Shown here piece after piece: positions 1 to 57,160 of a stretch of 57,160 bases of DNA (position 1 is its first letter; each line of letters starts with the position of its first letter). Below the pieces are notes generated by a model, which saw only the letters and a list, made by a program, of their open reading frames with translations, had not been told where the DNA came from and did not search any database. Made by a program: the position numbers and the translations under genes. This stretch comes from Blastopirellula marina (GTDB lineage Bacteria; Planctomycetota; Planctomycetia; Pirellulales; Thermoguttaceae): NCBI GenBank assembly GCA_020721965.1, contig DYLS01000011.1, positions 1-57,160 on the forward strand, read 5' to 3'.

Positions 1-52
1 GGGTAAAAGATTGGTTGATATTTACTATTCGCTAGTTTGAGAAGACTCGAAG

Positions 53-493
53 ATGAAGTGCCCACTCCGCTGTACGATTGCCGCCGCGATGACGGCGGTC
101 ATGTTTACCTCATGTGCCGACAAAGGCCCCCAACGCAAGGAAACCTTCCCGGTCACCGGCGAGGTGTATGTGGACGGGCAGCCGGCGGCTCAAATGGCGG
201 TTCGTTGCGTCTCCGTATCCGGCTTGGATACGAAAGATCCGACCCTCTCATCGGCATTTACCGGCAAGGATGGCAAGTTCGCGATCTCCACGTTCGAGCA
301 AGGGGACGGGGTGCCCGAGGGAGAGCACGTCCTTACGTTCGAGTGGGGGCAATGGAACTTTGTATCCGGGCAATATGGCGGGCCCGATAAACTCAAGGGC
401 CGCTATTCAGACCCGCAAAAGTCCACATTTCGTTTCAAAGTAGAGAAAGGCAAACCGACCGATTTGGGACGGATCGATCTGAGCACCAAATAG
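53..493 (+). CDS. Small secreted lipoprotein, carboxypeptidase-regulatory-like fold
   Basis: This 146-residue protein begins with a basic N-terminus, a short hydrophobic stretch and a lipobox-like FTSC with Cys at about residue 21, so it is probably lipidated. After the Cys it has the pattern VTGEVYVDGQPAAQMAV, typical of the beta-sandwich carboxypeptidase-regulatory-like domain common in small planctomycete lipoproteins, then Gly-rich loops and a C-terminus ending in DLGRIDL. Such proteins usually have no assigned enzymatic role; an envelope or binding role is inferred. It lies 53 bp upstream of the sialidase-like gene on the same strand and could share a transcript. The ribosome binding site is weak (GAAG). 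The start follows from the signal sequence. Confidence 0.72.
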   Translation: MKCPLRCTIAAAMTAVMFTSCADKGPQRKETFPVTGEVYVDGQPAAQMAVRCVSVSGLDTKDPTLSSAFTGKDGKFAISTFEQGDGVPEGEHVLTFEWGQWNFVSGQYGGPDKLKGRYSDPQKSTFRFKVEKGKPTDLGRIDLSTK

Positions 494-546
494 CCCTTCG
501 AGTGCACCGGCTCCTCGTTCGCGCAACTGTTGGGAGATGAATCGCC

Positions 547-1731
547 ATGCCCGGTGTTGGGGTATGCCTGTTTTTGGCGTGCGCTTGCGCCGGCGCAGCG
601 CCGTTTTATTCGGCCGAGCTGATCTTTCCTCTGCATCCGCAGCACAATCACGCGCCGTCGATCGTCGAGTGCCCCGATGGTACCCTGCTGGTCTCCTGGT
701 ATCGCGGATCGGGCGAGCGAACGGCGGATGATGTAGCCGTCTATGGGGCCAGACGTGCCGCCGGTGCTGCTCCATGGGGAGAAGCCTTCGTACTCGCGGA
801 CCGGCCGGGGTTCCCCGACTGCAACACGGCCATGATGATCGATCACCACGGCCAGTTGTGGTTGTTCTGGCCCACCGTGCTGGCCAACTCCTGGGAGTCG
901 TGTCTGACCAATTTCCGGGTCTTCAAGGAGGGCTTGAGCACGCCGGGGAACAAGCCGCCCCGTCTGGAACGCGAAGGGATCGTTCTCCTCAAGCCCGACG
1001 ACTTCCATCACGATGCCACAGCGATCTTGGACGCAGTGCTGCGGGAGATCGGCCGACCACTCTCGGAGTCTGAACAGAAAGAGGTCGCCCAGATTCGCGA
1101 GCGGCTAGGGGATAAACTCTATCAACGCTTGGGCTGGCAGCCGCGATGCAAGCCGACCGTCTTGTCCAGCGGGCGCATCCTCTTGCCCCTGTACAGCGAC
1201 ACCTTTTCCATTTCGATCATGGCCATCAGCGACGACGACGGCCAGACCTGGTACGCCTCCAAACCCCTGATCGGCTTCGGCAATATTCAGCCTACTGTGC
1301 TGCGGCGCAACGACGGCACACTGGTGGCCTATATGCGAGACAACGGATATCTCCACCGGATCCAAGTCGCTTACTCCACCGACGATGGCATCACCTGGAG
1401 CACGGTGGAGGCCACCGATCTGCCCAACCCCGGCTCCGGATTGGACGCCGTGCGGCTTCAAGACGGCCACTGGCTCCTGGTCTATAACGACACGACCGAC
1501 GGGCGCTGGAGCCTGGCTGTTTCGCTCTCCGAGGACGAAGGGCGCACCTGGCCCTGGACACGGCACCTGGAACGGGATGAGAAGGGCCGTTTTCATTATC
1601 CGGCCGTGATTCAGGGCGCCGACGGCACCATTCATGCGGTTTACAGCTACTTTGTGGAGGGCGGCAAGAGCATGAAACACGCCGCCTTCAACGAAGCATG
1701 GGTCCGCGCCGGTGACGAGAACTCCCCTTGA
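547..1731 (+). CDS. Secreted sialidase-like (BNR/Asp-box) protein
   Basis: A 394-residue protein with a short signal peptide (hydrophobic residues 3-17, ending near AGAAPF) followed by a six-bladed sialidase-type propeller. Three Asp-boxes are visible: SDDDGQTW near residue 228, STDDGITW near 277 and SEDEGRTW near 329. NHAPSIVECPDGTLLVSWYRG near the N-terminus and the Arg before the first box (QPRCKP) are typical of the exo-sialidase/BNR family seen in planctomycete glycan-degradation loci. Related proteins hydrolyse terminal sialic acids or other glycosides; the true substrate cannot be read from sequence. A GGGAG about 11 nt upstream supports this ATG. The gene follows the lipoprotein gene closely. 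Confidence 0.8.
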   Translation: MPGVGVCLFLACACAGAAPFYSAELIFPLHPQHNHAPSIVECPDGTLLVSWYRGSGERTADDVAVYGARRAAGAAPWGEAFVLADRPGFPDCNTAMMIDHHGQLWLFWPTVLANSWESCLTNFRVFKEGLSTPGNKPPRLEREGIVLLKPDDFHHDATAILDAVLREIGRPLSESEQKEVAQIRERLGDKLYQRLGWQPRCKPTVLSSGRILLPLYSDTFSISIMAISDDDGQTWYASKPLIGFGNIQPTVLRRNDGTLVAYMRDNGYLHRIQVAYSTDDGITWSTVEATDLPNPGSGLDAVRLQDGHWLLVYNDTTDGRWSLAVSLSEDEGRTWPWTRHLERDEKGRFHYPAVIQGADGTIHAVYSYFVEGGKSMKHAAFNEAWVRAGDENSP

Positions 1732-1851
1732 CTCGCTCACCACACTCCGCCAGACCAGTTGCCGCCGGGAGCGTCAGCGCACATGGCACGGCGATGGCGG
1801 TTGCCGTGTTGCCCGCTCGCCCAGCGTCTCCGCTTCTGATCCCTGTACTCT

Positions 1852-1993
1852 TTGACAGGGATTTTCCTTACTGTAAAACCACTCGTCCTCTTGTTGTCAT
1901 TTCGAGCGAAGCGAGAAATCTTGCGAAGCGAGAAATCTTCTCGACAGGGATTAAGATGTCTCCTCGCTAGCGCTCGTCGAAATGACTTGCTGA
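1852..1993 (+). repeat. R3 dispersed repeat, copy a
   Basis: Contains TGTCATTTCGAGCGAAGCGA from 1895, a second GCGAAGCGAGAAATCTT directly after it, and an inverted TCGAAATGAC near 1977-1986, so the outer parts are inverted repeats. An arm of the type ACTGTAAAACCACTCGTCCTC precedes the core. Related copies lie at 22793-22956 and 54170-54256. Repeats of this kind are, from memory and unverified here, common between genes in several bacterial phyla. Confidence 0.75.
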
Positions 1994-2136
1994 AAATCGT
2001 CGAAAAGACATCCCGTTCCACGCTCAAGGAACCTCTGGAACCTTGGAACACCCCTCGTTGTTTCACAAATGTTTTCCGCCATAGCTCAGCGGTGAACGGT
2101 TACCTCGTTTATTTCTCTAAAAATGTCAGTTAATAC

Positions 2137-2303
2137 CTGGACTTTTGCAAACTGCTCCCCTCTCCCTCTGGGAGAGGGGAGGAGGGTGAGGGTTTGGTCA
2201 AATCAGGCAAACAAAGCAAACCGTTTTCGCAGCTAATTGCCCTCACGCTAACCCTCTCTTAGGGGGCTAGCGGGCCTTGTGCCCCCAATTTGCAAAAGTC
2301 CAG
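2137..2303 (+). mobile_element. R1 MITE-like element, copy 1 (167 bp)
   Basis: Ends are inverted repeats: CTGGACTTTTGCAAA at the left and TTTGCAAAAGTCCAG at the right. The element is flanked by an exact 7-bp direct repeat TTAATAC (2130-2136 and 2304-2310). Inside is a 10-bp perfect stem with a TCT loop (CCCCTCTCCC / GGGAGAGGGG, 2157-2179) and a second hairpin-prone CCCTCTCTTAGGGGG. It has no open frame for a transposase, so it is non-autonomous. Its right end abuts an R2 element. Confidence 0.88.
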
Positions 2304-2307
2304 TTAA

Positions 2308-2421
2308 TACTATAGCGCAAGGTAGATTGCTTTGCTTAAAACCTTGTGCTGATGGGGCATAACGTCTCGCAATCTATGCTGTGCACAATCGTGCAACCAG
2401 GCGGACTTTGCGCTGTAGTAC
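2308..2421 (+). repeat. R2 dispersed element, copy 1 (about 114 bp)
   Basis: Left end TACTATAGCGCAAG and right end CTTTGCGCTGTAGTAC are imperfect inverted repeats. The interior GATGGGGCATAACGTCTCGC matches the R2 copies at 6273-6409, 7922-8355, 35083-35194 and 38187-38298. The left three bases coincide with the target duplication of the neighbouring R1 element, which indicates that R1 inserted at the R2 border. No open frame of note. Confidence 0.75.
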
Positions 2422-2700
2422 TTCTGCGCTGCAGTATTGATGTCCAGCCCAACATTCCGTGGAGTACGGCGAGGACAGTTAGACTGGGCCAAGGCCCGGT
2501 CCAGCTCCACCAGGGCCGCTGTCCAGCATCCCGCGGAGTGAGGCGAGGCAGTCAGGGCGCGGTAAGGCAGCGGGCGGCCACGAAAAAATGCGGCAAGATT
2601 TGCCTAGCCGCACTGCGTGACCTAAGTTTTCCGTGAACGGAGGCTTGATGGTCCGTCTTCAGGCCGCGCACCGGGAGTAGCCGCACCACGGAACCACGCC

Positions 2701-4128
2701 ATGACTGCTATTTCTCGATTGGATCGCCGGTTATTGGCATTGCTTGTGCTAGTTTTGGGGCTGTGCCTCGTCATCTATGCACGACGATCGTGGCATTCTC
2801 CCTCTGCCGAGCTTCGCGCGATTCATCTAGAACGCCAACGAAATGCTACCGCCGATTGGCAGCGGGGTGGCCGGGCAGGGCAGCCTGCCACCAGCCCGCA
2901 AACATCGAAAAACGAGTCGCGGCGGAAATGGGCGCGGCCTGCGCGAACCATCGGCAATGATTCTCTTGGCGATGCGGCGCCGGGCGCGGCTGGCGGCGAT
3001 CACGCGCCATTCGGCGTGCCGCCGGCGGGAATCCCCTGGGCCGTGATTCGGTCCGCGATCTGGTTGGACTCATCGACAGTCGTGGATGAAGACTATGCCT
3101 GGCTGATCGACGTGACCCGCTCGGAAACGCCAGGTCTGGAACAGCGACTCTTGAAGGATGCCGACGACGGTCGGTGGGATGAACGGTCGCTGCTCGAGGC
3201 CGCGGCCGTGGCGGCGGGGGTGCGCGACGCGGCGGCGCTAGATTGGTTGCGGCGTCGGTTGGAGACCCACGTGCGCGACGTTTCTCGGCGGACGGCGGCT
3301 GAGACCTCGCCGCAAAAGCGTCTCGAATCCATCTTTCGCTATCTGCATCGAGAAGTGCTTACCGGAGAATATCACCTGGAGGCAACTTCTCCCCTGGAGC
3401 CGCTCACGCGCGGACGATACAACTGCGTCAGCGCCACCGTCTGGTTCTGTACTCTAGCCGATCGGTTGGGCTTGCCGGTCGAGCCGCTCCAGTCGCCCAC
3501 GCATGCCTACTGCCGCGTTCGCATCGGCGGCCAAACCATTCTCGTGGAGGCGACGTGCGCGGAATGGTTCGACCTGCAATCACCCGCCCGGGAAAGCACG
3601 CCCGACTTCGAGTTCGCGTCCGATCCCGCCGATTGGGAACGGGGCCCGCTAATCTCCGGCCCTCAGATTGCGGGAGAGGCGAGTCCCTACCGAGAATCGG
3701 CCCGACCGATGACCCCTGTGGCCTTGGTGGGCACGGTGTACTACAACCGGGGCGTGGAGGCGGTGCTGCAAAAGGAGTTCAGCGCGGCGGTGGCGGATAA
3801 CGTCAAAGCGATCTATCTCGATCCCGGCAACCGCACGGCCCGGGATAACCTCCTCGCCACCCTCAATAATTGGGCGATCGCGGAAGCGGGAGATAAAAAC
3901 TATCCTGCGGCATCGCAACGGCTGCGTTTGGCCATGCGGATCGATCCCGGCTATGGGCCTCTGGCCGACAATTTCGCGCAGCTATACTCGCGCTGGGCCA
4001 TGCATCTAGCACAAGCGGAGGACGCATCTCAGGCCGAAGCGGTCATCCGTCAAGCCCTCCGCATCTTGCCACGGGAAAAGGAATTCGCCAAGCAGCGGCA
4101 ATTCCTGGAAAAGCTCGCGATCCGCTAA
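2701..4128 (+). CDS. Membrane-anchored transglutaminase-like protein with C-terminal TPRs
   Basis: 475 residues. A single N-terminal membrane segment (about residues 10-26) is followed by a low-complexity Gly/Ala linker. The central part carries a transglutaminase-like (papain-fold) core: Cys in RYNCVSATVWF near residue 240, His in SPTHAYCRV near 266, and an acidic residue in ILVEAT near 282, giving a plausible Cys-His-acid triad. The C-terminal 140 residues form two or three TPR-like helix pairs (YNRGVEAVLQKEFSAAV; YPAASQRLRLAMRIDPGY). Transglutaminase-fold proteins of this type often act as proteases or peptide-processing enzymes in the envelope, but the reaction here is unknown. It stands alone between repeat-rich gaps. 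Confidence 0.75.
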   Translation: MTAISRLDRRLLALLVLVLGLCLVIYARRSWHSPSAELRAIHLERQRNATADWQRGGRAGQPATSPQTSKNESRRKWARPARTIGNDSLGDAAPGAAGGDHAPFGVPPAGIPWAVIRSAIWLDSSTVVDEDYAWLIDVTRSETPGLEQRLLKDADDGRWDERSLLEAAAVAAGVRDAAALDWLRRRLETHVRDVSRRTAAETSPQKRLESIFRYLHREVLTGEYHLEATSPLEPLTRGRYNCVSATVWFCTLADRLGLPVEPLQSPTHAYCRVRIGGQTILVEATCAEWFDLQSPARESTPDFEFASDPADWERGPLISGPQIAGEASPYRESARPMTPVALVGTVYYNRGVEAVLQKEFSAAVADNVKAIYLDPGNRTARDNLLATLNNWAIAEAGDKNYPAASQRLRLAMRIDPGYGPLADNFAQLYSRWAMHLAQAEDASQAEAVIRQALRILPREKEFAKQRQFLEKLAIR

Positions 4129-4229
4129 TCACTGGCCAAAGGACGCTCGGGATTGCTTACTCAGTCTTGCCATCCTGTCGTAGCTATCGGCCCCCCAGGC
4201 GGTGGCTTGACGATCCAAATTCTTGGTAC

Positions 4230-4393
4230 TTGACTTTTGCAAACTGCACGATTCCCCACTGGCAGATCGCGACTAACCGAGGAGCTGGGCGATTCACGCA
4301 AACAAGGAAAGCCGTTTTCGTGGTAAACTCGCTTCGCCCTACCATTTCCCGCGGGAAAAGGGGAGCTTATGGCCCCAAGTTGCAAAAGTCCAG
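4230..4393 (+). mobile_element. R1 MITE-like element, copy 2 (164 bp)
   Basis: Left end TTGACTTTTGCAAACTG and right end TTGCAAAAGTCCAG are inverted repeats of the R1 type. It is flanked by an exact 7-bp direct repeat TTGGTAC (4223-4229 and 4394-4400). The interior has diverged from copies 1 and 3 but keeps GGCAAAC-like and GTTTTCG-like stretches. It sits in the 4129-4668 gap, in which nothing else is recognisable. Confidence 0.85.
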
Positions 4394-4668
4394 TTGGTAC
4401 CAGACCGGGGCACGTCCAGTGGCTCCCCTCAGCAAGTGCTCTCCCCAAGAATTTCCCGAAGTCTTCTGTTGGGCAGGTGGTGAGTTGATCTCGTTCAGAG
4501 AGCGAGGAACGGATATCTTCCTGCCCCATGAAGGCGCGGCAGCCGAGTGCTGACTGCAAATCCGAGGGTTGCCAGCCGAGCATGGCTCTTTGTTGGCGGC
4601 ATTCGCTTTTCGGGACCAGGGAATCTTCTTCGCCCGACGTGCTTTACAGAGGGTCATGGGCGAGGCGG

Positions 4669-5322
4669 TCATTCGTCTTTCGAAGACGGTTGAATTTTCG
4701 AAGATGGTTCGATTTCCGTAGGCGGTTCGATCCCGTGGCACCGCAGCATTTCCGCGACCAGGTCTAGCGGCAGGCCGACTACATTGGACTCGCTCCCTTC
4801 CAGCAGGGTCAGCCAATCCAGCCGATCCTGATACCCGAAGGCCCCCGCTTTGCCCTCCCATAACCGCGAATCCAGGTATTCCTCGATCGCCTGATCGGGA
4901 ATATCGTGCATCAGCAGCACGGAAACGGCGGTACAAAGTTGCGGCTTGGTGCCCGGATAATTCCAGAGGCAAACGCCCGTCATGACCTCATGCCGATTGC
5001 CCCGCAAGAGTTGTAGAATACGTCTGGCATGATTGCGGTCAACCGGTTTTCCAAGGACCTGCCCCCGGCAGACCACAATGGTATCGCAAGACAGGATCAG
5101 GCCGTGGGCGATCTTTGGGGCCACGTTTTCGGCCTTCTGCCGGGCAAGGCGCAAGGCCATCTCCTGCGGTGGTTCGCCGCTGCCTTGTGCGTCCTCGGCG
5201 TCCGGGTCGGGTGGCACCACGCGAAAGGCGTATCCTGCTGTGGCCAGAAGCTCCCGGCGTCGCGGCGAATTGCTGGCCAGGATCAGTTCGGGGCAGGGGG
5301 ATTTCTCGGGACTTTGCTCCAT
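4669..5322 (-). CDS. maf: Maf-family nucleotide pyrophosphatase
   Basis: A 217-residue protein from the ATG at 5322, chosen because AGGGGA lies about 9 nt upstream and the family sequence begins shortly after; longer in-frame starts exist. Maf proteins hydrolyse non-canonical or modified nucleoside triphosphates (dTTP/UTP or 7-methyl-GTP subfamilies) in the cytoplasm. Hallmarks seen: ASNSPRRRELL at the N-terminus (substrate and phosphate binding), the SCDTIV metal-binding motif, GKAGAFGYQD and SNVVGLPL. The last roughly 20 residues are an extra tail of three six-residue repeats encoded by an 18-bp tandem repeat. The gene faces the pseudouridine synthase gene divergently across about 110 bp. 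Confidence 0.93.
   Translation of the reverse strand: MEQSPEKSPCPELILASNSPRRRELLATAGYAFRVVPPDPDAEDAQGSGEPPQEMALRLARQKAENVAPKIAHGLILSCDTIVVCRGQVLGKPVDRNHARRILQLLRGNRHEVMTGVCLWNYPGTKPQLCTAVSVLLMHDIPDQAIEEYLDSRLWEGKAGAFGYQDRLDWLTLLEGSESNVVGLPLDLVAEMLRCHGIEPPTEIEPSSKIQPSSKDE
4679..4732. repeat. Three 18-bp tandem repeats in the 3' end of maf
   Basis: Units TTCGAAGACGGTTGAATT, TTCGAAGATGGTTCGATT and TCCGTAGGCGGTTCGATC lie head to tail. As 18 is a multiple of 3, they translate in the maf frame as three hexapeptides (IEPPTE, IEPSSK, IQPSSK) forming the C-terminal tail. Confidence 0.85.
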
Positions 5323-5430
5323 GGGGAATTGTCCCCTATGCTGGCTCATGAGGAATTTGTTGAGAGACACACCGTCGCGGGGCCTTGCGGGCGATGGGCT
5401 ACACGGACGCCGTCAGCGCGGAACCATCCT

Positions 5431-6126
5431 ATGGATATCCTATTTGAAGATCGTCATGTGCTGGTCGTCAATAAGCCGCCTGGTTTGGCCACCATGGGGC
5501 TTCCCGCCGGAAAGCCCACGCTGCTCACGCGGTTGAAAGAGTTCCTCAGGAACCGAGACGCGAAGGCGGGCAACGTGTATTTGGGGATCGTCAGCCGCCT
5601 GGATGTGCCGGTCGGCGGCGCCGTCTTGGTGGCCAAGACTTCCAAGGCTGCCGCCCGGCTGGCAGAGCAATTTCGGCTGCGATCGGTGAACAAGACTTAT
5701 TGGGCTGTGGTGGAAGACGGACCGCGGGTCCGCGAGGGGCGACTGCGACATTGGTTGCGAGGCGATCCTCGTTTTCGGCGCGTGCAGGTCAGCCACCGCG
5801 GCGATCCCGACGCCCTGGAGGCCGCGCTGCTGGTCCGCCGGCTGGCCGCCCAAAACGGCCTGGTGTTGTTGGAGATCGAGTTGGAGACGGGGAGGAAACA
5901 CCAGATTCGCGTCCAACTCTCGGTCGAAGGGATGCCCATCCTCGGTGATCGAAAGTATGGCAGCCGCCGCCCGTTTGGCGCGGGAATCGCCCTCCATGCC
6001 AGGCGATTGGCATTCCGGCATCCTATCGACGATCGGCTCATTCAGGTTACCGCGCCGTTGCCGCCGGCTTGGCGGAGTTTGGGATTTGCGGCCAACGACC
6101 GCGACGACGCGCAGGCTGAACCATGA
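5431..6126 (+). CDS. RluA-family RNA pseudouridine synthase
   Basis: 231 residues from the ATG at 5431, which fits the family N-terminus MDILFEDRHVLVVNKPPGL; an open frame extends upstream only because it runs antisense through maf. The enzyme isomerises uridine to pseudouridine in rRNA or tRNA. The catalytic motif is SRLDVPVGG with the Asp near residue 57 (family form HRLDxxTSG, so the flanking residues differ), followed by the conserved LETGRKHQIRVQLS and GDRKYG near the C-terminus. No S4 domain is present, so it resembles the short RluA/YqcB type. The target position cannot be assigned. Confidence 0.88.
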   Translation: MDILFEDRHVLVVNKPPGLATMGLPAGKPTLLTRLKEFLRNRDAKAGNVYLGIVSRLDVPVGGAVLVAKTSKAAARLAEQFRLRSVNKTYWAVVEDGPRVREGRLRHWLRGDPRFRRVQVSHRGDPDALEAALLVRRLAAQNGLVLLEIELETGRKHQIRVQLSVEGMPILGDRKYGSRRPFGAGIALHARRLAFRHPIDDRLIQVTAPLPPAWRSLGFAANDRDDAQAEP

Positions 6127-6272
6127 TCTCCTCAGCGTCCGCCACATCCGCGTTCCCAAGTCGCCGAGTGCCTAATAGTACAGCGCTATATTGCGGATTT
6201 GGCCCAACCTATCGTGCCCCGGACAAGGCTGTTGCCACTATATGCTGGGGTCTTTCTTGAAACTATCGCTGC

Positions 6273-6409
6273 CGTACTAAGACGACCGCGCAACGCCCGC
6301 CCGATGCATGATTCGTCCGATTGCATGATCTGCGGAGCATGGATTGCGAGCCGTTGGGTCCCATCATCACAAGATCTCGGGCCAAGCAAACGACCTTGCG
6401 TTGTGGTAC
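6273..6409 (-). repeat. R2 dispersed element, diverged copy 2, in the 6127-6653 gap
   Basis: Read on the minus strand it begins GGTACCACAACGCAAGGTCG and contains GTTTGCTTGGCC, TCTTGTGATGATGGG and GGCTCGCAATCCATGC, matching the R2 core. The far end GTACTA at 6273 is the probable other terminus. The interior has a partial duplication around ATGCATGATTCG. The rest of the 6127-6653 gap has no recognisable gene; its 3' part must hold the promoter of the downstream oxidoreductase. Confidence 0.6.
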
Positions 6410-6653
6410 CAATCGCGAAACCGGAGAGCGTGCTGTCCTTGTGCCGCGGCACGGTCGGCCCTGCCGCATGGTCGTTGCCTTCGCAAGGTCGCGGCCTTTC
6501 AGGCAGCCACGCTTGCCCGAAAAGGCAGGAAATTTCACCATAGCTACGGTACACTGTTGTGAAGCTGCGCGACGGTCGCCTGGTCGGGATTCGGTCGGCG
6601 CTTACGTGGGGAGTTGCCGTTCGGCTTGAATGACGAACACCGAGGAGGTGAGG

Positions 6654-7904
6654 ATGAGCGTACTGCGTTACGGTCTCGTGGGCGGGGGGTTTTATGCCAA
6701 GTTTCAACTGCGGGCCTTGTCGCAGGTCCGCGGCGTCGAGGTGGCAGGTCTGGTTTCGCGGCGTCCCCCGGAGGGCCTTTCGCAATTCGTGCGAGATTCG
6801 CGATTGGGCGAAGGCCGCATTTTCTCCAGCGTTCGCGAGATGGCCCAGCACGTGGATGTGGTCGCGATCGATTCGCCCAATTTCACGCGGGTCGGCGTGT
6901 GCGAGGAAATCGCGGCGGCGTTGAGGGAGGGTGCCAAGCTGCGGGCGGTGATCTGCGACAAGCCGCTGGCCCGCAACCTCTCCGAGGCCCAACGCATGAT
7001 CGAGCTGTTGCGGCCCTTCGATATTCCCCTGGTGTACTACGAAAACCAATTGCACATGAAGGCCGTCCAGGCGGTTCGGGCGCAATTGGCCCCGGTGATG
7101 GCGGCGATGGGGCCGCTGTCGATCGTAAGGGCCTCGGAAGAGCACGCCGGGCCGCACAGCGCGTGGTTTTGGGACCCTACCCAGCAAGGCGGCGGAGTCA
7201 TGGAGGATATGGGCTGTCATAGTCTGGCCGTGGCATGGTATTTGTTGACGCCGCCTGGCAAACCGTTGCAATTCCTGCGGCCCATCGCAGTGCAAGCGGA
7301 CCTGGCCCTGCTGAAATGGGGCCAACCACGCTGGCGGCGCGAACTCCTCGACCGCTTCGGCATCGACTACACAAAGACGCCTGCCGACGATTTCGCCACG
7401 GGTCTGGTCACATTCCAGAATCCGGAGACTGGTTTTCTCAGCAAGGCCCAATTCACCGTCTCTTGGATGTATGATAAACAGGGGCTGCGCGTGATGATGG
7501 ACGGTTTAGGGCCGGGTTACGCCTTCGAACTGAATAGCCTCCGCTCGCCTGTCGAGGTCTTCGTTGGCGATGCCGCAGCGCACGGACTTGCGGATACCGA
7601 ATCGGCCCTGGAAAAACAGCAAGCCTCGCGGGGCCTGTTGACCATCCAGCCCAACGAGCCTGATTTGTACGGCTACGTCGATGAGAACTTGGACCTCGTG
7701 GATGCCTTGGAGTCGGGCCGGCCGCCCTTGATGGACTGGGGATTCGGCCGAGAGGTCGTCCGGCTGACCATGGCTGCCTACCTCTCCGCGGAGCGCAAGG
7801 CTACCGTGGACCTCACGGATCCATCCACGCAAACCTTGTTGGAACATTACGTGCCGCTGATCCAGCAAGGCAGGGGGCGAGAGGTGCTGACTGTGCCAGA
7901 GTAA
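6654..7904 (+). CDS. Gfo/Idh/MocA-family oxidoreductase (cytoplasmic)
   Basis: 416 residues from the ATG at 6654, which has a strong GAGGAGGTG site 4-5 nt upstream; an ATG 24 nt earlier would place that site inside the gene. The family uses NAD(P) to oxidise or reduce sugars and cyclitols. An N-terminal Rossmann fold is seen (YGLVGGGFYAKF), then the CDKPLARNLSEAQ segment equivalent to the EKP motif, whose Lys is in the active site. EEHAGPHSAWFWDPTQQGGG and EDMGCHS supply the substrate-side helix and His. No signal peptide. Substrate unknown; the neighbours (ThuA-like, second Gfo/Idh/MocA) suggest sugar or 3-keto-glycoside metabolism. Confidence 0.85.
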   Translation: MSVLRYGLVGGGFYAKFQLRALSQVRGVEVAGLVSRRPPEGLSQFVRDSRLGEGRIFSSVREMAQHVDVVAIDSPNFTRVGVCEEIAAALREGAKLRAVICDKPLARNLSEAQRMIELLRPFDIPLVYYENQLHMKAVQAVRAQLAPVMAAMGPLSIVRASEEHAGPHSAWFWDPTQQGGGVMEDMGCHSLAVAWYLLTPPGKPLQFLRPIAVQADLALLKWGQPRWRRELLDRFGIDYTKTPADDFATGLVTFQNPETGFLSKAQFTVSWMYDKQGLRVMMDGLGPGYAFELNSLRSPVEVFVGDAAAHGLADTESALEKQQASRGLLTIQPNEPDLYGYVDENLDLVDALESGRPPLMDWGFGREVVRLTMAAYLSAERKATVDLTDPSTQTLLEHYVPLIQQGRGREVLTVPE

Positions 7905-7990
7905 AGCCGGCCAGGCCGTTCGTACTCCAGCGCAGGTTTTTGCTTGGCTTAACATCTTGTGATGAATAAGACCCAAGCTCGTGATGATAC

Positions 7991-8157
7991 CTGGACTTTT
8001 GCAAACTGCTCCCCTCTCCCTCTGGGAGAGGGCCAAGGGGTGAGAGTTTGATTAAATCAGGCAAACAAGGCAAATCGTTTTCGCGCCTAATTGCCCACAG
8101 GCTAACCCTCTCCTAGGGGCCTAGAGGGGCTTGTGCCCCCAATTTGCAAAAGTCCAG
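7991..8157 (+). mobile_element. R1 MITE-like element, copy 3 (167 bp), nested in R2
   Basis: Ends CTGGACTTTTGCAAACTG and CAATTTGCAAAAGTCCAG are inverted repeats. Flanks are ATGATAC (7984-7990) and ATGATAA (8158-8164), a 7-bp duplication with one mismatch. It has the same length as copy 1 and a closely similar interior, including the CCCTCTCCC-TCT-GGGAGAGGG hairpin, so these two copies are likely recent. The insertion lies inside the 21-bp tandem array of the R2 copy. Confidence 0.88.
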
Positions 8158-8303
8158 ATGATAAGGCATAGTCTTGCGATGACAAGGCACAGTCTCATGG
8201 TGATAAGGCGTAGTCTTGTGATGCGAAGTCACGGTCTTGTGATAATAAGACACAGTCTTAAGGCGATAGAGCATAATCTTGTGGTGAAAAGGCATAACAC
8301 GCC
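8157..8303 (+). repeat. 21-bp tandem array, seven units
   Basis: Seven head-to-tail units of exactly 21 bp start at 8157, 8178, 8199, 8220, 8241, 8262 and 8283; the typical unit begins GATGATAAGGCATAGTCTTG. One or two further units lie left of the R1 element (7971-7990). The unit resembles the R2 core CTTGTGGTGATGGGGCATA. Because 21 is a multiple of 3, both strands stay open for about 65-73 codons, but I see no evidence for a gene. There are no spacers, so it is not a CRISPR array. Confidence 0.85.
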
Positions 8304-8538
8304 TCAACATGTGCTGGGCGCATCGTGCACTCTGGCGAACTTTGCAGGGTAGTTTTGGTAGCCTCGTCCCGGGTCATGGCCTTCGACGGCTGCGCGGCGA
8401 AGGCCTTGCACGGGTTTGGGCACCACTTGGACGTTTCCGACTCTATCCGGTGTTTGCGCGGTGGTTTTGCTTGGAGACAAATGTTTGGTTGGCGGTTACA
8501 GGCGGTAACAAATGGATCGAGCAAGGGAGGAGCATCTG

Positions 8539-9564
8539 ATGTTCGGCAACTTTACCCGTCTGGCAGCCGTGGTGGTGCTTGTGCTAGCGAGCACGTTCGT
8601 GCATGGCTGGCGAGTCAGGGCCAGCGATCATTGGGCAACCTACGAGGGCGGCGAAGGCCCCGGCAAGGGAAAACACATCGTATTGGTTTCCGGTGACGAG
8701 GAATACCGATCCGAGGAGGCATTGCCCATGCTTGGCAAGATTCTGGCCAGGCATCACGGATTTCGCTGCACCGTCCTATTCGCCATCGATCCCAAGTCGG
8801 GCCAGATCGATCCCGTCAACGTCAATAACATCCGCGGATTGGAGCTGCTGGATACGGCCGACCTGATGATCATTTTTACACGCTTCCGAAATTTGCCGGA
8901 CGAGCAGATGGCCTGCATCGATCGTTACGTGAAGTCGGGCAAGCCGATCATCGGGCTGAGAACCGCGACGCACGCCTTCAACATCCCGGCAGATCGCCCT
9001 TATGCGAGGTATAGCTTTCAAAGCAAGGAATGGGATGGTGGGTTTGGGCGGAAGATCCTGGGCGAAACTTGGATCAGTCATCACGGGGCGCACAATAAGG
9101 AGAGCACGCGAGGGGTGATCGCACCGGGGATGGAGAATCACCCCATCGTCCGCGGCTGCGAGGACATCTGGGGGCCGACTGACGTTTATACGGTGCGGCT
9201 ACCGCTGCCCGGCGATTCCCAGCCGCTGGTGTTGGGCCAGGTGCTGACGGGGATGTCGCTCCAGGATCCACCCCTGCAAGGTCCCAAGAATGACCCCATG
9301 ATGCCCGTCGCATGGACGAAGACGTACCAAGGCGAGAACGGCCAGGTGGGGCGTGTCTTTACGACGACGATGGGCGCCGCGGTGGACCTGAAGAGTGAGG
9401 GGCTGCGGAGGTTATTGGTCAATGCCGCCTATTGGTGCCTGGGCATGGAAGACCAGATTCCGCCGCGGGCCAACGTCCAGACCGTTGGGCCTTATGACCC
9501 CAGCTACTTCGGCTTCGGGAAGTTTCGAAAGGGGATGCGTCCCCAGGACTACGCCTTGGATTGA
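8539..9564 (+). CDS. Secreted ThuA-like domain protein
   Basis: 341 residues from the ATG at 8539, preceded by GGGAGGAG and followed by a clear signal peptide (MFGNFTRLAAVVVLVLASTF). ThuA-like proteins have a class I glutamine-amidotransferase-like flavodoxin fold and are linked to trehalose/3-keto-sugar utilisation; the reaction is poorly defined. Seen here: HIVLVSGDEEYRSEEALPML near the mature N-terminus, a central LIIFTRFRNLPDEQM segment, TATHAF and WISHHGAHNKES, and an AWTKTYQGENGQVGRVFTTTMG segment typical of the family. It precedes a Tat-exported Gfo/Idh/MocA protein by 150 bp, a pairing frequent in planctomycetes, so the two probably act together in the envelope. Confidence 0.85.
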   Translation: MFGNFTRLAAVVVLVLASTFVHGWRVRASDHWATYEGGEGPGKGKHIVLVSGDEEYRSEEALPMLGKILARHHGFRCTVLFAIDPKSGQIDPVNVNNIRGLELLDTADLMIIFTRFRNLPDEQMACIDRYVKSGKPIIGLRTATHAFNIPADRPYARYSFQSKEWDGGFGRKILGETWISHHGAHNKESTRGVIAPGMENHPIVRGCEDIWGPTDVYTVRLPLPGDSQPLVLGQVLTGMSLQDPPLQGPKNDPMMPVAWTKTYQGENGQVGRVFTTTMGAAVDLKSEGLRRLLVNAAYWCLGMEDQIPPRANVQTVGPYDPSYFGFGKFRKGMRPQDYALD

Positions 9565-9714
9565 ACCGTGCCCATCGCCGGCGTGGCAAAACGTGGTGCT
9601 TGAATGTCGGCCCCGGCCCACTCGTTGCGTTTCCGAGAAAAACCGCATAAAACTGAAATCGCGGTCTTCGGTTTTTGTGAATCCCTGGAACCCTGCAACT
9701 TGGGAGGTGATTGG

Positions 9715-10992
9715 ATGGTGAACAGATTGAAAAACATGTCGCGGCGGACCCTGCTGGCGCGGGCTGTGAAATCCACCGCGCTGGCTGCCGTGCCGTACTT
9801 TGTGCCTGGGACGGTATTGGGGATGAACCACGCCTTTGCACCCAGCAACCGGATTGTGATGGGCGGGTTGGGCATCGGTCCCCGCGGCCGGGAAGACCTG
9901 CGGCACTTCCTCGAAAATGCGGATGTCCAATTCATCGCCGTTTGCGACGCACAAGCCGAGCGCCGCAACATGGTCAAGCAGATGGTCGACCAGCATTACG
10001 GCAATGGCGACTGCCGCACCTATCAAAACATGTTCGAATTTCTCGCGCGAGACGACATCGACGCGGTGCTGATCGCAACTGGCGACCGCTGGCACACCAT
10101 GGCTTCCATCTTCGCCGCCAAGGCGGGAAAGGACATCTATTGCGAAAAGCCTTGCTCGATGACCATCGCGGAGAGCCGTGCTCTGGCAGATACCATGCGG
10201 CGATATGGCCGGGTCTACCAGGCCGGAACGCAGCGGCGAAACATCGGTAACTTCATTTACGCCGTGAACCTGGTTCAGTCGGGGCGGCTGGGCAAGCTCC
10301 ACACGGTTCACGCCAACACGTTGGCCCCCGCTACGACCCACGATTGGCTCCCCGAGGAGCCGCTCCCATCCAAGGATGAATGCGATTGGGAAATGTGGCT
10401 GGGACCCTCGCCTTGGCGACCTTTCAATCGCAGCTACGTGAACGGCGGCTGGCGCGGCTTCTTCGATTTCCACGGCGGCGGCATCTTGGAATGGGGGTCC
10501 CACACGGTGGATCTGTGCCAGTGGGCCAGCAAGATGGATGACACGGCCCCCGTCGAGTACGAGCCTCATGGGAATGAAGTGCACGCCGTTTACGCCAATG
10601 GTATCAAGCTCATTATGCGGGACACGGGCTGGCTGGGATTGGGCACTTGCAGCGCCCGCTTCGAGTGCGAAGAGGGCTGGGTCGAAACCGGCGACCGCGG
10701 CTTGATCGCCTTGGAACCGGAGTCGTTGCGGGCCGAAATACCGGTGTTCACCATGGCCGGCACCGATCCCAGCACGCACATTCGGGACTTCCTGGATTGC
10801 GTGAAGACGCGGGCCAAGCCCAAAGCCTCCGCCGACGTGGCCGCTCAGTCCCACATCGCCAGTCACTGCGCTTATATCGCCTGGCAATTGGGCCGAAAAG
10901 TTCGTTTCGATCCCGCCAAGGAAGAGTTTATCGGCGATGAGGAGGCGAACCGCATGCGTTCGCGGGCGCTCCGTCAGCCGTGGCACATCTGA
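9715..10992 (+). CDS. Tat-exported Gfo/Idh/MocA-family oxidoreductase
   Basis: 425 residues from the ATG at 9715, preceded by GGGAGGTGA. The N-terminus has a twin-arginine signal (MSRRTLLARAVKSTALAAVP), so the folded, cofactor-loaded enzyme is exported. A Rossmann fold follows (GGLGIGPRGREDLRHF), then CEKPCSMTIAESR with the active-site Lys, and DFHGGGILEWGSHTVDLCQW with the family His/Asp region. The bound nucleotide would be carried out of the cytoplasm as a prosthetic group. The longer upstream frame lacks coding character. Together with the ThuA-like gene before it and the HEAT-repeat gene after it, it forms a likely operon for periplasmic sugar oxidation; the substrate is unknown. Confidence 0.88.
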   Translation: MVNRLKNMSRRTLLARAVKSTALAAVPYFVPGTVLGMNHAFAPSNRIVMGGLGIGPRGREDLRHFLENADVQFIAVCDAQAERRNMVKQMVDQHYGNGDCRTYQNMFEFLARDDIDAVLIATGDRWHTMASIFAAKAGKDIYCEKPCSMTIAESRALADTMRRYGRVYQAGTQRRNIGNFIYAVNLVQSGRLGKLHTVHANTLAPATTHDWLPEEPLPSKDECDWEMWLGPSPWRPFNRSYVNGGWRGFFDFHGGGILEWGSHTVDLCQWASKMDDTAPVEYEPHGNEVHAVYANGIKLIMRDTGWLGLGTCSARFECEEGWVETGDRGLIALEPESLRAEIPVFTMAGTDPSTHIRDFLDCVKTRAKPKASADVAAQSHIASHCAYIAWQLGRKVRFDPAKEEFIGDEEANRMRSRALRQPWHI

Positions 10993-11117
10993 CGGGAAGA
11001 GTTTTCGGCAGGCGTTCGTTCACAACCATCGGCGAGGTTGTTCCGGCAAGGCGGCAGAGGATTCCGTACCAGCCTGGCGCCCCGGCGCAACCCAACGAGA
11101 AAGAAATAGGAACCAAC

Positions 11118-13064
11118 ATGATGAGACCAGCAAGAAGTATTCTGTTTTTCGCAGGGATCGGGGCGTTGGTTGGCTTGATTGTCGCCGTACGCGCCCCGGC
11201 CCAGCAGGCGGGGGCCGTCGATCCAGCCTCGCTGATTGCGACCCTGCAATCGGCCGACGCTTCCCTGCACGATAAGGCCTTGGCCTGCAAGCAATTGGCG
11301 GTCGTGGGAGATGAGTCGGCTGTGCCCGTGCTCGCCTCCTTGTTGGCAGACGAAAGGCTTTCCCATTACGCACGCTTTGCTCTGGAACCCATTCCGGGAA
11401 AAGCCGTGGATGCCGCCCTTCGAGATGCCTTGGGCAAGGTCCCAGGGTTGCTGAAGTTGGGGGTGATCAATTCCATCGGTGTTCGCCGGGATGCTGAGGC
11501 CGTCCCCGCCCTGAAGGAGCTTTTGGCCTCCGATGATCTGGCCCTCGCGGATGCGGCTGCCTCTGCCCTGGCACGCATCGGCACTCCGGATTCCGCGGCC
11601 AGTCTGATCGAAGCCCTGGCAACTGCCGAGGGGCAGCGCGCCAACATCATCGCCGACGCCCTGGTCGTCGGTGCCGACGTCGCACGCCGCGATGGGAATC
11701 AGGATCAAGCCGTGACCATGTACCGTGCGATTCGCGGTGCCAAGCTCCCCAGCCGGTACATCGTCGCCGCCCTCCACGGAGAGGTTTTGTCGGCGGGCGA
11801 TGACGGCCTGGCCTTGTGGGAGGAATCCGCCAAGTCCGCGGACGATGCCATCTTCGCTGCCGCCATGGGGCTGGCGCGTCATCTGGATCCCCTCAAGGCA
11901 GTCCCGATCCTGACGCAGTTCTATGCGTCTGCTCCAGCGGAACGGAAGGGGGTTATCCTCCAGGCCATTGCCGACCTGAATGGGGAGTCCGCCGCGGAGC
12001 TTGCCCGGCAGGCATTGAAGGCCGACGATGCCAACCTTCAGGTGGCGGCCCTCAGCGTGCTGGCAAAACACGGGGCGTCGCAGGACCTTGTCCTCCTGAT
12101 CCAAGCGGTCCGCAGCGATAACGCCGAGGTCCGCGCGGCGGCTCAGGCTGCCCTGGATAGGCTGGATGCCCCGGGTATCGGAGAGGCCCTGGCTGGTCTG
12201 CTGGAGACAGCCACCGGGGATGACTGGCTCACGTTGGCTGCTACTGCCGGACGGCGCCGCCTGGCGGTTACCGCCCCATTGCTCCGCAAGTCGCTCGACT
12301 CTCCCGATACAGCGCGACGATCGGCGGCGATCACGGCCCTGGGGGCCATCGCCCAATGGGATGACGCGGCCGCCCTCCTGGCGCGATTGGGAAACGCCGC
12401 ATCCGATCAGGAGAAGGATGCCATCCGCGAGGCCCTGCGAACCGCCATGCGACGGCAACCGGACGCCGATGCCGCCGCGGCACGCCTGGCCGAGATGATC
12501 CCCAGTTCAACGGGCGAAACTCGAGCCTTCATCTTTGAATTGCTGACGATTGTGGGAGGAAAGACGGCCCTGCAAACGGTCGTTCAGGCTGCCCAAGGAA
12601 ACGACCGCGAGTTGCAAGACCTGGCCACAATCGCGTTGGGCAATTGGCTGAGTCCCGATGCGGCTCAACCTCTGGCCGAGCTTCTCGAGTCCGGCAAGGC
12701 CGAGCAATTCCAGGTCCGAATGCTGCGCGCCTACATCCGAATTGCGCGACAGTTCAACGTTTCGCCAGAGGAACGCTTGGCCATGTGCCAAAAGGCGCTT
12801 GCCCTTTCGCGGCGAGATGCCGAGAGGGCCTTGGTCATGGAAGTGTTGGGTCGCAATCCCGGCGAGCCTACGCTTCAACTGGTGATGGAAGAGATGAATC
12901 GCCCTGAGACGGCCGAAGCAGCCTACGCCGCGGCCGTGGCTATCGGCGAAAAGTGGACCGGCAATCGAGACATGGTAACGCAGGCCATGCAACGGGTCAC
13001 CGCCGGCACGACCAACGCCACGCTCAAGGCGCGGGCCGAGGCGGTCCTCAACCGCATCCGCTGA
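11118..13064 (+). CDS. Secreted HEAT-repeat protein
   Basis: About 648 residues from the ATG-ATG pair at 11118. A signal peptide (MMRPARSILFFAGIGALVGL to about RAPAQQA) precedes at least 12 tandem HEAT/PBS-lyase-like helical repeats, recognisable as recurring AVPALKELLASDDLALADAA and AALARIG-type units of about 30 residues. HEAT solenoids are protein-interaction scaffolds; no catalytic motif is seen. An open frame starting at 10980 would overlap the end of the oxidoreductase gene and puts the signal peptide inside the protein, so it is rejected. The neighbours suggest a structural or binding role in the same envelope carbohydrate system. Confidence 0.78.
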   Translation: MMRPARSILFFAGIGALVGLIVAVRAPAQQAGAVDPASLIATLQSADASLHDKALACKQLAVVGDESAVPVLASLLADERLSHYARFALEPIPGKAVDAALRDALGKVPGLLKLGVINSIGVRRDAEAVPALKELLASDDLALADAAASALARIGTPDSAASLIEALATAEGQRANIIADALVVGADVARRDGNQDQAVTMYRAIRGAKLPSRYIVAALHGEVLSAGDDGLALWEESAKSADDAIFAAAMGLARHLDPLKAVPILTQFYASAPAERKGVILQAIADLNGESAAELARQALKADDANLQVAALSVLAKHGASQDLVLLIQAVRSDNAEVRAAAQAALDRLDAPGIGEALAGLLETATGDDWLTLAATAGRRRLAVTAPLLRKSLDSPDTARRSAAITALGAIAQWDDAAALLARLGNAASDQEKDAIREALRTAMRRQPDADAAAARLAEMIPSSTGETRAFIFELLTIVGGKTALQTVVQAAQGNDRELQDLATIALGNWLSPDAAQPLAELLESGKAEQFQVRMLRAYIRIARQFNVSPEERLAMCQKALALSRRDAERALVMEVLGRNPGEPTLQLVMEEMNRPETAEAAYAAAVAIGEKWTGNRDMVTQAMQRVTAGTTNATLKARAEAVLNRIR

Positions 13065-13256
13065 AATTGCGGCGTGCCGGTGCCCGGCCTCGTGCGGCCA
13101 AGGCGCGATCGCAGTGCAAAGGGAAAGCCTGACGACCCGAGCAGAAACTAGGAGGCGTGAACCTCTGGGCCTCGCCCGATGGGCGTGTATACCACAGTGC
13201 AACTCCGTCGCCCGGCCAGGCGCTGGGTGACGGCTTCGTTTTGTTGCAGTTTTCAC

Positions 13257-13415
13257 TAGACTTTTGCAATTTGGGGTCGCAAGCTCCCACCTTCTCCGGG
13301 GAGATGTACGGCGAAGGTTATTTCCCATGAAAACAGCTTTCCTTGTTTCCGTGAATTGCGTAGCACTCCAGCTTTAAGCCCTCTCTCAGGGGGGGGACAC
13401 TTTGCAAAAGTCCAG
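13257..13415 (+). mobile_element. R1 MITE-like element, copy 4 (about 160 bp, diverged)
   Basis: Left end TAGACTTTTGCAATTTGGGG and right end TTTGCAAAAGTCCAG are R1 inverted ends; the interior retains only short similarity (CCTTGTTTCCGTGAATTGCG, CCCTCTCTCAGGGGG). Flanks TTTTCAC (13250-13256) and TTCTCAT (13416-13422) match at 5 of 7 positions, as expected for an old target duplication. It lies in the 13065-13488 gap, just upstream of the sugar transporter gene, and artificially lengthens that gene's open frame. Confidence 0.78.
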
Positions 13416-13488
13416 TTCTCATTTTGTGGTTTGGGCGAAAGTAGGAGATTGCCTTTTCCTGTTCCGAGCACTTTTGAGGCGGTCCAAC

Positions 13489-14859
13489 ATGCGTATGAAT
13501 CGCTATTTGATGTTGTGCGTCTTGGTCTCGTCCTTGGGAGGGCTTTTGTTCGGCTTCGATACCGCGGTGATCTCCGGAACGGAGAAGCTGCTGCAAACGG
13601 TCTTCCAGTTGTCTGACTTTGGCCTGGGGTTCACCGTGGCCTCTGCCCTGATCGGAACGATCCTGGGTTCCTTGGCGGTGGGCTACCCGGCGGATCGCTG
13701 GGGCCGGCGCCCAACGCTGATCCTGATCGCCATTCTCTATTTCGTCTCGGCCGTGGGGAGTGGCTTGGCATGGGATTGGTATTCGCTGGTGTTCTTTCGT
13801 CTCTTGGGTGGACTCGGTGTGGGAGGTGCTTCGGTTGTGGCACCGATGTACATCGCGGAGGTCACGCCCCCCCAATCTCGCGGCAGGTTGGTGGCTGTGG
13901 TCCAGTTCAACATTGTGCTTGGAATACTGCTGGCTTTTCTCTCTAACTATTGGATCGCCCGCTTGGACCTGGGGGAAAGCGAGTGGCGGTGGATGTTCGG
14001 CGTCGAGGCCGCTCCGGCCTTGGTCTTCTGGCTGCTCCTGTACGCCATTCCTCGTAGCCCCCGCTGGCTCGTATCACGTGGGCGGTCGCGCGAAGCGTTG
14101 GATGTCTTGATGCGGCTTGGGGTGGCTCCAGGGGAGGCCAAGCTGCTGGTGCGAAAAATCGAGGAATCCCTGGAAAGCCGCAATATCCCCGCCTGGGAAG
14201 CCTTGCTCTCCCCACGCTATCGGCGCTCCATGCTCCTGGCGATCACCATAGCGGCCTTCAACCAACTGTCAGGCATCAACGCCCTGATGTATTACGCGCC
14301 GCGCATCTTCGAGATGGCCGGGGCCGGGAAAGATACCGCGTTTCTCCAAGCCGTCGCCGTCGGGGGGACCAACCTCATCTTCACCATGCTGGCCATGACG
14401 ATTATCGACCGCTTCGGGCGGCGCTTCCTCATGTTGATCGGTTCCATCGGCTACATTCTCAGCCTGGCCACCACGGCGGGTACGTTCTATTGGTACGGGG
14501 CGAAATTCGATGATCTCGGCAACCTCATCGTATTGGTCAGCTTGCTGGTATTCATCGCCTCGCACGCCTTCGGACAGGGGGCCGTGATCTGGGTCTTCAT
14601 CAGCGAAATCTTTCCCAATACGGTCCGCGCCTATGGTCAAGCGTTGGGCAGCTTTACGCATTGGTTCATGTGCGCCCTGATCTCATGGACGTTTCCCATG
14701 ATCGCGTCGGCATCGGGAGGGCACGCCTTCGCCTTTTACGCCGTGATGATGATGCTTCAATTGTTGTGGGTCCTGTTCCTGATGCCCGAGACCAAGGGGA
14801 TTCCGCTGGAAGAGATCGAGCGCCCTTTGGCGGGTCGAGCGGATGTGACCGCGCGTTGA
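13489..14859 (+). CDS. Sugar porter of the major facilitator superfamily
   Basis: 456 residues, about 12 membrane segments. Sugar-porter signatures are all visible: GGLLFGFDTAVISG in helix 1, PADRWGRRPTL between helices 2 and 3, IPRSPRWLVSRGR before the central loop, NQLSGINALMYYAPRIFE in helix 7, DRFGRRFL in the matching loop of the second half, and PETKGIPLEEIE at the C-terminus. It probably takes up a hexose or pentose by proton symport across the inner membrane. The ATG at 13489 is preceded by GAGG at a suitable distance; the longer frame comes from the R1 repeat. It lies 156 bp upstream of the GH32 gene, which suggests uptake of fructose or glucose released by that enzyme. Confidence 0.92.
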   Translation: MRMNRYLMLCVLVSSLGGLLFGFDTAVISGTEKLLQTVFQLSDFGLGFTVASALIGTILGSLAVGYPADRWGRRPTLILIAILYFVSAVGSGLAWDWYSLVFFRLLGGLGVGGASVVAPMYIAEVTPPQSRGRLVAVVQFNIVLGILLAFLSNYWIARLDLGESEWRWMFGVEAAPALVFWLLLYAIPRSPRWLVSRGRSREALDVLMRLGVAPGEAKLLVRKIEESLESRNIPAWEALLSPRYRRSMLLAITIAAFNQLSGINALMYYAPRIFEMAGAGKDTAFLQAVAVGGTNLIFTMLAMTIIDRFGRRFLMLIGSIGYILSLATTAGTFYWYGAKFDDLGNLIVLVSLLVFIASHAFGQGAVIWVFISEIFPNTVRAYGQALGSFTHWFMCALISWTFPMIASASGGHAFAFYAVMMMLQLLWVLFLMPETKGIPLEEIERPLAGRADVTAR

Positions 14860-15015
14860 GCGAGGCACTTCATCGGGCAGAGGCAGCCTGTCCTCTCACT
14901 GCCCTCTTAGCTCGACGCGAGTCTCGGAATAATTGGCGGATTGGAAGATGGGTCTTTAATTACGCTGACATCGCAACAATCGCGCGTAGTCAGCCCATAC
15001 CGGGAGGTCGAACGC

Positions 15016-17229
15016 ATGAGACAGCAACACATGCCCTTCCTAGCTGTAATCGTTCTTGCGATCCCTGCATGCCTGGTAGCACCAGCAGCGTCGCCAGGGG
15101 CCGAGCAGCCGCCTGCCCACGAAAACTCCCCCGACCTTCTGATCGACGATTTCGAGCGATCCGAGTACGCGCCTTGGACTGCGGAGGGTGAGGCCTTTGG
15201 TCCCGGCCCGGCGGCGGGAACTCTGCCCAACCAAATGCCCGTGACTGGCTATCGTGGCCAGCGATTGGTCAATTCGTACTACGGGGGCGACGGTCCTCAA
15301 GGCGTCCTCGTCAGTCCACCCTTTCGCATCCAGAGGAAGTACCTTTGCTTTCTGATGGGAGGCGGCGGCTATCCCGGCGAGACGTTCATGGAGCTTGTGG
15401 TGGAGGGGCAAAGCGTTCGCAAGGCACACGGCCCCAATCTGCAACCCGGCGGTTCCGAGGAACTCGATTGGCAAGCCTGGGACGTGTCCGAATTCATCGG
15501 CAAGACGGGCATCTTGCGGATCGTGGATCATCGCTCCGGAAGATGGGGCCACATCAACGTCGACCATATCGTGCAATCCCACGAGAATAAGGCGGAAGTG
15601 CCCCTGCGGAGTTTTGTCGCCAAGTCGCGGTATCTCTTGCTTCCCGTCGCAGATGACACGCATCGCGTGAAATGCCGTCTGCTGTCGGGCGATCGTGTCG
15701 TTCGATATTTCGACGTGGATGTGGCCGAACCGGGCACGGCCCCCCGATTCTGGGCGTCCGTGGATATTTCCGAGTTCCGCGGCAACGAGCTACGCTGGGA
15801 CGTCCGCCCGCGGTCCGCCACGGAGATCGTGGCGACTCCCGCGGAGCAGGCGGATTCGCCGATTTTTCGCGAGGACCTGTACCGCGAGGCGTATCGGCCC
15901 CAGTTCCACTTTTCACCACGCGTCGGGTGGACGAATGACCCCAACGGCCTGGTTTATCATCGGGGCCAATACCACCTCTTTTTCCAGCACAACCCCTTTG
16001 GCGTGCAATGGGGAAACATGACATGGGGGCACGCCGTGAGCGGCGATTTGGTGCATTGGCAAGAGTTGGGCGATGCTATACTCCCCGATCAAATGGGTAC
16101 GATCTTTTCCGGTTCCGCGGTCGTGGACCATACCAACACGTCCGGCCTGGGTACCCGGGACTGTCCGCCCCTGTGCGTGTTCTACACGGCGGCGGGGGGC
16201 CTCTCGTTCGATCCGCGGCCATTCGCCCAGTGCCTGGCCTGGTCTTTGGACGACGTCCGGACTTGGACCAAGTTCGACGGCAATCCCGTGGTCGGCCCCA
16301 TCGCGGACGAAAACCGCGATCCGAAGGTCTTCTGGCACGCCCCTACCTCGCGGTGGATCATGGTGCTCTACGTGCGGCGTGATGCGTTTTCGCTCTTCTC
16401 GTCGCCAGACCTGAAGACGTGGCACACGGAGGGTGAAGTCCCGTTTCCCTCCGCATTTGAATGCCCCGAATTGTTCGAGATCCCAGTCGAAGGCCAGCCG
16501 GGCGAAACGCGATGGGTGGTGTGGTCCGCGTCGGGAAACCACATGATCGGCACGTTCGGCGGTCACGCCTTCTCGCCCGAGAGTGGTGTCTTGCGAAGCG
16601 AGTGGGGCAAAAATAGCTATGCCGGTCAGACCTGGAACGATGTGCCCGACGGACGCAGGATATTCATCGCCTGGATGAATTCCGATGGCTCTGCCTATCC
16701 CGGCATGCCATTCAATCAACAGATGACGTTCCCGCGTCGATTCACGTTGCGAAACACCGAGGAAGGACTGCGGCTGCACGCCCTGCCGATCGACGAAATC
16801 GCGAGCTTGTACACCACGACTGCTCAATGGCACGCGATGCCCCTAGCGCCGGGGGAACGCAAGACATTTTCGGCGGGGGAATTGCTCGACCTGGCGTTGA
16901 CGCTGTATGGACAGGGTGCCAAAGAGATCGCCGTCGATATCCGCGGCACGACCGTGACCTATCGCCCGCAAGACGGGACGCTGGAGTGTCTGGGAAACCG
17001 AATCGAAGGTTTGCCGGGGGATGAGCCGTTGGATTTGCGAGTGCTGGTCGATCGAACGTCGATCGAAATTTTTGCCCGGAACGGCCAGTACGTCATGTCG
17101 TTCGCCTTGCCATTGGCTGGGCGAAAATCCGGACTTCAGGTCTCGGCCGATGGTCCGGCGGAGATCGTTTCGCTGGAGATTCGGGAATTGAAGTCCATTT
17201 GGAGCACCCCGGCGGGCGATGTGAAGTGA
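15016..17229 (+). CDS. Secreted GH32 fructan/sucrose hydrolase (levanase- or invertase-type)
   Basis: 737 residues from the ATG at 15016, preceded by GGGAGGT, with a signal peptide (to about ASPGAEQ). GH32 enzymes hydrolyse beta-fructosides. The three catalytic motifs are present: WTNDPNG near residue 304 (Asp nucleophile), RDPKVFW near 434 (transition-state stabiliser) and ECPELFE near 482 (Glu acid/base). A C-terminal beta-sandwich follows, with VDRTSIEIFARNGQ. Between the signal and the catalytic domain lie about 260 extra residues beginning DLLIDDFERSEYAPW, a beta-rich module found in some secreted levanase-like proteins and perhaps carbohydrate binding. With the sugar porter upstream it makes a simple fructan-use unit. 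Confidence 0.92.
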   Translation: MRQQHMPFLAVIVLAIPACLVAPAASPGAEQPPAHENSPDLLIDDFERSEYAPWTAEGEAFGPGPAAGTLPNQMPVTGYRGQRLVNSYYGGDGPQGVLVSPPFRIQRKYLCFLMGGGGYPGETFMELVVEGQSVRKAHGPNLQPGGSEELDWQAWDVSEFIGKTGILRIVDHRSGRWGHINVDHIVQSHENKAEVPLRSFVAKSRYLLLPVADDTHRVKCRLLSGDRVVRYFDVDVAEPGTAPRFWASVDISEFRGNELRWDVRPRSATEIVATPAEQADSPIFREDLYREAYRPQFHFSPRVGWTNDPNGLVYHRGQYHLFFQHNPFGVQWGNMTWGHAVSGDLVHWQELGDAILPDQMGTIFSGSAVVDHTNTSGLGTRDCPPLCVFYTAAGGLSFDPRPFAQCLAWSLDDVRTWTKFDGNPVVGPIADENRDPKVFWHAPTSRWIMVLYVRRDAFSLFSSPDLKTWHTEGEVPFPSAFECPELFEIPVEGQPGETRWVVWSASGNHMIGTFGGHAFSPESGVLRSEWGKNSYAGQTWNDVPDGRRIFIAWMNSDGSAYPGMPFNQQMTFPRRFTLRNTEEGLRLHALPIDEIASLYTTTAQWHAMPLAPGERKTFSAGELLDLALTLYGQGAKEIAVDIRGTTVTYRPQDGTLECLGNRIEGLPGDEPLDLRVLVDRTSIEIFARNGQYVMSFALPLAGRKSGLQVSADGPAEIVSLEIRELKSIWSTPAGDVK

Positions 17230-17257
17230 CACGCACGACCGCTCGGGAAGTCTGCCC

Positions 17258-20200
17258 TCAGCAAAAGTCTCGGGACTGAGGAGCGAGCTTTCCCAATTCC
17301 GGGGTCAGGTCTTCCAATCGCATCGCGACCACGTGAATAGTGCCTTCCTGCTTTTGGAGGCGACCGACCGCCCAGAGCACGGAAGCCGTCAGGGCGGCGC
17401 TTCGCCAGCGTCGCCATACGTCCGGCTTGACAATCAGATTGATGATGCCTGTCTCGTCCTCCAGGCTGACAAAGGTGATTCCCTTAGCGGTGCTGGGACG
17501 CTGCCGGACCAGAACGATTCCGGCTACGCGGACGGGATTTCCTGAGGCAATCGCTTCCAATTCCTTCGCCGTGACGGCCCCTCGCTCCCGCAATGTGGGG
17601 CGGAGGAACAAGAGCGGATGCCTTCGCAGCGACATGCCCGTACAGGCGTAGTCGGCCAGAACCTCCTCCAGCGGTTTCGCCCTGGGAGGCAGATAGCCGT
17701 GGTTTCCGGCATCTTGGCGAGGGGAAGAATCAGCCGTCTCGGCAGCTTCCCAAAGCGGCATGGGACGGCTCTCCGCCTCCAGCATCTTCCAGGCGGCGCG
17801 GCGGCGATCTAGGGACAAGGAGCTGAAGGCGTCGGCTCGGGACAATCGAGCCAGAGTGGACCGCGAGAACCTCGTCCTGCGCACGAACTCCTCGAAATCG
17901 GCGAATGCTCCCCCACGCTCGCGTTCGGCGACCAGCGTTTCGGCATCGCGTTGCCGCAAGCCAGCTACCAGGTGAAATCCCAGCCGAATGGCCTTGGGCG
18001 GAAACAGGGCCGACTCCGCAAGCCAGGAGGTCGGTCTTTTCCCAGCCGTGTCGTCCGGCGGAGGCGAACCATGCCAGGGAACCGCCGATTCGTCCACCAT
18101 GCCGAGCAACGGGGCTTCCTGCCGGGGCGTGCGATCCCCTCCGTTCGGGGATGAATCCTCTGCCGGAAGAGGCGGCCCGGCCGAAAAGCCAGCGTGCGAC
18201 GTGCTGTCCGGGCCAGGCACGGCATCCTCCAGGATGGTCTCCCAGCGGCTGTAATGGATATCGACGGGACGCACTTCCACGCCATGCCGCCGGGCATCGG
18301 CGATCAATTGAGCCGGGGCGTAAAAGCCCATCGGTTGGCTGTTCAACAGCCCCACGGTGAATGCGGCGTGATAATGATGTTTGAGCCAGGCCGAGACGTA
18401 TACCAGAAGTGCGAAACTCGCCGCGTGCGACTCGGGGAACCCGTAGTCCCCGAAACCGCGAATCTGGCGGAAGACCGCCTCGGCGTAGCCGGCATCGAAG
18501 CCCTGGGTCGTCATGCCGTCGATCAGCTTTTTGTGAAAGGCGTCGATCAGGCCGGGGCGCCGCCAGGCCCCCATCGCGCGGCGCAGTTGGTCAGCCTCGC
18601 CGGGCGTGAAACCGGCCGCCTCGACGGCCAGTCGCATGGCCTGCTCTTGAAACAGGGGCACCCCCAGCGTCTTGCCCAACACGCGGCGGATCGTCTCATG
18701 GGGATAGGTCGCCGCCTCTCGACCCGACCTCCGCCGGAGATACGGATGGACCATGTTTCCCTGAATCGGCCCCGGCCGAACGATGGCCACCTCGATTACC
18801 AAATCGTAAAAGCATTTCGGCTGCAATCGGGGCAGCATGCTCATCTGGGCGCGGCTTTCGATCTGGAACATGCCCATCGTGTCGGCACGACATATCATGG
18901 AATAGACGCCGGGATCGCCCTCCGGGATGGAAGCCAAGGTCAGCCTCTTACCATAGTGCTTTTCGATCAGTTGAAAGGAACGTCGCACCGCCGTCAGCAT
19001 GCCCAAGGCCAGACAGTCCACCTTGAGGATGCCCAGCTCGTCCAGGTCGTCTTTGTTCCACTGAATGACGGTCCGCTGGGGCATGGAGGCGTTTTCGATG
19101 GGCACTATTTCGCACAGCGGGCCGCGCGTGATCACCATGCCTCCCGTATGTTGCGAGAGATGACGCGGAAAGCCCACCAGACCCTGCGCCAGGGCCATCC
19201 ACTGTCGCACCGCGAGCCGATCCGGATCGAGGCCGATTTCACGGAAGCGTGCTTCCAGGTCGGGTTCGTGATGAAAATGCTCGATCCGCTTGGCCAGGCG
19301 GTCGGCCTGGGCGAGAGGGAATCCCAAGGCTTTACCGATCTCGCGGACCGCGGACCGGGGGCGATAAGTGATGACCTCGGCCGTCATGCCCGCTCGGTCT
19401 CGCCCATATTTCTGGTAAATGTATTGCAAAATTTCCTCTCGTCGCTGATGTTCGAAATCGATGTCGATGTCGGGTGCCTCGTTCCTTTCGCGACTGACGA
19501 ATCGCTCGAACAAGAGGTCCATCCGGTCCGGATCGACGGCCGTGATGCCCAGGCAATAGCACACTGCCGAATTGGCGGCCGAACCCCGCCCCTGATAGAG
19601 GATGCCGCGCGATCGGGCAAAGCGCCCCAGGTCCCACACAGTCAAGAAATAGGCCTCGTAATGCAATTCCCGAATCAGTCGCAGTTCATGCTCCAACAAA
19701 TGCCGCACCTTTTCCGGAATCCCGCCGGGATAGCGGCGGCGCGCCCCTTCCCACGTCAAGTGCGCCAAGTAGTCGCTCGGCGATTCGCCATGCGGAGACA
19801 ATTCCCGGGGGTATTCGTAGCGCAGCTCGTCGAGCGAAAAGCGGCAGCGATCGGCGACTTCGCGAGTTCTCGCCAAGGCCTCGGGCAAGGGGTGCCACAG
19901 GACGGCGATCTCCTCGGGAGTTTTCAGGCAACGCTGGGCATTGGTGAAACGGCGGGCGCCTAACTGATCGACCGTCGTTCCCAGCCGGATGGCGGCCAGG
20001 GCATCCGCCAACGCTGCCCGGCTGGGGTGATGATAATACACGTCCCCCGCCGCCAAAGCGGGGAGGCCCGATTGCCGCGACAGCTCGCGAAGCCACTCCA
20101 GCCGACGGCGATCGTTGGGTCCAAAATACAACTCGCACAAGAGATAACCGCGATCGCCGAACAGGTCTCGATATTCCCGCAAACGCGGCAGCAAGGCATC

Positions 20201-20584
20201 GGGACGCTGCAAGCGGGGTATCACTCCCGCCAAAAGGCCCTCTGCATGATCCGCCAGATCGGCGAAGGAGAGCGTGCAGCAACCTTTCTCCGCACGCCGC
20301 CGCCCCACCGTAATAAGACGGCACAATCGTCCGTAAGAGGCCCGATCGCTCGCCCAAAGCACGACGGATAGGGAATCCTTAGGCTCGACCTCGGCGCCCA
20401 CCACGAGCTTGATGCCCACCTCCTTGGCCGCGATATGGGCGCGGACTATTCCGGCCAAGCTCGCCCGGTCCGTGATGGCCACGGCATGGCACCCGATCTC
20501 GGCGGCTCGTCGCACCAATTCGTCGGGGTGCGAAGCCCCCTCCAGGAACGGGAAGTTCGTCTTGGCGTGGAGTTCGCAATACAT
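17258..20584 (-). CDS. dnaE2: Error-prone DNA polymerase DnaE2 (ImuC)
   Basis: 1108 residues from the ATG at 20584 (a TTG 12 nt earlier is possible). C-family polymerase alpha subunit that performs translesion synthesis with ImuA and ImuB after DNA damage. The N-terminal PHP domain begins YCELHAKTNFPFLEGASHPD, a form typical of DnaE2 and not DnaE1. The catalytic Asp residues are in EAPDIDIDFEHQRRE near residue 372. The thumb/fingers region and helix-hairpin-helix (VAGLRQRDAETLVAERERGG) follow, then an OB-fold near the end and a terminal SRDFC close to the usual SRDF. An insertion of about 70 low-complexity Pro/Ser-rich residues lies near 790-860, before KAIRLGFHLVAGL, where other DnaE2 proteins are short. 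The gene is 90 bp downstream of imuB. Confidence 0.95.
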   Translation of the reverse strand: MYCELHAKTNFPFLEGASHPDELVRRAAEIGCHAVAITDRASLAGIVRAHIAAKEVGIKLVVGAEVEPKDSLSVVLWASDRASYGRLCRLITVGRRRAEKGCCTLSFADLADHAEGLLAGVIPRLQRPDALLPRLREYRDLFGDRGYLLCELYFGPNDRRRLEWLRELSRQSGLPALAAGDVYYHHPSRAALADALAAIRLGTTVDQLGARRFTNAQRCLKTPEEIAVLWHPLPEALARTREVADRCRFSLDELRYEYPRELSPHGESPSDYLAHLTWEGARRRYPGGIPEKVRHLLEHELRLIRELHYEAYFLTVWDLGRFARSRGILYQGRGSAANSAVCYCLGITAVDPDRMDLLFERFVSRERNEAPDIDIDFEHQRREEILQYIYQKYGRDRAGMTAEVITYRPRSAVREIGKALGFPLAQADRLAKRIEHFHHEPDLEARFREIGLDPDRLAVRQWMALAQGLVGFPRHLSQHTGGMVITRGPLCEIVPIENASMPQRTVIQWNKDDLDELGILKVDCLALGMLTAVRRSFQLIEKHYGKRLTLASIPEGDPGVYSMICRADTMGMFQIESRAQMSMLPRLQPKCFYDLVIEVAIVRPGPIQGNMVHPYLRRRSGREAATYPHETIRRVLGKTLGVPLFQEQAMRLAVEAAGFTPGEADQLRRAMGAWRRPGLIDAFHKKLIDGMTTQGFDAGYAEAVFRQIRGFGDYGFPESHAASFALLVYVSAWLKHHYHAAFTVGLLNSQPMGFYAPAQLIADARRHGVEVRPVDIHYSRWETILEDAVPGPDSTSHAGFSAGPPLPAEDSSPNGGDRTPRQEAPLLGMVDESAVPWHGSPPPDDTAGKRPTSWLAESALFPPKAIRLGFHLVAGLRQRDAETLVAERERGGAFADFEEFVRRTRFSRSTLARLSRADAFSSLSLDRRRAAWKMLEAESRPMPLWEAAETADSSPRQDAGNHGYLPPRAKPLEEVLADYACTGMSLRRHPLLFLRPTLRERGAVTAKELEAIASGNPVRVAGIVLVRQRPSTAKGITFVSLEDETGIINLIVKPDVWRRWRSAALTASVLWAVGRLQKQEGTIHVVAMRLEDLTPELGKLAPQSRDFC

Positions 20585-20674
20585 GAGTCGCGCCAAAAAA
20601 GCGAGAGCAACACTTATCGAAAAACGCAGTACAATTTCCCAAAGCGATCAGCCATCGCGCGCGGCAACCAAGGA

Positions 20675-22093
20675 CTATCCAAAGGAACCATGCAGAAACC
20701 AACGCCCGTCTTGCAGGCGGCGGTAAAGCCAAAGGTGGGAACCGTCCTCCCATTCCGTGCGATAGTAATCCCGCGCGGTCGTTCGACCACGCCACCAACC
20801 GGTTTCGATGCGTTCCGGTCCCCATGCGCGAACTACGGCAAACCACTTGCCGCCGTGAAAGCAGCGATAAGGCGGGCCGTCGGGATGGGCCGCCATCACG
20901 GCAACCGGAATCGGTCGGCCGTATAATCGCGTCGGTCGGGGACCGAGGTCCGGCAGTGCCGTGGCGCGGAAGGGGCTTCGCTTTCGGGCAGAAAATATCG
21001 GAAATCCCTCCCAGGCCAATTCCGGCTGGTATTCGGCTCGCAAAACGGGTTGAAGCACGCGCTCCTCCCCCAAACGAGCGGCAAGCCGCTCTACCAATCG
21101 CCCCCAGCGAAGGGTTCGTCGCTCTTCCCGCAATCCCTCGAACAACCAACCTTGCCTGGTTAACAGCGGCGCTGTCTCCGCCGCCGTAACGCGCACTCCC
21201 CACACCGCTCCCGGCAGATGGCACCGCTCCAGTCGCAAGTGGAGGACTTCCAAGATACGCTGCGGGTCGGATGCGGGAGTGAAAAACGCCAAGGAATCCT
21301 CTACCTTTCCGCCACCTTCGCAGTGAACGGTTACCGCCAACCTTGTAATACCACGATCACCCGTCGCGGTTTGCAATAACAAAAGCTCCACGGCGCGTTG
21401 CAGACAAAAAGCCAGCGCCTCGGGCGAAGTGCAGGGGTACTCCAGGCATTGCGTTACGGAATTCTCTTCCGGAGGTTGCCAGGGGGGCAGGATTTCGGTT
21501 CGGCGTCCGGTTATCTCTTCCCACCGCCGCCAGGTATCGCGGCCGAATCTCGCGGCAATTGCGTCAGCCGGTATTTCCATGAAATCGGCGACCGTGCGAA
21601 TGCCCAGCTCCCGGCAACAGTCCACGATCTCTTGCCGAAATCCTAGTGCCGCAATGGGGTAGCGCCGAAGGAATGGGATTCCCTGCCCCGCTGGAATCCA
21701 ATACACCCAAGAGAGCCGCTGCGGCAAGGCGGCATCCTGGGCACGAAGTGCCGCCCCCCTGGTAAAGATCGTCGCCATGCCGATCGTGTCTCCGAAGGCG
21801 ATACGAACCGGTGGCGTTCCCAAGTCATCGCAATCGGCCAGAATCTCCGAGACCAACGCCAGTTCCGAGGACCAAAGGTGCGATAGCCCTGTCAAGTCCA
21901 AGATCACAGCGCGGTCGTCAAGGGGGTCGAGGAGCACGGTGGGGGTGTACCGCGTCAGACGATGGGCCAGAACATCGCGGAGCGAATGTCTCGCTTCAGC
22001 CCCAGACCCTGTTTTGTTGGGGACGGCGTGCGGCATCGGCACGGAGTCTTTCGGCCAGTCTCCAATGATCAGGCAAAGGATACGTCGGTTCAT
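20675..22093 (-). CDS. imuB: ImuB-type inactive Y-family polymerase homologue
   Basis: 472 residues from the ATG at 22093, giving the typical ImuB N-terminus MNRRILCLIIGDWP. ImuB has a Y-family polymerase fold that lacks the catalytic carboxylates and links ImuA, DnaE2 and the sliding clamp. Here the position of the first metal-binding Asp of active Y-family enzymes is not conserved, consistent with a non-catalytic role. Recognisable segments include DPLDDRAVILDLTGLSHLWS, GIRTVADFMEIPADAIAARFG (helix-hairpin-helix region) and a C-terminal WEDGSHLWLYRRLQDGRWFLHG typical of ImuB. I did not find a clear clamp-binding QLxLF-type motif. Its 5' end overlaps imuA by about 98 bp in another frame, which suggests translational coupling. 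Confidence 0.92.
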   Translation of the reverse strand: MNRRILCLIIGDWPKDSVPMPHAVPNKTGSGAEARHSLRDVLAHRLTRYTPTVLLDPLDDRAVILDLTGLSHLWSSELALVSEILADCDDLGTPPVRIAFGDTIGMATIFTRGAALRAQDAALPQRLSWVYWIPAGQGIPFLRRYPIAALGFRQEIVDCCRELGIRTVADFMEIPADAIAARFGRDTWRRWEEITGRRTEILPPWQPPEENSVTQCLEYPCTSPEALAFCLQRAVELLLLQTATGDRGITRLAVTVHCEGGGKVEDSLAFFTPASDPQRILEVLHLRLERCHLPGAVWGVRVTAAETAPLLTRQGWLFEGLREERRTLRWGRLVERLAARLGEERVLQPVLRAEYQPELAWEGFPIFSARKRSPFRATALPDLGPRPTRLYGRPIPVAVMAAHPDGPPYRCFHGGKWFAVVRAWGPERIETGWWRGRTTARDYYRTEWEDGSHLWLYRRLQDGRWFLHGSFG

Positions 22094-22784
22094 GCACGAG
22101 TACCTCCACACTGCGGCCGGGAATCATCCCCCGTGCGGCGAGCAGATGAATCCGCAGCCGACGGGCCTCCGATAGCGTATCGCCGGGACGCGGCCAAGGC
22201 CGTGGTTCCACGAGCAAACGCACGGCAGCCCAGCACGGCGAATGTCGAGCCGCCTCTGGCCGCAGGATCAAGCCCAGCCCTCCGCTTTTTTCCGCAGCCA
22301 ACTGAAACCGCCGCATTGCGATGTCACTCACCCGCGGAAACGCGGCGAACACAGCCGCTACGTTTTCATCGGCCAGGGATTGGTAAACCGCCCAAATGGC
22401 GTCTTGCCGTGAGGCTGGGCGGACGAGGAGGAGCTGCGCCGGATCGATCCCCCGCTGGAATGCCACTGGTGGATAGAACGTGCCCGCCCCGTCCACGATG
22501 ACCGCTGCTCCCCCGCGGCGACAGGCCGCCGCTGCCAATCGCAACGCCAGGTCCTCGGCACCCGAGCCGGGGCGATCCGACAGCCACTCCACGAGGCCCC
22601 CCATCGGAATCCCACCGGAGAGCAATCCCTCGTCGATCTCCCGAATCCCGGTTTGCAATCGCGGGCTTTCGATCTGAGACAGGGGCCGCAGCCCCTCCAC
22701 CCGTCGCCGCAGCTCTTCCACGATACGACGCACGGAAAGCTCGGCGAGGGATGCGGTGTGGGATGCGTGCGCGATGGTATTCAT
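21996..22784 (-). CDS. imuA: ImuA-like RecA-fold mutagenesis protein
   Basis: About 262 residues if the ATG at 22784 is used; a GTG at 22829 would add 15 residues, and neither has a well-spaced ribosome binding site. ImuA is a RecA-like protein that binds and modulates RecA within the ImuABC mutasome. Seen here: GIREIDEGLLSGGIPMGGLVEWL and the region GSGAEDLALRLAAAACRR, where RecA has its nucleotide loop but which lacks a full Walker A; then AVIVDGAGTFYPPVA and AAFPRVSDIAMRRFQLAAEKS, as in SulA/ImuA relatives. The protein ends PQQNRVWG inside the imuB coding region. First gene of the imuA-imuB-dnaE2 cassette. Confidence 0.85.
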   Translation of the reverse strand: MNTIAHASHTASLAELSVRRIVEELRRRVEGLRPLSQIESPRLQTGIREIDEGLLSGGIPMGGLVEWLSDRPGSGAEDLALRLAAAACRRGGAAVIVDGAGTFYPPVAFQRGIDPAQLLLVRPASRQDAIWAVYQSLADENVAAVFAAFPRVSDIAMRRFQLAAEKSGGLGLILRPEAARHSPCWAAVRLLVEPRPWPRPGDTLSEARRLRIHLLAARGMIPGRSVEVLVHEPTYPLPDHWRLAERLRADAARRPQQNRVWG

Positions 22785-22792
22785 GGTGGGTA

Positions 22793-22956
22793 GTCTTTCA
22801 CAGGGATTCTCGTCGCTGGCTCTCGTCACTGCAAAACGGCTCGCCCTCCTGTCATTTCGAGCGGAGCGAGAAATCTTGCGAAGTCTTTTGCAGGAATTCG
22901 CCTCGCTGCAAAACCACTCGCGCTGCTGTCATTTCGAGCGAAGCGAGAAATCTCGC
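22793..22956 (+). repeat. R3 dispersed repeat, copies b and c in tandem
   Basis: Copy b (22793-22888) has CACAGGGATTCTCGTC, an ACTGCAAAACGGCTCGCCCT arm and the core TGTCATTTCGAGCGGAGCGA (from 22850). Copy c (22895-22956) repeats the arm (GCTGCAAAACCACTCG) and core (from 22927). Both lie between the predicted imuA promoter and the imuA start, so they would be in its leader RNA. Confidence 0.78.
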
Positions 22957-23001
22957 CGTGAACGGTTACCATGGTGGTACCAAGGGCTTTCCGGGGATGC
23001 G

Positions 23002-23046
23002 GTACTTGTGTACATGTAGTGTACTTTTGTATCTTGTCGGCGTCAA
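23002..23046 (-). promoter_or_regulatory. Predicted sigma-70 promoter with overlapping palindromic operator for imuA-imuB-dnaE2
   Basis: On the minus strand TTGACG (23041-23046) and TACACT (23018-23023) are separated by exactly 17 bp, a good sigma-70 match. The -10 box and expected start near 23011 lie within a GTAC-rich motif, GTACACTACATGTACACAAG (about 23005-23024), containing the palindrome TACATGTA and repeated GTACAC. Repressor sites of SOS genes often overlap the promoter like this, and this cassette is LexA-controlled in other bacteria, so a LexA-type operator is a reasonable inference. It does not match the Gram-positive or Escherichia LexA consensus. Confidence 0.5.
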
Positions 23047-23172
23047 GCGGAAAAGACTTGCATGAGGTTTCATCCTGCACAGGGGCCGCGTCCTTCCCCT
23101 TTGCATCACCCAACGACGAAGAACGCAGGGGCCAGAAGACGCGCCAATGGCTCAATAGCAATGGGCACGCTC

Positions 23173-23307
23173 AACAATCTCAACAATCTCGAAAAGCTCA
23201 ATAAGCTCGGCAGTCGCAACAAGTTCAGAAAGCGTAGCAACTTCAACAAGCGTGATAAGCGTGACAAGCTCAACAATTGCGACAAATGTGACAAGCTTGA
23301 CAAGAAA
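23173..23307 (+). repeat. 9-bp tandem array, 15 units (low complexity)
   Basis: Fifteen units of exactly 9 bp with consensus near RACAAGCTC, for example AACAATCTC twice, AATAAGCTC, GACAAGCTC. In the frame from 23062 this reads as tripeptides NNL, NNL, EKL, NKL and so on, ending DKK and then RGRPP, which resembles an AT-hook. The opposite strand is a Leu/Ser-rich open frame. Open frames are expected from a period divisible by three; I do not call a gene. The remainder of 22957-23462 holds the imuA promoter and nothing else recognised. Confidence 0.8.
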
Positions 23308-23462
23308 AGAGGCAGGCCCCCCCATCTGGCGGCCATCAACGGAAGCACGGCCGGGCAGGGAACGCTTTACCCACTAGAGTAGAGATCGGAAGCCCCCTTC
23401 GCGCAGTGATGGGGGATTCCAGCCGATCGGTTATCGTCAGCACAAGAGACGGAAGGCCGCGA

Positions 23463-23771
23463 TCACGCCTCCTGCGAGGCCGGCTCTTCCTGTGGCTCTA
23501 CCTTGGGAGGGACGAACTTAGGCGCGGGATTGGTTTGCCGATCTTCTTCGTTTTCGCGGGTCTTGGGGGGGGACGGCTTGGAGGTTTCCATGGCCGCCGA
23601 CTTCAGTTCGTCCTCGATCCCCTGCAATCCCTTCTTGAACTCCATGAAGCTTCGCCCCACGGAGCGAGCTACCTGCGGCAGACGGTTGCCGAATAGCAGC
23701 AGTGCGACGATCATGATGATGATCATCTCTCCGCCACCCGGCATTCCAAACTGTGCCCATAACGGAGCCAT
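23463..23771 (-). CDS. tatA: TatA/E-family twin-arginine translocase subunit (first of two)
   Basis: About 102 residues from the ATG at 23771, chosen because GGAG lies 9 nt upstream; an ATG 15 nt earlier is possible. One membrane helix (GGEMIIIMIVALLLFG) is followed by the conserved FG hinge, NRLPQVARSVGRSFMEFKKGL amphipathic helix, and a long charged Pro/Glu tail. It forms the pore of the twin-arginine translocase in the inner membrane, relevant to the Tat-signal oxidoreductase at 9715. The GGE before the helix and the longer tail differ from the upstream paralogue, so one could act as TatB; tatC is not in the window. Confidence 0.88.
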   Translation of the reverse strand: MAPLWAQFGMPGGGEMIIIMIVALLLFGNRLPQVARSVGRSFMEFKKGLQGIEDELKSAAMETSKPSPPKTRENEEDRQTNPAPKFVPPKVEPQEEPASQEA

Positions 23772-23848
23772 GCACACCATCTCCATTTTGATTCGGGAAC
23801 CGGCCGTGATGCGAGGCGACGCCTCGCGAATCTACGGTCGGTGCTACG

Positions 23849-24064
23849 TCAGCTCGTCTTGGAATCTTTCTTCTCGTCGGTTACGGCCTTATCCGTCCCG
23901 TCATCTTCGCCGGAGAGGCCCTTTTTGAACTCGACGACCCCCCGCCCGAGCGACCTCATCACGCTGGGGAGTCGATTCCCAAACAGCAGTAAGATGATCA
24001 CGCCGATGATGAGCATCTCCATCGGCCCGGGCATGCTGAAAAAAACCGCAAAAGGTAGGGACAC
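23849..24064 (-). CDS. tatA: TatA-family twin-arginine translocase subunit (second of two)
   Basis: 71 residues from the GTG at 24064, selected because GGAGG stands 8 nt upstream; a longer frame from 24136 has no ribosome binding site. The sequence has the membrane helix MEMLIIGVIILLLFG, the FG hinge and the NRLPSVMRSLGRGVVEFKKG amphipathic helix, followed by a short acidic tail. It is a paralogue of the gene 77 bp downstream on the same strand; their helices are alike but the tails differ. Tandem tatA copies are common in planctomycetes. Confidence 0.88.
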   Translation of the reverse strand: MSLPFAVFFSMPGPMEMLIIGVIILLLFGNRLPSVMRSLGRGVVEFKKGLSGEDDGTDKAVTDEKKDSKTS

Positions 24065-24277
24065 GGCGGGAACCTCCGAAATCGAGACAACGCGAATGGC
24101 GCGATACGACACGCCAACGGTGTCGGTGGGCGTCATCTATCATTATATTGTTGCCATCCGCCCGGTCAAACTACCCGCATCCCCCGGAGCGGCGCGTTTT
24201 CCACGGCTACATTGCCTGTCCCTCCGCTTCGGCTGCCCCATTTCGTCATTTCGGGAGCAGTAGCAAAGGGCAGCCCA

Positions 24278-25543
24278 CTACGGCTCGCGTTCCAGGGCGT
24301 GTTCCCAAATCGTAACCGCGCTCTCCGCCTTGGCGATCACCGTGATGCCGCTCTCCGTGACGGTAAAGCCTTGTGATCGGTCCGCGTCGGGGTCGTAGCC
24401 GATCTCCATCCCCTCCGGGATGCGAACCCGTTTGTCGATGATGGCTCGGCGGACCTTGGCGTGTCGGCCGACTTCCACGCCCTCGAATAGAATCGAATCC
24501 TCGACCGTGGAATAACTGTTGATCCGCACGCGATGCCCAAGGATCGAACGCCGGACCGTGCCACCCGAGACGATCGTCCCATTGCAGACGATGCTGTCCA
24601 ATGCCTGCCCACGCCGTTCCGCGTCCGCAAAGACGAACTTGGGGGGCGGGTAATTGGGTTGATACGTGCGAATGGGCCAGCGCTCATCGTACAAATTCAG
24701 TTCGGGGTCCACGCCGACCAGATCCATATTCGCCGCGTAAAAGCTGTCCAGCGTCCCCACGTCCCGCCAGTAGGAATTCCGCTTGCGGTTCTCATCCATG
24801 AACGGGTAGGCGAACACGCGGTGGTCCCGGAGGATCGAGGGAATGAGGTCTCGTCCGAAATCGTGGGAGCTACCCCGTTTCGTGGCGTCGCGGCACAATT
24901 CTTCGAACAAAAAGCGGCTGGGGAAGACATAAATCCCCATCGAGGCGTAGCACCAGCCCGGCTCTTGCGGAATGGATCTGGGGAACTCGGGCTTCTCTTC
25001 GAAGCCCACCACGCGATTGTCGCTGTCCACCTCCAGCACTCCGAATTGGCGGCTGGCGACCTCGCATCGTTCCTTGAGCACGCCGATCGTGGCATCCGCC
25101 CCGCAGGCAACGTGATACTCCACGAGCCGCCGATAATTCATTTTGTAGATATGGTCGCCCGCCAGGATGACCACGTAGTCCGGCTGTTCCTTTTCGATGG
25201 CATAAATGTTCTGATAAACGGCGTCGGCGGTGCCCTGGTACCAATTCTCGTCGATTCGCTGTTGCGGTGGCACGACGTCAGCGAATTCCCCCAATTCACG
25301 GCAGAAATATCGCTGCCAGCCCATGTTGATGTGCCGATCGAGGCTCATGGCCTTGTACTGGGTAAGGATCAGGATCTTCCGCAGGCCGCTGTTCAAACAG
25401 TTCGACATCGTGAAGTCGATGATCCGGTAGGCCCCGCCGAAAGGGACGGCAGGCTTGGCGCGGTCGCGCGTCAAGGGATCGAGTCGCGAGCCTTTACCGC
25501 CCGCTAGGATCACCGCCAAGATTCGTTCTTGCGTCGCACTCAT
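24278..25543 (-). CDS. glgC: Glucose-1-phosphate adenylyltransferase
   Basis: 421 residues from the ATG at 25543, preceded by GAGGAGA; longer frames lack support. It makes ADP-glucose from ATP and glucose-1-phosphate, the committed step of glycogen synthesis. Seen: the nucleotidyl-transferase loop LAGGKGSRLDPLTRDRAKPA, VPFGGAYRIIDF, WYQGTADAVYQN, VVILAGDHIYKMNY (catalytic Asp), GFEEKP for glucose-1-phosphate, and a C-terminal left-handed beta-helix (VRRSILGHRVRINSYSTVEDSILFEGVEVG). Length and motifs match bacterial GlgC. Allosteric effector preference cannot be read. No other glg genes are adjacent. Confidence 0.95.
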   Translation of the reverse strand: MSATQERILAVILAGGKGSRLDPLTRDRAKPAVPFGGAYRIIDFTMSNCLNSGLRKILILTQYKAMSLDRHINMGWQRYFCRELGEFADVVPPQQRIDENWYQGTADAVYQNIYAIEKEQPDYVVILAGDHIYKMNYRRLVEYHVACGADATIGVLKERCEVASRQFGVLEVDSDNRVVGFEEKPEFPRSIPQEPGWCYASMGIYVFPSRFLFEELCRDATKRGSSHDFGRDLIPSILRDHRVFAYPFMDENRKRNSYWRDVGTLDSFYAANMDLVGVDPELNLYDERWPIRTYQPNYPPPKFVFADAERRGQALDSIVCNGTIVSGGTVRRSILGHRVRINSYSTVEDSILFEGVEVGRHAKVRRAIIDKRVRIPEGMEIGYDPDADRSQGFTVTESGITVIAKAESAVTIWEHALEREP

Positions 25544-26083
25544 TGCAGGTCTCCTCGCATCCCGGTCCCAGCGGTTCGTGGAGATGGAATCACCCACCAT
25601 TGCCGCCATCGAGGTTGGGCCCCCGATCGGGCCGCTAGCGAAGCGAATCCCGCGCCCGGCAACGGACAGCAGGCAATTTCCCGCCCTTCACCGCTTTGGC
25701 GACCATGTTCCTCGGCCATGCCCTCCAGTGACTCTCCCGTCACATTGTATCGGTTTCCCGTGGCGTGTAGGTACTCCTCTGCCCCACAGTTGCGGGAGTT
25801 GTGGATTGGGTGAATAGAGACGATCCCGATTTCCTGTCAACCGCCGCGGAAAGGGTGGGCCACCGCGGAAAAGGTGGGCCGCCGCGTGCTGCCTTCGGAG
25901 GCTGCCGCTGCCCATATTCGCCCCGACTCCCGCGGCCGCCCGCGTTCGCCATGACCCTCGCGACTCTGACCCGTTTCGGCACGATCGCAACAACCGGCTG
26001 GGATATACTCAAAACGGGGCGAATGTCATGCTTGGAAACACTCAAGACGGGGCGAATGTTACGCGACGGGGGATGGCAGCCCC
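25544..26083. other. Intergenic region with short direct repeats
   Basis: No credible gene in 540 bp. Two short direct repeats are seen: AAGGGTGGGCCACCGCGGAA / AAAGGTGGGCCGCCGCG near 25851-25885, and a 22-bp pair starting ACTCAAAACGGGGCGAATGT at 26007 and ACTCAAGACGGGGCGAATGT at 26040 (offset 33 bp). The part next to 25543 must hold the glgC promoter. Confidence 0.6.
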
Positions 26084-28039
26084 TCATGCGGAGGTCTTCC
26101 ATACGGTGGCAAAGGATTCCGCGTCGTGATCGATCCAGCGTCGTTGCCACAGCTCGAAAAATAGCAGTGCCCAGATCCGGTGGCTGTGGTTCCACGCACC
26201 GGTTCGATGCTCGTCGAGCAATCGCTGAACGGCCTCAGGGCGAAACCAACCGCGCTGGAGCGTCCGCGGATCGAGCAGGACATCGCTCGTGAATTGCGAT
26301 AGCGGACCGCGGAACCAGTGGTCCAGCGGCACCCCGAATCCCATCTTGCCTCGCCGCCGGATCGCGGGGGGAATCAGGTCGGCGAACGATTCCAGCAGAA
26401 TCCGCTTGCCTTTCCCCCCCCGCAATTTGGCATCGATGGGTAATGAGGCTGCCAGCTCTACCACTCGATGATCCAGAAATGGCGGCCGCGTCTCCAGGCT
26501 GTGCGCCATGGCGGCGATATCCACTTTTACCAGCAGGTCGCAGGGTAAATACGTGGTCAAGTCCGCCAGCGTGGTCGAGGTGATGATCTCACGATGGGAA
26601 GACCTAGCGTAATTCTCCAACAGGAACGCGGCGGGATCGTGACCATCGAGCGAGTGGAGGAAGTGGTCGGAATACAGCTCGGCGCGCCGCGCCAAGTTGA
26701 AGATGGCGATCCAGTCCAAATAGCGGCGCTCGGGCGATAGTTGCAGGGACTCGGCGAAGCGTCGCAGGCGGCTCCAAAACGACTTTTGCCTGCGTCGCGG
26801 CAAGGCGTGCCACCAGGGTGAAGCCAGCAAGCTGCGTACCGCGGAAGGCAAGGCGTCGAATCGTTGGCCGATCCGCATGGCCCAATACCGCGGATAGCCC
26901 GCGAAGAGCTCATCGCCCCCGTCGCCGGTGAGAGCCACGGTCACATGATGGCGCGTTTCACGCGAAACGTACCAGGTGGGGATGGCGGAGCTGTCGGCGA
27001 ACGGTTCATCGTAGTGCCAAACCAGCCGGTCCAAGATTTGAACAGCGTCCGGCTCGACGCGAAATTCGTGATGTTCTGTGCCGAAAGCCTGGGCCGCCAC
27101 TTTGGCATAGTTGGTCTCATCGTACTCGGCGATGGGGAAGCCGATCGAAAACGTCTTGACCGGGGACTTGGAATGCCGCTGCATCAAGCCGACCACGATG
27201 GTCGAGTCGATCCCGCCGGAAAGAAAGGCCCCCAACGGAACCTCGGATTCAAGGCGGATGCGGACGGCATCACTGAGGAGGTCGCGGAGCTTCTCCCCCG
27301 CCGCCGCAACCTCGCGATCCGACAGCTCGCCATTGAAGTCGGGTTGCCAGTAGGGGCGAACATGCAGTTCGCCGCCTTCCAGAATGGCCATGTGGGCCGG
27401 CGGGAGTTTGTGGATGTTGCGATAGATCGATCGGGGATGGGGAACATACTGATAGACCAAGTAATCATCCACCGACGCGGGGTCGATTTCCCTTGGCATT
27501 TCCGGCAGGGCGAGCAGGGCCTTCAGTTCGCTCGCGAAAACCAGTCGACCGGCCTGGTGATGGTAGACCAGCGGCTTTTCTCCCAGCCGATCGCGTGCCA
27601 GGATCAGCCGCCGCCGACGTTCATCCCAAAGGGCCAGGGCGAACATGCCGTTCACGTACTCCAGAAAGCGGTCTCCCTCCTGCTCGTAGAGGTGAATGAG
27701 CACCTCGGTGTCCGATTGCGTGCGGAATTGGTGCCCTTGCGATTGCAGGTGACCGCGGAGCGTGCGGAAATTGTAGATTTCGCCATTGAAAACCAGATGG
27801 ATCGAGTCGTCCTCGTTGCTCATGGGCTGGTGCCCGCCCGACAGATCGATGATCGAAAGGCGGCGATGCGCCAGGCCGACGGAGACGGATGGCGAGCTGG
27901 TCGTGGGGGGCAGGGTTCGCAGGAGGTAGCCTTCATCATCGGGTCCGCGGTGATGCAAGGCGTCGGCCATGCGGCGCAGCGCGGCTGCGTTCAGACCCAG
28001 CCGCGGATCGGTCCACACGCCGCCGGCAATCCCACACAT
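26084..28039 (-). CDS. asnB: Asparagine synthase (glutamine-hydrolysing)
   Basis: 651 residues. The N-terminal class II glutaminase has Cys2 as nucleophile (MCGIAGGVW), then RRLSIIDLSGGHQPM, NGEIYNF and SDTEVLIHLYEQEG. The C-terminal synthetase has the ATP-pyrophosphatase motif GAFLSGGIDST near residue 265 and ALTGDGGDELFAGYPRY. It transfers glutamine-derived ammonia to aspartate. Paralogues of this size next to glycosyltransferases often belong to exopolysaccharide clusters, where they may amidate sugar or lipid substrates. Here two GT4 genes follow upstream on the same strand (gap 51 bp), so that role is plausible. Confidence 0.93.
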   Translation of the reverse strand: MCGIAGGVWTDPRLGLNAAALRRMADALHHRGPDDEGYLLRTLPPTTSSPSVSVGLAHRRLSIIDLSGGHQPMSNEDDSIHLVFNGEIYNFRTLRGHLQSQGHQFRTQSDTEVLIHLYEQEGDRFLEYVNGMFALALWDERRRRLILARDRLGEKPLVYHHQAGRLVFASELKALLALPEMPREIDPASVDDYLVYQYVPHPRSIYRNIHKLPPAHMAILEGGELHVRPYWQPDFNGELSDREVAAAGEKLRDLLSDAVRIRLESEVPLGAFLSGGIDSTIVVGLMQRHSKSPVKTFSIGFPIAEYDETNYAKVAAQAFGTEHHEFRVEPDAVQILDRLVWHYDEPFADSSAIPTWYVSRETRHHVTVALTGDGGDELFAGYPRYWAMRIGQRFDALPSAVRSLLASPWWHALPRRRQKSFWSRLRRFAESLQLSPERRYLDWIAIFNLARRAELYSDHFLHSLDGHDPAAFLLENYARSSHREIITSTTLADLTTYLPCDLLVKVDIAAMAHSLETRPPFLDHRVVELAASLPIDAKLRGGKGKRILLESFADLIPPAIRRRGKMGFGVPLDHWFRGPLSQFTSDVLLDPRTLQRGWFRPEAVQRLLDEHRTGAWNHSHRIWALLFFELWQRRWIDHDAESFATVWKTSA

Positions 28040-28090
28040 CAGATCTCTCCTCGACGATGGTGCATCAGTTGGTTGCAGCTCACGTTCATG

Positions 28091-29242
28091 TCACGACGGT
28101 GGAAGATCGCTGGCGGCCGGATGCGGTGCCATGCTCAGGAGTTCCTCGTAAAGCCGGCAGTAGCCATCGGCCATGCGAGTCAGACTGAACTCCCCCAGGG
28201 CACGGCGGCGACCGGCTTCGCCCATGCGACGGCGAAGGTCTTCTTCTTCGAGAAGCCTCTTGGTCTTCGCCGCCAAGGGAGCGCGGCCCTTCTTTCCCGG
28301 CGGGACCAGGAATCCGGTTTCCTCGTGGACGATCAACTCACGATTGCTGGGGATGTCTGTGGCAACCACCGGCACGCCGCAGGCCAGGGCCTCCAAAACG
28401 GCGTTGGATTGGCCCTCGTAGGCACTGGTGTTCCAAAGCACATCGAAATGCGGCAGCCATCTGTCCAAATCGTCACGGTGGCCGACGAAGTGGACCCGAT
28501 CCTCGATCTCGATCTTATCGCGGTATTGCGTCAACCGCTCGCGGAGCGGCCCGTCCCCGATGATCAGCAAATGCACATCGTCACGAATGCGTTTGAGGAG
28601 ATCGGCGGCCCAAATCGCGTCTTCCACGCGTTTCTGGGGCCAAAGTCGGCCGACCAATGCCACGACGCGGGCGTCGTCCGGCAGGCCGAATTCGAGCAGC
28701 ATGGCCCGTCGCGAATCGCCGGTCGGAGGCGGGGGCGGGACCGCATTCGGGATGACCGTGATCTTTTCCGCCGCTATGCCGTGCGACGCGTAGAACTCCT
28801 TGACGTAGTGCCCATTCGCTACGATCCGCTGGCTGCGCTGTGCCAAGAAGCGGTCGATGGCGAAATGCCACCACGACTTCCAGTGGTCCGCGCACCGTTC
28901 TGACCCGATGATGTGGGGCACGCCGTTTCGCCACGCGGCCCAGCGTCCGTAAGCGTTGGCGGCGAACAGCCAGGTCTGCACAATGGTGGGCCGTATCTCG
29001 CGGATGACTCGGCTGAGGCGAAAATAGGCTGAGGGGTCAACCTTGGCCGACTTGCCAATCACCGTTACAGGCACGCCGGACGATTCCAAGGCTCTTTGAT
29101 ACGGTCCACCTCGCGTCAGGGCGCAAACTTGGACCGACCATCCGCGACGTTTCAGTTCGGTGGCTAGGAGCGTCAATTGCTTCTCGGCGCCGGCGCGATC
29201 CAGCGTGGGGATGATGTGCAGGACGGTTGGTGTTGCGGCCAC
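28091..29242 (-). CDS. GT4-family glycosyltransferase
   Basis: 383 residues, GT-B fold. The N-terminal HIIPTLDRAGAEKQLTLLA is the typical acceptor-side loop and GGAEK-like glycine turn. The C-terminal domain has VALVGRLWPQKRVEDAIWA (donor phosphate binding), LLIIGDGPLRERL, RVHFVGHRDDLDRWL and, near the end, EGQSNAVLEALACGVPVVATD with the E-x7-E motif that holds the nucleotide sugar. Cytoplasmic or membrane-associated; transfers a sugar to a polysaccharide or lipid-linked acceptor. It lies 51 bp upstream of asnB on the same strand. Donor and acceptor are unknown. Confidence 0.9.
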   Translation of the reverse strand: MAATPTVLHIIPTLDRAGAEKQLTLLATELKRRGWSVQVCALTRGGPYQRALESSGVPVTVIGKSAKVDPSAYFRLSRVIREIRPTIVQTWLFAANAYGRWAAWRNGVPHIIGSERCADHWKSWWHFAIDRFLAQRSQRIVANGHYVKEFYASHGIAAEKITVIPNAVPPPPPTGDSRRAMLLEFGLPDDARVVALVGRLWPQKRVEDAIWAADLLKRIRDDVHLLIIGDGPLRERLTQYRDKIEIEDRVHFVGHRDDLDRWLPHFDVLWNTSAYEGQSNAVLEALACGVPVVATDIPSNRELIVHEETGFLVPPGKKGRAPLAAKTKRLLEEEDLRRRMGEAGRRRALGEFSLTRMADGYCRLYEELLSMAPHPAASDLPPS

Positions 29243-29521
29243 AAGCTGCGTCCCAATGGCTTTCAGCGGATTCTCATTCGTGAGGTTCAGTTGAGCTACT
29301 CGCCTGCCCGCAGGTTACGGCCCCGGGAAAAGGCAGAGCCCTTCTCCTTTTGGGTGTATCAGTCCAATCGCCACGGGTCAAGACGAGCATGGTGGGCAAA
29401 CCCGGGGCGATGCGCAAAACCCGGGAGGATTACCAGATGCAGCGCCGGATTCGGACGGGGGGAGCACACGCGACAGCGTCAGAGTCCCGCGTCATGCGCT
29501 CTTCTTTCGCGGGACGCCCGC

Positions 29522-29690
29522 GCGTCTCGCAATGCCCAGCGCGTGTCGCAGACTCCGGCACCTATCGCAAAATCCTGGGCCTGTGGAGGAATCGCGTGCC
29601 TATCGCAGAATCCCGAGCCTGTCGCGAAATCCCGCGTGTGTGGCAGAATCCCAGCTCGTCGCGGAATCCCAGCGCGTATCACAAAGGGCC
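29522..29690. repeat. 19-bp tandem array, nine units, between two glycosyltransferase genes
   Basis: Units start at 29522, 29541, 29560, 29579, 29598, 29617, 29636, 29655 (18 bp) and 29673. A typical unit is GCCTATCGCAGAATCCCGA. The last unit overlaps the stop codon of the glycosyltransferase gene that ends at 29679. No spacers and no dyad. The rest of the 29243-29678 gap has no recognisable gene. Confidence 0.82.
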
Positions 29691-30866
29691 GGCCTGCCGC
29701 TCCGCGATCAACTGCGAAAACAAATCCAAGTGCGCGTCGAGGACTTGATCGAAACGGAACTCCGCCTCGACCCTGGCTCGGGCATTCCTGGCTAGCGATT
29801 GTGCCAATTCGGTATCCCCGAGTAGTTGCAGGATAGCCTGGGTCAGGGCCTCGGGCGATTGCACAGGGATGAGCAGCCCCTCCCGACCCTCGCGGATCAA
29901 AAGGCGGTTCCCCGGGATGTCCGTGGCCACGATGGGCAAGGCGGCCTCCATCGCCTCCAGCAGCGCCAAAGGCATCCCTTCCTGGTGCGAGGGAAAGACG
30001 AAGAGGTCTGCCGCCACCAGGAAATCGCGGACATCGTCAAAGGCGCCGGGCAAGGCGACGTGGTGTTGGAGGTTGCGGGCACGTATTGTCCTCCGCAACG
30101 GCCCTTCCTGCGGTCCCTCGCCCACCAGCCACAGCCGGGCATCCGGGCAACGGCGAACGACATCGCTCCAGGCCTCGACCAGCTCCATCAATCCTTTGCC
30201 AGGATGCAGTCGCCCGACGTACACCGCTAGCTTGGCGGAGGGGCCCAGTTGGAGTTGCGGTTGGAGATGGGCCAGTGCCATCCGGGCAGAGTCGCAGTCT
30301 TGCGGGCAGGGCGAGGGACGGACCGCGATCCCGTGTGGCAAGAGGTGCAGGCGCTCCCGGGGGTAACCCGCCTCGACCAACTCGCCGAAGACTTGCGGGC
30401 TGGGCGCCGTGATGGCGTCCGCCAAGCGGCAAACCTTGCGGATCTGCTGACCCCAAAGGGCCGCACGCTGCCAGGCGCAGTCGCCCGTAGGCCCACTCCC
30501 CGGCGCAAACAGGACCACGGGATGCCATCGCGAAACCGCCCGAATTGCTGCCCAGGCGTCGTGTTTCAGCATGGCCGTGTAAACGACATCGTATTCGCCG
30601 GCGTGCCGCCGCAGCCAGCTCCGCAACGCGTAAACGTATCGCAACGTGCCCCAAAACCGGAGGCTTGGGTTGGGCAGGCGAATGACGGGATAGCCGTGAA
30701 ACTGGATGTGCTGGGGCCACGCCGGGTCGAGCCGCGCGGTCAGCAGCGTGACCGCGCGGCCCCGGCCAACCAGGCCTGCGCCAAGCTCGGCCATGAACCG
30801 CTCGGCGCCGCCGATCAGCGGCCAAAAGCGCCGCGTAACCAACACGACCCTCGGCCGAGCCGTCAC
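29679..30866 (-). CDS. GT4-family glycosyltransferase with GTG start coupled to hpt
   Basis: 395 residues from the GTG at 30866. This start is preferred to the ATG at 31094 because GGGGAGG precedes it, the family N-terminus PRVVLVTRRFWPLIGGAERF begins right after it, and the longer frame runs antisense-like through hpt. GT-B fold: GGAERF acceptor loop; AVYVGRLHPGKGLMELVEAW, LWLVGEGPQ, VALPGAFDDVRDFLVAADLF, and SHQEGMPLALLEAMEAALPIVATD with the E-x7-E motif. Start and hpt stop overlap as GTGA, so translation is probably coupled. Likely part of surface polysaccharide synthesis. Confidence 0.9.
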   Translation of the reverse strand: MTARPRVVLVTRRFWPLIGGAERFMAELGAGLVGRGRAVTLLTARLDPAWPQHIQFHGYPVIRLPNPSLRFWGTLRYVYALRSWLRRHAGEYDVVYTAMLKHDAWAAIRAVSRWHPVVLFAPGSGPTGDCAWQRAALWGQQIRKVCRLADAITAPSPQVFGELVEAGYPRERLHLLPHGIAVRPSPCPQDCDSARMALAHLQPQLQLGPSAKLAVYVGRLHPGKGLMELVEAWSDVVRRCPDARLWLVGEGPQEGPLRRTIRARNLQHHVALPGAFDDVRDFLVAADLFVFPSHQEGMPLALLEAMEAALPIVATDIPGNRLLIREGREGLLIPVQSPEALTQAILQLLGDTELAQSLARNARARVEAEFRFDQVLDAHLDLFSQLIAERQAGPL

Positions 30867-31402
30867 GCCCCCGCCTCCCCGGTGAGCTCCTGCGGATCCA
30901 GGGCAGCGACGTAGGGCAAGTTTCGGTAACGGCCCAGGTAGTCCATCCCGTATCCCACCACGAAAACGTCCGGGATATCGAACGCCTTGATATCTGCTTG
31001 AAGGGGTACCCGGCACCGCCCTTCCTTGGCCAAAAGCACGACCGTGTGAACGCGGTTCGCGCCAAGGTCGTCGAGCTGAGGGACGAGTTCCCACAACGTC
31101 TCGCCGGTGTCGAAAATGTCCTTTACCACCAGGACGTCGCGCCCCTCCACTACCGGGGCCAGGACATCGGGATTGATGACCAGGGGACCTGGCCGCCCCG
31201 GGGATTCCGTCGTTTGTCGAGACGATACCATTTCCAAGTCAAAAGGCGTCTTGATGCGGCGCACGAGGTCCGCCAGGAAAACCACGCTGCCCAGCAGCAG
31301 GCCGATCAACGTCAGCTTATTTCCGCCGTAGCGTTCGTCGATTTGGCTTGCCAGCCGATCCAACGCCTCCTGCAACTGCGCTGCGGCGACCACGGTCTTC
31401 AT
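30863..31402 (-). CDS. hpt: Hypoxanthine phosphoribosyltransferase
   Basis: 179 residues, usual length. It salvages hypoxanthine (and perhaps guanine) with PRPP to give IMP/GMP in the cytoplasm. Motifs seen: LIGLLLGSVVFLADLVRRI near residue 32, the PRPP-binding loop VLVVKDIFDTGETL near 89-102 (normally VEDIIDTGxTL; here KDIFDTG), and DVFVVGYGMDY near 146, which stacks on the base. It overlaps the start of the downstream glycosyltransferase gene by 4 bp; the association looks operonic but not functional. Confidence 0.93.
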   Translation of the reverse strand: MKTVVAAAQLQEALDRLASQIDERYGGNKLTLIGLLLGSVVFLADLVRRIKTPFDLEMVSSRQTTESPGRPGPLVINPDVLAPVVEGRDVLVVKDIFDTGETLWELVPQLDDLGANRVHTVVLLAKEGRCRVPLQADIKAFDIPDVFVVGYGMDYLGRYRNLPYVAALDPQELTGEAGA

Positions 31403-31683
31403 AGCGTCTTCTCCCTCGGATCATGGATCACTTTGCAATTCACGACGTAAAAGGAACGACAGGTCTCTGATGGCGATTTCTCCCCACCCCTTGCGGAGGG
31501 AATTGCGGAGAACAGCGATCTTCGCGGTGGCAGAGCGAACAGCATTGTTTCCACCGCCATAACTTCCACGGAAATTGCCTGCGCAGCCAAAACTTCCACG
31601 GCCATTGCTTCCCCATTTCCACGGCCCTATGTTCCACTCGCCCACGTCTGCCGCGCTTTCGTGCCTGAACGCGTCTTTTTCAT

Positions 31684-32190
31684 TCACTCTGCCGGGCGGA
31701 TGTGCAGGCAGCAGCAACCCTCCTCGCCGGGTTGCCATGTGTCGGCGTGAAAGCGGAAGCCGGCACTTTCGAATGTGCCGTAATCCACCTCGGCGGCTAT
31801 GCGGCACAGCCTCGCCACTATCTCATCCGGCAAACCGGCCTCTTGCCAGGCTTTCCGCAAGGGGCATCGGTGAAAGTAGATGTCCAGCCCTTGGGCAGAG
31901 CTTTGTAATACCTCGGGCTGAAACATCCGCCCCTCATCCGGGATGTCGGCCAAAAAGGCGGGCTTCAGTCCGTCGATGTCGCTCGGGCCATAGGGTCGGA
32001 ACTTGCGACCGACTTTCTCGCCTCGCCGGCGGATGGCCCGCTTCATGATCTCTTCCGCCCGCCGGGCACCCAACTCCGCGGAAAGCTCTTCATACAAATG
32101 CCAATAGATCAGGGCGCGATTCTTGTACGAATCGTACAGACGCCGCCGCAATTCACTTTCGATGGGGTTGCCACTCGTGGATGCATTCAT
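31684..32190 (-). CDS. L-2-amino-thiazoline-4-carboxylic acid hydrolase-like protein
   Basis: 168 residues, soluble and without a signal peptide. The pattern RALIYWHLYEELSAELGARRAEEIMKRAI at the N-terminus, FHRCPLRKAWQEAGL with a conserved Cys near 111, ARLCRIAAEVDYGTFES and the final CCCLHIRPAE match the family named after ATC hydrolase, which opens a thiazoline ring to cysteine derivatives in Pseudomonas. Most family members have unknown substrates and often behave as small sensory or detoxifying proteins. The triple Cys near the C-terminus could bind metal. It is divergent from araB across 392 bp. Confidence 0.7.
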   Translation of the reverse strand: MNASTSGNPIESELRRRLYDSYKNRALIYWHLYEELSAELGARRAEEIMKRAIRRRGEKVGRKFRPYGPSDIDGLKPAFLADIPDEGRMFQPEVLQSSAQGLDIYFHRCPLRKAWQEAGLPDEIVARLCRIAAEVDYGTFESAGFRFHADTWQPGEEGCCCLHIRPAE

Positions 32191-32582
32191 GGTCGAGCTT
32201 CCGCCACCTATATCAAGTGCTGGGATTGCAAGCCCTGAAGTTGCTCAGGATCTTACCCGTGAAATCCGCCCATCACCAACAGCCCTCCTGAACACGGGAA
32301 AGGCAGGCCCGAGGTCGACGGGTACTCCAGCGTCGGTGACGGGGCCTGCGCATCGTCGCTGACAGGGGCATTCGCCTCCATTTCATCATAACGAATCGAT
32401 GGTGCGGCAAGGAGACTATCTTGCCGCGGCTCCGCGGACACGCTAGCCTATGACTTCGGACGCAGCCCGCCGTGCGGTAACCGGAGCGGTTGTGTTCAGG
32501 ATTGCGAAGCTTGCCGCGGTGAAGCTATTGGTATTCGCAAGAGATCGTTTTTCTAAACGTGTCATGAAGCGAGGGATGTGGC
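32191..32582. other. Divergent intergenic region between ATC-hydrolase-like gene and araB
   Basis: A 392-bp stretch without coding character. It must hold promoters for both flanking genes, but I could not pick out a convincing -35/-10 pair or an inverted operator. GAGGGATG just before 32583 is the araB ribosome binding site. Confidence 0.5.
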
Positions 32583-34283
32583 ATGGCCAAGCGGGGAGAA
32601 CCACGATTCGCCATCGGAGTCGATTACGGCACGAACAGCGTGCGGGCGGTGATTGTGGATGTCGCTGACGGTTCGGAAGTGGCGACGTCGGTCTATGCTT
32701 ATCGGGGCGGCGACCACGGGGTCATCCTCGATCCCAAGAATCCCAATCTTGCCCGACAAAACCCGGCCGACTATGTGGAGGGCTTTTACCGCGTGGTTCG
32801 GGGCGCGATCCGTGGAGTTTCCAGAGACGCTGGTTTTCGCCCTGAAAACGTAGTCGGAATCGGTGTCGATACGACTGGCTCCACCCCCTTGCCGGTGGAC
32901 CAAGATGGGTTGCCCTTGGTGTTCCAGAAGGCGTTCCAGAACAATCCCGCGGCGCAGGCCTGGTTGTGGAAGGATCACACGGCCTATCAGGAGGCGAGCG
33001 AGATCACCGAAAAGTCCCGGGCCATGGGCTTGCCCTACCTGGCCAAGTGCGGTGGAACCTACAGCTCGGAGTGGTTCTGGTCCAAGATATTGCATTGTCG
33101 TCGGGCACATCCCAAGGTCTTTCAAGCCGCTTATGCCTGGGTGGAATTGGCGGACTTCGTTCCGGGCTTCATCACCGGCAATCTGAAGCCGGGGACCATG
33201 CCGCGGTCGATTTGCGCGGCGGGTCACAAGGCCATGTATCATGAGGACTGGGGCGGCTTGCCATCGGAGGAGTTCCTCGCCGCCCTCGACCCGGACCTGG
33301 TCCAAGTGCGTCGCCGATACGCGGATCGCGCCTTGCCATCCGACCGCCAGGCCGGGCGACTGGATCCGGCAGTGGCCAAGAGGGTCGGTTTGCCGCCGGG
33401 GATTCCCGTTGCCGTGGGGGCCTTCGATGCCCATATGGGGGCTGTGGGAGCCGGGATCAAGCCGGGGACCCTGGTCAAGATCATCGGTACCAGCACCTGT
33501 GACATGATGGTAGTGCCGATGCCGCACGAACTCCCCGACATCCCGGGGCTGTGCGGCATCGTTCCCCATTCCATCGTGCCGGGGATGTACGGCCTGGAGG
33601 CTGGTCAATCGGCGGTCGGCGACATCTTCAATTGGTTTGTGCACTATCTCGCCCCGGCAGCCTACACTGGCAAAGGCGATCCGCACGAAAACCTGACCCG
33701 GCAGGCCCAGGCCCTGAAGCCCGGCGAAAGCGGGCTATTGGCCCTGGACTGGAACAACGGCAACCGCACGATTCTGGTCGACCCGCTCTTGACGGGCCTG
33801 CTGGTGGGGCAAACGTTGTCCACGACCGCCCCGGAGGTATATCGCGCTTTGGTGGAGGCCACGGCCTTTGGCGCATGGACCATCATCCGACGGTTCGAGG
33901 AGTACGGCGTGGCGGTAAAGGAGGTGGTCAATTGCGGCGGGATCGCGGAAAAGAATCCCTTCGTGATGCAGCTTTATGCCGACATCTGCAATCGGCCCAT
34001 GAAAATCAGCCGCGCGTCGCAGACCTGCGCGTTGGGCGCCGCCATCTTCGGGGCCGTGGCGGGGGACGCGTACAACTCGGTGGCGCAGGCACAGCAACGC
34101 ATGACGGGTACGAAACCCACCGTCTTTCGACCCCGCAAGGCCGCCGCTGCGGTCTATGCCGAGCTATATTCTCTGTACCGGCAATTGCACGATGCCTTTG
34201 GGCTACCCGGCGGGCAAGGTAACATGTACGAGGTGATGAAGCACTTGATTGCCATCCGCAAACGGGTTCGCGGGGAGAAATAG
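32583..34283 (+). CDS. araB: Ribulokinase
   Basis: 566 residues, typical length. FGGY-family sugar kinase that phosphorylates L-ribulose with ATP. The N-terminal ATP-binding half starts FAIGVDYGTNSVRAVIVD and keeps GIGVDTTGSTPLPVD; the substrate-side segment CGGTYSSEWFWSKILH is typical of AraB. The catalytic Asp is in VGAFDAHMGAVGAG near residue 281, and VNCGGIAEKNPFVMQLYADI belongs to the second phosphate-binding region. The gene is followed at 105 bp by the araD-like gene, forming a pentose operon. L-arabinose isomerase (araA) is not seen in the window. Confidence 0.93.
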   Translation: MAKRGEPRFAIGVDYGTNSVRAVIVDVADGSEVATSVYAYRGGDHGVILDPKNPNLARQNPADYVEGFYRVVRGAIRGVSRDAGFRPENVVGIGVDTTGSTPLPVDQDGLPLVFQKAFQNNPAAQAWLWKDHTAYQEASEITEKSRAMGLPYLAKCGGTYSSEWFWSKILHCRRAHPKVFQAAYAWVELADFVPGFITGNLKPGTMPRSICAAGHKAMYHEDWGGLPSEEFLAALDPDLVQVRRRYADRALPSDRQAGRLDPAVAKRVGLPPGIPVAVGAFDAHMGAVGAGIKPGTLVKIIGTSTCDMMVVPMPHELPDIPGLCGIVPHSIVPGMYGLEAGQSAVGDIFNWFVHYLAPAAYTGKGDPHENLTRQAQALKPGESGLLALDWNNGNRTILVDPLLTGLLVGQTLSTTAPEVYRALVEATAFGAWTIIRRFEEYGVAVKEVVNCGGIAEKNPFVMQLYADICNRPMKISRASQTCALGAAIFGAVAGDAYNSVAQAQQRMTGTKPTVFRPRKAAAAVYAELYSLYRQLHDAFGLPGGQGNMYEVMKHLIAIRKRVRGEK

Positions 34284-34388
34284 CAGCCACCGGCTGCGGA
34301 ACGTTTGGCGGGCGAAAAGTGGCAGCCCTCCGGGACCCGTCCCTCGCAGCCCCAAAGGTGTGTGCTCCCCTCGTGGGAGGAGACAGCA

Positions 34389-35081
34389 ATGGACTTGATG
34401 GAACTTCGCGAACAAGTCTGCTTGGCGAACAAACTCCTTGCCGAACACGGGCTGGTATGCCTGCACTCGGGGAATGTCAGCGGGCTGGATCGGGAGAGCG
34501 GTCGCCTGGTCATCAAGCCGTCCGGCGTCGATTACGAGACGCTTACGCCGGAGGATATGGTGGCCGTTGGATTGATCACGGGCAAAGTGCTCGATTCACG
34601 CTTGCGTCCCAGCGTGGACCTACCACACCATCTGCACCTTTACCGCAATCTGCCGGGGGTCCAAGGGATCACGCACACGCACAGCACGTATGCCACGGCC
34701 TGGGCGGCCGCGGGACGAGCCATTCCCCTTTGCCTGACGCCCATCGCCGACCATTTCGGGGCAGAGATTCCGTGCGCTCCCTACGTGGATAACGAGGGAA
34801 ACAATATCGGCCAGGCGATCATGCGGCACCGCAATCGCGCTCCCGCCATCCTGCTTGCAAATCACGGGGCGTTTACCTGGGGGCCTACGGCCATCGATTC
34901 CATCAAACTGGCAATCGTCCTGGAAGATGTGGCGAAAAAGGCCTTTTTGGCTGCCCAGTTGGGCGGGCCCATACCAATCCCCCCCGATGAGGCCCGCAAA
35001 TGGTACGATCGCTATCACCACGGTTACGGTCAAATTGTGCCCCCCCGAACGCCCTCGACCGTAACGCGGTCGGGCGGTTAG
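34389..35081 (+). CDS. araD: L-ribulose-5-phosphate 4-epimerase / class II aldolase family
   Basis: 230 residues from the ATG at 34389, preceded by GGGAGGAG; the length equals that of characterised AraD. It converts L-ribulose-5-phosphate to D-xylulose-5-phosphate using a bound zinc. Seen: GLVCLHSGNVSG near residue 20, KPSGVDYETLTPEDMV, the metal-binding HTHSTYATAWAAAGR, ILLANHGAFTWG with the third His, and HGYGQ at the C-terminus. The sugar specificity rests on its neighbour araB; other class II aldolases have a similar pattern. Confidence 0.88.
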   Translation: MDLMELREQVCLANKLLAEHGLVCLHSGNVSGLDRESGRLVIKPSGVDYETLTPEDMVAVGLITGKVLDSRLRPSVDLPHHLHLYRNLPGVQGITHTHSTYATAWAAAGRAIPLCLTPIADHFGAEIPCAPYVDNEGNNIGQAIMRHRNRAPAILLANHGAFTWGPTAIDSIKLAIVLEDVAKKAFLAAQLGGPIPIPPDEARKWYDRYHHGYGQIVPPRTPSTVTRSGG

Positions 35082-35082
35082 C

Positions 35083-35194
35083 ACTACTGGGCAAAGTACG
35101 ATGGATGGCACGATCTGCCCGGTGTATTTCGCAAGGCGTTATGCCCCATCACCACAAGACAATGAGCCAAGCAAACCATCCTGCCCCGTAGTAT
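35083..35194 (-). repeat. R2 dispersed element, copy 4 (112 bp)
   Basis: Ends ACTACTGGGCAAAGTACG (left) and CCTGCCCCGTAGTAT (right) are imperfect inverted repeats. The interior AAGGCGTTATGCCCCATCAC and GAGCCAAGCAAACCATCC match the other R2 copies. It starts 2 bp after the araD stop and fills the gap to the converging kinase gene, where it might fold as a stem. Confidence 0.82.
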
Positions 35195-35217
35195 GAGGTG
35201 CGGAAACACGGCGTCCA

Positions 35218-36798
35218 TCAGTTCGTGGCCGTTCCATTCGCGGAAGCGCCTGCGTCCCCTGACTGCGGCGTGGTGGGCGGCGACTGCGGCTCCGTGGAGG
35301 AACCCGAAGCGGCTTTGGCCTTCTCGCGGCGCATAAACTCTTCAATACCACGCTGGAACGTGTCTTCCGCCTCTTCGTCAGGGCTTTTCTGTGACGGGGC
35401 ACCCGGGCCAGGCTGCGAGCCTTGCCTCGGCAAACTGTCGGAGCGGCGATGGCCCAGCAGCAGGAAGGCCACCACGGCCACGACGAGTGCGATCGCCGCG
35501 GCGATTAGCGAAAGCACAAGACGGCGAGCAACACTCCGCCAGACCCAAGAGCCGACTCCCCGTGCCGTGGTCGCTGCCTCCGGCGACGGCGTCTCGGCCG
35601 GACGGGCGTCGTCCGCTCCAACTGCTTCCTGTTGTGCCTCGGCCGTCGCGAGCAGGGGAGGCTGGTGCGAAAGGCGGGCATCCTGGCCGGGTAGCGGGCT
35701 GGCCTGGGGCACGCCGCCCGCCCGCGGAGCGTTGGGCTGAGGTTCCGAGGCAACTTCCTCCAAAGGTCTCGCCCGAACCAGGCGTTGCGCATGCCTCTCT
35801 TCCCACTGCTGGATCGCTTCCACTACCGAGTCAGCGCGGGCTGGGCGCTGGTCGGGCGACTTGGACAGCATCCAGCCGCACAGCCGAACCAATTCTTCCG
35901 GCACGTCGGGACGCAAGGATGCCAGCGAAGGCGCCGGGACCATCTGGTGCTTCAGGATTCGCTCGGTCACGCTCCCGTCCGCGAAGGGCGGCCGACCCGC
36001 CAAGGCGAAGAACAACGTGCAGCCCAACGAATAGATGTCCGCCCGACCGTCCAGGGAACTCGATTGCATGGCCAGCTCCGGGGCCATGTAGTCCACGCTT
36101 CCCAAAACACCTTCCCGCGACTCCGTTGCGGCCGCACGCTCGCCTTGAATCAGCCGGGCCATCCCCAGGTCCAAAATCTTCACCACCCCCTGAGGATTGA
36201 GCAGCAGGTTGGCTGGCTTGATGTCGCAGTGCAAGATCCCGTGTTCGTGAACGTGTTTCAAGCCTTCGGCCGATTGCCGGATGACGTCCGCCGCCTCGAC
36301 GACGGGCAAGGGGCCGTGTTGATCCACCAGTTCTTGCAGGCTCTCGCCCTCCACATACTCTATGACCAGATAGTATTGGTCCCCCACCGTATCCACATTG
36401 TAGGCGTGGACGATGTTGGGATGATCGAGCGCGGCGATGGAGCGGACCTCGGTTAGGAATTGCGCCACCGCCTCCGGGTTGCGGCCGATCCGCGGTGAAA
36501 TCAATTTGATGGCGGCACGACGATGCATCGTGACGTGCTCGGCCAAATAGACCTCGCCCATTCCACCCCGGCCCAGTAACCGCAACAGCCGATATTTCCC
36601 CAGGAAAAAGTTGCGGCGACCTCGCAGAAGCTCTGAAATCTGCCAATCCGTCAGCAAGCCGTGCTCTTTCAGCCAAGCAAGCACGCCTTTTGGGTCGGGC
36701 GAGGGATGATCGCGAAGAAGATGCCGCCATTGCTCTTCATCGAGCAGCCGGCTCTCCCGCAACCCTTGAATGACGGCGTCATTCATTGAGACGGACAT
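35218..36798 (-). CDS. Membrane-anchored Ser/Thr protein kinase
   Basis: 526 residues. A short helical N-terminal module (residues 1-62, SRLLDEEQWRHLLRD and LLTDWQISELLRG) precedes a kinase domain (about 68-335): glycine loop LGRGGMGEVYLAEH, Lys in RAAIKLI near 95, HCDIKPANLLL near 191 (HRD has become HCD, as in some planctomycete kinases), DLGMARL in place of DFG, and SVDYMAPE. A Pro/Ala-rich juxtamembrane stretch leads to one membrane helix near 430-450 and a charged Gln/Pro tail of about 75 residues outside. Hanks-type kinase for signalling; substrate unknown. It precedes the HNH/GYF region but is not obviously in its operon. Confidence 0.88.
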   Translation of the reverse strand: MSVSMNDAVIQGLRESRLLDEEQWRHLLRDHPSPDPKGVLAWLKEHGLLTDWQISELLRGRRNFFLGKYRLLRLLGRGGMGEVYLAEHVTMHRRAAIKLISPRIGRNPEAVAQFLTEVRSIAALDHPNIVHAYNVDTVGDQYYLVIEYVEGESLQELVDQHGPLPVVEAADVIRQSAEGLKHVHEHGILHCDIKPANLLLNPQGVVKILDLGMARLIQGERAAATESREGVLGSVDYMAPELAMQSSSLDGRADIYSLGCTLFFALAGRPPFADGSVTERILKHQMVPAPSLASLRPDVPEELVRLCGWMLSKSPDQRPARADSVVEAIQQWEERHAQRLVRARPLEEVASEPQPNAPRAGGVPQASPLPGQDARLSHQPPLLATAEAQQEAVGADDARPAETPSPEAATTARGVGSWVWRSVARRLVLSLIAAAIALVVAVVAFLLLGHRRSDSLPRQGSQPGPGAPSQKSPDEEAEDTFQRGIEEFMRREKAKAASGSSTEPQSPPTTPQSGDAGASANGTATN

Positions 36799-36840
36799 AC
36801 ATTACCCTGAGTGCTCGTGCGACTCGGCGACGAAGTTCGG

Positions 36841-38178
36841 TCACTTTTTCTCGGGGGTGGAACCGGTTGCCGCAGCCGCCGGTTGGATCGACACGGGAAA
36901 CGGCCCTACGGCGATATCGTCGGAAATCCCCTGGCTTTCACCACCGTCATTATGCAGGTTGGCCCCCACCGAGTACACTTTCCAGCCCTCTTGTTGCCGT
37001 ACCAATCGCAATTCCTGCCCGTCGAAGGGATCACGCCTCCAATCCGCCGGCATGTCCACCTCACGAAGACTGGTTGGAAAGGTGCCGGTCGCGGACAACT
37101 GCTCCATGAGCCGTCCGGCGACCAGAATCAATCGGCGCAAGGCCTCCACGCGATACGCCTCCGCCAAGGCCGAATGCAGGGAGGGGGCCGTCATCTTCGC
37201 GGCATCCTCCCGGGGAGATACATACTCGTCGATCCGCACGCTAGCCACGTCTCCATAAGTACCGCTTTGCAGGCCCGATTCCAGACGCTCAAAATACTTC
37301 AGATAGTTCAGGCGAAAGCGATTGTACGCGTACTGTTTCCAGTACTTCTCTTTATCCGGGTAGCGCTCGGTCAAGGTCAAACCACAGGCCCGTTCCCGCC
37401 GCACCATCTCCATCATGCGGTCGCGGAGCGGGGACGCTTTCGCCAATGCATCGAGTATCGGCCGGGCCTCTGCAAGCCCAGCTTCGCGCAGCAGCACCGG
37501 GACCAATTCCAGCGTCTGTCTTTCTGTGAACATCTCGGTTTGCAGCGCGATTGCGCCCGACTTCGGCTCGCACCGCCGTGCGAACTGCAACATCACCTGG
37601 ATGATATGCTGTAGCTCCGCCCAATCCTTGTCCTCGATCACCAGCAGGGCGCGAAAATGCAGCGCTCGGGCGATCTTGCTTTGCATCTGAGTGGCCGCGA
37701 CGGCTTGCTGCATGAACTGCTCTGGCGTGGCCGTGGCTGGCGGCAGCTCTCCGGCGGGCGGACTGGCCGTCCACTTTTCCACTGTCGCCACCAGATCAGG
37801 ATGGGCTGCAAACGCATGACGCGCCCGCTTCAAACCCTGCTCGTTGTAGCGACCGTCCGTGAGCACCGGCGGGGCATACGAATCCTGCAACGGCTTGCAT
37901 ATTTCTTTGGCATCGGCCAGAGCCGCCTGGAAAAGCCGCCTGCTCTCCTCCGCGTCTCCCTGATGTTCGGCTGCCGCCAATTCCTGTATCACCTCGGCCA
38001 AATTGGTCGGCGCCCCGGCCTCTTTGATCTTCGCCAGCTTGTCGGCGACCGCAGCGCTCGAGACACGCGTCAGAACGACGAAGACCGCCAGAACGCACAA
38101 TCCAACCACGATGGCTACCAGGATCGCCCAAAGAGTTCGCTTTTTTTGTGCCACAATTCGCTCTCTCCAAAGTGTCAT
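36841..38178 (-). CDS. Single-pass membrane protein of unknown function
   Basis: 445 residues from the ATG at 38178, chosen over the TTG codon before it because GGGAGA lies 6 nt upstream. An N-terminal membrane helix (TLWAILVAIVVGLCVLAVFV, about residues 17-36) anchors a mostly helical extracytoplasmic region. No known domain is recognised. Its last part (FPTSLREVDMPADWRRDPFDGQELRLVRQQEGWKVYSVGANLHNDGG) resembles the C-terminal block of planctomycete proteins in which a short DPFxGxxL segment is followed by YSVGxNxxDDGG, similar to the pseudopilin-like C-terminus of type II secretion major pilins. It lies 42 bp upstream of the kinase gene on the same strand, so it may be co-transcribed with it. 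Confidence 0.65.
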   Translation of the reverse strand: MTLWRERIVAQKKRTLWAILVAIVVGLCVLAVFVVLTRVSSAAVADKLAKIKEAGAPTNLAEVIQELAAAEHQGDAEESRRLFQAALADAKEICKPLQDSYAPPVLTDGRYNEQGLKRARHAFAAHPDLVATVEKWTASPPAGELPPATATPEQFMQQAVAATQMQSKIARALHFRALLVIEDKDWAELQHIIQVMLQFARRCEPKSGAIALQTEMFTERQTLELVPVLLREAGLAEARPILDALAKASPLRDRMMEMVRRERACGLTLTERYPDKEKYWKQYAYNRFRLNYLKYFERLESGLQSGTYGDVASVRIDEYVSPREDAAKMTAPSLHSALAEAYRVEALRRLILVAGRLMEQLSATGTFPTSLREVDMPADWRRDPFDGQELRLVRQQEGWKVYSVGANLHNDGGESQGISDDIAVGPFPVSIQPAAAATGSTPEKK

Positions 38179-38186
38179 CAATTCTC

Positions 38187-38298
38187 CCTACAGCCCAAAG
38201 TCCACTTGATTGCATGACGTGTGCGGCATTTGTTGCGAGGCGTTATGCCCCACCACCACGAGATGTTGAGCCAAGCAAACCACCCTGTGCTGTAGTAC
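38187..38298 (-). repeat. R2 dispersed element, copy 5 (112 bp)
   Basis: Read on the minus strand it runs GTACTACAGCACAGGGTGG to the end GGACTTTGGGCTGTAGGG, with inverted ends of the type CTACAGC. The interior TGGGGCATAACGCCTCGC matches the copies at 2308-2421 and 35083-35194. It lies directly upstream of the 445-residue membrane protein gene. Confidence 0.82.
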
Positions 38299-39349
<1,051 letters not shown>

Positions 39350-39414
39350 ATCATGGTCAACATTGGATGAATTCCATGATGGCGACCTACAGCGAAGACA
39401 TCGCCAAAGATCAC

Positions 39415-40074
39415 TCATTCGGCAGCGCGGCGGCGGAGAAACTCTTGCACCTTCTCGATCGTGAACGGCGGGTCGTGTCGGTGAACCACCGCGTGACAAT
39501 TGGGGCAGATCGGCCGAAGGTCCGCTATTGGATCAACGGTGTACTCTTGACCGATCTCGGATAACGGGCGAAGGTGATGTACATGGATAAATCCTTCCGC
39601 CACTTCCCCGTACACCTCGCCAAAGCTGAATCCGCAGATGCAGCACCGCGTCCCGTAGTTTTGGAGGCAGAGCCTGCGGGCCTCTGGGTTGCGCTCGTAG
39701 GCGTTCACTGAGATGGGTTTAAAGGCTCCCTCGACGAGGGGTCGCGCGGACTCTGGGACCTCTTCGGGAAGCGGAGGGAGGCTATCCACCACCCAACCAA
39801 GCCGTTCCATCGCCTCCGCAACCTGGGGATGCATGATCCAATACCACTTTCCGTTGTGATTCTCTACTTTCGCTAGGGCCTCAACGAATACATCCTCCTT
39901 TTGATAGTTTACTCTTTGTGCGACCTTTCGCCCTAGCTTGCCATAAACGCTATTGGCGGTCGGAAAATTGGAGTAGCCGACGGCCTCGGCCAGTTCCGGC
40001 GCCGTTACCGTGCGATTAGGGACGTGGTAATGCGCACAGAACATCTTTCGCTCCAACTCTTTCATGTTGGTCAT
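39415..40074 (-). CDS. HNH endonuclease (McrA-like C-terminal domain)
   Basis: 219 residues. The C-terminal 80 residues hold an HNH nuclease with its zinc knuckle: CCICGFSF near residue 140, VHHLRPLSEIG with the catalytic His pair, DLRPICPNCHAVVHR and a final helix. The N-terminal 110 residues include VTAPELAEAVGYSNFPTANSVYGKLGRKV, a winged-helix-like pattern that may recognise DNA or a modified base. Related proteins act in restriction of modified DNA or in Zorya-type defence. It sits between an integrase remnant and the ExbB-type cluster (131 bp from the protease gene), on the same strand as both. Start codon not well supported by a ribosome binding site. Confidence 0.85.
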   Translation of the reverse strand: MTNMKELERKMFCAHYHVPNRTVTAPELAEAVGYSNFPTANSVYGKLGRKVAQRVNYQKEDVFVEALAKVENHNGKWYWIMHPQVAEAMERLGWVVDSLPPLPEEVPESARPLVEGAFKPISVNAYERNPEARRLCLQNYGTRCCICGFSFGEVYGEVAEGFIHVHHLRPLSEIGQEYTVDPIADLRPICPNCHAVVHRHDPPFTIEKVQEFLRRRAAE

Positions 40075-40205
40075 GTCGCGAAATGCGCTACATATTGCTC
40101 GGGCGATGGCGGACGAGTTGAGGAGGGTAAAGACATGCCGTCTAAATGCGATCGTAGAGGATAGTCTTCCACAAAGCGTTGGAATCCGAAGGATGGACGA
40201 TGCTT

Positions 40206-41822
40206 CTACTCATCGTCGCTAAGCAGCGAAGGAAACTGCACGCCGTACTTGGCTCTGAGCTCCATCCGGGCGGTTTGCTCGACAGTGGCGAGTTTAGCCT
40301 GGGTCAATGCGAGGTTCGTGATCGCTGCCCCCAGGGCCGCAGGATCATCGTCCTCCTCCAACGAAGCTAGCGTCTCCAGATTCGCCTTCACCAAATCACA
40401 AATCGCGTCTTTGCAGTGCACGGCTGCCGGATCGACATTGGCATCTTCCAGATTCTCTAGAAACTGAACCATACCCAAACACGAACCCGCGAAAACCCGC
40501 AGCGACGCTTTCTGCTCCCGCGGTGACATATTCTCAAATTCATCGGAACTCGCACTTAGCTCATGCCAAACCTGCATGGCTGTCTTGATTGTCAACCAAT
40601 ATCGGGCTGTCGCGAGTGCCGAATCGGAAATCGCGTTTTCGTTGGGGGAGGGCAGGCTTCGAGGGCCGGGCAGGTCGATCAGGTCGGCCTGCGGCAGGAG
40701 TGCGAGCACTTGCTCGGCGGAGACCGCGAAATTGAGGTTTTGAGCCTTAACAAAGCCCCATGTATTCACGCCAACCACCCGGCCCTGGGCATCCGCTAGC
40801 GGGCCACCGCTGTTACCCCGCGAGATGGGCGCCGACGTTTGGACCCAGCGCATTTCCGAATTGGGCACACCGTGCAGATTGGAGGGATTTCCCATTTCTT
40901 CCGTGGTACGTATTCCGCTGACGATCCCCTCCGTGATCGTCCCCGTCAATCCCAATGGCGCACCATAGGCGTACACTCTTTCCGCTAGTTCCGGCACGTC
41001 CGCCCGCAGGGGCAAAACGGCGGGCGGGTCTTGCAGATTGTCCACGGCCAAAAGCGACAGGTCGAACTGCGGATAGACTGTCCCGCGACTAACGCCAACA
41101 ATAGTTCCATCATGCAACCGTATTTGTATGGCACTGGCGTCTTCGACCACATGGGAATTGGTAACGAATAAGAAGCCGTGCGTCGCATACTTGATGAAAA
41201 AGCCGCTCCCCTGGCCTTTGTCGGTTAGGACGGTACCCGATGCCTTCCGTACTTGGTCGATCCAACGAGGCGAATGGTCCTCCGTTTTATCAGAGGGTGC
41301 CTGCGGTTCGCTCGCCACCGTGGTGCCGGGGGTTGACTCCTTCGAGTCACCCGTACCTTGCGCATCACCGGTCGCGACATCTGGCGGTGCGACGGGGGGC
41401 GGATCATTGCGCGTTTCCGCACGTGAGTCGGTGGGGCGCATCTCGCGTGGACTTTTGCTAAGCGAGAAGACCAAGGCTACCCCCACCAACACCACCAGCC
41501 CACAGGCGACGGCCGCGCCGACTAGCACGCCCCTTTGCTTCGCAAACCAGAATAAGTCAGTTTTGGATGAGGCAAGAGGTGGCGGCACCGGAGCAACAAC
41601 CTGGTGCTGCCTCGAAATCGGCACGCCGCTTGGATCGGGAATATTTGCGGCTCTTGAGCTACCAGGGAATATCACCTCCAAGGGGAACCACTTGCGCTGA
41701 TCTAGGGATACTTGCGTCCCGGGTGGAATACCGCCTTCCCGGGCGAGTTCGAGAATGCCGTCCTCTGGAAACGGCCCCCGAACCTTCTGGTCCCACATCA
41801 CATAGAATAGTCGTGGTTTCAT
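40206..41822 (-). CDS. GYF_2 domain fused to a trypsin-like (HtrA-type) serine protease
   Basis: 538 residues from the ATG at 41822, preceded by GGGAG at 8 nt; a GTG 15 nt earlier is possible. An N-terminal GYF_2 module (FYVMWDQKVRGPFPEDGILE, residues about 3-50) faces the cytoplasm; a membrane helix follows near 97-121 and a Pro/Thr-rich linker. The extracytoplasmic trypsin-like domain has all three catalytic residues: His in TNSHVVED near 224, Asp in YPQFDLSLL near 253 and Ser in SRGNSGGPL near 335. No PDZ domain is seen; instead a helical C-terminal region of about 150 residues is present. It shares the GYF_2 module with the 293-residue protein upstream, which suggests they bind a common partner. 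Last gene of the ExbB-type cluster. Confidence 0.87.
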   Translation of the reverse strand: MKPRLFYVMWDQKVRGPFPEDGILELAREGGIPPGTQVSLDQRKWFPLEVIFPGSSRAANIPDPSGVPISRQHQVVAPVPPPLASSKTDLFWFAKQRGVLVGAAVACGLVVLVGVALVFSLSKSPREMRPTDSRAETRNDPPPVAPPDVATGDAQGTGDSKESTPGTTVASEPQAPSDKTEDHSPRWIDQVRKASGTVLTDKGQGSGFFIKYATHGFLFVTNSHVVEDASAIQIRLHDGTIVGVSRGTVYPQFDLSLLAVDNLQDPPAVLPLRADVPELAERVYAYGAPLGLTGTITEGIVSGIRTTEEMGNPSNLHGVPNSEMRWVQTSAPISRGNSGGPLADAQGRVVGVNTWGFVKAQNLNFAVSAEQVLALLPQADLIDLPGPRSLPSPNENAISDSALATARYWLTIKTAMQVWHELSASSDEFENMSPREQKASLRVFAGSCLGMVQFLENLEDANVDPAAVHCKDAICDLVKANLETLASLEEDDDPAALGAAITNLALTQAKLATVEQTARMELRAKYGVQFPSLLSDDE

Positions 41823-41936
41823 CGCGTGCGCTCCCACCCCTTGGGCAATATTGCACTGTGTACCAGCGTACCCATCGATGCTTTGACCACAAAAACGGGT
41901 GGAAAATATTACGGCTCCCTTCCATCGTGCAGCGAT

Positions 41937-42824
41937 CTATTGCGAGTATCCGTAATCCCCGCCGCGGTCCCAAAGTTCTCCGTCTTTTTGCACCAGTAAT
42001 AGCCGATAGCGAAAACCTGCTTTTACGATGGCAGCACGAAAGATGGGCCAACGATCAAAGGTGTCGTCCCATAACCCAATGTCTAATCCATTTCCCGCTC
42101 GGCATGCCTTCAGCCGCTGGACGATGGCCGGGCCGTTGTCTGGACTGATGAGAATGCCGCGATCGGGGCGTGGCGTGACGACAAAGCCGTTGCCGTCTTC
42201 CTCCAGGACCAAGAACTCTCTCGTGTTCAAACCCAAGCGGTTGCCCCCGGCGTCGTATTCGTGCCACACATACATGCGGTCGTATCGCAGGATGAGTGCG
42301 GGACCGAATTCCGGCAAGGATGCTTCCCGCGGCAAATGAAGAGTGAAAGTTGTCTGGCCCTCGACCTTGGCCAATTCCCGTCTCGTGGATTCCAATTCTT
42401 TTTGCTTGCGATCGATCTCTTCCTTCAATGTGCGTTGTGAGGCTGCGAGTTCTTCTGCCCGACTGGCTGCCAATTGCTCCTGTTGTGCCATTTGTTCCAA
42501 GCGATCGCGAATCTCCCGGTCGCGCTGTTCCAGTTCCTCCCGCTCGGTCAACAGGGCTTGCATCTCCTGGGGAAGCGTGCCTGCCGAATTCCTCAGGGCC
42601 TCGATGCTCTCCTCGATGATGCGGACTTTCTCTTTGAGCCCATCCCTTTCGTTCGCGGTGGCGACGTGTTCCAACTGCTTGGTCAATTCCTCTTCCTTGG
42701 TAGTGATGCGATTGCGGGTCAGCAGCGCCAGCAGGATCGTAATCAATACGATGCCGCCGAAGGAATTGCAGATGGTGTCCAGCATGAGTTCCAAGCTATC
42801 GGGGATCGTGCTGCTGCGTGCCAC
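41937..42824 (-). CDS. ExbD/MotB-like single-pass protein with long coiled coil (type B)
   Basis: 295 residues from the GTG at 42824, chosen because AAGGAGG stands 5 nt upstream; the TTG at 42866 lacks one. A membrane helix starts with an Asp at its N-side (LDTICNSFGGIVLITILLAL), which fits the proton-carrying Asp of ExbD, TolR and MotB. A coiled coil of about 110 residues (EELTKQLEHVATANERDGLK to RRELAKVEGQ) follows, then a beta-rich domain and a final alpha/beta unit (IFRAAIVKAGFRYRLLLV) that resembles an ExbD periplasmic fold. No OmpA-like peptidoglycan-binding motif was found. It follows the type A paralogue by 38 bp. Confidence 0.75.
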   Translation of the reverse strand: MARSSTIPDSLELMLDTICNSFGGIVLITILLALLTRNRITTKEEELTKQLEHVATANERDGLKEKVRIIEESIEALRNSAGTLPQEMQALLTEREELEQRDREIRDRLEQMAQQEQLAASRAEELAASQRTLKEEIDRKQKELESTRRELAKVEGQTTFTLHLPREASLPEFGPALILRYDRMYVWHEYDAGGNRLGLNTREFLVLEEDGNGFVVTPRPDRGILISPDNGPAIVQRLKACRAGNGLDIGLWDDTFDRWPIFRAAIVKAGFRYRLLLVQKDGELWDRGGDYGYSQ

Positions 42825-42862
42825 AGTCGCCTCCTTGATGGCTGATCTGGAGGAGCCACGGC

Positions 42863-43654
42863 TCAAGAACCGGCTGTCAAATGCATTTCCTGGTCCTCGC
42901 CCAACGGTTCAAAACCCAGGGGGATGCTGCGTTGGCGAAGGCGCTCCACAATCTCCCGGAACGCGACGATCGCAGATGGTCTGACCAACAGCAGGACGTA
43001 GTCGTTGGGGCCTCTTTGGTCGCACCACTGTAACGCCTTTACTCGCCGCGCCGCGATCGTCCCCCCCCACACCGCAATCACGCTGGTGTTTTGCGCCGGA
43101 TTTAAAAGAGTAAGTCGCCACGCGGTGGGGTGCATGTCCAACACATAACGGTTAGACGATTCAAAACCGCTGACATTGAAGGTCAATTCCGACATAGATG
43201 TCAAACGGTGCAAATCGTCCTTGGCTCGTGCAAGCTCCTCGTCCAAGGTCCGCTTGTTGTTTTGAAGGGATGCGACCTCCTGAGAATAGTCGCGAATATC
43301 CTGATTGTGCTGAGCGAATTCCTTTTCCGTCCGCTCCTCGGTTGCCCGCAATTGCTGCTCCAGCTCCTGGATGCGCGTTCGCATGGTGGAGAGCATGGCC
43401 GGTGAAACCGCGTCCAAATCGTTCATGATGGCCTTCCATCGGGCGAATTCTTGTTCCAGGTCAGCCTTCCTTTGCATCAATTCGCGAATCTCATCGTCCA
43501 CGGTTTCTTCTTGGGTCGCCACGACCGCGTCACTGGCCACGGTCTTCAGGCGGAGGGCCAGCATTAGTGCGACGAAGAGAAGTATTCCCATCACCGACGT
43601 GATGATGTCTTGGAACGAGAATAAGCTGATGGCAGGGCCGCCACGCTTACGCAT
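42863..43654 (-). CDS. ExbD/MotB-like single-pass protein with coiled coil (type A)
   Basis: 263 residues; GGGAG lies 7 nt upstream of the ATG. The N-terminus ISLFSFQDIITSVMGILLFV places an Asp at the start of the membrane helix, as in ExbD/TolR/MotB. A coiled coil spans about residues 50-140 (LMQRKADLEQEFARWK and EELARAKDDLHRL). The last 110 residues end in DYVLLLVRPSAIVAFREIVE and RLRQRSIPLGFEPLGED, like the ExbD periplasmic alpha/beta domain. It overlaps the channel gene by 8 bp (43647-43654), implying coupled synthesis and a shared complex. Differs clearly from the type B protein next to it, so the stator would have two unlike plugs. Confidence 0.78.
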   Translation of the reverse strand: MRKRGGPAISLFSFQDIITSVMGILLFVALMLALRLKTVASDAVVATQEETVDDEIRELMQRKADLEQEFARWKAIMNDLDAVSPAMLSTMRTRIQELEQQLRATEERTEKEFAQHNQDIRDYSQEVASLQNNKRTLDEELARAKDDLHRLTSMSELTFNVSGFESSNRYVLDMHPTAWRLTLLNPAQNTSVIAVWGGTIAARRVKALQWCDQRGPNDYVLLLVRPSAIVAFREIVERLRQRSIPLGFEPLGEDQEMHLTAGS

Positions 43655-44543
43655 TTGTCGTCTCCCGAAGTTCGCCGACCGTGAGTCTCAGGCGGTTGAT
43701 GATGTAACGGCTGCAATACTCTGCGCAGCTCTCGAGAAACTCATATTCGGACTTTCTGAGCGATGTGATCCCGATCTGGATGATGAGGGCGGCGACGAGC
43801 GCGACCAGAGTGGTGTCGAAGGCCGTACCCAAACCCGCCGTGACCTCCCGCAGCCCGTCGGTCAGACCGCTCATGTCGCTGCTGCCAGCCAACAGGTGGG
43901 AAAATGCGCCGATCGACTGGGATAGCCCCAGTACGGTGCCGATAAAGCCCAGCACGGGTATGGCCCACACGAAGCCCTGCACCAGGCTGTACGAAGTCTC
44001 CAGCGAGGCTTCATCTTGTTCGGCAATGGACCGCAGGATGTCGTCCACGTCTCCCACCCGCCCCAAGTTACGAAGGTTGGACAGCGCCAAAAGGATGCGA
44101 TGATACAAAAGGAACGCCTGCGGCTCGTCCGCGGTAGCATAGATTCTGGAAACCACGTCGTCTGCCGTACTTGGGGTAAGGGTGAAGTCGGGCGAGTCTG
44201 GCGTGATGGCGTACTGCAGGGCCTTTCGCTGCACATTTAGCTTCCGCCACTTGATGGCGATAAAAATCAGGGACCAGATGGAAAAGAACATCGTGGCGTG
44301 TTGCGTGGGGCCGCGGTGCAGGAGGATATCGGCATGGGAAGCCCAGGGTTGCGGCAGAAGCATCAGTCCGCCGAATAGAGCGGCCGTAAGCAATGCGGCC
44401 AGTATGCCCGAGAAGAGCATATTCACCCGCGTGAATCGGCCGGCGCGCAATCCCCAACGTCGTTCCGGGTCCAGCCGGTGCCAGTTGAGCGGCGTGGAGA
44501 CCTCGTGCTCGCCGAGATAGTGACCGATGTGATCTTGCGACAT
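43647..44543 (-). CDS. MotA/TolQ/ExbB-family proton channel protein
   Basis: 298 residues from the ATG at 44543 (GGAG upstream; the longer frame from 44669 is not supported). Three or four membrane helices: two near residues 35-75 and 80-100, and the family pair near 200-270. The conserved proton-channel segment is WAIPVLGFIGTVLGLSQSIG followed by GLREVTAGLGTAFDTTLVALVAALIIQ, with the typical Pro-Gly-GT and T-A-F-D-T-T residues. Such proteins form a pentamer around two ExbD/MotB helices and use proton flow to rotate or pull on a partner. Its partners here are the two ExbD/MotB-like genes downstream. Confidence 0.9.
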   Translation of the reverse strand: MSQDHIGHYLGEHEVSTPLNWHRLDPERRWGLRAGRFTRVNMLFSGILAALLTAALFGGLMLLPQPWASHADILLHRGPTQHATMFFSIWSLIFIAIKWRKLNVQRKALQYAITPDSPDFTLTPSTADDVVSRIYATADEPQAFLLYHRILLALSNLRNLGRVGDVDDILRSIAEQDEASLETSYSLVQGFVWAIPVLGFIGTVLGLSQSIGAFSHLLAGSSDMSGLTDGLREVTAGLGTAFDTTLVALVAALIIQIGITSLRKSEYEFLESCAEYCSRYIINRLRLTVGELRETTNA

Positions 44544-44563
44544 GAGCGCACTCCGAGATAAGG

Positions 44564-45445
44564 CTATCGCATGTATGGCATGCTCGCAGGAAGGGCAATC
44601 AACAGAAGCAGTATGGCGGCCACCAGGAGAGCCGTGCCTACGAGGTACCATATCCAGTAGGCTCGCCATCGCACGAGAGCTGTGTCCAAGATCGTGTAGG
44701 ATGGAGTGAATCGGAGCGCGCCAAGCGAGGCGTTGGCCGTGAGGACATAAACAAAGGGGACAATACCAATCGTGCAGCCTATTATACCGAATAAAGCTGC
44801 TACCCTATGGGGCGCCGCTGGCGCCGACATCAAAAAGACAAAATAAATAAACGCAAATACACCCAGCCCTATAATCCACAAAACCGCGGTTATCCCTGAC
44901 CATGTGCGAATGTCCAATAACAATTGCACGGTTTTAGGAGGCAGGGTCGCACCGTCGGCGTCCTCGGGCAGGGCAGAACCGCGAAGGCTGCGGGCAGGGG
45001 TGGATTTCCGGGGAAGGTACACGGCCAGGTCGGTCGTTCGCAGGGGCTGCCAATCCGCCATGCCCTCCCGCCAAACGCAATTGTCTGGTCCGACTGCCCC
45101 GGTGGCGATAAACTGCGTCAATTCAGACAGCGGAGCAGGGCCATTTTCCTTGCCGTTCAATTCATAGAACCACTGTACCGCAGACGGCTCCGATCTCGTC
45201 GCGGTTGTAGACTCGACCACTAGGGGCGAGACCTGCGTCATCTGAGGTTCGCTCCCGGCGGCGGGCGAGGAGGCCGGAGGCGGTGGAAACAGCTCGGGGA
45301 AGTCGCCAGCCGCACGCCACTCCCCCCCGTCGTTCGAGACCTCGTGAAGCCGCGTCAATTGGCCGCGTTGAATCATCGCCTGAAGCCGTTCCAGACGAAA
45401 TGGCCCCAGAACAGAACCACGAATTCGGATGTGATATGTTCCCAT
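44564..45445 (-). CDS. Two-GYF_2-domain membrane protein
   Basis: 293 residues. Two GYF_2 modules are visible: residues 3-52 (YHIRIRGSVLGPFRLERLQA, and a final EWRAAGDFPELF) and about 92-141 (WFYELNGKENGPAPLSELTQ, then VWREGMADWQPL). A Pro/Ser linker separates them. After them four membrane helices occupy about residues 175-290. GYF_2 modules usually bind proline-rich peptides or act as lipid-proximal adaptors in bacteria; here the Pro-rich protein of this cluster (48839-49921) is an obvious possible ligand. The stop is 20 bp before the channel gene start. Confidence 0.82.
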   Translation of the reverse strand: MGTYHIRIRGSVLGPFRLERLQAMIQRGQLTRLHEVSNDGGEWRAAGDFPELFPPPPASSPAAGSEPQMTQVSPLVVESTTATRSEPSAVQWFYELNGKENGPAPLSELTQFIATGAVGPDNCVWREGMADWQPLRTTDLAVYLPRKSTPARSLRGSALPEDADGATLPPKTVQLLLDIRTWSGITAVLWIIGLGVFAFIYFVFLMSAPAAPHRVAALFGIIGCTIGIVPFVYVLTANASLGALRFTPSYTILDTALVRWRAYWIWYLVGTALLVAAILLLLIALPASMPYMR

Positions 45446-45587
45446 TCCGGCGAGTACCTTTCTTGCTTATTCCCTATGCCTATCGATCTCGGACAGAGCA
45501 TCTTCGTTTGGCGAGCGCCGACAGCTCGTCTTGATTCTATCGTTCAGACTATTCCCTCACCTTTATTTCCCTCACCTTGTGGCATCC

Positions 45588-46286
45588 TTATTCGGCAGGT
45601 GAGATAGATATGTCCGTTAATTCGAAGACGGGCGTGCCGAATGGCAAACCGTTGTATTTCCAATCAACCCCCAAGGAATCATTGACGACTGCAATCACAC
45701 GAAACGAGGCAACGGTACGCGGGGCCGATGATAGACTGGGTGACGCCATGAGGATCGTGTTCGCATGAAGGGAACCCTCTGGGGCATGAAGACGCGGCGA
45801 GGATGAGTCCGCCCCGACATAATAGGCGAATCCCACCCACTTCAGTTTTGGAAAAGGGTGCCGAATAATCGCCTCGTAGTCGTGAGTCGTGGCCGCGGCC
45901 ATGGCCCGCGCTGCCTCTAATGAGGGCAAAGTCAACGAGACGCCGGGGTTGCTTCCGCCAGAAGCATCGAGCCAGCGCGGCTCGTAAAGCATCCAATCCT
46001 TTTGGGACCGCTCCAATTGGGTGCGCAATTCGCGGGTTGACGCTTGCCAATGCTTGGCGAAGACGGGGCTGAGTGAAGAGATCGTGTCCACCATGTCCGC
46101 GAACAAATGGGCAAAGATGTAGTCGTTGACGGGCACGCGCACCTCTCCAGACGGCAGCCCGTCGGGCTGCTTCTCCCGGTGCTTCACCCATTCTGCCTTG
46201 GCCGAGTCCTGCTGTTCCAGCATTTTAACGAGCAGTGCGCTGGCCAGCGTCTCGAAATTACCGGGCGAGGCGATCAGGGCTTGCAA
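45588..46286 (-). CDS. Hypothetical protein, possibly the continuation of the upstream gene after an in-frame stop
   Basis: 232 residues from the TTG at 46286, with GGAAGG four nt before it. No domain recognised and no membrane helix; composition is globular (WVGFAYYVGADSSSP, TVASFRVIAVVNDSLGVDWK). The frame is the same as that of the 764-residue protein upstream: the two are divided only by a single TAA at 46317-46319 and 11 codons (RRLYEGLEGD between). It may therefore be the C-terminal domain of one gene broken by a stop codon or a sequencing error, or a separately started protein. Confidence 0.5.
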   Translation of the reverse strand: MQALIASPGNFETLASALLVKMLEQQDSAKAEWVKHREKQPDGLPSGEVRVPVNDYIFAHLFADMVDTISSLSPVFAKHWQASTRELRTQLERSQKDWMLYEPRWLDASGGSNPGVSLTLPSLEAARAMAAATTHDYEAIIRHPFPKLKWVGFAYYVGADSSSPRLHAPEGSLHANTILMASPSLSSAPRTVASFRVIAVVNDSLGVDWKYNGLPFGTPVFELTDISISPAE

Positions 46287-46316
46287 GTCGCCTTCCAGCC
46301 CCTCATAAAGCCGCCG

Positions 46317-48608
46317 TTAAGGACTCTCGTCCGGCAATACCTTCAGCTCGGATAGCGTCAGCGTTTCTTGAAGCAGCTCGTCGCTAAAAGGATCGCTGCC
46401 AGACCCACCGTCGGCGATCACTGCCGATATGCCGAACGTGCCCGCCGAGGTCTTGGGACGAGGATCCTCCAAGGAATAAATGATCCTTTCTCCTGTATCA
46501 TCAAAGACATGGATGCGAAAAGTCTGGCTGATGAATGGTTTCTGCCATGATACCAGAATCTGTTTCAATGCCTTTTCATCACGCCTGGCCAAGGAATCCA
46601 TGTATGGCCGCCATTCCGATGCGACGAACTGCTTCCATCCGCCGTCTTCCACGACCGGATATTGATTTCGATTGATATCCGCCACGATGTTCTTCGCCTT
46701 CTGCGGATCGAGCGTCTCGCGGTTGTCATTCCAACGATCGGCCAGGTTATTCCACTCATCGACGGCGTTCCACGGGAGGACGTTGGCCAATTTGTCGCAG
46801 ACCGCGGCATGGGGGTTTTGGGAATCGCGAGCCATCTCGCGCAGGGTGGCCTCGAACGCGCCATGTCGCCCCATTGCCAGGGTGAGCGGCTTCACCTGCT
46901 GCATGTCTCGTTCCCATCGCTGGCGTGCGCTTTTGATCTCCTGCACTCGGGCGAGGAGTGCCTTGGTGGATGATGATAATTCCTCGGGCACGGTAGAATC
47001 GCGCATCAGCTCGTGGACCTTCGTTTCCACCGCTTCGATTTCGTTCGGTTTAATGAGGGCAACGTCCTTGGCCTCCAATCGCTCGATCTCGTGCCTGGCC
47101 GCTATGCGCCGCCCTTCCCAGTCTTCTCGACGCAAGCGGTCCAATTCCCGCCAGCGTTCCTCCGCGCGCCCGGCGATGCTCTCCGCTTGGAGCCGCTCCT
47201 CGTTACCTTGAGCAAGGGCTTTCAAGCGATTGAGGTCATCCCGCGAGGGATTTCCGTCGTCTAGGGCGTTTTCCAATCTTCTCGCCAAGTCTTGGAATTC
47301 TTGCTTGCGTTTGGATTCTTTCTCCTTCGCTACGTTCAGATCGGCCAGCGCGGCCTGAATGGCGGGGTTCTCGAACAGGTTGGGATGCTCCTCTTGCAGC
47401 CGTTCCAAGTAGCGATCCGCCTCGGCGAATTTTTGATTCTTGGTAAACTCGCTTAGCGATTGGATAACCCGTTCGCGCTCCTGGCTGCGCATCATCAGCC
47501 ACCCCGCCACGGCGACGGCAGCGAGCGCCACGACGGCCACGGCGGCTGCGATGGCGATGCGCAGTTGGTGCCCGTGGCGCCGGACCTCTAACAGCCGGTT
47601 CGTTACCAAACGGTATTGCCGCTCCAGTTCGAGGGGCAGGGGGCGACCACCGGCAGCCGCGGTGTGGTAAAGCTTCGAAAGCACCTCGACGGACGTGGGA
47701 TGGTCTAATTCCATTTCCAGCGTGGTGCGGGCCTCTGCTGCTCGCCTCTCTTGCTCGATCTCCCGCTGGCGTTGAATCAACCACTCTCTGGCAGGCTCGG
47801 CCGCGACGATTCGGGGATCGTTTCGATCCAGGTTCAGCTTCATCGCAGCCGCGTCGAGCCGCTCCAAGGCATACCCCACCTCTTCGACGTGGCCGAGAGA
47901 ATAGGCTTTCTCTAACAGGTCCAGCGATTCCTGAAGTTCCACCTCCCCTTGTTTTCGTTCGAGTTTCAGGATCGCTCGATCGAGTCTCTCCAAAATGGGC
48001 TTGATCAGTGAAGCTGGATATTGCCTTTCCTCGATGCTCGACCGCAGTTGGTGCAAACGGCTCAGATCACCCTCTCTTACGGCGCCGGCAATATGGTCGT
48101 TGACCTCTTTCAACCATGCTTCCTCGAAGGCCCGCAGGTCCTCCTGCCAGATCAGATTCCCTTCATCCATTTGGGCCAGGCGGAGCAAGGTTTCCATTCG
48201 TTGGTTGAGGGGTACCCGCGCGAGGTTCTGGTAGCGCCATGATCGCAGCAGGGCATCGTGATCGGGTGAGATCGAGTAAGCCTCATGGAGGGCCTTGATC
48301 CGTTCCCGGGCCAAGGGGGGAGGGACCGTAAGGCCCATCAACTCGCAAAAGGCCTCCCATCGTCCGCGATCGCCGAAATCGAGCGCTCCTGCCCATTCGA
48401 TGAGCCGTGGCTCCAACTCGGCCTGTCGCACGGCCTCTGTGATTTGGCCCTGACGCAACAACTTATGGCAGTCCCCGAGCCGCTTGTTGACGGCGCGGCA
48501 CTGCTCCGCATACTCCTTAGCCAGTTCCTGTACTTCGTCCTGGCTCCATTCGTCTGGCGAGGCGATGACGCCTTGCATGGCATCGACCAAATCCTGAAAG
48601 TCACGCAT
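46317..48608 (-). CDS. Large helical single-pass membrane protein with coiled coils
   Basis: About 763 residues from the ATG at 48608 (GGGCAGG upstream; other starts up to 48662 are possible). The cytoplasmic N-terminal 345 residues are helical with repeats of about 35 residues (RDFQDLVDAMQGVI, ALLRSWRYQNLARVPLNQRM, ALERLDAAAMKLNL), reminiscent of solenoid domains. One membrane helix (LRIAIAAAVAVVALAAVAVA, about 349-372) is followed by coiled-coil regions (ERVIQSLSEFTKNQKF, KRKQEFQDLARRLENALD, REDWEGRRIAARHEIERLE) and a C-terminal beta-rich part (FRIHVFDDTGERIIYSLED). No known domain. It is likely a scaffold or effector of the channel complex encoded downstream. See the in-frame stop at its 3' end. 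Confidence 0.7.
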   Translation of the reverse strand: MRDFQDLVDAMQGVIASPDEWSQDEVQELAKEYAEQCRAVNKRLGDCHKLLRQGQITEAVRQAELEPRLIEWAGALDFGDRGRWEAFCELMGLTVPPPLARERIKALHEAYSISPDHDALLRSWRYQNLARVPLNQRMETLLRLAQMDEGNLIWQEDLRAFEEAWLKEVNDHIAGAVREGDLSRLHQLRSSIEERQYPASLIKPILERLDRAILKLERKQGEVELQESLDLLEKAYSLGHVEEVGYALERLDAAAMKLNLDRNDPRIVAAEPAREWLIQRQREIEQERRAAEARTTLEMELDHPTSVEVLSKLYHTAAAGGRPLPLELERQYRLVTNRLLEVRRHGHQLRIAIAAAVAVVALAAVAVAGWLMMRSQERERVIQSLSEFTKNQKFAEADRYLERLQEEHPNLFENPAIQAALADLNVAKEKESKRKQEFQDLARRLENALDDGNPSRDDLNRLKALAQGNEERLQAESIAGRAEERWRELDRLRREDWEGRRIAARHEIERLEAKDVALIKPNEIEAVETKVHELMRDSTVPEELSSSTKALLARVQEIKSARQRWERDMQQVKPLTLAMGRHGAFEATLREMARDSQNPHAAVCDKLANVLPWNAVDEWNNLADRWNDNRETLDPQKAKNIVADINRNQYPVVEDGGWKQFVASEWRPYMDSLARRDEKALKQILVSWQKPFISQTFRIHVFDDTGERIIYSLEDPRPKTSAGTFGISAVIADGGSGSDPFSDELLQETLTLSELKVLPDESP

Positions 48609-48838
48609 GGCCTGCCCTTTGCAAACGACCCCGTCTTGGAAGTAATTCGTTTCGCATGACACGATCTATTGTTTTATTGCATGAACAGTGCTGCATCGCA
48701 GGCCCGGGTACCTGGCAGCGTAAAAATAGCTGCATGATTCTGCCCGCCCGCCGGCGATGGCACCAATGTTCGATCACTTGACCCGCTGGCCATATTGTAT
48801 CCCGATATTCGGACTTCACCCTTGTCCCATGTACCGAC

Positions 48839-49921
48839 CTACGGATTCCATTGAATGTCAGACTTGGCCACGATGATCTGTTGTTTGCCTTCTTTGCCTA
48901 CGAGACTCCCTTCGACTGCGACTACTGCGGTACACTTTCCACGCATATCTCTAATTGTACCCGCGTCTAATGTGCCTTTTTTCGTGGGTAGTTTAGGATC
49001 ATCTTCTATTTGTATCGTGATAGTATTATCCTTCCACTTTACCTTTCCTGGACATGTGAGGGTGGCGGGTGAATCTTTGCCGTCGGCGGTTGAATCTCTG
49101 CCGGGAGTAGTGTCATCCGAAGAAGAATCTTTAACAAACAGGAAGCTGGCGTCATTGGTGCTTTCCGGCGTGATCCGTAAAGGGCCATTATTGTCTGTGT
49201 GATTCTTGTCTGTTGGTATGCGATAAACGACTTCCCGGCGACTGCCACCATTAGGTGTATATGTTACAGTTAGTTCTATGCTTTCAATGTCTAAATCCAC
49301 AAATAGAGCGGTGCTATTAGCGTCATGATTTTGTGGAACAAGCCAATCGGGTGGTAATTTCACATCTATTTTGATTGGGAAACGTTGTTCTGGATCCTTA
49401 ATTGGCGAAGCTTCTACGTTGGGCGGGGAAGGATGGCGATTATGATGACGATCAATACCCAGCTTTCCGCTGCTGTCTCGGATCAGAAGGATGTCGTATT
49501 CGGAAATGTTTTGGGCATCGCTGTTGTTGGCATCCGCGCCGGTGTTAGTCTGCTCGGGTTCAGATAATTCTTCAAAAAGACCAATCTTAAGCGATTGGGA
49601 TAGTGGATGCTCGATAGTGCGAAGGCGCCATGTTGAAACCGTGGCATCGATGCGATCTTGATTTGTCGCTTCAGGCCGCTCTTCCCCCCGTTCTGTTGGA
49701 GCTTGTCCCGATTGTGGTGATGGCGGCCGATTCTCCTCGCCCTTCGGTTGTGGCGGGGGCGGATTCTCCTCGGGCTTCGGTTGTGATGGCGGCGGATTGT
49801 GCTTGGGGTCTTGCGATGGCGATAGGGGCGTTCCTCCGTCACCCTTTTCTGAACGCGAAGGGGTAGCCTTTTCGGGCTGGTTGTGGGCCTTGTCTGGCTT
49901 TTGCCTTGAGTGACCGTTCAC
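48839..49921 (-). CDS. Proline/Ser-rich protein of unknown function, lower GC than its neighbours
   Basis: 360 residues from a GTG at 49921, which has no convincing ribosome binding site, so the start is uncertain. The first 90 residues are Pro/Gln/Lys/Glu-rich and disordered (NPPPSQPKPEENPPPPQPKG). The remainder contains beta-rich segments (FPIKIDVKLPPDWLVPQN, IESIELTVTYTPNGG, VKWKDNTITIQIEDDPKLPT, TAVVAVEGSLVGKEGKQQII), suggesting two immunoglobulin-like or beta-sandwich modules. No signal peptide is seen. Base composition falls visibly between 48840 and 49560. First gene of the co-directional run; the Pro-rich part is a candidate ligand for the GYF_2 modules. Confidence 0.6.
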   Translation of the reverse strand: MNGHSRQKPDKAHNQPEKATPSRSEKGDGGTPLSPSQDPKHNPPPSQPKPEENPPPPQPKGEENRPPSPQSGQAPTERGEERPEATNQDRIDATVSTWRLRTIEHPLSQSLKIGLFEELSEPEQTNTGADANNSDAQNISEYDILLIRDSSGKLGIDRHHNRHPSPPNVEASPIKDPEQRFPIKIDVKLPPDWLVPQNHDANSTALFVDLDIESIELTVTYTPNGGSRREVVYRIPTDKNHTDNNGPLRITPESTNDASFLFVKDSSSDDTTPGRDSTADGKDSPATLTCPGKVKWKDNTITIQIEDDPKLPTKKGTLDAGTIRDMRGKCTAVVAVEGSLVGKEGKQQIIVAKSDIQWNP

Positions 49922-50066
49922 GGGACTTTGGAGACGTCACGCCGCCTCACCTCCCCCACATTTACAGTGCCTTTGAACAATCGGCGGCTATGGGAGCGTT
50001 TTTTTACACTGCTCGTAAAAACCCAGCGTTTTCCGCGCGAATCCAGCCGTGAACGGTTGCTCGAAA

Positions 50067-51470
50067 TCAAACCCGAATCTCCTTCCAGCCACCCTGCCAC
50101 ACCCGCCAAACCATCAATGCGGCGCGGACGTACAGGTCGGTCACCATCGCGTACCAAGCGCCAATCACGCCCAATCCCAACCCGCTGATTCGAGAACCGA
50201 AAAGGGGGATATGCAGGGCATTCAAGGCGAGCCAGTGAGCAGCCGGGACGCGAATGCCCAACAACCCGATGAGGCTGAAAGCCATCGGCCAGGCGGTATC
50301 GCCGGCACCGCGTAAGGCGCCACTCAGCACAATCACGAGGGTCAGCGACGGCATGGCCAAGGCGATGGTCTTCAGAAGCGGAGCCGCCACGCGAGCGATC
50401 TCTCTTTGGTGCTCGCCGAGCAGCAAAGATGCCAAAGTCACTGGCTGAAAGTAGAAAAACAGACCGACCAGGCACATGAAAGTGCCTCCCAACAGGCAAG
50501 CCATCCATACGGATCGTTCGGCTTTGGCCTTCAAGCCAGCGCCCAAGTATTGTCCAGCCATGGTGGAGGCCGCCACTTGAAACGCCGCGGCCGGGATGAA
50601 AGCCAGGGATTCGACGCGAATGGCAATCCCATGTGCCGCCGCGGCACGGTCGCCCAGGCTGTTGATCACCGCAAGAAACCACAGGTGGCTGGCGACGACA
50701 GATAGCGTGTCCAAGCCGCCGGGAATACCGATGCGAAGCACGAGGCGCATGAGGGAGAACTTCGGGCGGAAGCCCCGGACGTTCAATCGCAGGCCGTGAA
50801 CGCCGCGTCCCAGGACCCAGACGATGACGAGTCCTCCGACGGTGTATCCACATGCCGTGCCGAAGGCGATCCCGTCCCAGCCCCAGCGTGGCAACGGCCC
50901 AATACCCAGGCAAAATGCCCAACTCACACCAATGTTAACTAGGTTGACCACGGTCATGACGATCAGGCCATGGACCATCGCCCCCGCCCCCCGAAGACAC
51001 GCTATCCCCACGGCATCGATCATGACCATGGGCATGACCGGCATGATGTATTGCAGGTAGCGTACGGCGCTCTCCGCGGACGCCCCGCGGAGTTGCAGCA
51101 TCGAGACCAAGGGGTTTGCGAAAGCGATTCCCAGCCCTCCCCCCAGCACCGCCAGCACGAGTCCGATCAAGAACGATTGCTGTATGGCGCGCTGTGCGAC
51201 GCTCGGTTTTCGGGCTCCCATGTACCGGGCGACCAGTGCTGCGGCGCCCGTGGCCACCACGCTGAAGATGGCATAGAAAAACCAAAGCAGGTAGGCCATC
51301 AAATTGATGGCGGCCAAATGACGTTCCTCGAGGAAGTAGCCCGTCAGCACGGTGTCCGATAGGCCGACCAGCATCGCCAGCACTTGCTCGGCGAAAACGG
51401 GCCAGGCAAGCCGGATCAAAGGCCGCACAACACCCGGTTCGTCAATCCATTCGTTCCCAAGATTGGTCAT
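50067..51470 (-). CDS. MATE-family multidrug/cation exporter
   Basis: 467 residues, twelve membrane helices in two similar halves. It probably exports drugs or metabolites using a Na+ or proton gradient. Seen: PLIRLAWPVFAEQVLAMLVG and LSDTVLTGYFLEERHLAAIN in helix 1-2 (family hallmark), LVARYMGARKPSVAQRA in the first loop, and in the second half AAAAHGIAIRVESLAFIPAAAFQVAASTMAGQYLGAG, the repeat of the first-half signature. Alone on this strand; no regulator nearby. Substrate cannot be assigned. Confidence 0.93.
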   Translation of the reverse strand: MTNLGNEWIDEPGVVRPLIRLAWPVFAEQVLAMLVGLSDTVLTGYFLEERHLAAINLMAYLLWFFYAIFSVVATGAAALVARYMGARKPSVAQRAIQQSFLIGLVLAVLGGGLGIAFANPLVSMLQLRGASAESAVRYLQYIMPVMPMVMIDAVGIACLRGAGAMVHGLIVMTVVNLVNIGVSWAFCLGIGPLPRWGWDGIAFGTACGYTVGGLVIVWVLGRGVHGLRLNVRGFRPKFSLMRLVLRIGIPGGLDTLSVVASHLWFLAVINSLGDRAAAAHGIAIRVESLAFIPAAAFQVAASTMAGQYLGAGLKAKAERSVWMACLLGGTFMCLVGLFFYFQPVTLASLLLGEHQREIARVAAPLLKTIALAMPSLTLVIVLSGALRGAGDTAWPMAFSLIGLLGIRVPAAHWLALNALHIPLFGSRISGLGLGVIGAWYAMVTDLYVRAALMVWRVWQGGWKEIRV

Positions 51471-51928
51471 GAATATCTCGAAGGCCGCGCAGGACGCCCC
51501 TAAAACTCGATTGGCGGACTTGTGGAATCAAAGGTTGTAATTGGGGAAGCTTGCGTGGGAGGCCGCCAAGGGCTGGCCCTCAGCATGGTCCTGGGCGGGA
51601 TCATGCCGTCCCGGTCCGTGTGCGCCCCATCGTCAAAGGCAGTTACCGCAAGCGAGGCCGGAGCGATCCGTCCCTGGTGGCCCCGGCGAGGAACTGGCCG
51701 GGCGCATTCTTGGGTTCTGCTCTCGTGATCTTTCGCAATCGAGGACTGCACCGCTTGAGGGAAATCCGCGGCCAACCAAAAGCTTTGCCACCGAACTGCT
51801 TCTCTCCAAACCGCCAAGTATACCTGAAAAACGATCGGCAGTGGCCTCAGCGATGGTCCGGCGATACGCTCCGCCTCCGGAGGCTCGCCCCCGGCAGTCG
51901 AACGGTACGCTGTCGGAAGCAGCGGAGT
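51471..51928. other. Intergenic region without recognised features
   Basis: 458 bp between the MATE gene start and the macrodomain gene end. Open frames on both strands here (for example one of about 195 codons starting at 51551 that continues antisense through the macrodomain gene) lack any family signature. I recognise no RNA gene or repeat. Confidence 0.5.
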
Positions 51929-52504
51929 TCAGTCGCGCGACGGCGGCTCATCGAAGCCATCACGGCCACGCGCAAAATTGGCCAGCGCGGTCTGGAACGC
52001 CTGATAGGCTGTCTCGCCGAACAAGACGAATCGCACAAGCTTGGGGTTGCCGTTGCAAAGGAGGGACTCCCCCGCTGTCTCCACGGCGATTTGGGCGGCC
52101 TCGGGCAAAGGGTAGCCGTAGACGCCCGCACTTAAAGCCGGAAAGGCTACACTGCGACAGCCATGCTCCAAAGCTAACTCTAGTGAGCGATGGTAAGCCG
52201 ACGCCAGCAGTGCACCCTCTCCCGACTGGCCATCCCTGTACACAGGCCCCACTGCGTGGATCACATATCGGGCCGCCAAATTACCGGCCGATGAGATCAC
52301 GGCCGAACCGCTCGGACAGCCCTTGGGATAGAGCCGCCGGGTCTCGTCCATGATTTGCGGCCCGCCACGTCGATGAATGGCCCCATCCACTCCGCCTCCG
52401 CCCGCCAAGCGACTATTGGCCGCATTTACGACGGCATCCGTGTCCTGGTCTGTGATGTCCCCAAGCACCAACTCCAGGACACAATCTCACAACGCCAGCT
52501 TCAT
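51929..52504 (-). CDS. Macrodomain protein (ADP-ribose-binding, deacetylase-type) with an in-frame TGA near its start
   Basis: The macrodomain hydrolyses O-acetyl-ADP-ribose or removes ADP-ribose from proteins. Motifs seen: LGDITDQDTDAVVNAANSRL, the catalytic loop GGGGVDGAIHRRGG and VAFPALSAGVYGYP. Length fits YmdB-type proteins. A well-placed GAGAGGAG and ATG at 52504 begin the frame MKLAL, followed at codon 6 by TGA (52487-52489) and then DCVLELVLGDITD in the same frame. Translation may instead start at the TTG or GTG at 52471/52468, which lacks a clear ribosome binding site. Either the gene carries a nonsense codon or an error, or the start is unusual. Confidence 0.82.
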
Positions 52505-52619
52505 GGCCGCTCGCTCCTCTCGCTGGACGAGAATACAATGTCGGAAGGCAGTCCCTCTCCCTCCAGGATTGCCGATTGCTCAATCGCGGCCCGCAAGGTC
52601 TCGGCAACACGGTCACTCC

Positions 52620-53087
52620 TCATGAATCCGTCGCGTGGTTTCGTCGCTTCCGCGATGCCGGGCTGGCGTGCCGCGGATCGCCGGGGATTCCTGCCAACAC
52701 CCACTCTCCGCGATGCACGCCTTTCAGGCCCTTTAGCCGGGCCACAAGCTCGCGAATGCGGGATGCCGAGCCACGGAGGGCGACCACCTCGAGGCAGAGA
52801 TCGTGCGTGAGATGAACGTGCATCGTGGAAGCGATCACGTCGTGATGATCGTGCTGCAACTCGATCAATTGATCCCGAAGTTGTTCGCGGTGATGATCGT
52901 AGAGCAGGGTCAAGGTTCCGGCCACGTCCTGCGCATCTTCCAACCAAGCGCGGCGGGTGAGTATTTCCCGCATCAATTGCCGTACCGCCTCGCTTCGGGT
53001 GGCGAAGTGTTCTTCGCGGCAGAAGTCGTCGAAACGTTCGAATAGATCTCTTTCCACCGAGACGGAAAAGCGAACGATTTCGGACAC
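52620..53087 (-). CDS. nikR: NikR-type nickel-responsive regulator
   Basis: 155 residues from the GTG at 53087, preceded by AGGAG at 8 nt; the longer frame lacks support. The N-terminal ribbon-helix-helix DNA-binding domain is SEIVRFSVSVERDLFERFDD with SRSEAVRQ-like RSEAVRQLMRE. The C-terminal ACT-like domain carries the nickel ligands: His in QHDHHD, HVHLTHDLCLE with His-x-His and the Cys. The last 25 residues (HASPASRKRRNHATDS) extend beyond the usual NikR end. NikR represses nickel import in response to Ni(II). No nickel transporter or hydrogenase gene lies nearby, so its targets are elsewhere. It lies 98 bp downstream of yebC on the same strand. Confidence 0.9.
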   Translation of the reverse strand: MSEIVRFSVSVERDLFERFDDFCREEHFATRSEAVRQLMREILTRRAWLEDAQDVAGTLTLLYDHHREQLRDQLIELQHDHHDVIASTMHVHLTHDLCLEVVALRGSASRIRELVARLKGLKGVHRGEWVLAGIPGDPRHASPASRKRRNHATDS

Positions 53088-53184
53088 GACCGGAACTCCT
53101 ATCTGAAAAGCCGCTATGAATCGGCGTCTCGACGCCCCGGCCTCCAGCTCCCCGGACGGAAAGGGGATGATCGTCCGACGTCCA

Positions 53185-53937
53185 TCATGAAGCGGACAAT
53201 TCCGCCATGACCTCGTCGGGGATGTTGAAATTCGACGACACATTTTGGACGTCGTCGTGGTCGTCCAATACTTCCATCAACTTCAAGACTTTCCTCGCCG
53301 TCTCGGCATCGAGATCGACGTAATCCTTCGCCAGGCGGGTAATCTCGCCGGATTCGCACGGGATATCGGCGGCGTTCAATGCCTCGTTCACGGCGGAGAA
53401 CGCAGAAGGCTCGCAGGTCACCACGTAGCGTTCTCCTTCCCGCTTGATGTCCTCCGCTCCCGCCTCAAGCGCCGCCTCCATCAATTTTTCTTCCGAGACC
53501 TTGCTAGCGTCCATCACGAACAGACCTTTGGTCTCAAACATCCAGGCCACGCAGCCAGCCGAGCCGAGTTTTCCACCGTGCAGGTCGAAACATTTGCGAA
53601 TCTCAGCCGTTGTTCGATTACGATTATCCGTCAGCACGTCACACAAGATGGCCACCCCGCCTGGCCCGTAACCTTCGTAGACCACTTCCTCGAAGGCGGC
53701 CCCCCCGATTTCCCCCGTCCCGCGTTTGATGGCCCGCGTGATGTTATCCTTGGGCATACCGGCGGCCTTCGCGGCATCGACGGCCAGGCGGAGCCGGCCG
53801 TTGAAGTTGACGTCACCTCCCCCAGTCTTCGCCGCCACGATGATCGCCTTGGCAATCTTGCTCCAAATCTTCCCGCGTTTGGCGTCCACCGCCGCCTTTT
53901 TGTGTTTGATACCAGCCCAATGCGAATGACCCGCCAT
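53185..53937 (-). CDS. yebC: YebC/PmpR-family transcriptional/translational regulator
   Basis: 250 residues from the ATG at 53937, giving the family N-terminus MAGHSHWAGIKHKKAAVDAK. Seen: KRGKIWSKIAKAIIVAAKTGG, MPKDNITRAIKRGTGE, the conserved VVYEGYGPGGVAILCDVLTDNRNRT, and LGSAGCVAWMFETKG. This family (TACO1/YebC) binds RNA or ribosomes and is reported to help translation of proline-rich stretches in some bacteria, or to act as a regulator in others. Its neighbour nikR follows on the same strand. No unusual residues noticed. Confidence 0.93.
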   Translation of the reverse strand: MAGHSHWAGIKHKKAAVDAKRGKIWSKIAKAIIVAAKTGGGDVNFNGRLRLAVDAAKAAGMPKDNITRAIKRGTGEIGGAAFEEVVYEGYGPGGVAILCDVLTDNRNRTTAEIRKCFDLHGGKLGSAGCVAWMFETKGLFVMDASKVSEEKLMEAALEAGAEDIKREGERYVVTCEPSAFSAVNEALNAADIPCESGEITRLAKDYVDLDAETARKVLKLMEVLDDHDDVQNVSSNFNIPDEVMAELSAS

Positions 53938-54169
53938 GTATCGATCCCCAAATGGAAAAGGTGACCTGCTGGAAAACCCGAACCTCGCAGTCTCGCGTAT
54001 CCGCAAACATTCAGTCGGCCAGACCGCAATACTGAGCCTGCGATCCTTTGAGGAGGGCGGATTCCCAGCGTTTCTTCAAATAACCAGTATACCCGAACCA
54101 GTGCCAAATACGGAAAACCGTCACCCGAGATTTCCAGGTGCGCAACCCCGCAAGCCTTCCTTCAAAGGT

Positions 54170-54256
54170 ATTCGTTCACAGGCGTTCTCGTCCCAGCAAA
54201 CCGGCTCGTCCTCCTGTCCTCCCCCCTTGTCATTTCGAGCGAAGCGAGAAATCTTA
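54170..54256 (+). repeat. R3 dispersed repeat, copy d, in the 53938-54333 gap
   Basis: Arm CACAGGCGTTCTCGTCCC and GCAAACCGGCTCGTCCTCCT precede the core TGTCATTTCGAGCGAAGCGA from 54228. It is related to the copies at 1852-1993 and 22793-22956. The rest of this 396-bp gap between the yebC start and the argJ end has no recognisable feature. Confidence 0.75.
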
Positions 54257-54333
54257 AAGAATGCGAGACTATGCCAGGTATGACGGACGGAAGACCTTCC
54301 TTATCCTTGCCGGATCATTCTTTCCAAACCTGA

Positions 54334-55527
54334 TTACGTGCGATAGTCGGCATTCAGGCGGACGTACTCCGGCGTCAAATCGGTCGTCCAAAACCGGCCC
54401 GAGGCGTTTCCCTCCGAGAATATCAGTTTGACGTGCGTATCCTTTTCTGCCCGAATCGAGGCCGAGACTTCCGCGTCGTCGAAATCCACCGGCGCACCAC
54501 CTCGATATAACAGGTGGCCGTTGATATAAAGCTCCACGCAAGCCGGATCGAATGCCACGCCCGCGTAGCCCGCGGCAGAGATAATACGTCCCCAATTCGG
54601 GTCGGCGCCGTGGACCGCCGCCTTAACCAGCGGACTATTGGCGATGGATCTTGCGATCTTCAGGGCGTCGTCGCGTGAGCGGCATCCCTCCACCTCGATG
54701 ATCACCAGGTGCGTCGCCCCTTCGCCGTCCGCGGGGATCATTCGCGCTAGTTCCCCGCACAGTTCGTGGAGTTCCCGGGTAAACTCATCGAGGAGGCCGC
54801 CGCTGAGTGGAGGCCCGCCGGATGCCCCGTTCGCCAACAGCAAAACGGTATCGTTGGTGCTCATGTGGCCATCCACATTGATGCAATTGAACGTGTCGTC
54901 AACGACCTCACGGAGGATGCGCTGGGCGGTTTGCGAATCCAACGCGGCGTCGGTGAAGACCACTCCCAACATGGTGGCAAGATTGGGCCCCATCATGGCC
55001 GCCCCCTTGACCATACCCGTAATCTGTACTTCCCGCCGCGTCAAAGAGATCGTGCGGCCCGCCAGCTTGTAAACCGTGTCGGTGGTCATCATGCCCCGCG
55101 CCGCGAGAATCAATGCTTCTTCATCGTTCCCCAGTCGGGCAGCAGCCAATTCGATTCCATGTGCGATTTTGTCCATCGGCAGATACGCGCCGATCACGCC
55201 TGTGGACATCACAAGGACCTGGTCCTCTTCAACTCTGGCGGCGCGGGCGGCTAGCCGGGCCATTTCGCGGGCGTCCTCCAGCCCTCTCTCGCCCGTGCAG
55301 GCGTTCGCATTGCCGGAGTTGACCACCACCACGCGAATGCGATCGCTTGGCGTCCGCTGGCGATCCAATTGAACGGGGGCAGCGCAAACCAGATTCTGCG
55401 TATATACCCCCGCCCCTGCGGCATTCGCTTCCGACACAATCAGCGTCAGGTCCGGTTTACGAAGGTCTCGCTTCAGACCGCAATGTACGCCCGAAACAAG
55501 ATATCCCTTGGGTACGCGAACCGCCAT
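54334..55527 (-). CDS. argJ: Bifunctional ornithine acetyltransferase / N-acetylglutamate synthase
   Basis: 397 residues, usual length. ArgJ transfers acetyl groups from N-acetylornithine to glutamate in the cyclic arginine pathway; some members also use acetyl-CoA. The proenzyme cleaves itself before a conserved Thr: the expected site is NLATMLGVVFTDA near residue 186, with Thr as the new N-terminal nucleophile. Also seen: GVYTQNLVCAAP, NSGNANACTGERGLEDA and VMSTGVIGAYLPM. It follows argC by 67 bp in the same direction. No regulatory site (ARG box) was recognised. Confidence 0.95.
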   Translation of the reverse strand: MAVRVPKGYLVSGVHCGLKRDLRKPDLTLIVSEANAAGAGVYTQNLVCAAPVQLDRQRTPSDRIRVVVVNSGNANACTGERGLEDAREMARLAARAARVEEDQVLVMSTGVIGAYLPMDKIAHGIELAAARLGNDEEALILAARGMMTTDTVYKLAGRTISLTRREVQITGMVKGAAMMGPNLATMLGVVFTDAALDSQTAQRILREVVDDTFNCINVDGHMSTNDTVLLLANGASGGPPLSGGLLDEFTRELHELCGELARMIPADGEGATHLVIIEVEGCRSRDDALKIARSIANSPLVKAAVHGADPNWGRIISAAGYAGVAFDPACVELYINGHLLYRGGAPVDFDDAEVSASIRAEKDTHVKLIFSEGNASGRFWTTDLTPEYVRLNADYRT

Positions 55528-55594
55528 GATCTTTTTCTCCTACATGTGCCGCAGCGGATGGTCTGGCACATCCCGCGAGACATGAAATGGTCTG

Positions 55595-56602
55595 TCACAA
55601 GGCCGTGGTTTCTGAATATCCGAACATGAGGTTAAAATTCTGAACGGCCGCCCCGGCCGCGCCCTTGACCAAATTATCAATGCAACTGATGGTTACGACT
55701 CGCCCCCGCACGATCCGCGCCGTGAGGTGGCAATAATTGGTACCCAAAGTGTCCTTGGTGGCGGGTAAACGATCGACGACTTTGACGAACGGCTCGTCCT
55801 TGTAGAAGTCCCGCAGACAATCCAAGATCGCTTCTTCCGAAACCTCGCCCATCGGCCGGGAGTAAGTCGTGCTGAGAATCCCCCGATCCATGGGTATCAA
55901 GTGCGGCGTGAAAATAACGGACGTTTCCTGGCCGCCGAATTTCGAGAGGATGTGATCGATCTCTGGCACATGCCGATGCCGCCCCACACTGTAGGCCGAC
56001 ACGCTTTCGTTGCACTCGGGGAAGTGGGTCGTCAACTTCAGTGAGCGTCCCGCGCCGGATACCCCGCTCTTGGAATCGACGATGATGTCCTCGGCCACGA
56101 TCAGTCCTGCTTTCAAGAGGGGGCTGAGGGGTAAGATCACCGAGGTAGGATAGCAGCCGGGATTGGCCACCAGGTCCGCACTACGGATCGCATCACGATA
56201 CAGCTCAGGGAGTCCGTAGGGGACCACGCCTAATCGCTCCGGATCGGGGTGCTTGTGGCCGTACCATTTCTCATAGACCGACGCCGACCCCAGGCGATAG
56301 TCGGCGGAGAAGTCCACCACGCGGGCCCCTCCCCGCAACAACTCCGGAATGACATCTGCCGAGGCCCCGTGCGGGAGGCAACTGAAAACGCACTCCGCGC
56401 GGGCTGAAATCTCCGCCGGACTCAGGTTCTGAAGCACCAAATCCAACTGACCGGTGAGGGACGGGTGAACCGAGGAGATTGGGGCAGGATCCTGCCGGCT
56501 GGTCACCGCCACAATCTCGACGTGCGGATGACGCAAAAGAATCTTGATTACTTCGAGGGCTGTGTACCCGGTGGCCCCCATGACTGCGACACGAGTTGCC
56601 AT
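55595..56602 (-). CDS. argC: N-acetyl-gamma-glutamyl-phosphate reductase
   Basis: 335 residues from the ATG at 56602 (a GTG directly upstream is possible). It reduces N-acetylglutamyl-phosphate with NADPH, third step of arginine synthesis. Seen: the Rossmann motif [18 protein letters not shown], the catalytic Cys in [13 protein letters not shown] near residue 149, [26 protein letters not shown] and [15 protein letters not shown]. It is the first gene of a probable argC-argJ operon. The full reading and standard length make it the most secure annotation in this part. Confidence 0.95.
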
Positions 56603-56605
56603 CAC

Positions 56606-57160
56606 TTCGCTTCTTTGTTGTGGTTAGAGCACTTTGATGTTGCTAGAACAATCGCCGGACTGGCCTTCGCGAAAGATTCTCCGAGAGATTCTCACTGTCC
56701 TGTTCTCACTGTCCTAAGGCCAGACGTAAGCCCCGTTGAAACCCACCTATACTTGATAAAGGTCTCATCAATTGCGAAAAACGTTCGCGCCAATGTCTTG
56801 TCTCACTGGTCGAGTCTCAACTTGGCCACGGGGCCTGCCTTCCACAGCGGGCACTACCCACCGTCGAAGGCATTCAATCGCCCCACGATAATGGGGTCCC
56901 CTGATTCGAGCCGACGGCACGCAATTACAGCGACGTTCGGTCCAAGCGATCGCGCCCCCTTGGTTTATGGCGGCGATTGAATCAACCTTGAAATATACGA
57001 CGGTATTCCCATTTGCCACAAGGGGCAACAGGTTCGACGGGCGGGACTCCCGGCGGCGGTCTTGAATTTGGGTAGCTTGCGCCAGCACAGTTCGATCGGA
57101 GCTGAACGGTTTGAGCTAGGCTGGACAGTTTGAGCTAGACTGGACAGTTTGAGCTAGACT
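56606..57160. other. Intergenic region upstream of argC, ending in a tandem repeat
   Basis: About 555 bp without a recognised gene. The part next to argC must hold its promoter; no convincing box pair or operator was found. The last 60 bp are a 19-bp tandem array that continues past the window edge. Confidence 0.5.
57101..57160. repeat. 19-bp tandem array truncated by the window edge
   Basis: Units GCTGAACGGTTTGAGCTAG (57101-57119), GCTGGACAGTTTGAGCTAG (57120-57138) and ACTGGACAGTTTGAGCTAG (57139-57157), then the start of a fourth. No spacers. The unit is unrelated to the 19-bp array at 29522-29690, although the period is the same. Confidence 0.85.

Follow-up and report, generated by a model that had tools for sequence, protein, structure and literature searches.

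A predicted LexA operator at the imuA-imuB-dnaE2 promoter of a planctomycete and the recurrence of its box within the order

What controls the mutagenesis genes at this locus, and where does the operator lie? The window, by which we mean the whole 57,160-nucleotide stretch analyzed here, makes up contig C196 of G000 (4.95 Mb, 380 contigs), and on the minus strand of this stretch lie frames arranged as an imuA-imuB-dnaE2 cassette, which, where present, is persistently LexA-regulated according to the available excerpts of PMC3323433. An earlier note had proposed that the promoter of this cassette holds the LexA box of the lineage. That proposal is well supported by sequence comparison with relatives, although the operator itself had been misplaced.

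The cassette, its promoter and two predicted operator boxes

The first frame of the cassette, a recA-like imuA (21996-22829, minus strand; first in-frame ATG at 22784), matches NF033429 with an E-value of 2.9e-30 and 105.5 bits, short of the cut-off of 150, and the last, dnaE2 (17258-20596, minus strand), is recognized as an error-prone DNA polymerase by NF004225 (1379.6 bits, cut-off 939). Between them, on the same strand, lies a frame that is presumed to be imuB by position only (20675-22111); it overlaps imuA and is separated from dnaE2 by 78 bases. Its protein has no Pfam family at E-values up to 10 and no PDB match, its best NCBIfam match is to DNA polymerase IV only (E 0.077), and it may be a very divergent ImuB or something else. 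The locus resembles the known LexA-run cassette, as described in the excerpts of PMC3323433, in its gene order, in its recognizable imuA and dnaE2 and in a LexA-type box at the promoter, but differs from it in that imuB is not recognized by the family libraries. The leader between promoter and imuA frame (22830-22998, minus strand) contains two copies of a dispersed repeat, TCATTTCGAGCGNAGCGAGAAATC (22852-22875 and 22929-22952), of which the genome has 149 copies when up to two mismatches are allowed (81 + 68; reversed control, 0), among them one directly downstream of lexA (C88:13947).

Upstream of the leader, a -35 element TTGACG (23046-23041) and a -10 element TACACT (23023-23018) are separated by 17 bp on the minus strand. 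This is the sole sigma-70-like match in 22780-23500, where shuffled sequences give a mean of 0.2, and it confirms the promoter as it had first been read. When one mismatch is tolerated, TTGACR-N17-TACACT has two matches in the window against 0.12 expected; the only exact match is the imuA promoter.

Two boxes lie at this promoter. The pattern RTACANNNGTAC has exactly two copies in the window, at 23002-23013 and 23021-23032 on the minus strand (0.04 expected), and both fall within the 45 bp of 23002-23046. Box 1, AAGATACAAAAGTACACT (23018-23035, minus strand; core ATACAAAAGTAC at 23021-23032), is the predicted main LexA site; it extends from the -10 element into the spacer, placed as in relatives at the usual 11 bp from TTGAC. 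Box 2, CATGTACACAAGTACCGC (22999-23016, minus strand; core GTACACAAGTAC at 23002-23013), lies 19 bp downstream of box 1 and likely covers the start site. With the matrix described below, fitted without lexA and imuA of the window's genome, box 1 scores 17.6 bits (9.5 with a lexA-only and 20.5 with an imuA-only matrix) and box 2 scores 10.3 bits (4.1 and 8.9, respectively). Since the window holds another site of about 12 bits, at 41857, box 2 taken alone is unremarkable, and it is the position beside box 1 that matters. Against the strict consensus TRTACRNNYGTAYA each box has two mismatches; for box 1, the matrix score is the better guide.

Recurrence of the box in relatives and its likeness to known LexA boxes

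The same palindrome recurs upstream of SOS genes in relatives. Upstream regions of 71 lexA, 49 imuA and 21 recA loci were scored, drawn from G000 and from relatives of its family and order (NCBI places the Thermoguttaceae in the Pirellulales); imuA loci L052 and L093 were dropped because of their short upstreams. A palindromic 18-bp matrix, grown from the seed GTACANNTGTAC that was picked after inspection of the upstreams and fitted on lexA and imuA, reads about AnTRTACRnnYGTAYAnT, and we took 8 bits as the threshold. The box exceeds this threshold in 48 of the 49 imuA upstreams (0.5 expected from shuffles) and in 68/71 at lexA (0.75 expected), counts that rest on fitted data, the window's genome included. 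Evidence from outside the fitting comes from recA, from cross-training, and from the named loci and the phage-like operon considered below. Specifically, recA, held out of the fit, has the box above 8 bits in 13/21 upstreams (0.25 expected), a matrix trained on lexA finds the imuA box in 41/48 (0.4 expected), and one trained on imuA finds the lexA box in 60/70 (0.5 expected); the control for cross-training, run on the terminal 340 bases of each of 59 loci, yielded one match in 59. Furthermore, TTGAC stands 11 bp before the box in 26/49 imuA upstreams and 5 bp before it in 44/71 lexA upstreams, and because this distance differs between the two genes, the box does not simply follow from the promoter.

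A scan with a LexA profile extended the comparison to 80 named loci out of the 587 relatives found. Seventy-seven of these were scored (L239, L247 and L278 had short upstreams), and six that string matching identified as already in the set were counted apart. The box exceeds 10 bits in 31 of the 52 new lexA upstreams assigned to planctomycetes, a group that includes one locus whose title is just "bacterium" (L264) and three with the title Kuenenia; Aeoliella straminimaris, at 23.3 bits, is among the positives. Outside this group the box was found at lexA in 0/3 Phycisphaerae, 0/8 Streptomyces and 1/8 members of other phyla. It was likewise not found in the lexA upstreams of Singulisphaera sp. 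GP187, Tautonia sociabilis and Rhodopirellula solitaria (LexA 44% identical), and thus it is not phylum-wide. The LexA recognition helix, which would read the box, has the form SPNGV..HL, and its seven named residues (S, P, N, G, V, H, L) are the same in 71/71 sequences. Among 147 genomes, lexA is present in 55 of the 56 with imuA (ImuA at E-values up to 2.3e-16; borderline G097, G128 and G140 excluded) versus 57 of the 91 without it (Fisher P 1.6e-7, ancestry ignored).

How does this box compare with LexA boxes already described? The closest likeness is to cyanobacteria, whose LexA box is given as RGTACNNNDGTWCB, with the consensus AGTACWNWTGTACT, in the excerpts of PMC3091678 and PMC2248561. 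The two have in common a GTAC-N4-GTAC core, which the excerpts of PMC3091678 describe, an ACA-N2-TGT center and occurrence at lexA and recA. In the window, the core is exact in box 2 and has one change, in an outer base, in box 1; box 2 has one mismatch to RGTACNNNDGTWCB. The departure from the cyanobacterial consensus is in the flanking R and B: of 115 sites of the order, 113 have an A, which B excludes, directly after the core, and the base before it, R in the consensus, is T (85 sites), G (26), C (3) or A (1). The expectation that the box would differ from the known consensus forms therefore holds for the A that follows the core, and fails for the core, which is cyanobacterial. What sets the predicted box apart is its flanks; GTAC-N4-GTAC was already known from cyanobacterial LexA boxes.

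The likeness to other types is more limited. The Gram-positive box, CGAACRNRYGTTYC in the excerpts of PMC2248561, has the same dyad layout of 4-base halves around N4, and GAAC halves do occur at some planctomycete sites; unlike it, the halves here are GTAT or GTAC, and its best match in 22830-23100 has four mismatches. Within that same interval the E. coli-type CTGT-N8-ACAG finds a best match with two mismatches, and the alphaproteobacterial, Bdellovibrio, Xanthomonas and Bacteroidetes forms each have at least two. Matches with no more than one mismatch exist there for the loose cores CTG-N10-CAG and GGTT-N10-AACC, but downstream of the promoter. The LexA motif of Verrucomicrobia is reportedly TGTTC-N4-GAACA, which is like the TGTTCATTTGAACA found at recA of two relatives (G001 and G002) and unlike imuA and lexA of the relatives, where the halves are mostly GTAC or GTAT. 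Planctomycete LexA does not recognize the E. coli motif, according to the excerpts of PMC3108266; in the portions of the literature searched no planctomycete LexA box is stated, and an earlier description is possible.

Several simpler motifs were tried as genome-wide markers and set aside. The other two exact copies of GTACACAAGTAC in the genome lie within GTACAC-type minisatellites; these GTACACNNGTANAC-type minisatellites stand between metabolic genes on contigs C91 (L017) and C276 (L018), which are unlike the rest of the genome seen and are possibly contaminants. The motif TACANNNGTACA is as abundant in the reversed control (7 vs 7 in G000; 14 vs 11 in G002), and at nine further loci every site is contained in some stop-to-stop frame of at least 100 codons, which is weak evidence; the sites at L121 and L124 could be promoters. 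TTGACN{8,13}TACANNNGTA matches imuA in G000 and in G003, and imuA and the phage-like operon in G002, and has no match in G001; the reversed control gave seven forward matches and one reverse match over the four genomes.

lexA, recA and the identity of the repressor

The genome of the window has one LexA, with a PF01726 DNA-binding domain and a PF00717 S24 peptidase domain and a TIGR00498 score above cut-off, so the gene that the proposal requires is there in one copy. Like the imuA promoter, that of lexA reads TTGACG-17-TACACT, and the two promoters have the 11-mer GTACACTACAT in common. The genome holds three copies of this 11-mer (reversed control, 0), one in each of these promoters and one inside a frame that in our own reading resembles a secretion ATPase. 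The recurrence near SOS genes that the earlier note asked for thus took two forms: lexA in the same genome has GTACACTACAT, and in relatives the box stands at imuA, lexA and recA. It did not extend to recA of G000, where the best site scores -3.6 bits. The lexA site of G000 is a half box only (4.8 bits, shuffle P 0.08). Here (L001, 1375-1410) TTGAC lies 11 bp before the half box, the imuA-like distance, and not 5 bp, as if the lexA promoter had been derived from, or had converged on, that of imuA. Considering relatives, recA of G003 has no box, and recA of G001 (L174) and of G002 (L173) has the GTTC variant TGTTCATTTGAACA at 7.7 and 7.9 bits, below the 8-bit threshold. The GTTC variant, one base per half away from GTAC, also appears as TGTTCACATGAACA upstream of G002 imuA (L091). 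With lexA holding a half box and recA none, control of both genes in G000 seems to be fading or shifted. In G003 (87% complete), the search for LexA found none, although imuA there carries the box.

We consider it very probable that the boxes at the imuA promoter form a LexA operator controlling the mutagenesis genes, a prediction made from sequence. In the undamaged cell, a LexA dimer would occupy box 1, on the -10 element and some of the spacer, and a second dimer would probably sit at box 2, on the start site; RNA polymerase would thereby be kept off. Upon DNA damage, RecA filaments would trigger the self-cleavage of LexA, the operon would be transcribed and mutagenic translesion synthesis would follow. 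The parts of this account that concern binding, repression and induction, and the function given to box 2, are modeled on the known LexA pathway. Support for LexA comes from the presence of its gene and the promoter and GTACACTACAT common to lexA and imuA; from the box at imuA, lexA and the held-out recA, together with the cross-training and the TTGAC spacing; and from the invariant recognition helix, the co-occurrence of imuA with lexA and the cassette regulation described in the excerpts of PMC3323433. The reading is weakened by the half box at lexA and the boxless recA of G000 and by the missing LexA of G003, by the modest scores of both boxes with the lexA-only matrix, and by the 18-position model described below, among whose matches up to E 10 the imuA site of G000 is not listed.

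Some of these weak points would be expected if the box were the operator of another repressor that has these targets, with LexA binding elsewhere. The decayed lexA box and the boxless recA of G000 fit such an arrangement, as does the fact that the best genome match of the same model precedes a phage-like operon that encodes an HTH protein of its own. We nonetheless hold it to be improbable, given how consistently the box marks lexA, imuA and recA across the relatives and given that its core is the core of the cyanobacterial LexA box.

Somewhat less probable still is that the operator is the central inverted repeat, as the earlier note suggested, and not boxes 1 and 2. This element, GTACACTACATGTAC with TACATGTA (23010-23024), forms GTACA-N5-TGTAC, a perfect inverted repeat. 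The GTACACTACAT part of it is also present at lexA of G000, and the whole at imuA of G003, the nearest among the relatives compared (RecA 86% and ImuA 70% identical). The G003 locus carries TTGACGCCGATATGGTACAAAGGTACACTACATGTACATG, with a weaker counterpart of box 2 (5.4 bits) and the box 67 bases before the aligned imuA start, and has the TACATGTA junction in common with the window. However, among 30 imuA and 30 lexA loci of relatives and G000, GTACA-N5-TGTAC was found only at imuA of G000. Moreover, imuA of G002, a member of the same genus, lacks the junction, yet keeps box 1 at 20.8 bits. We conclude that TACATGTA (23011-23018) is not the conserved operator and is the junction of the two boxes, one lying over the spacer and -10 element and the other over the likely start.

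That the GTAC pattern is due to chance or to the promoter alone is hardly credible. In its favor, bare GTAC-N4-GTAC is not enriched in G000 (23 sites vs 36 in the reversed control) and the site at 41857 shows that fair scores do arise elsewhere in the window; against it stands conservation at three SOS genes with a gene-specific promoter spacing.

A phage-head-like operon as a candidate further target

If LexA is the repressor, its predicted regulon may reach beyond the SOS genes. In G002 an operon (L198, 1242-12786) begins with an HTH gene followed by papain-like, trypsin-like, ParB-like, terminase, portal and capsid genes, and related loci include L310, L315, L316 and, in G000, L197 (1384-5686, contig C81), a copy that consists of the HTH, papain, trypsin and capsid genes only; no match to the large terminase was found in G000. 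The box stands before the HTH gene at 20.1 bits in G000, 14.4 in G001 and 24.1 in G002, and it exceeds 10 bits in 12 of 30 loci, where about zero are expected; the other 18 upstreams are without it, and the box is not general at this operon. A large terminase like that of G002 is present in 98/147 genomes, mostly as one match, and the operon looks like an old inherited element. We consider it a candidate gene-transfer-agent-like element of the order, with LexA control, as predicted from the box, seen in some lineages only.

It was a sequence-only, 18-position model built from 69 boxes that pointed to this operon; 150 of 304 candidates were scored in G000 and 150 of 330 in G002. In G000 the model listed a single place, upstream of the phage-like operon (E 1.98), while in G002 it listed the phage-like operon and imuA; imuA of G000 and lexA of G002 were missed. 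As the model misses these sites, the list of the regulon is incomplete.

LexA boxes vary among bacterial groups, and a defined box links planctomycetes to the cyanobacterial type; it also makes the SOS regulon predictable and testable in many uncultured and some cultured planctomycetes. Our broadest proposal is a tentative one, and on balance unlikely: that the order has its own LexA box, TRTACRNNYGTAYA, and that the regulon has undergone rewiring in the genus of the window, presumably Thermogutta or a near neighbor, with control of recA and lexA fading and the mutagenesis cassette and the phage-head-like operon under LexA. If this is true, DNA damage would turn on mutation and particle-borne gene transfer together.
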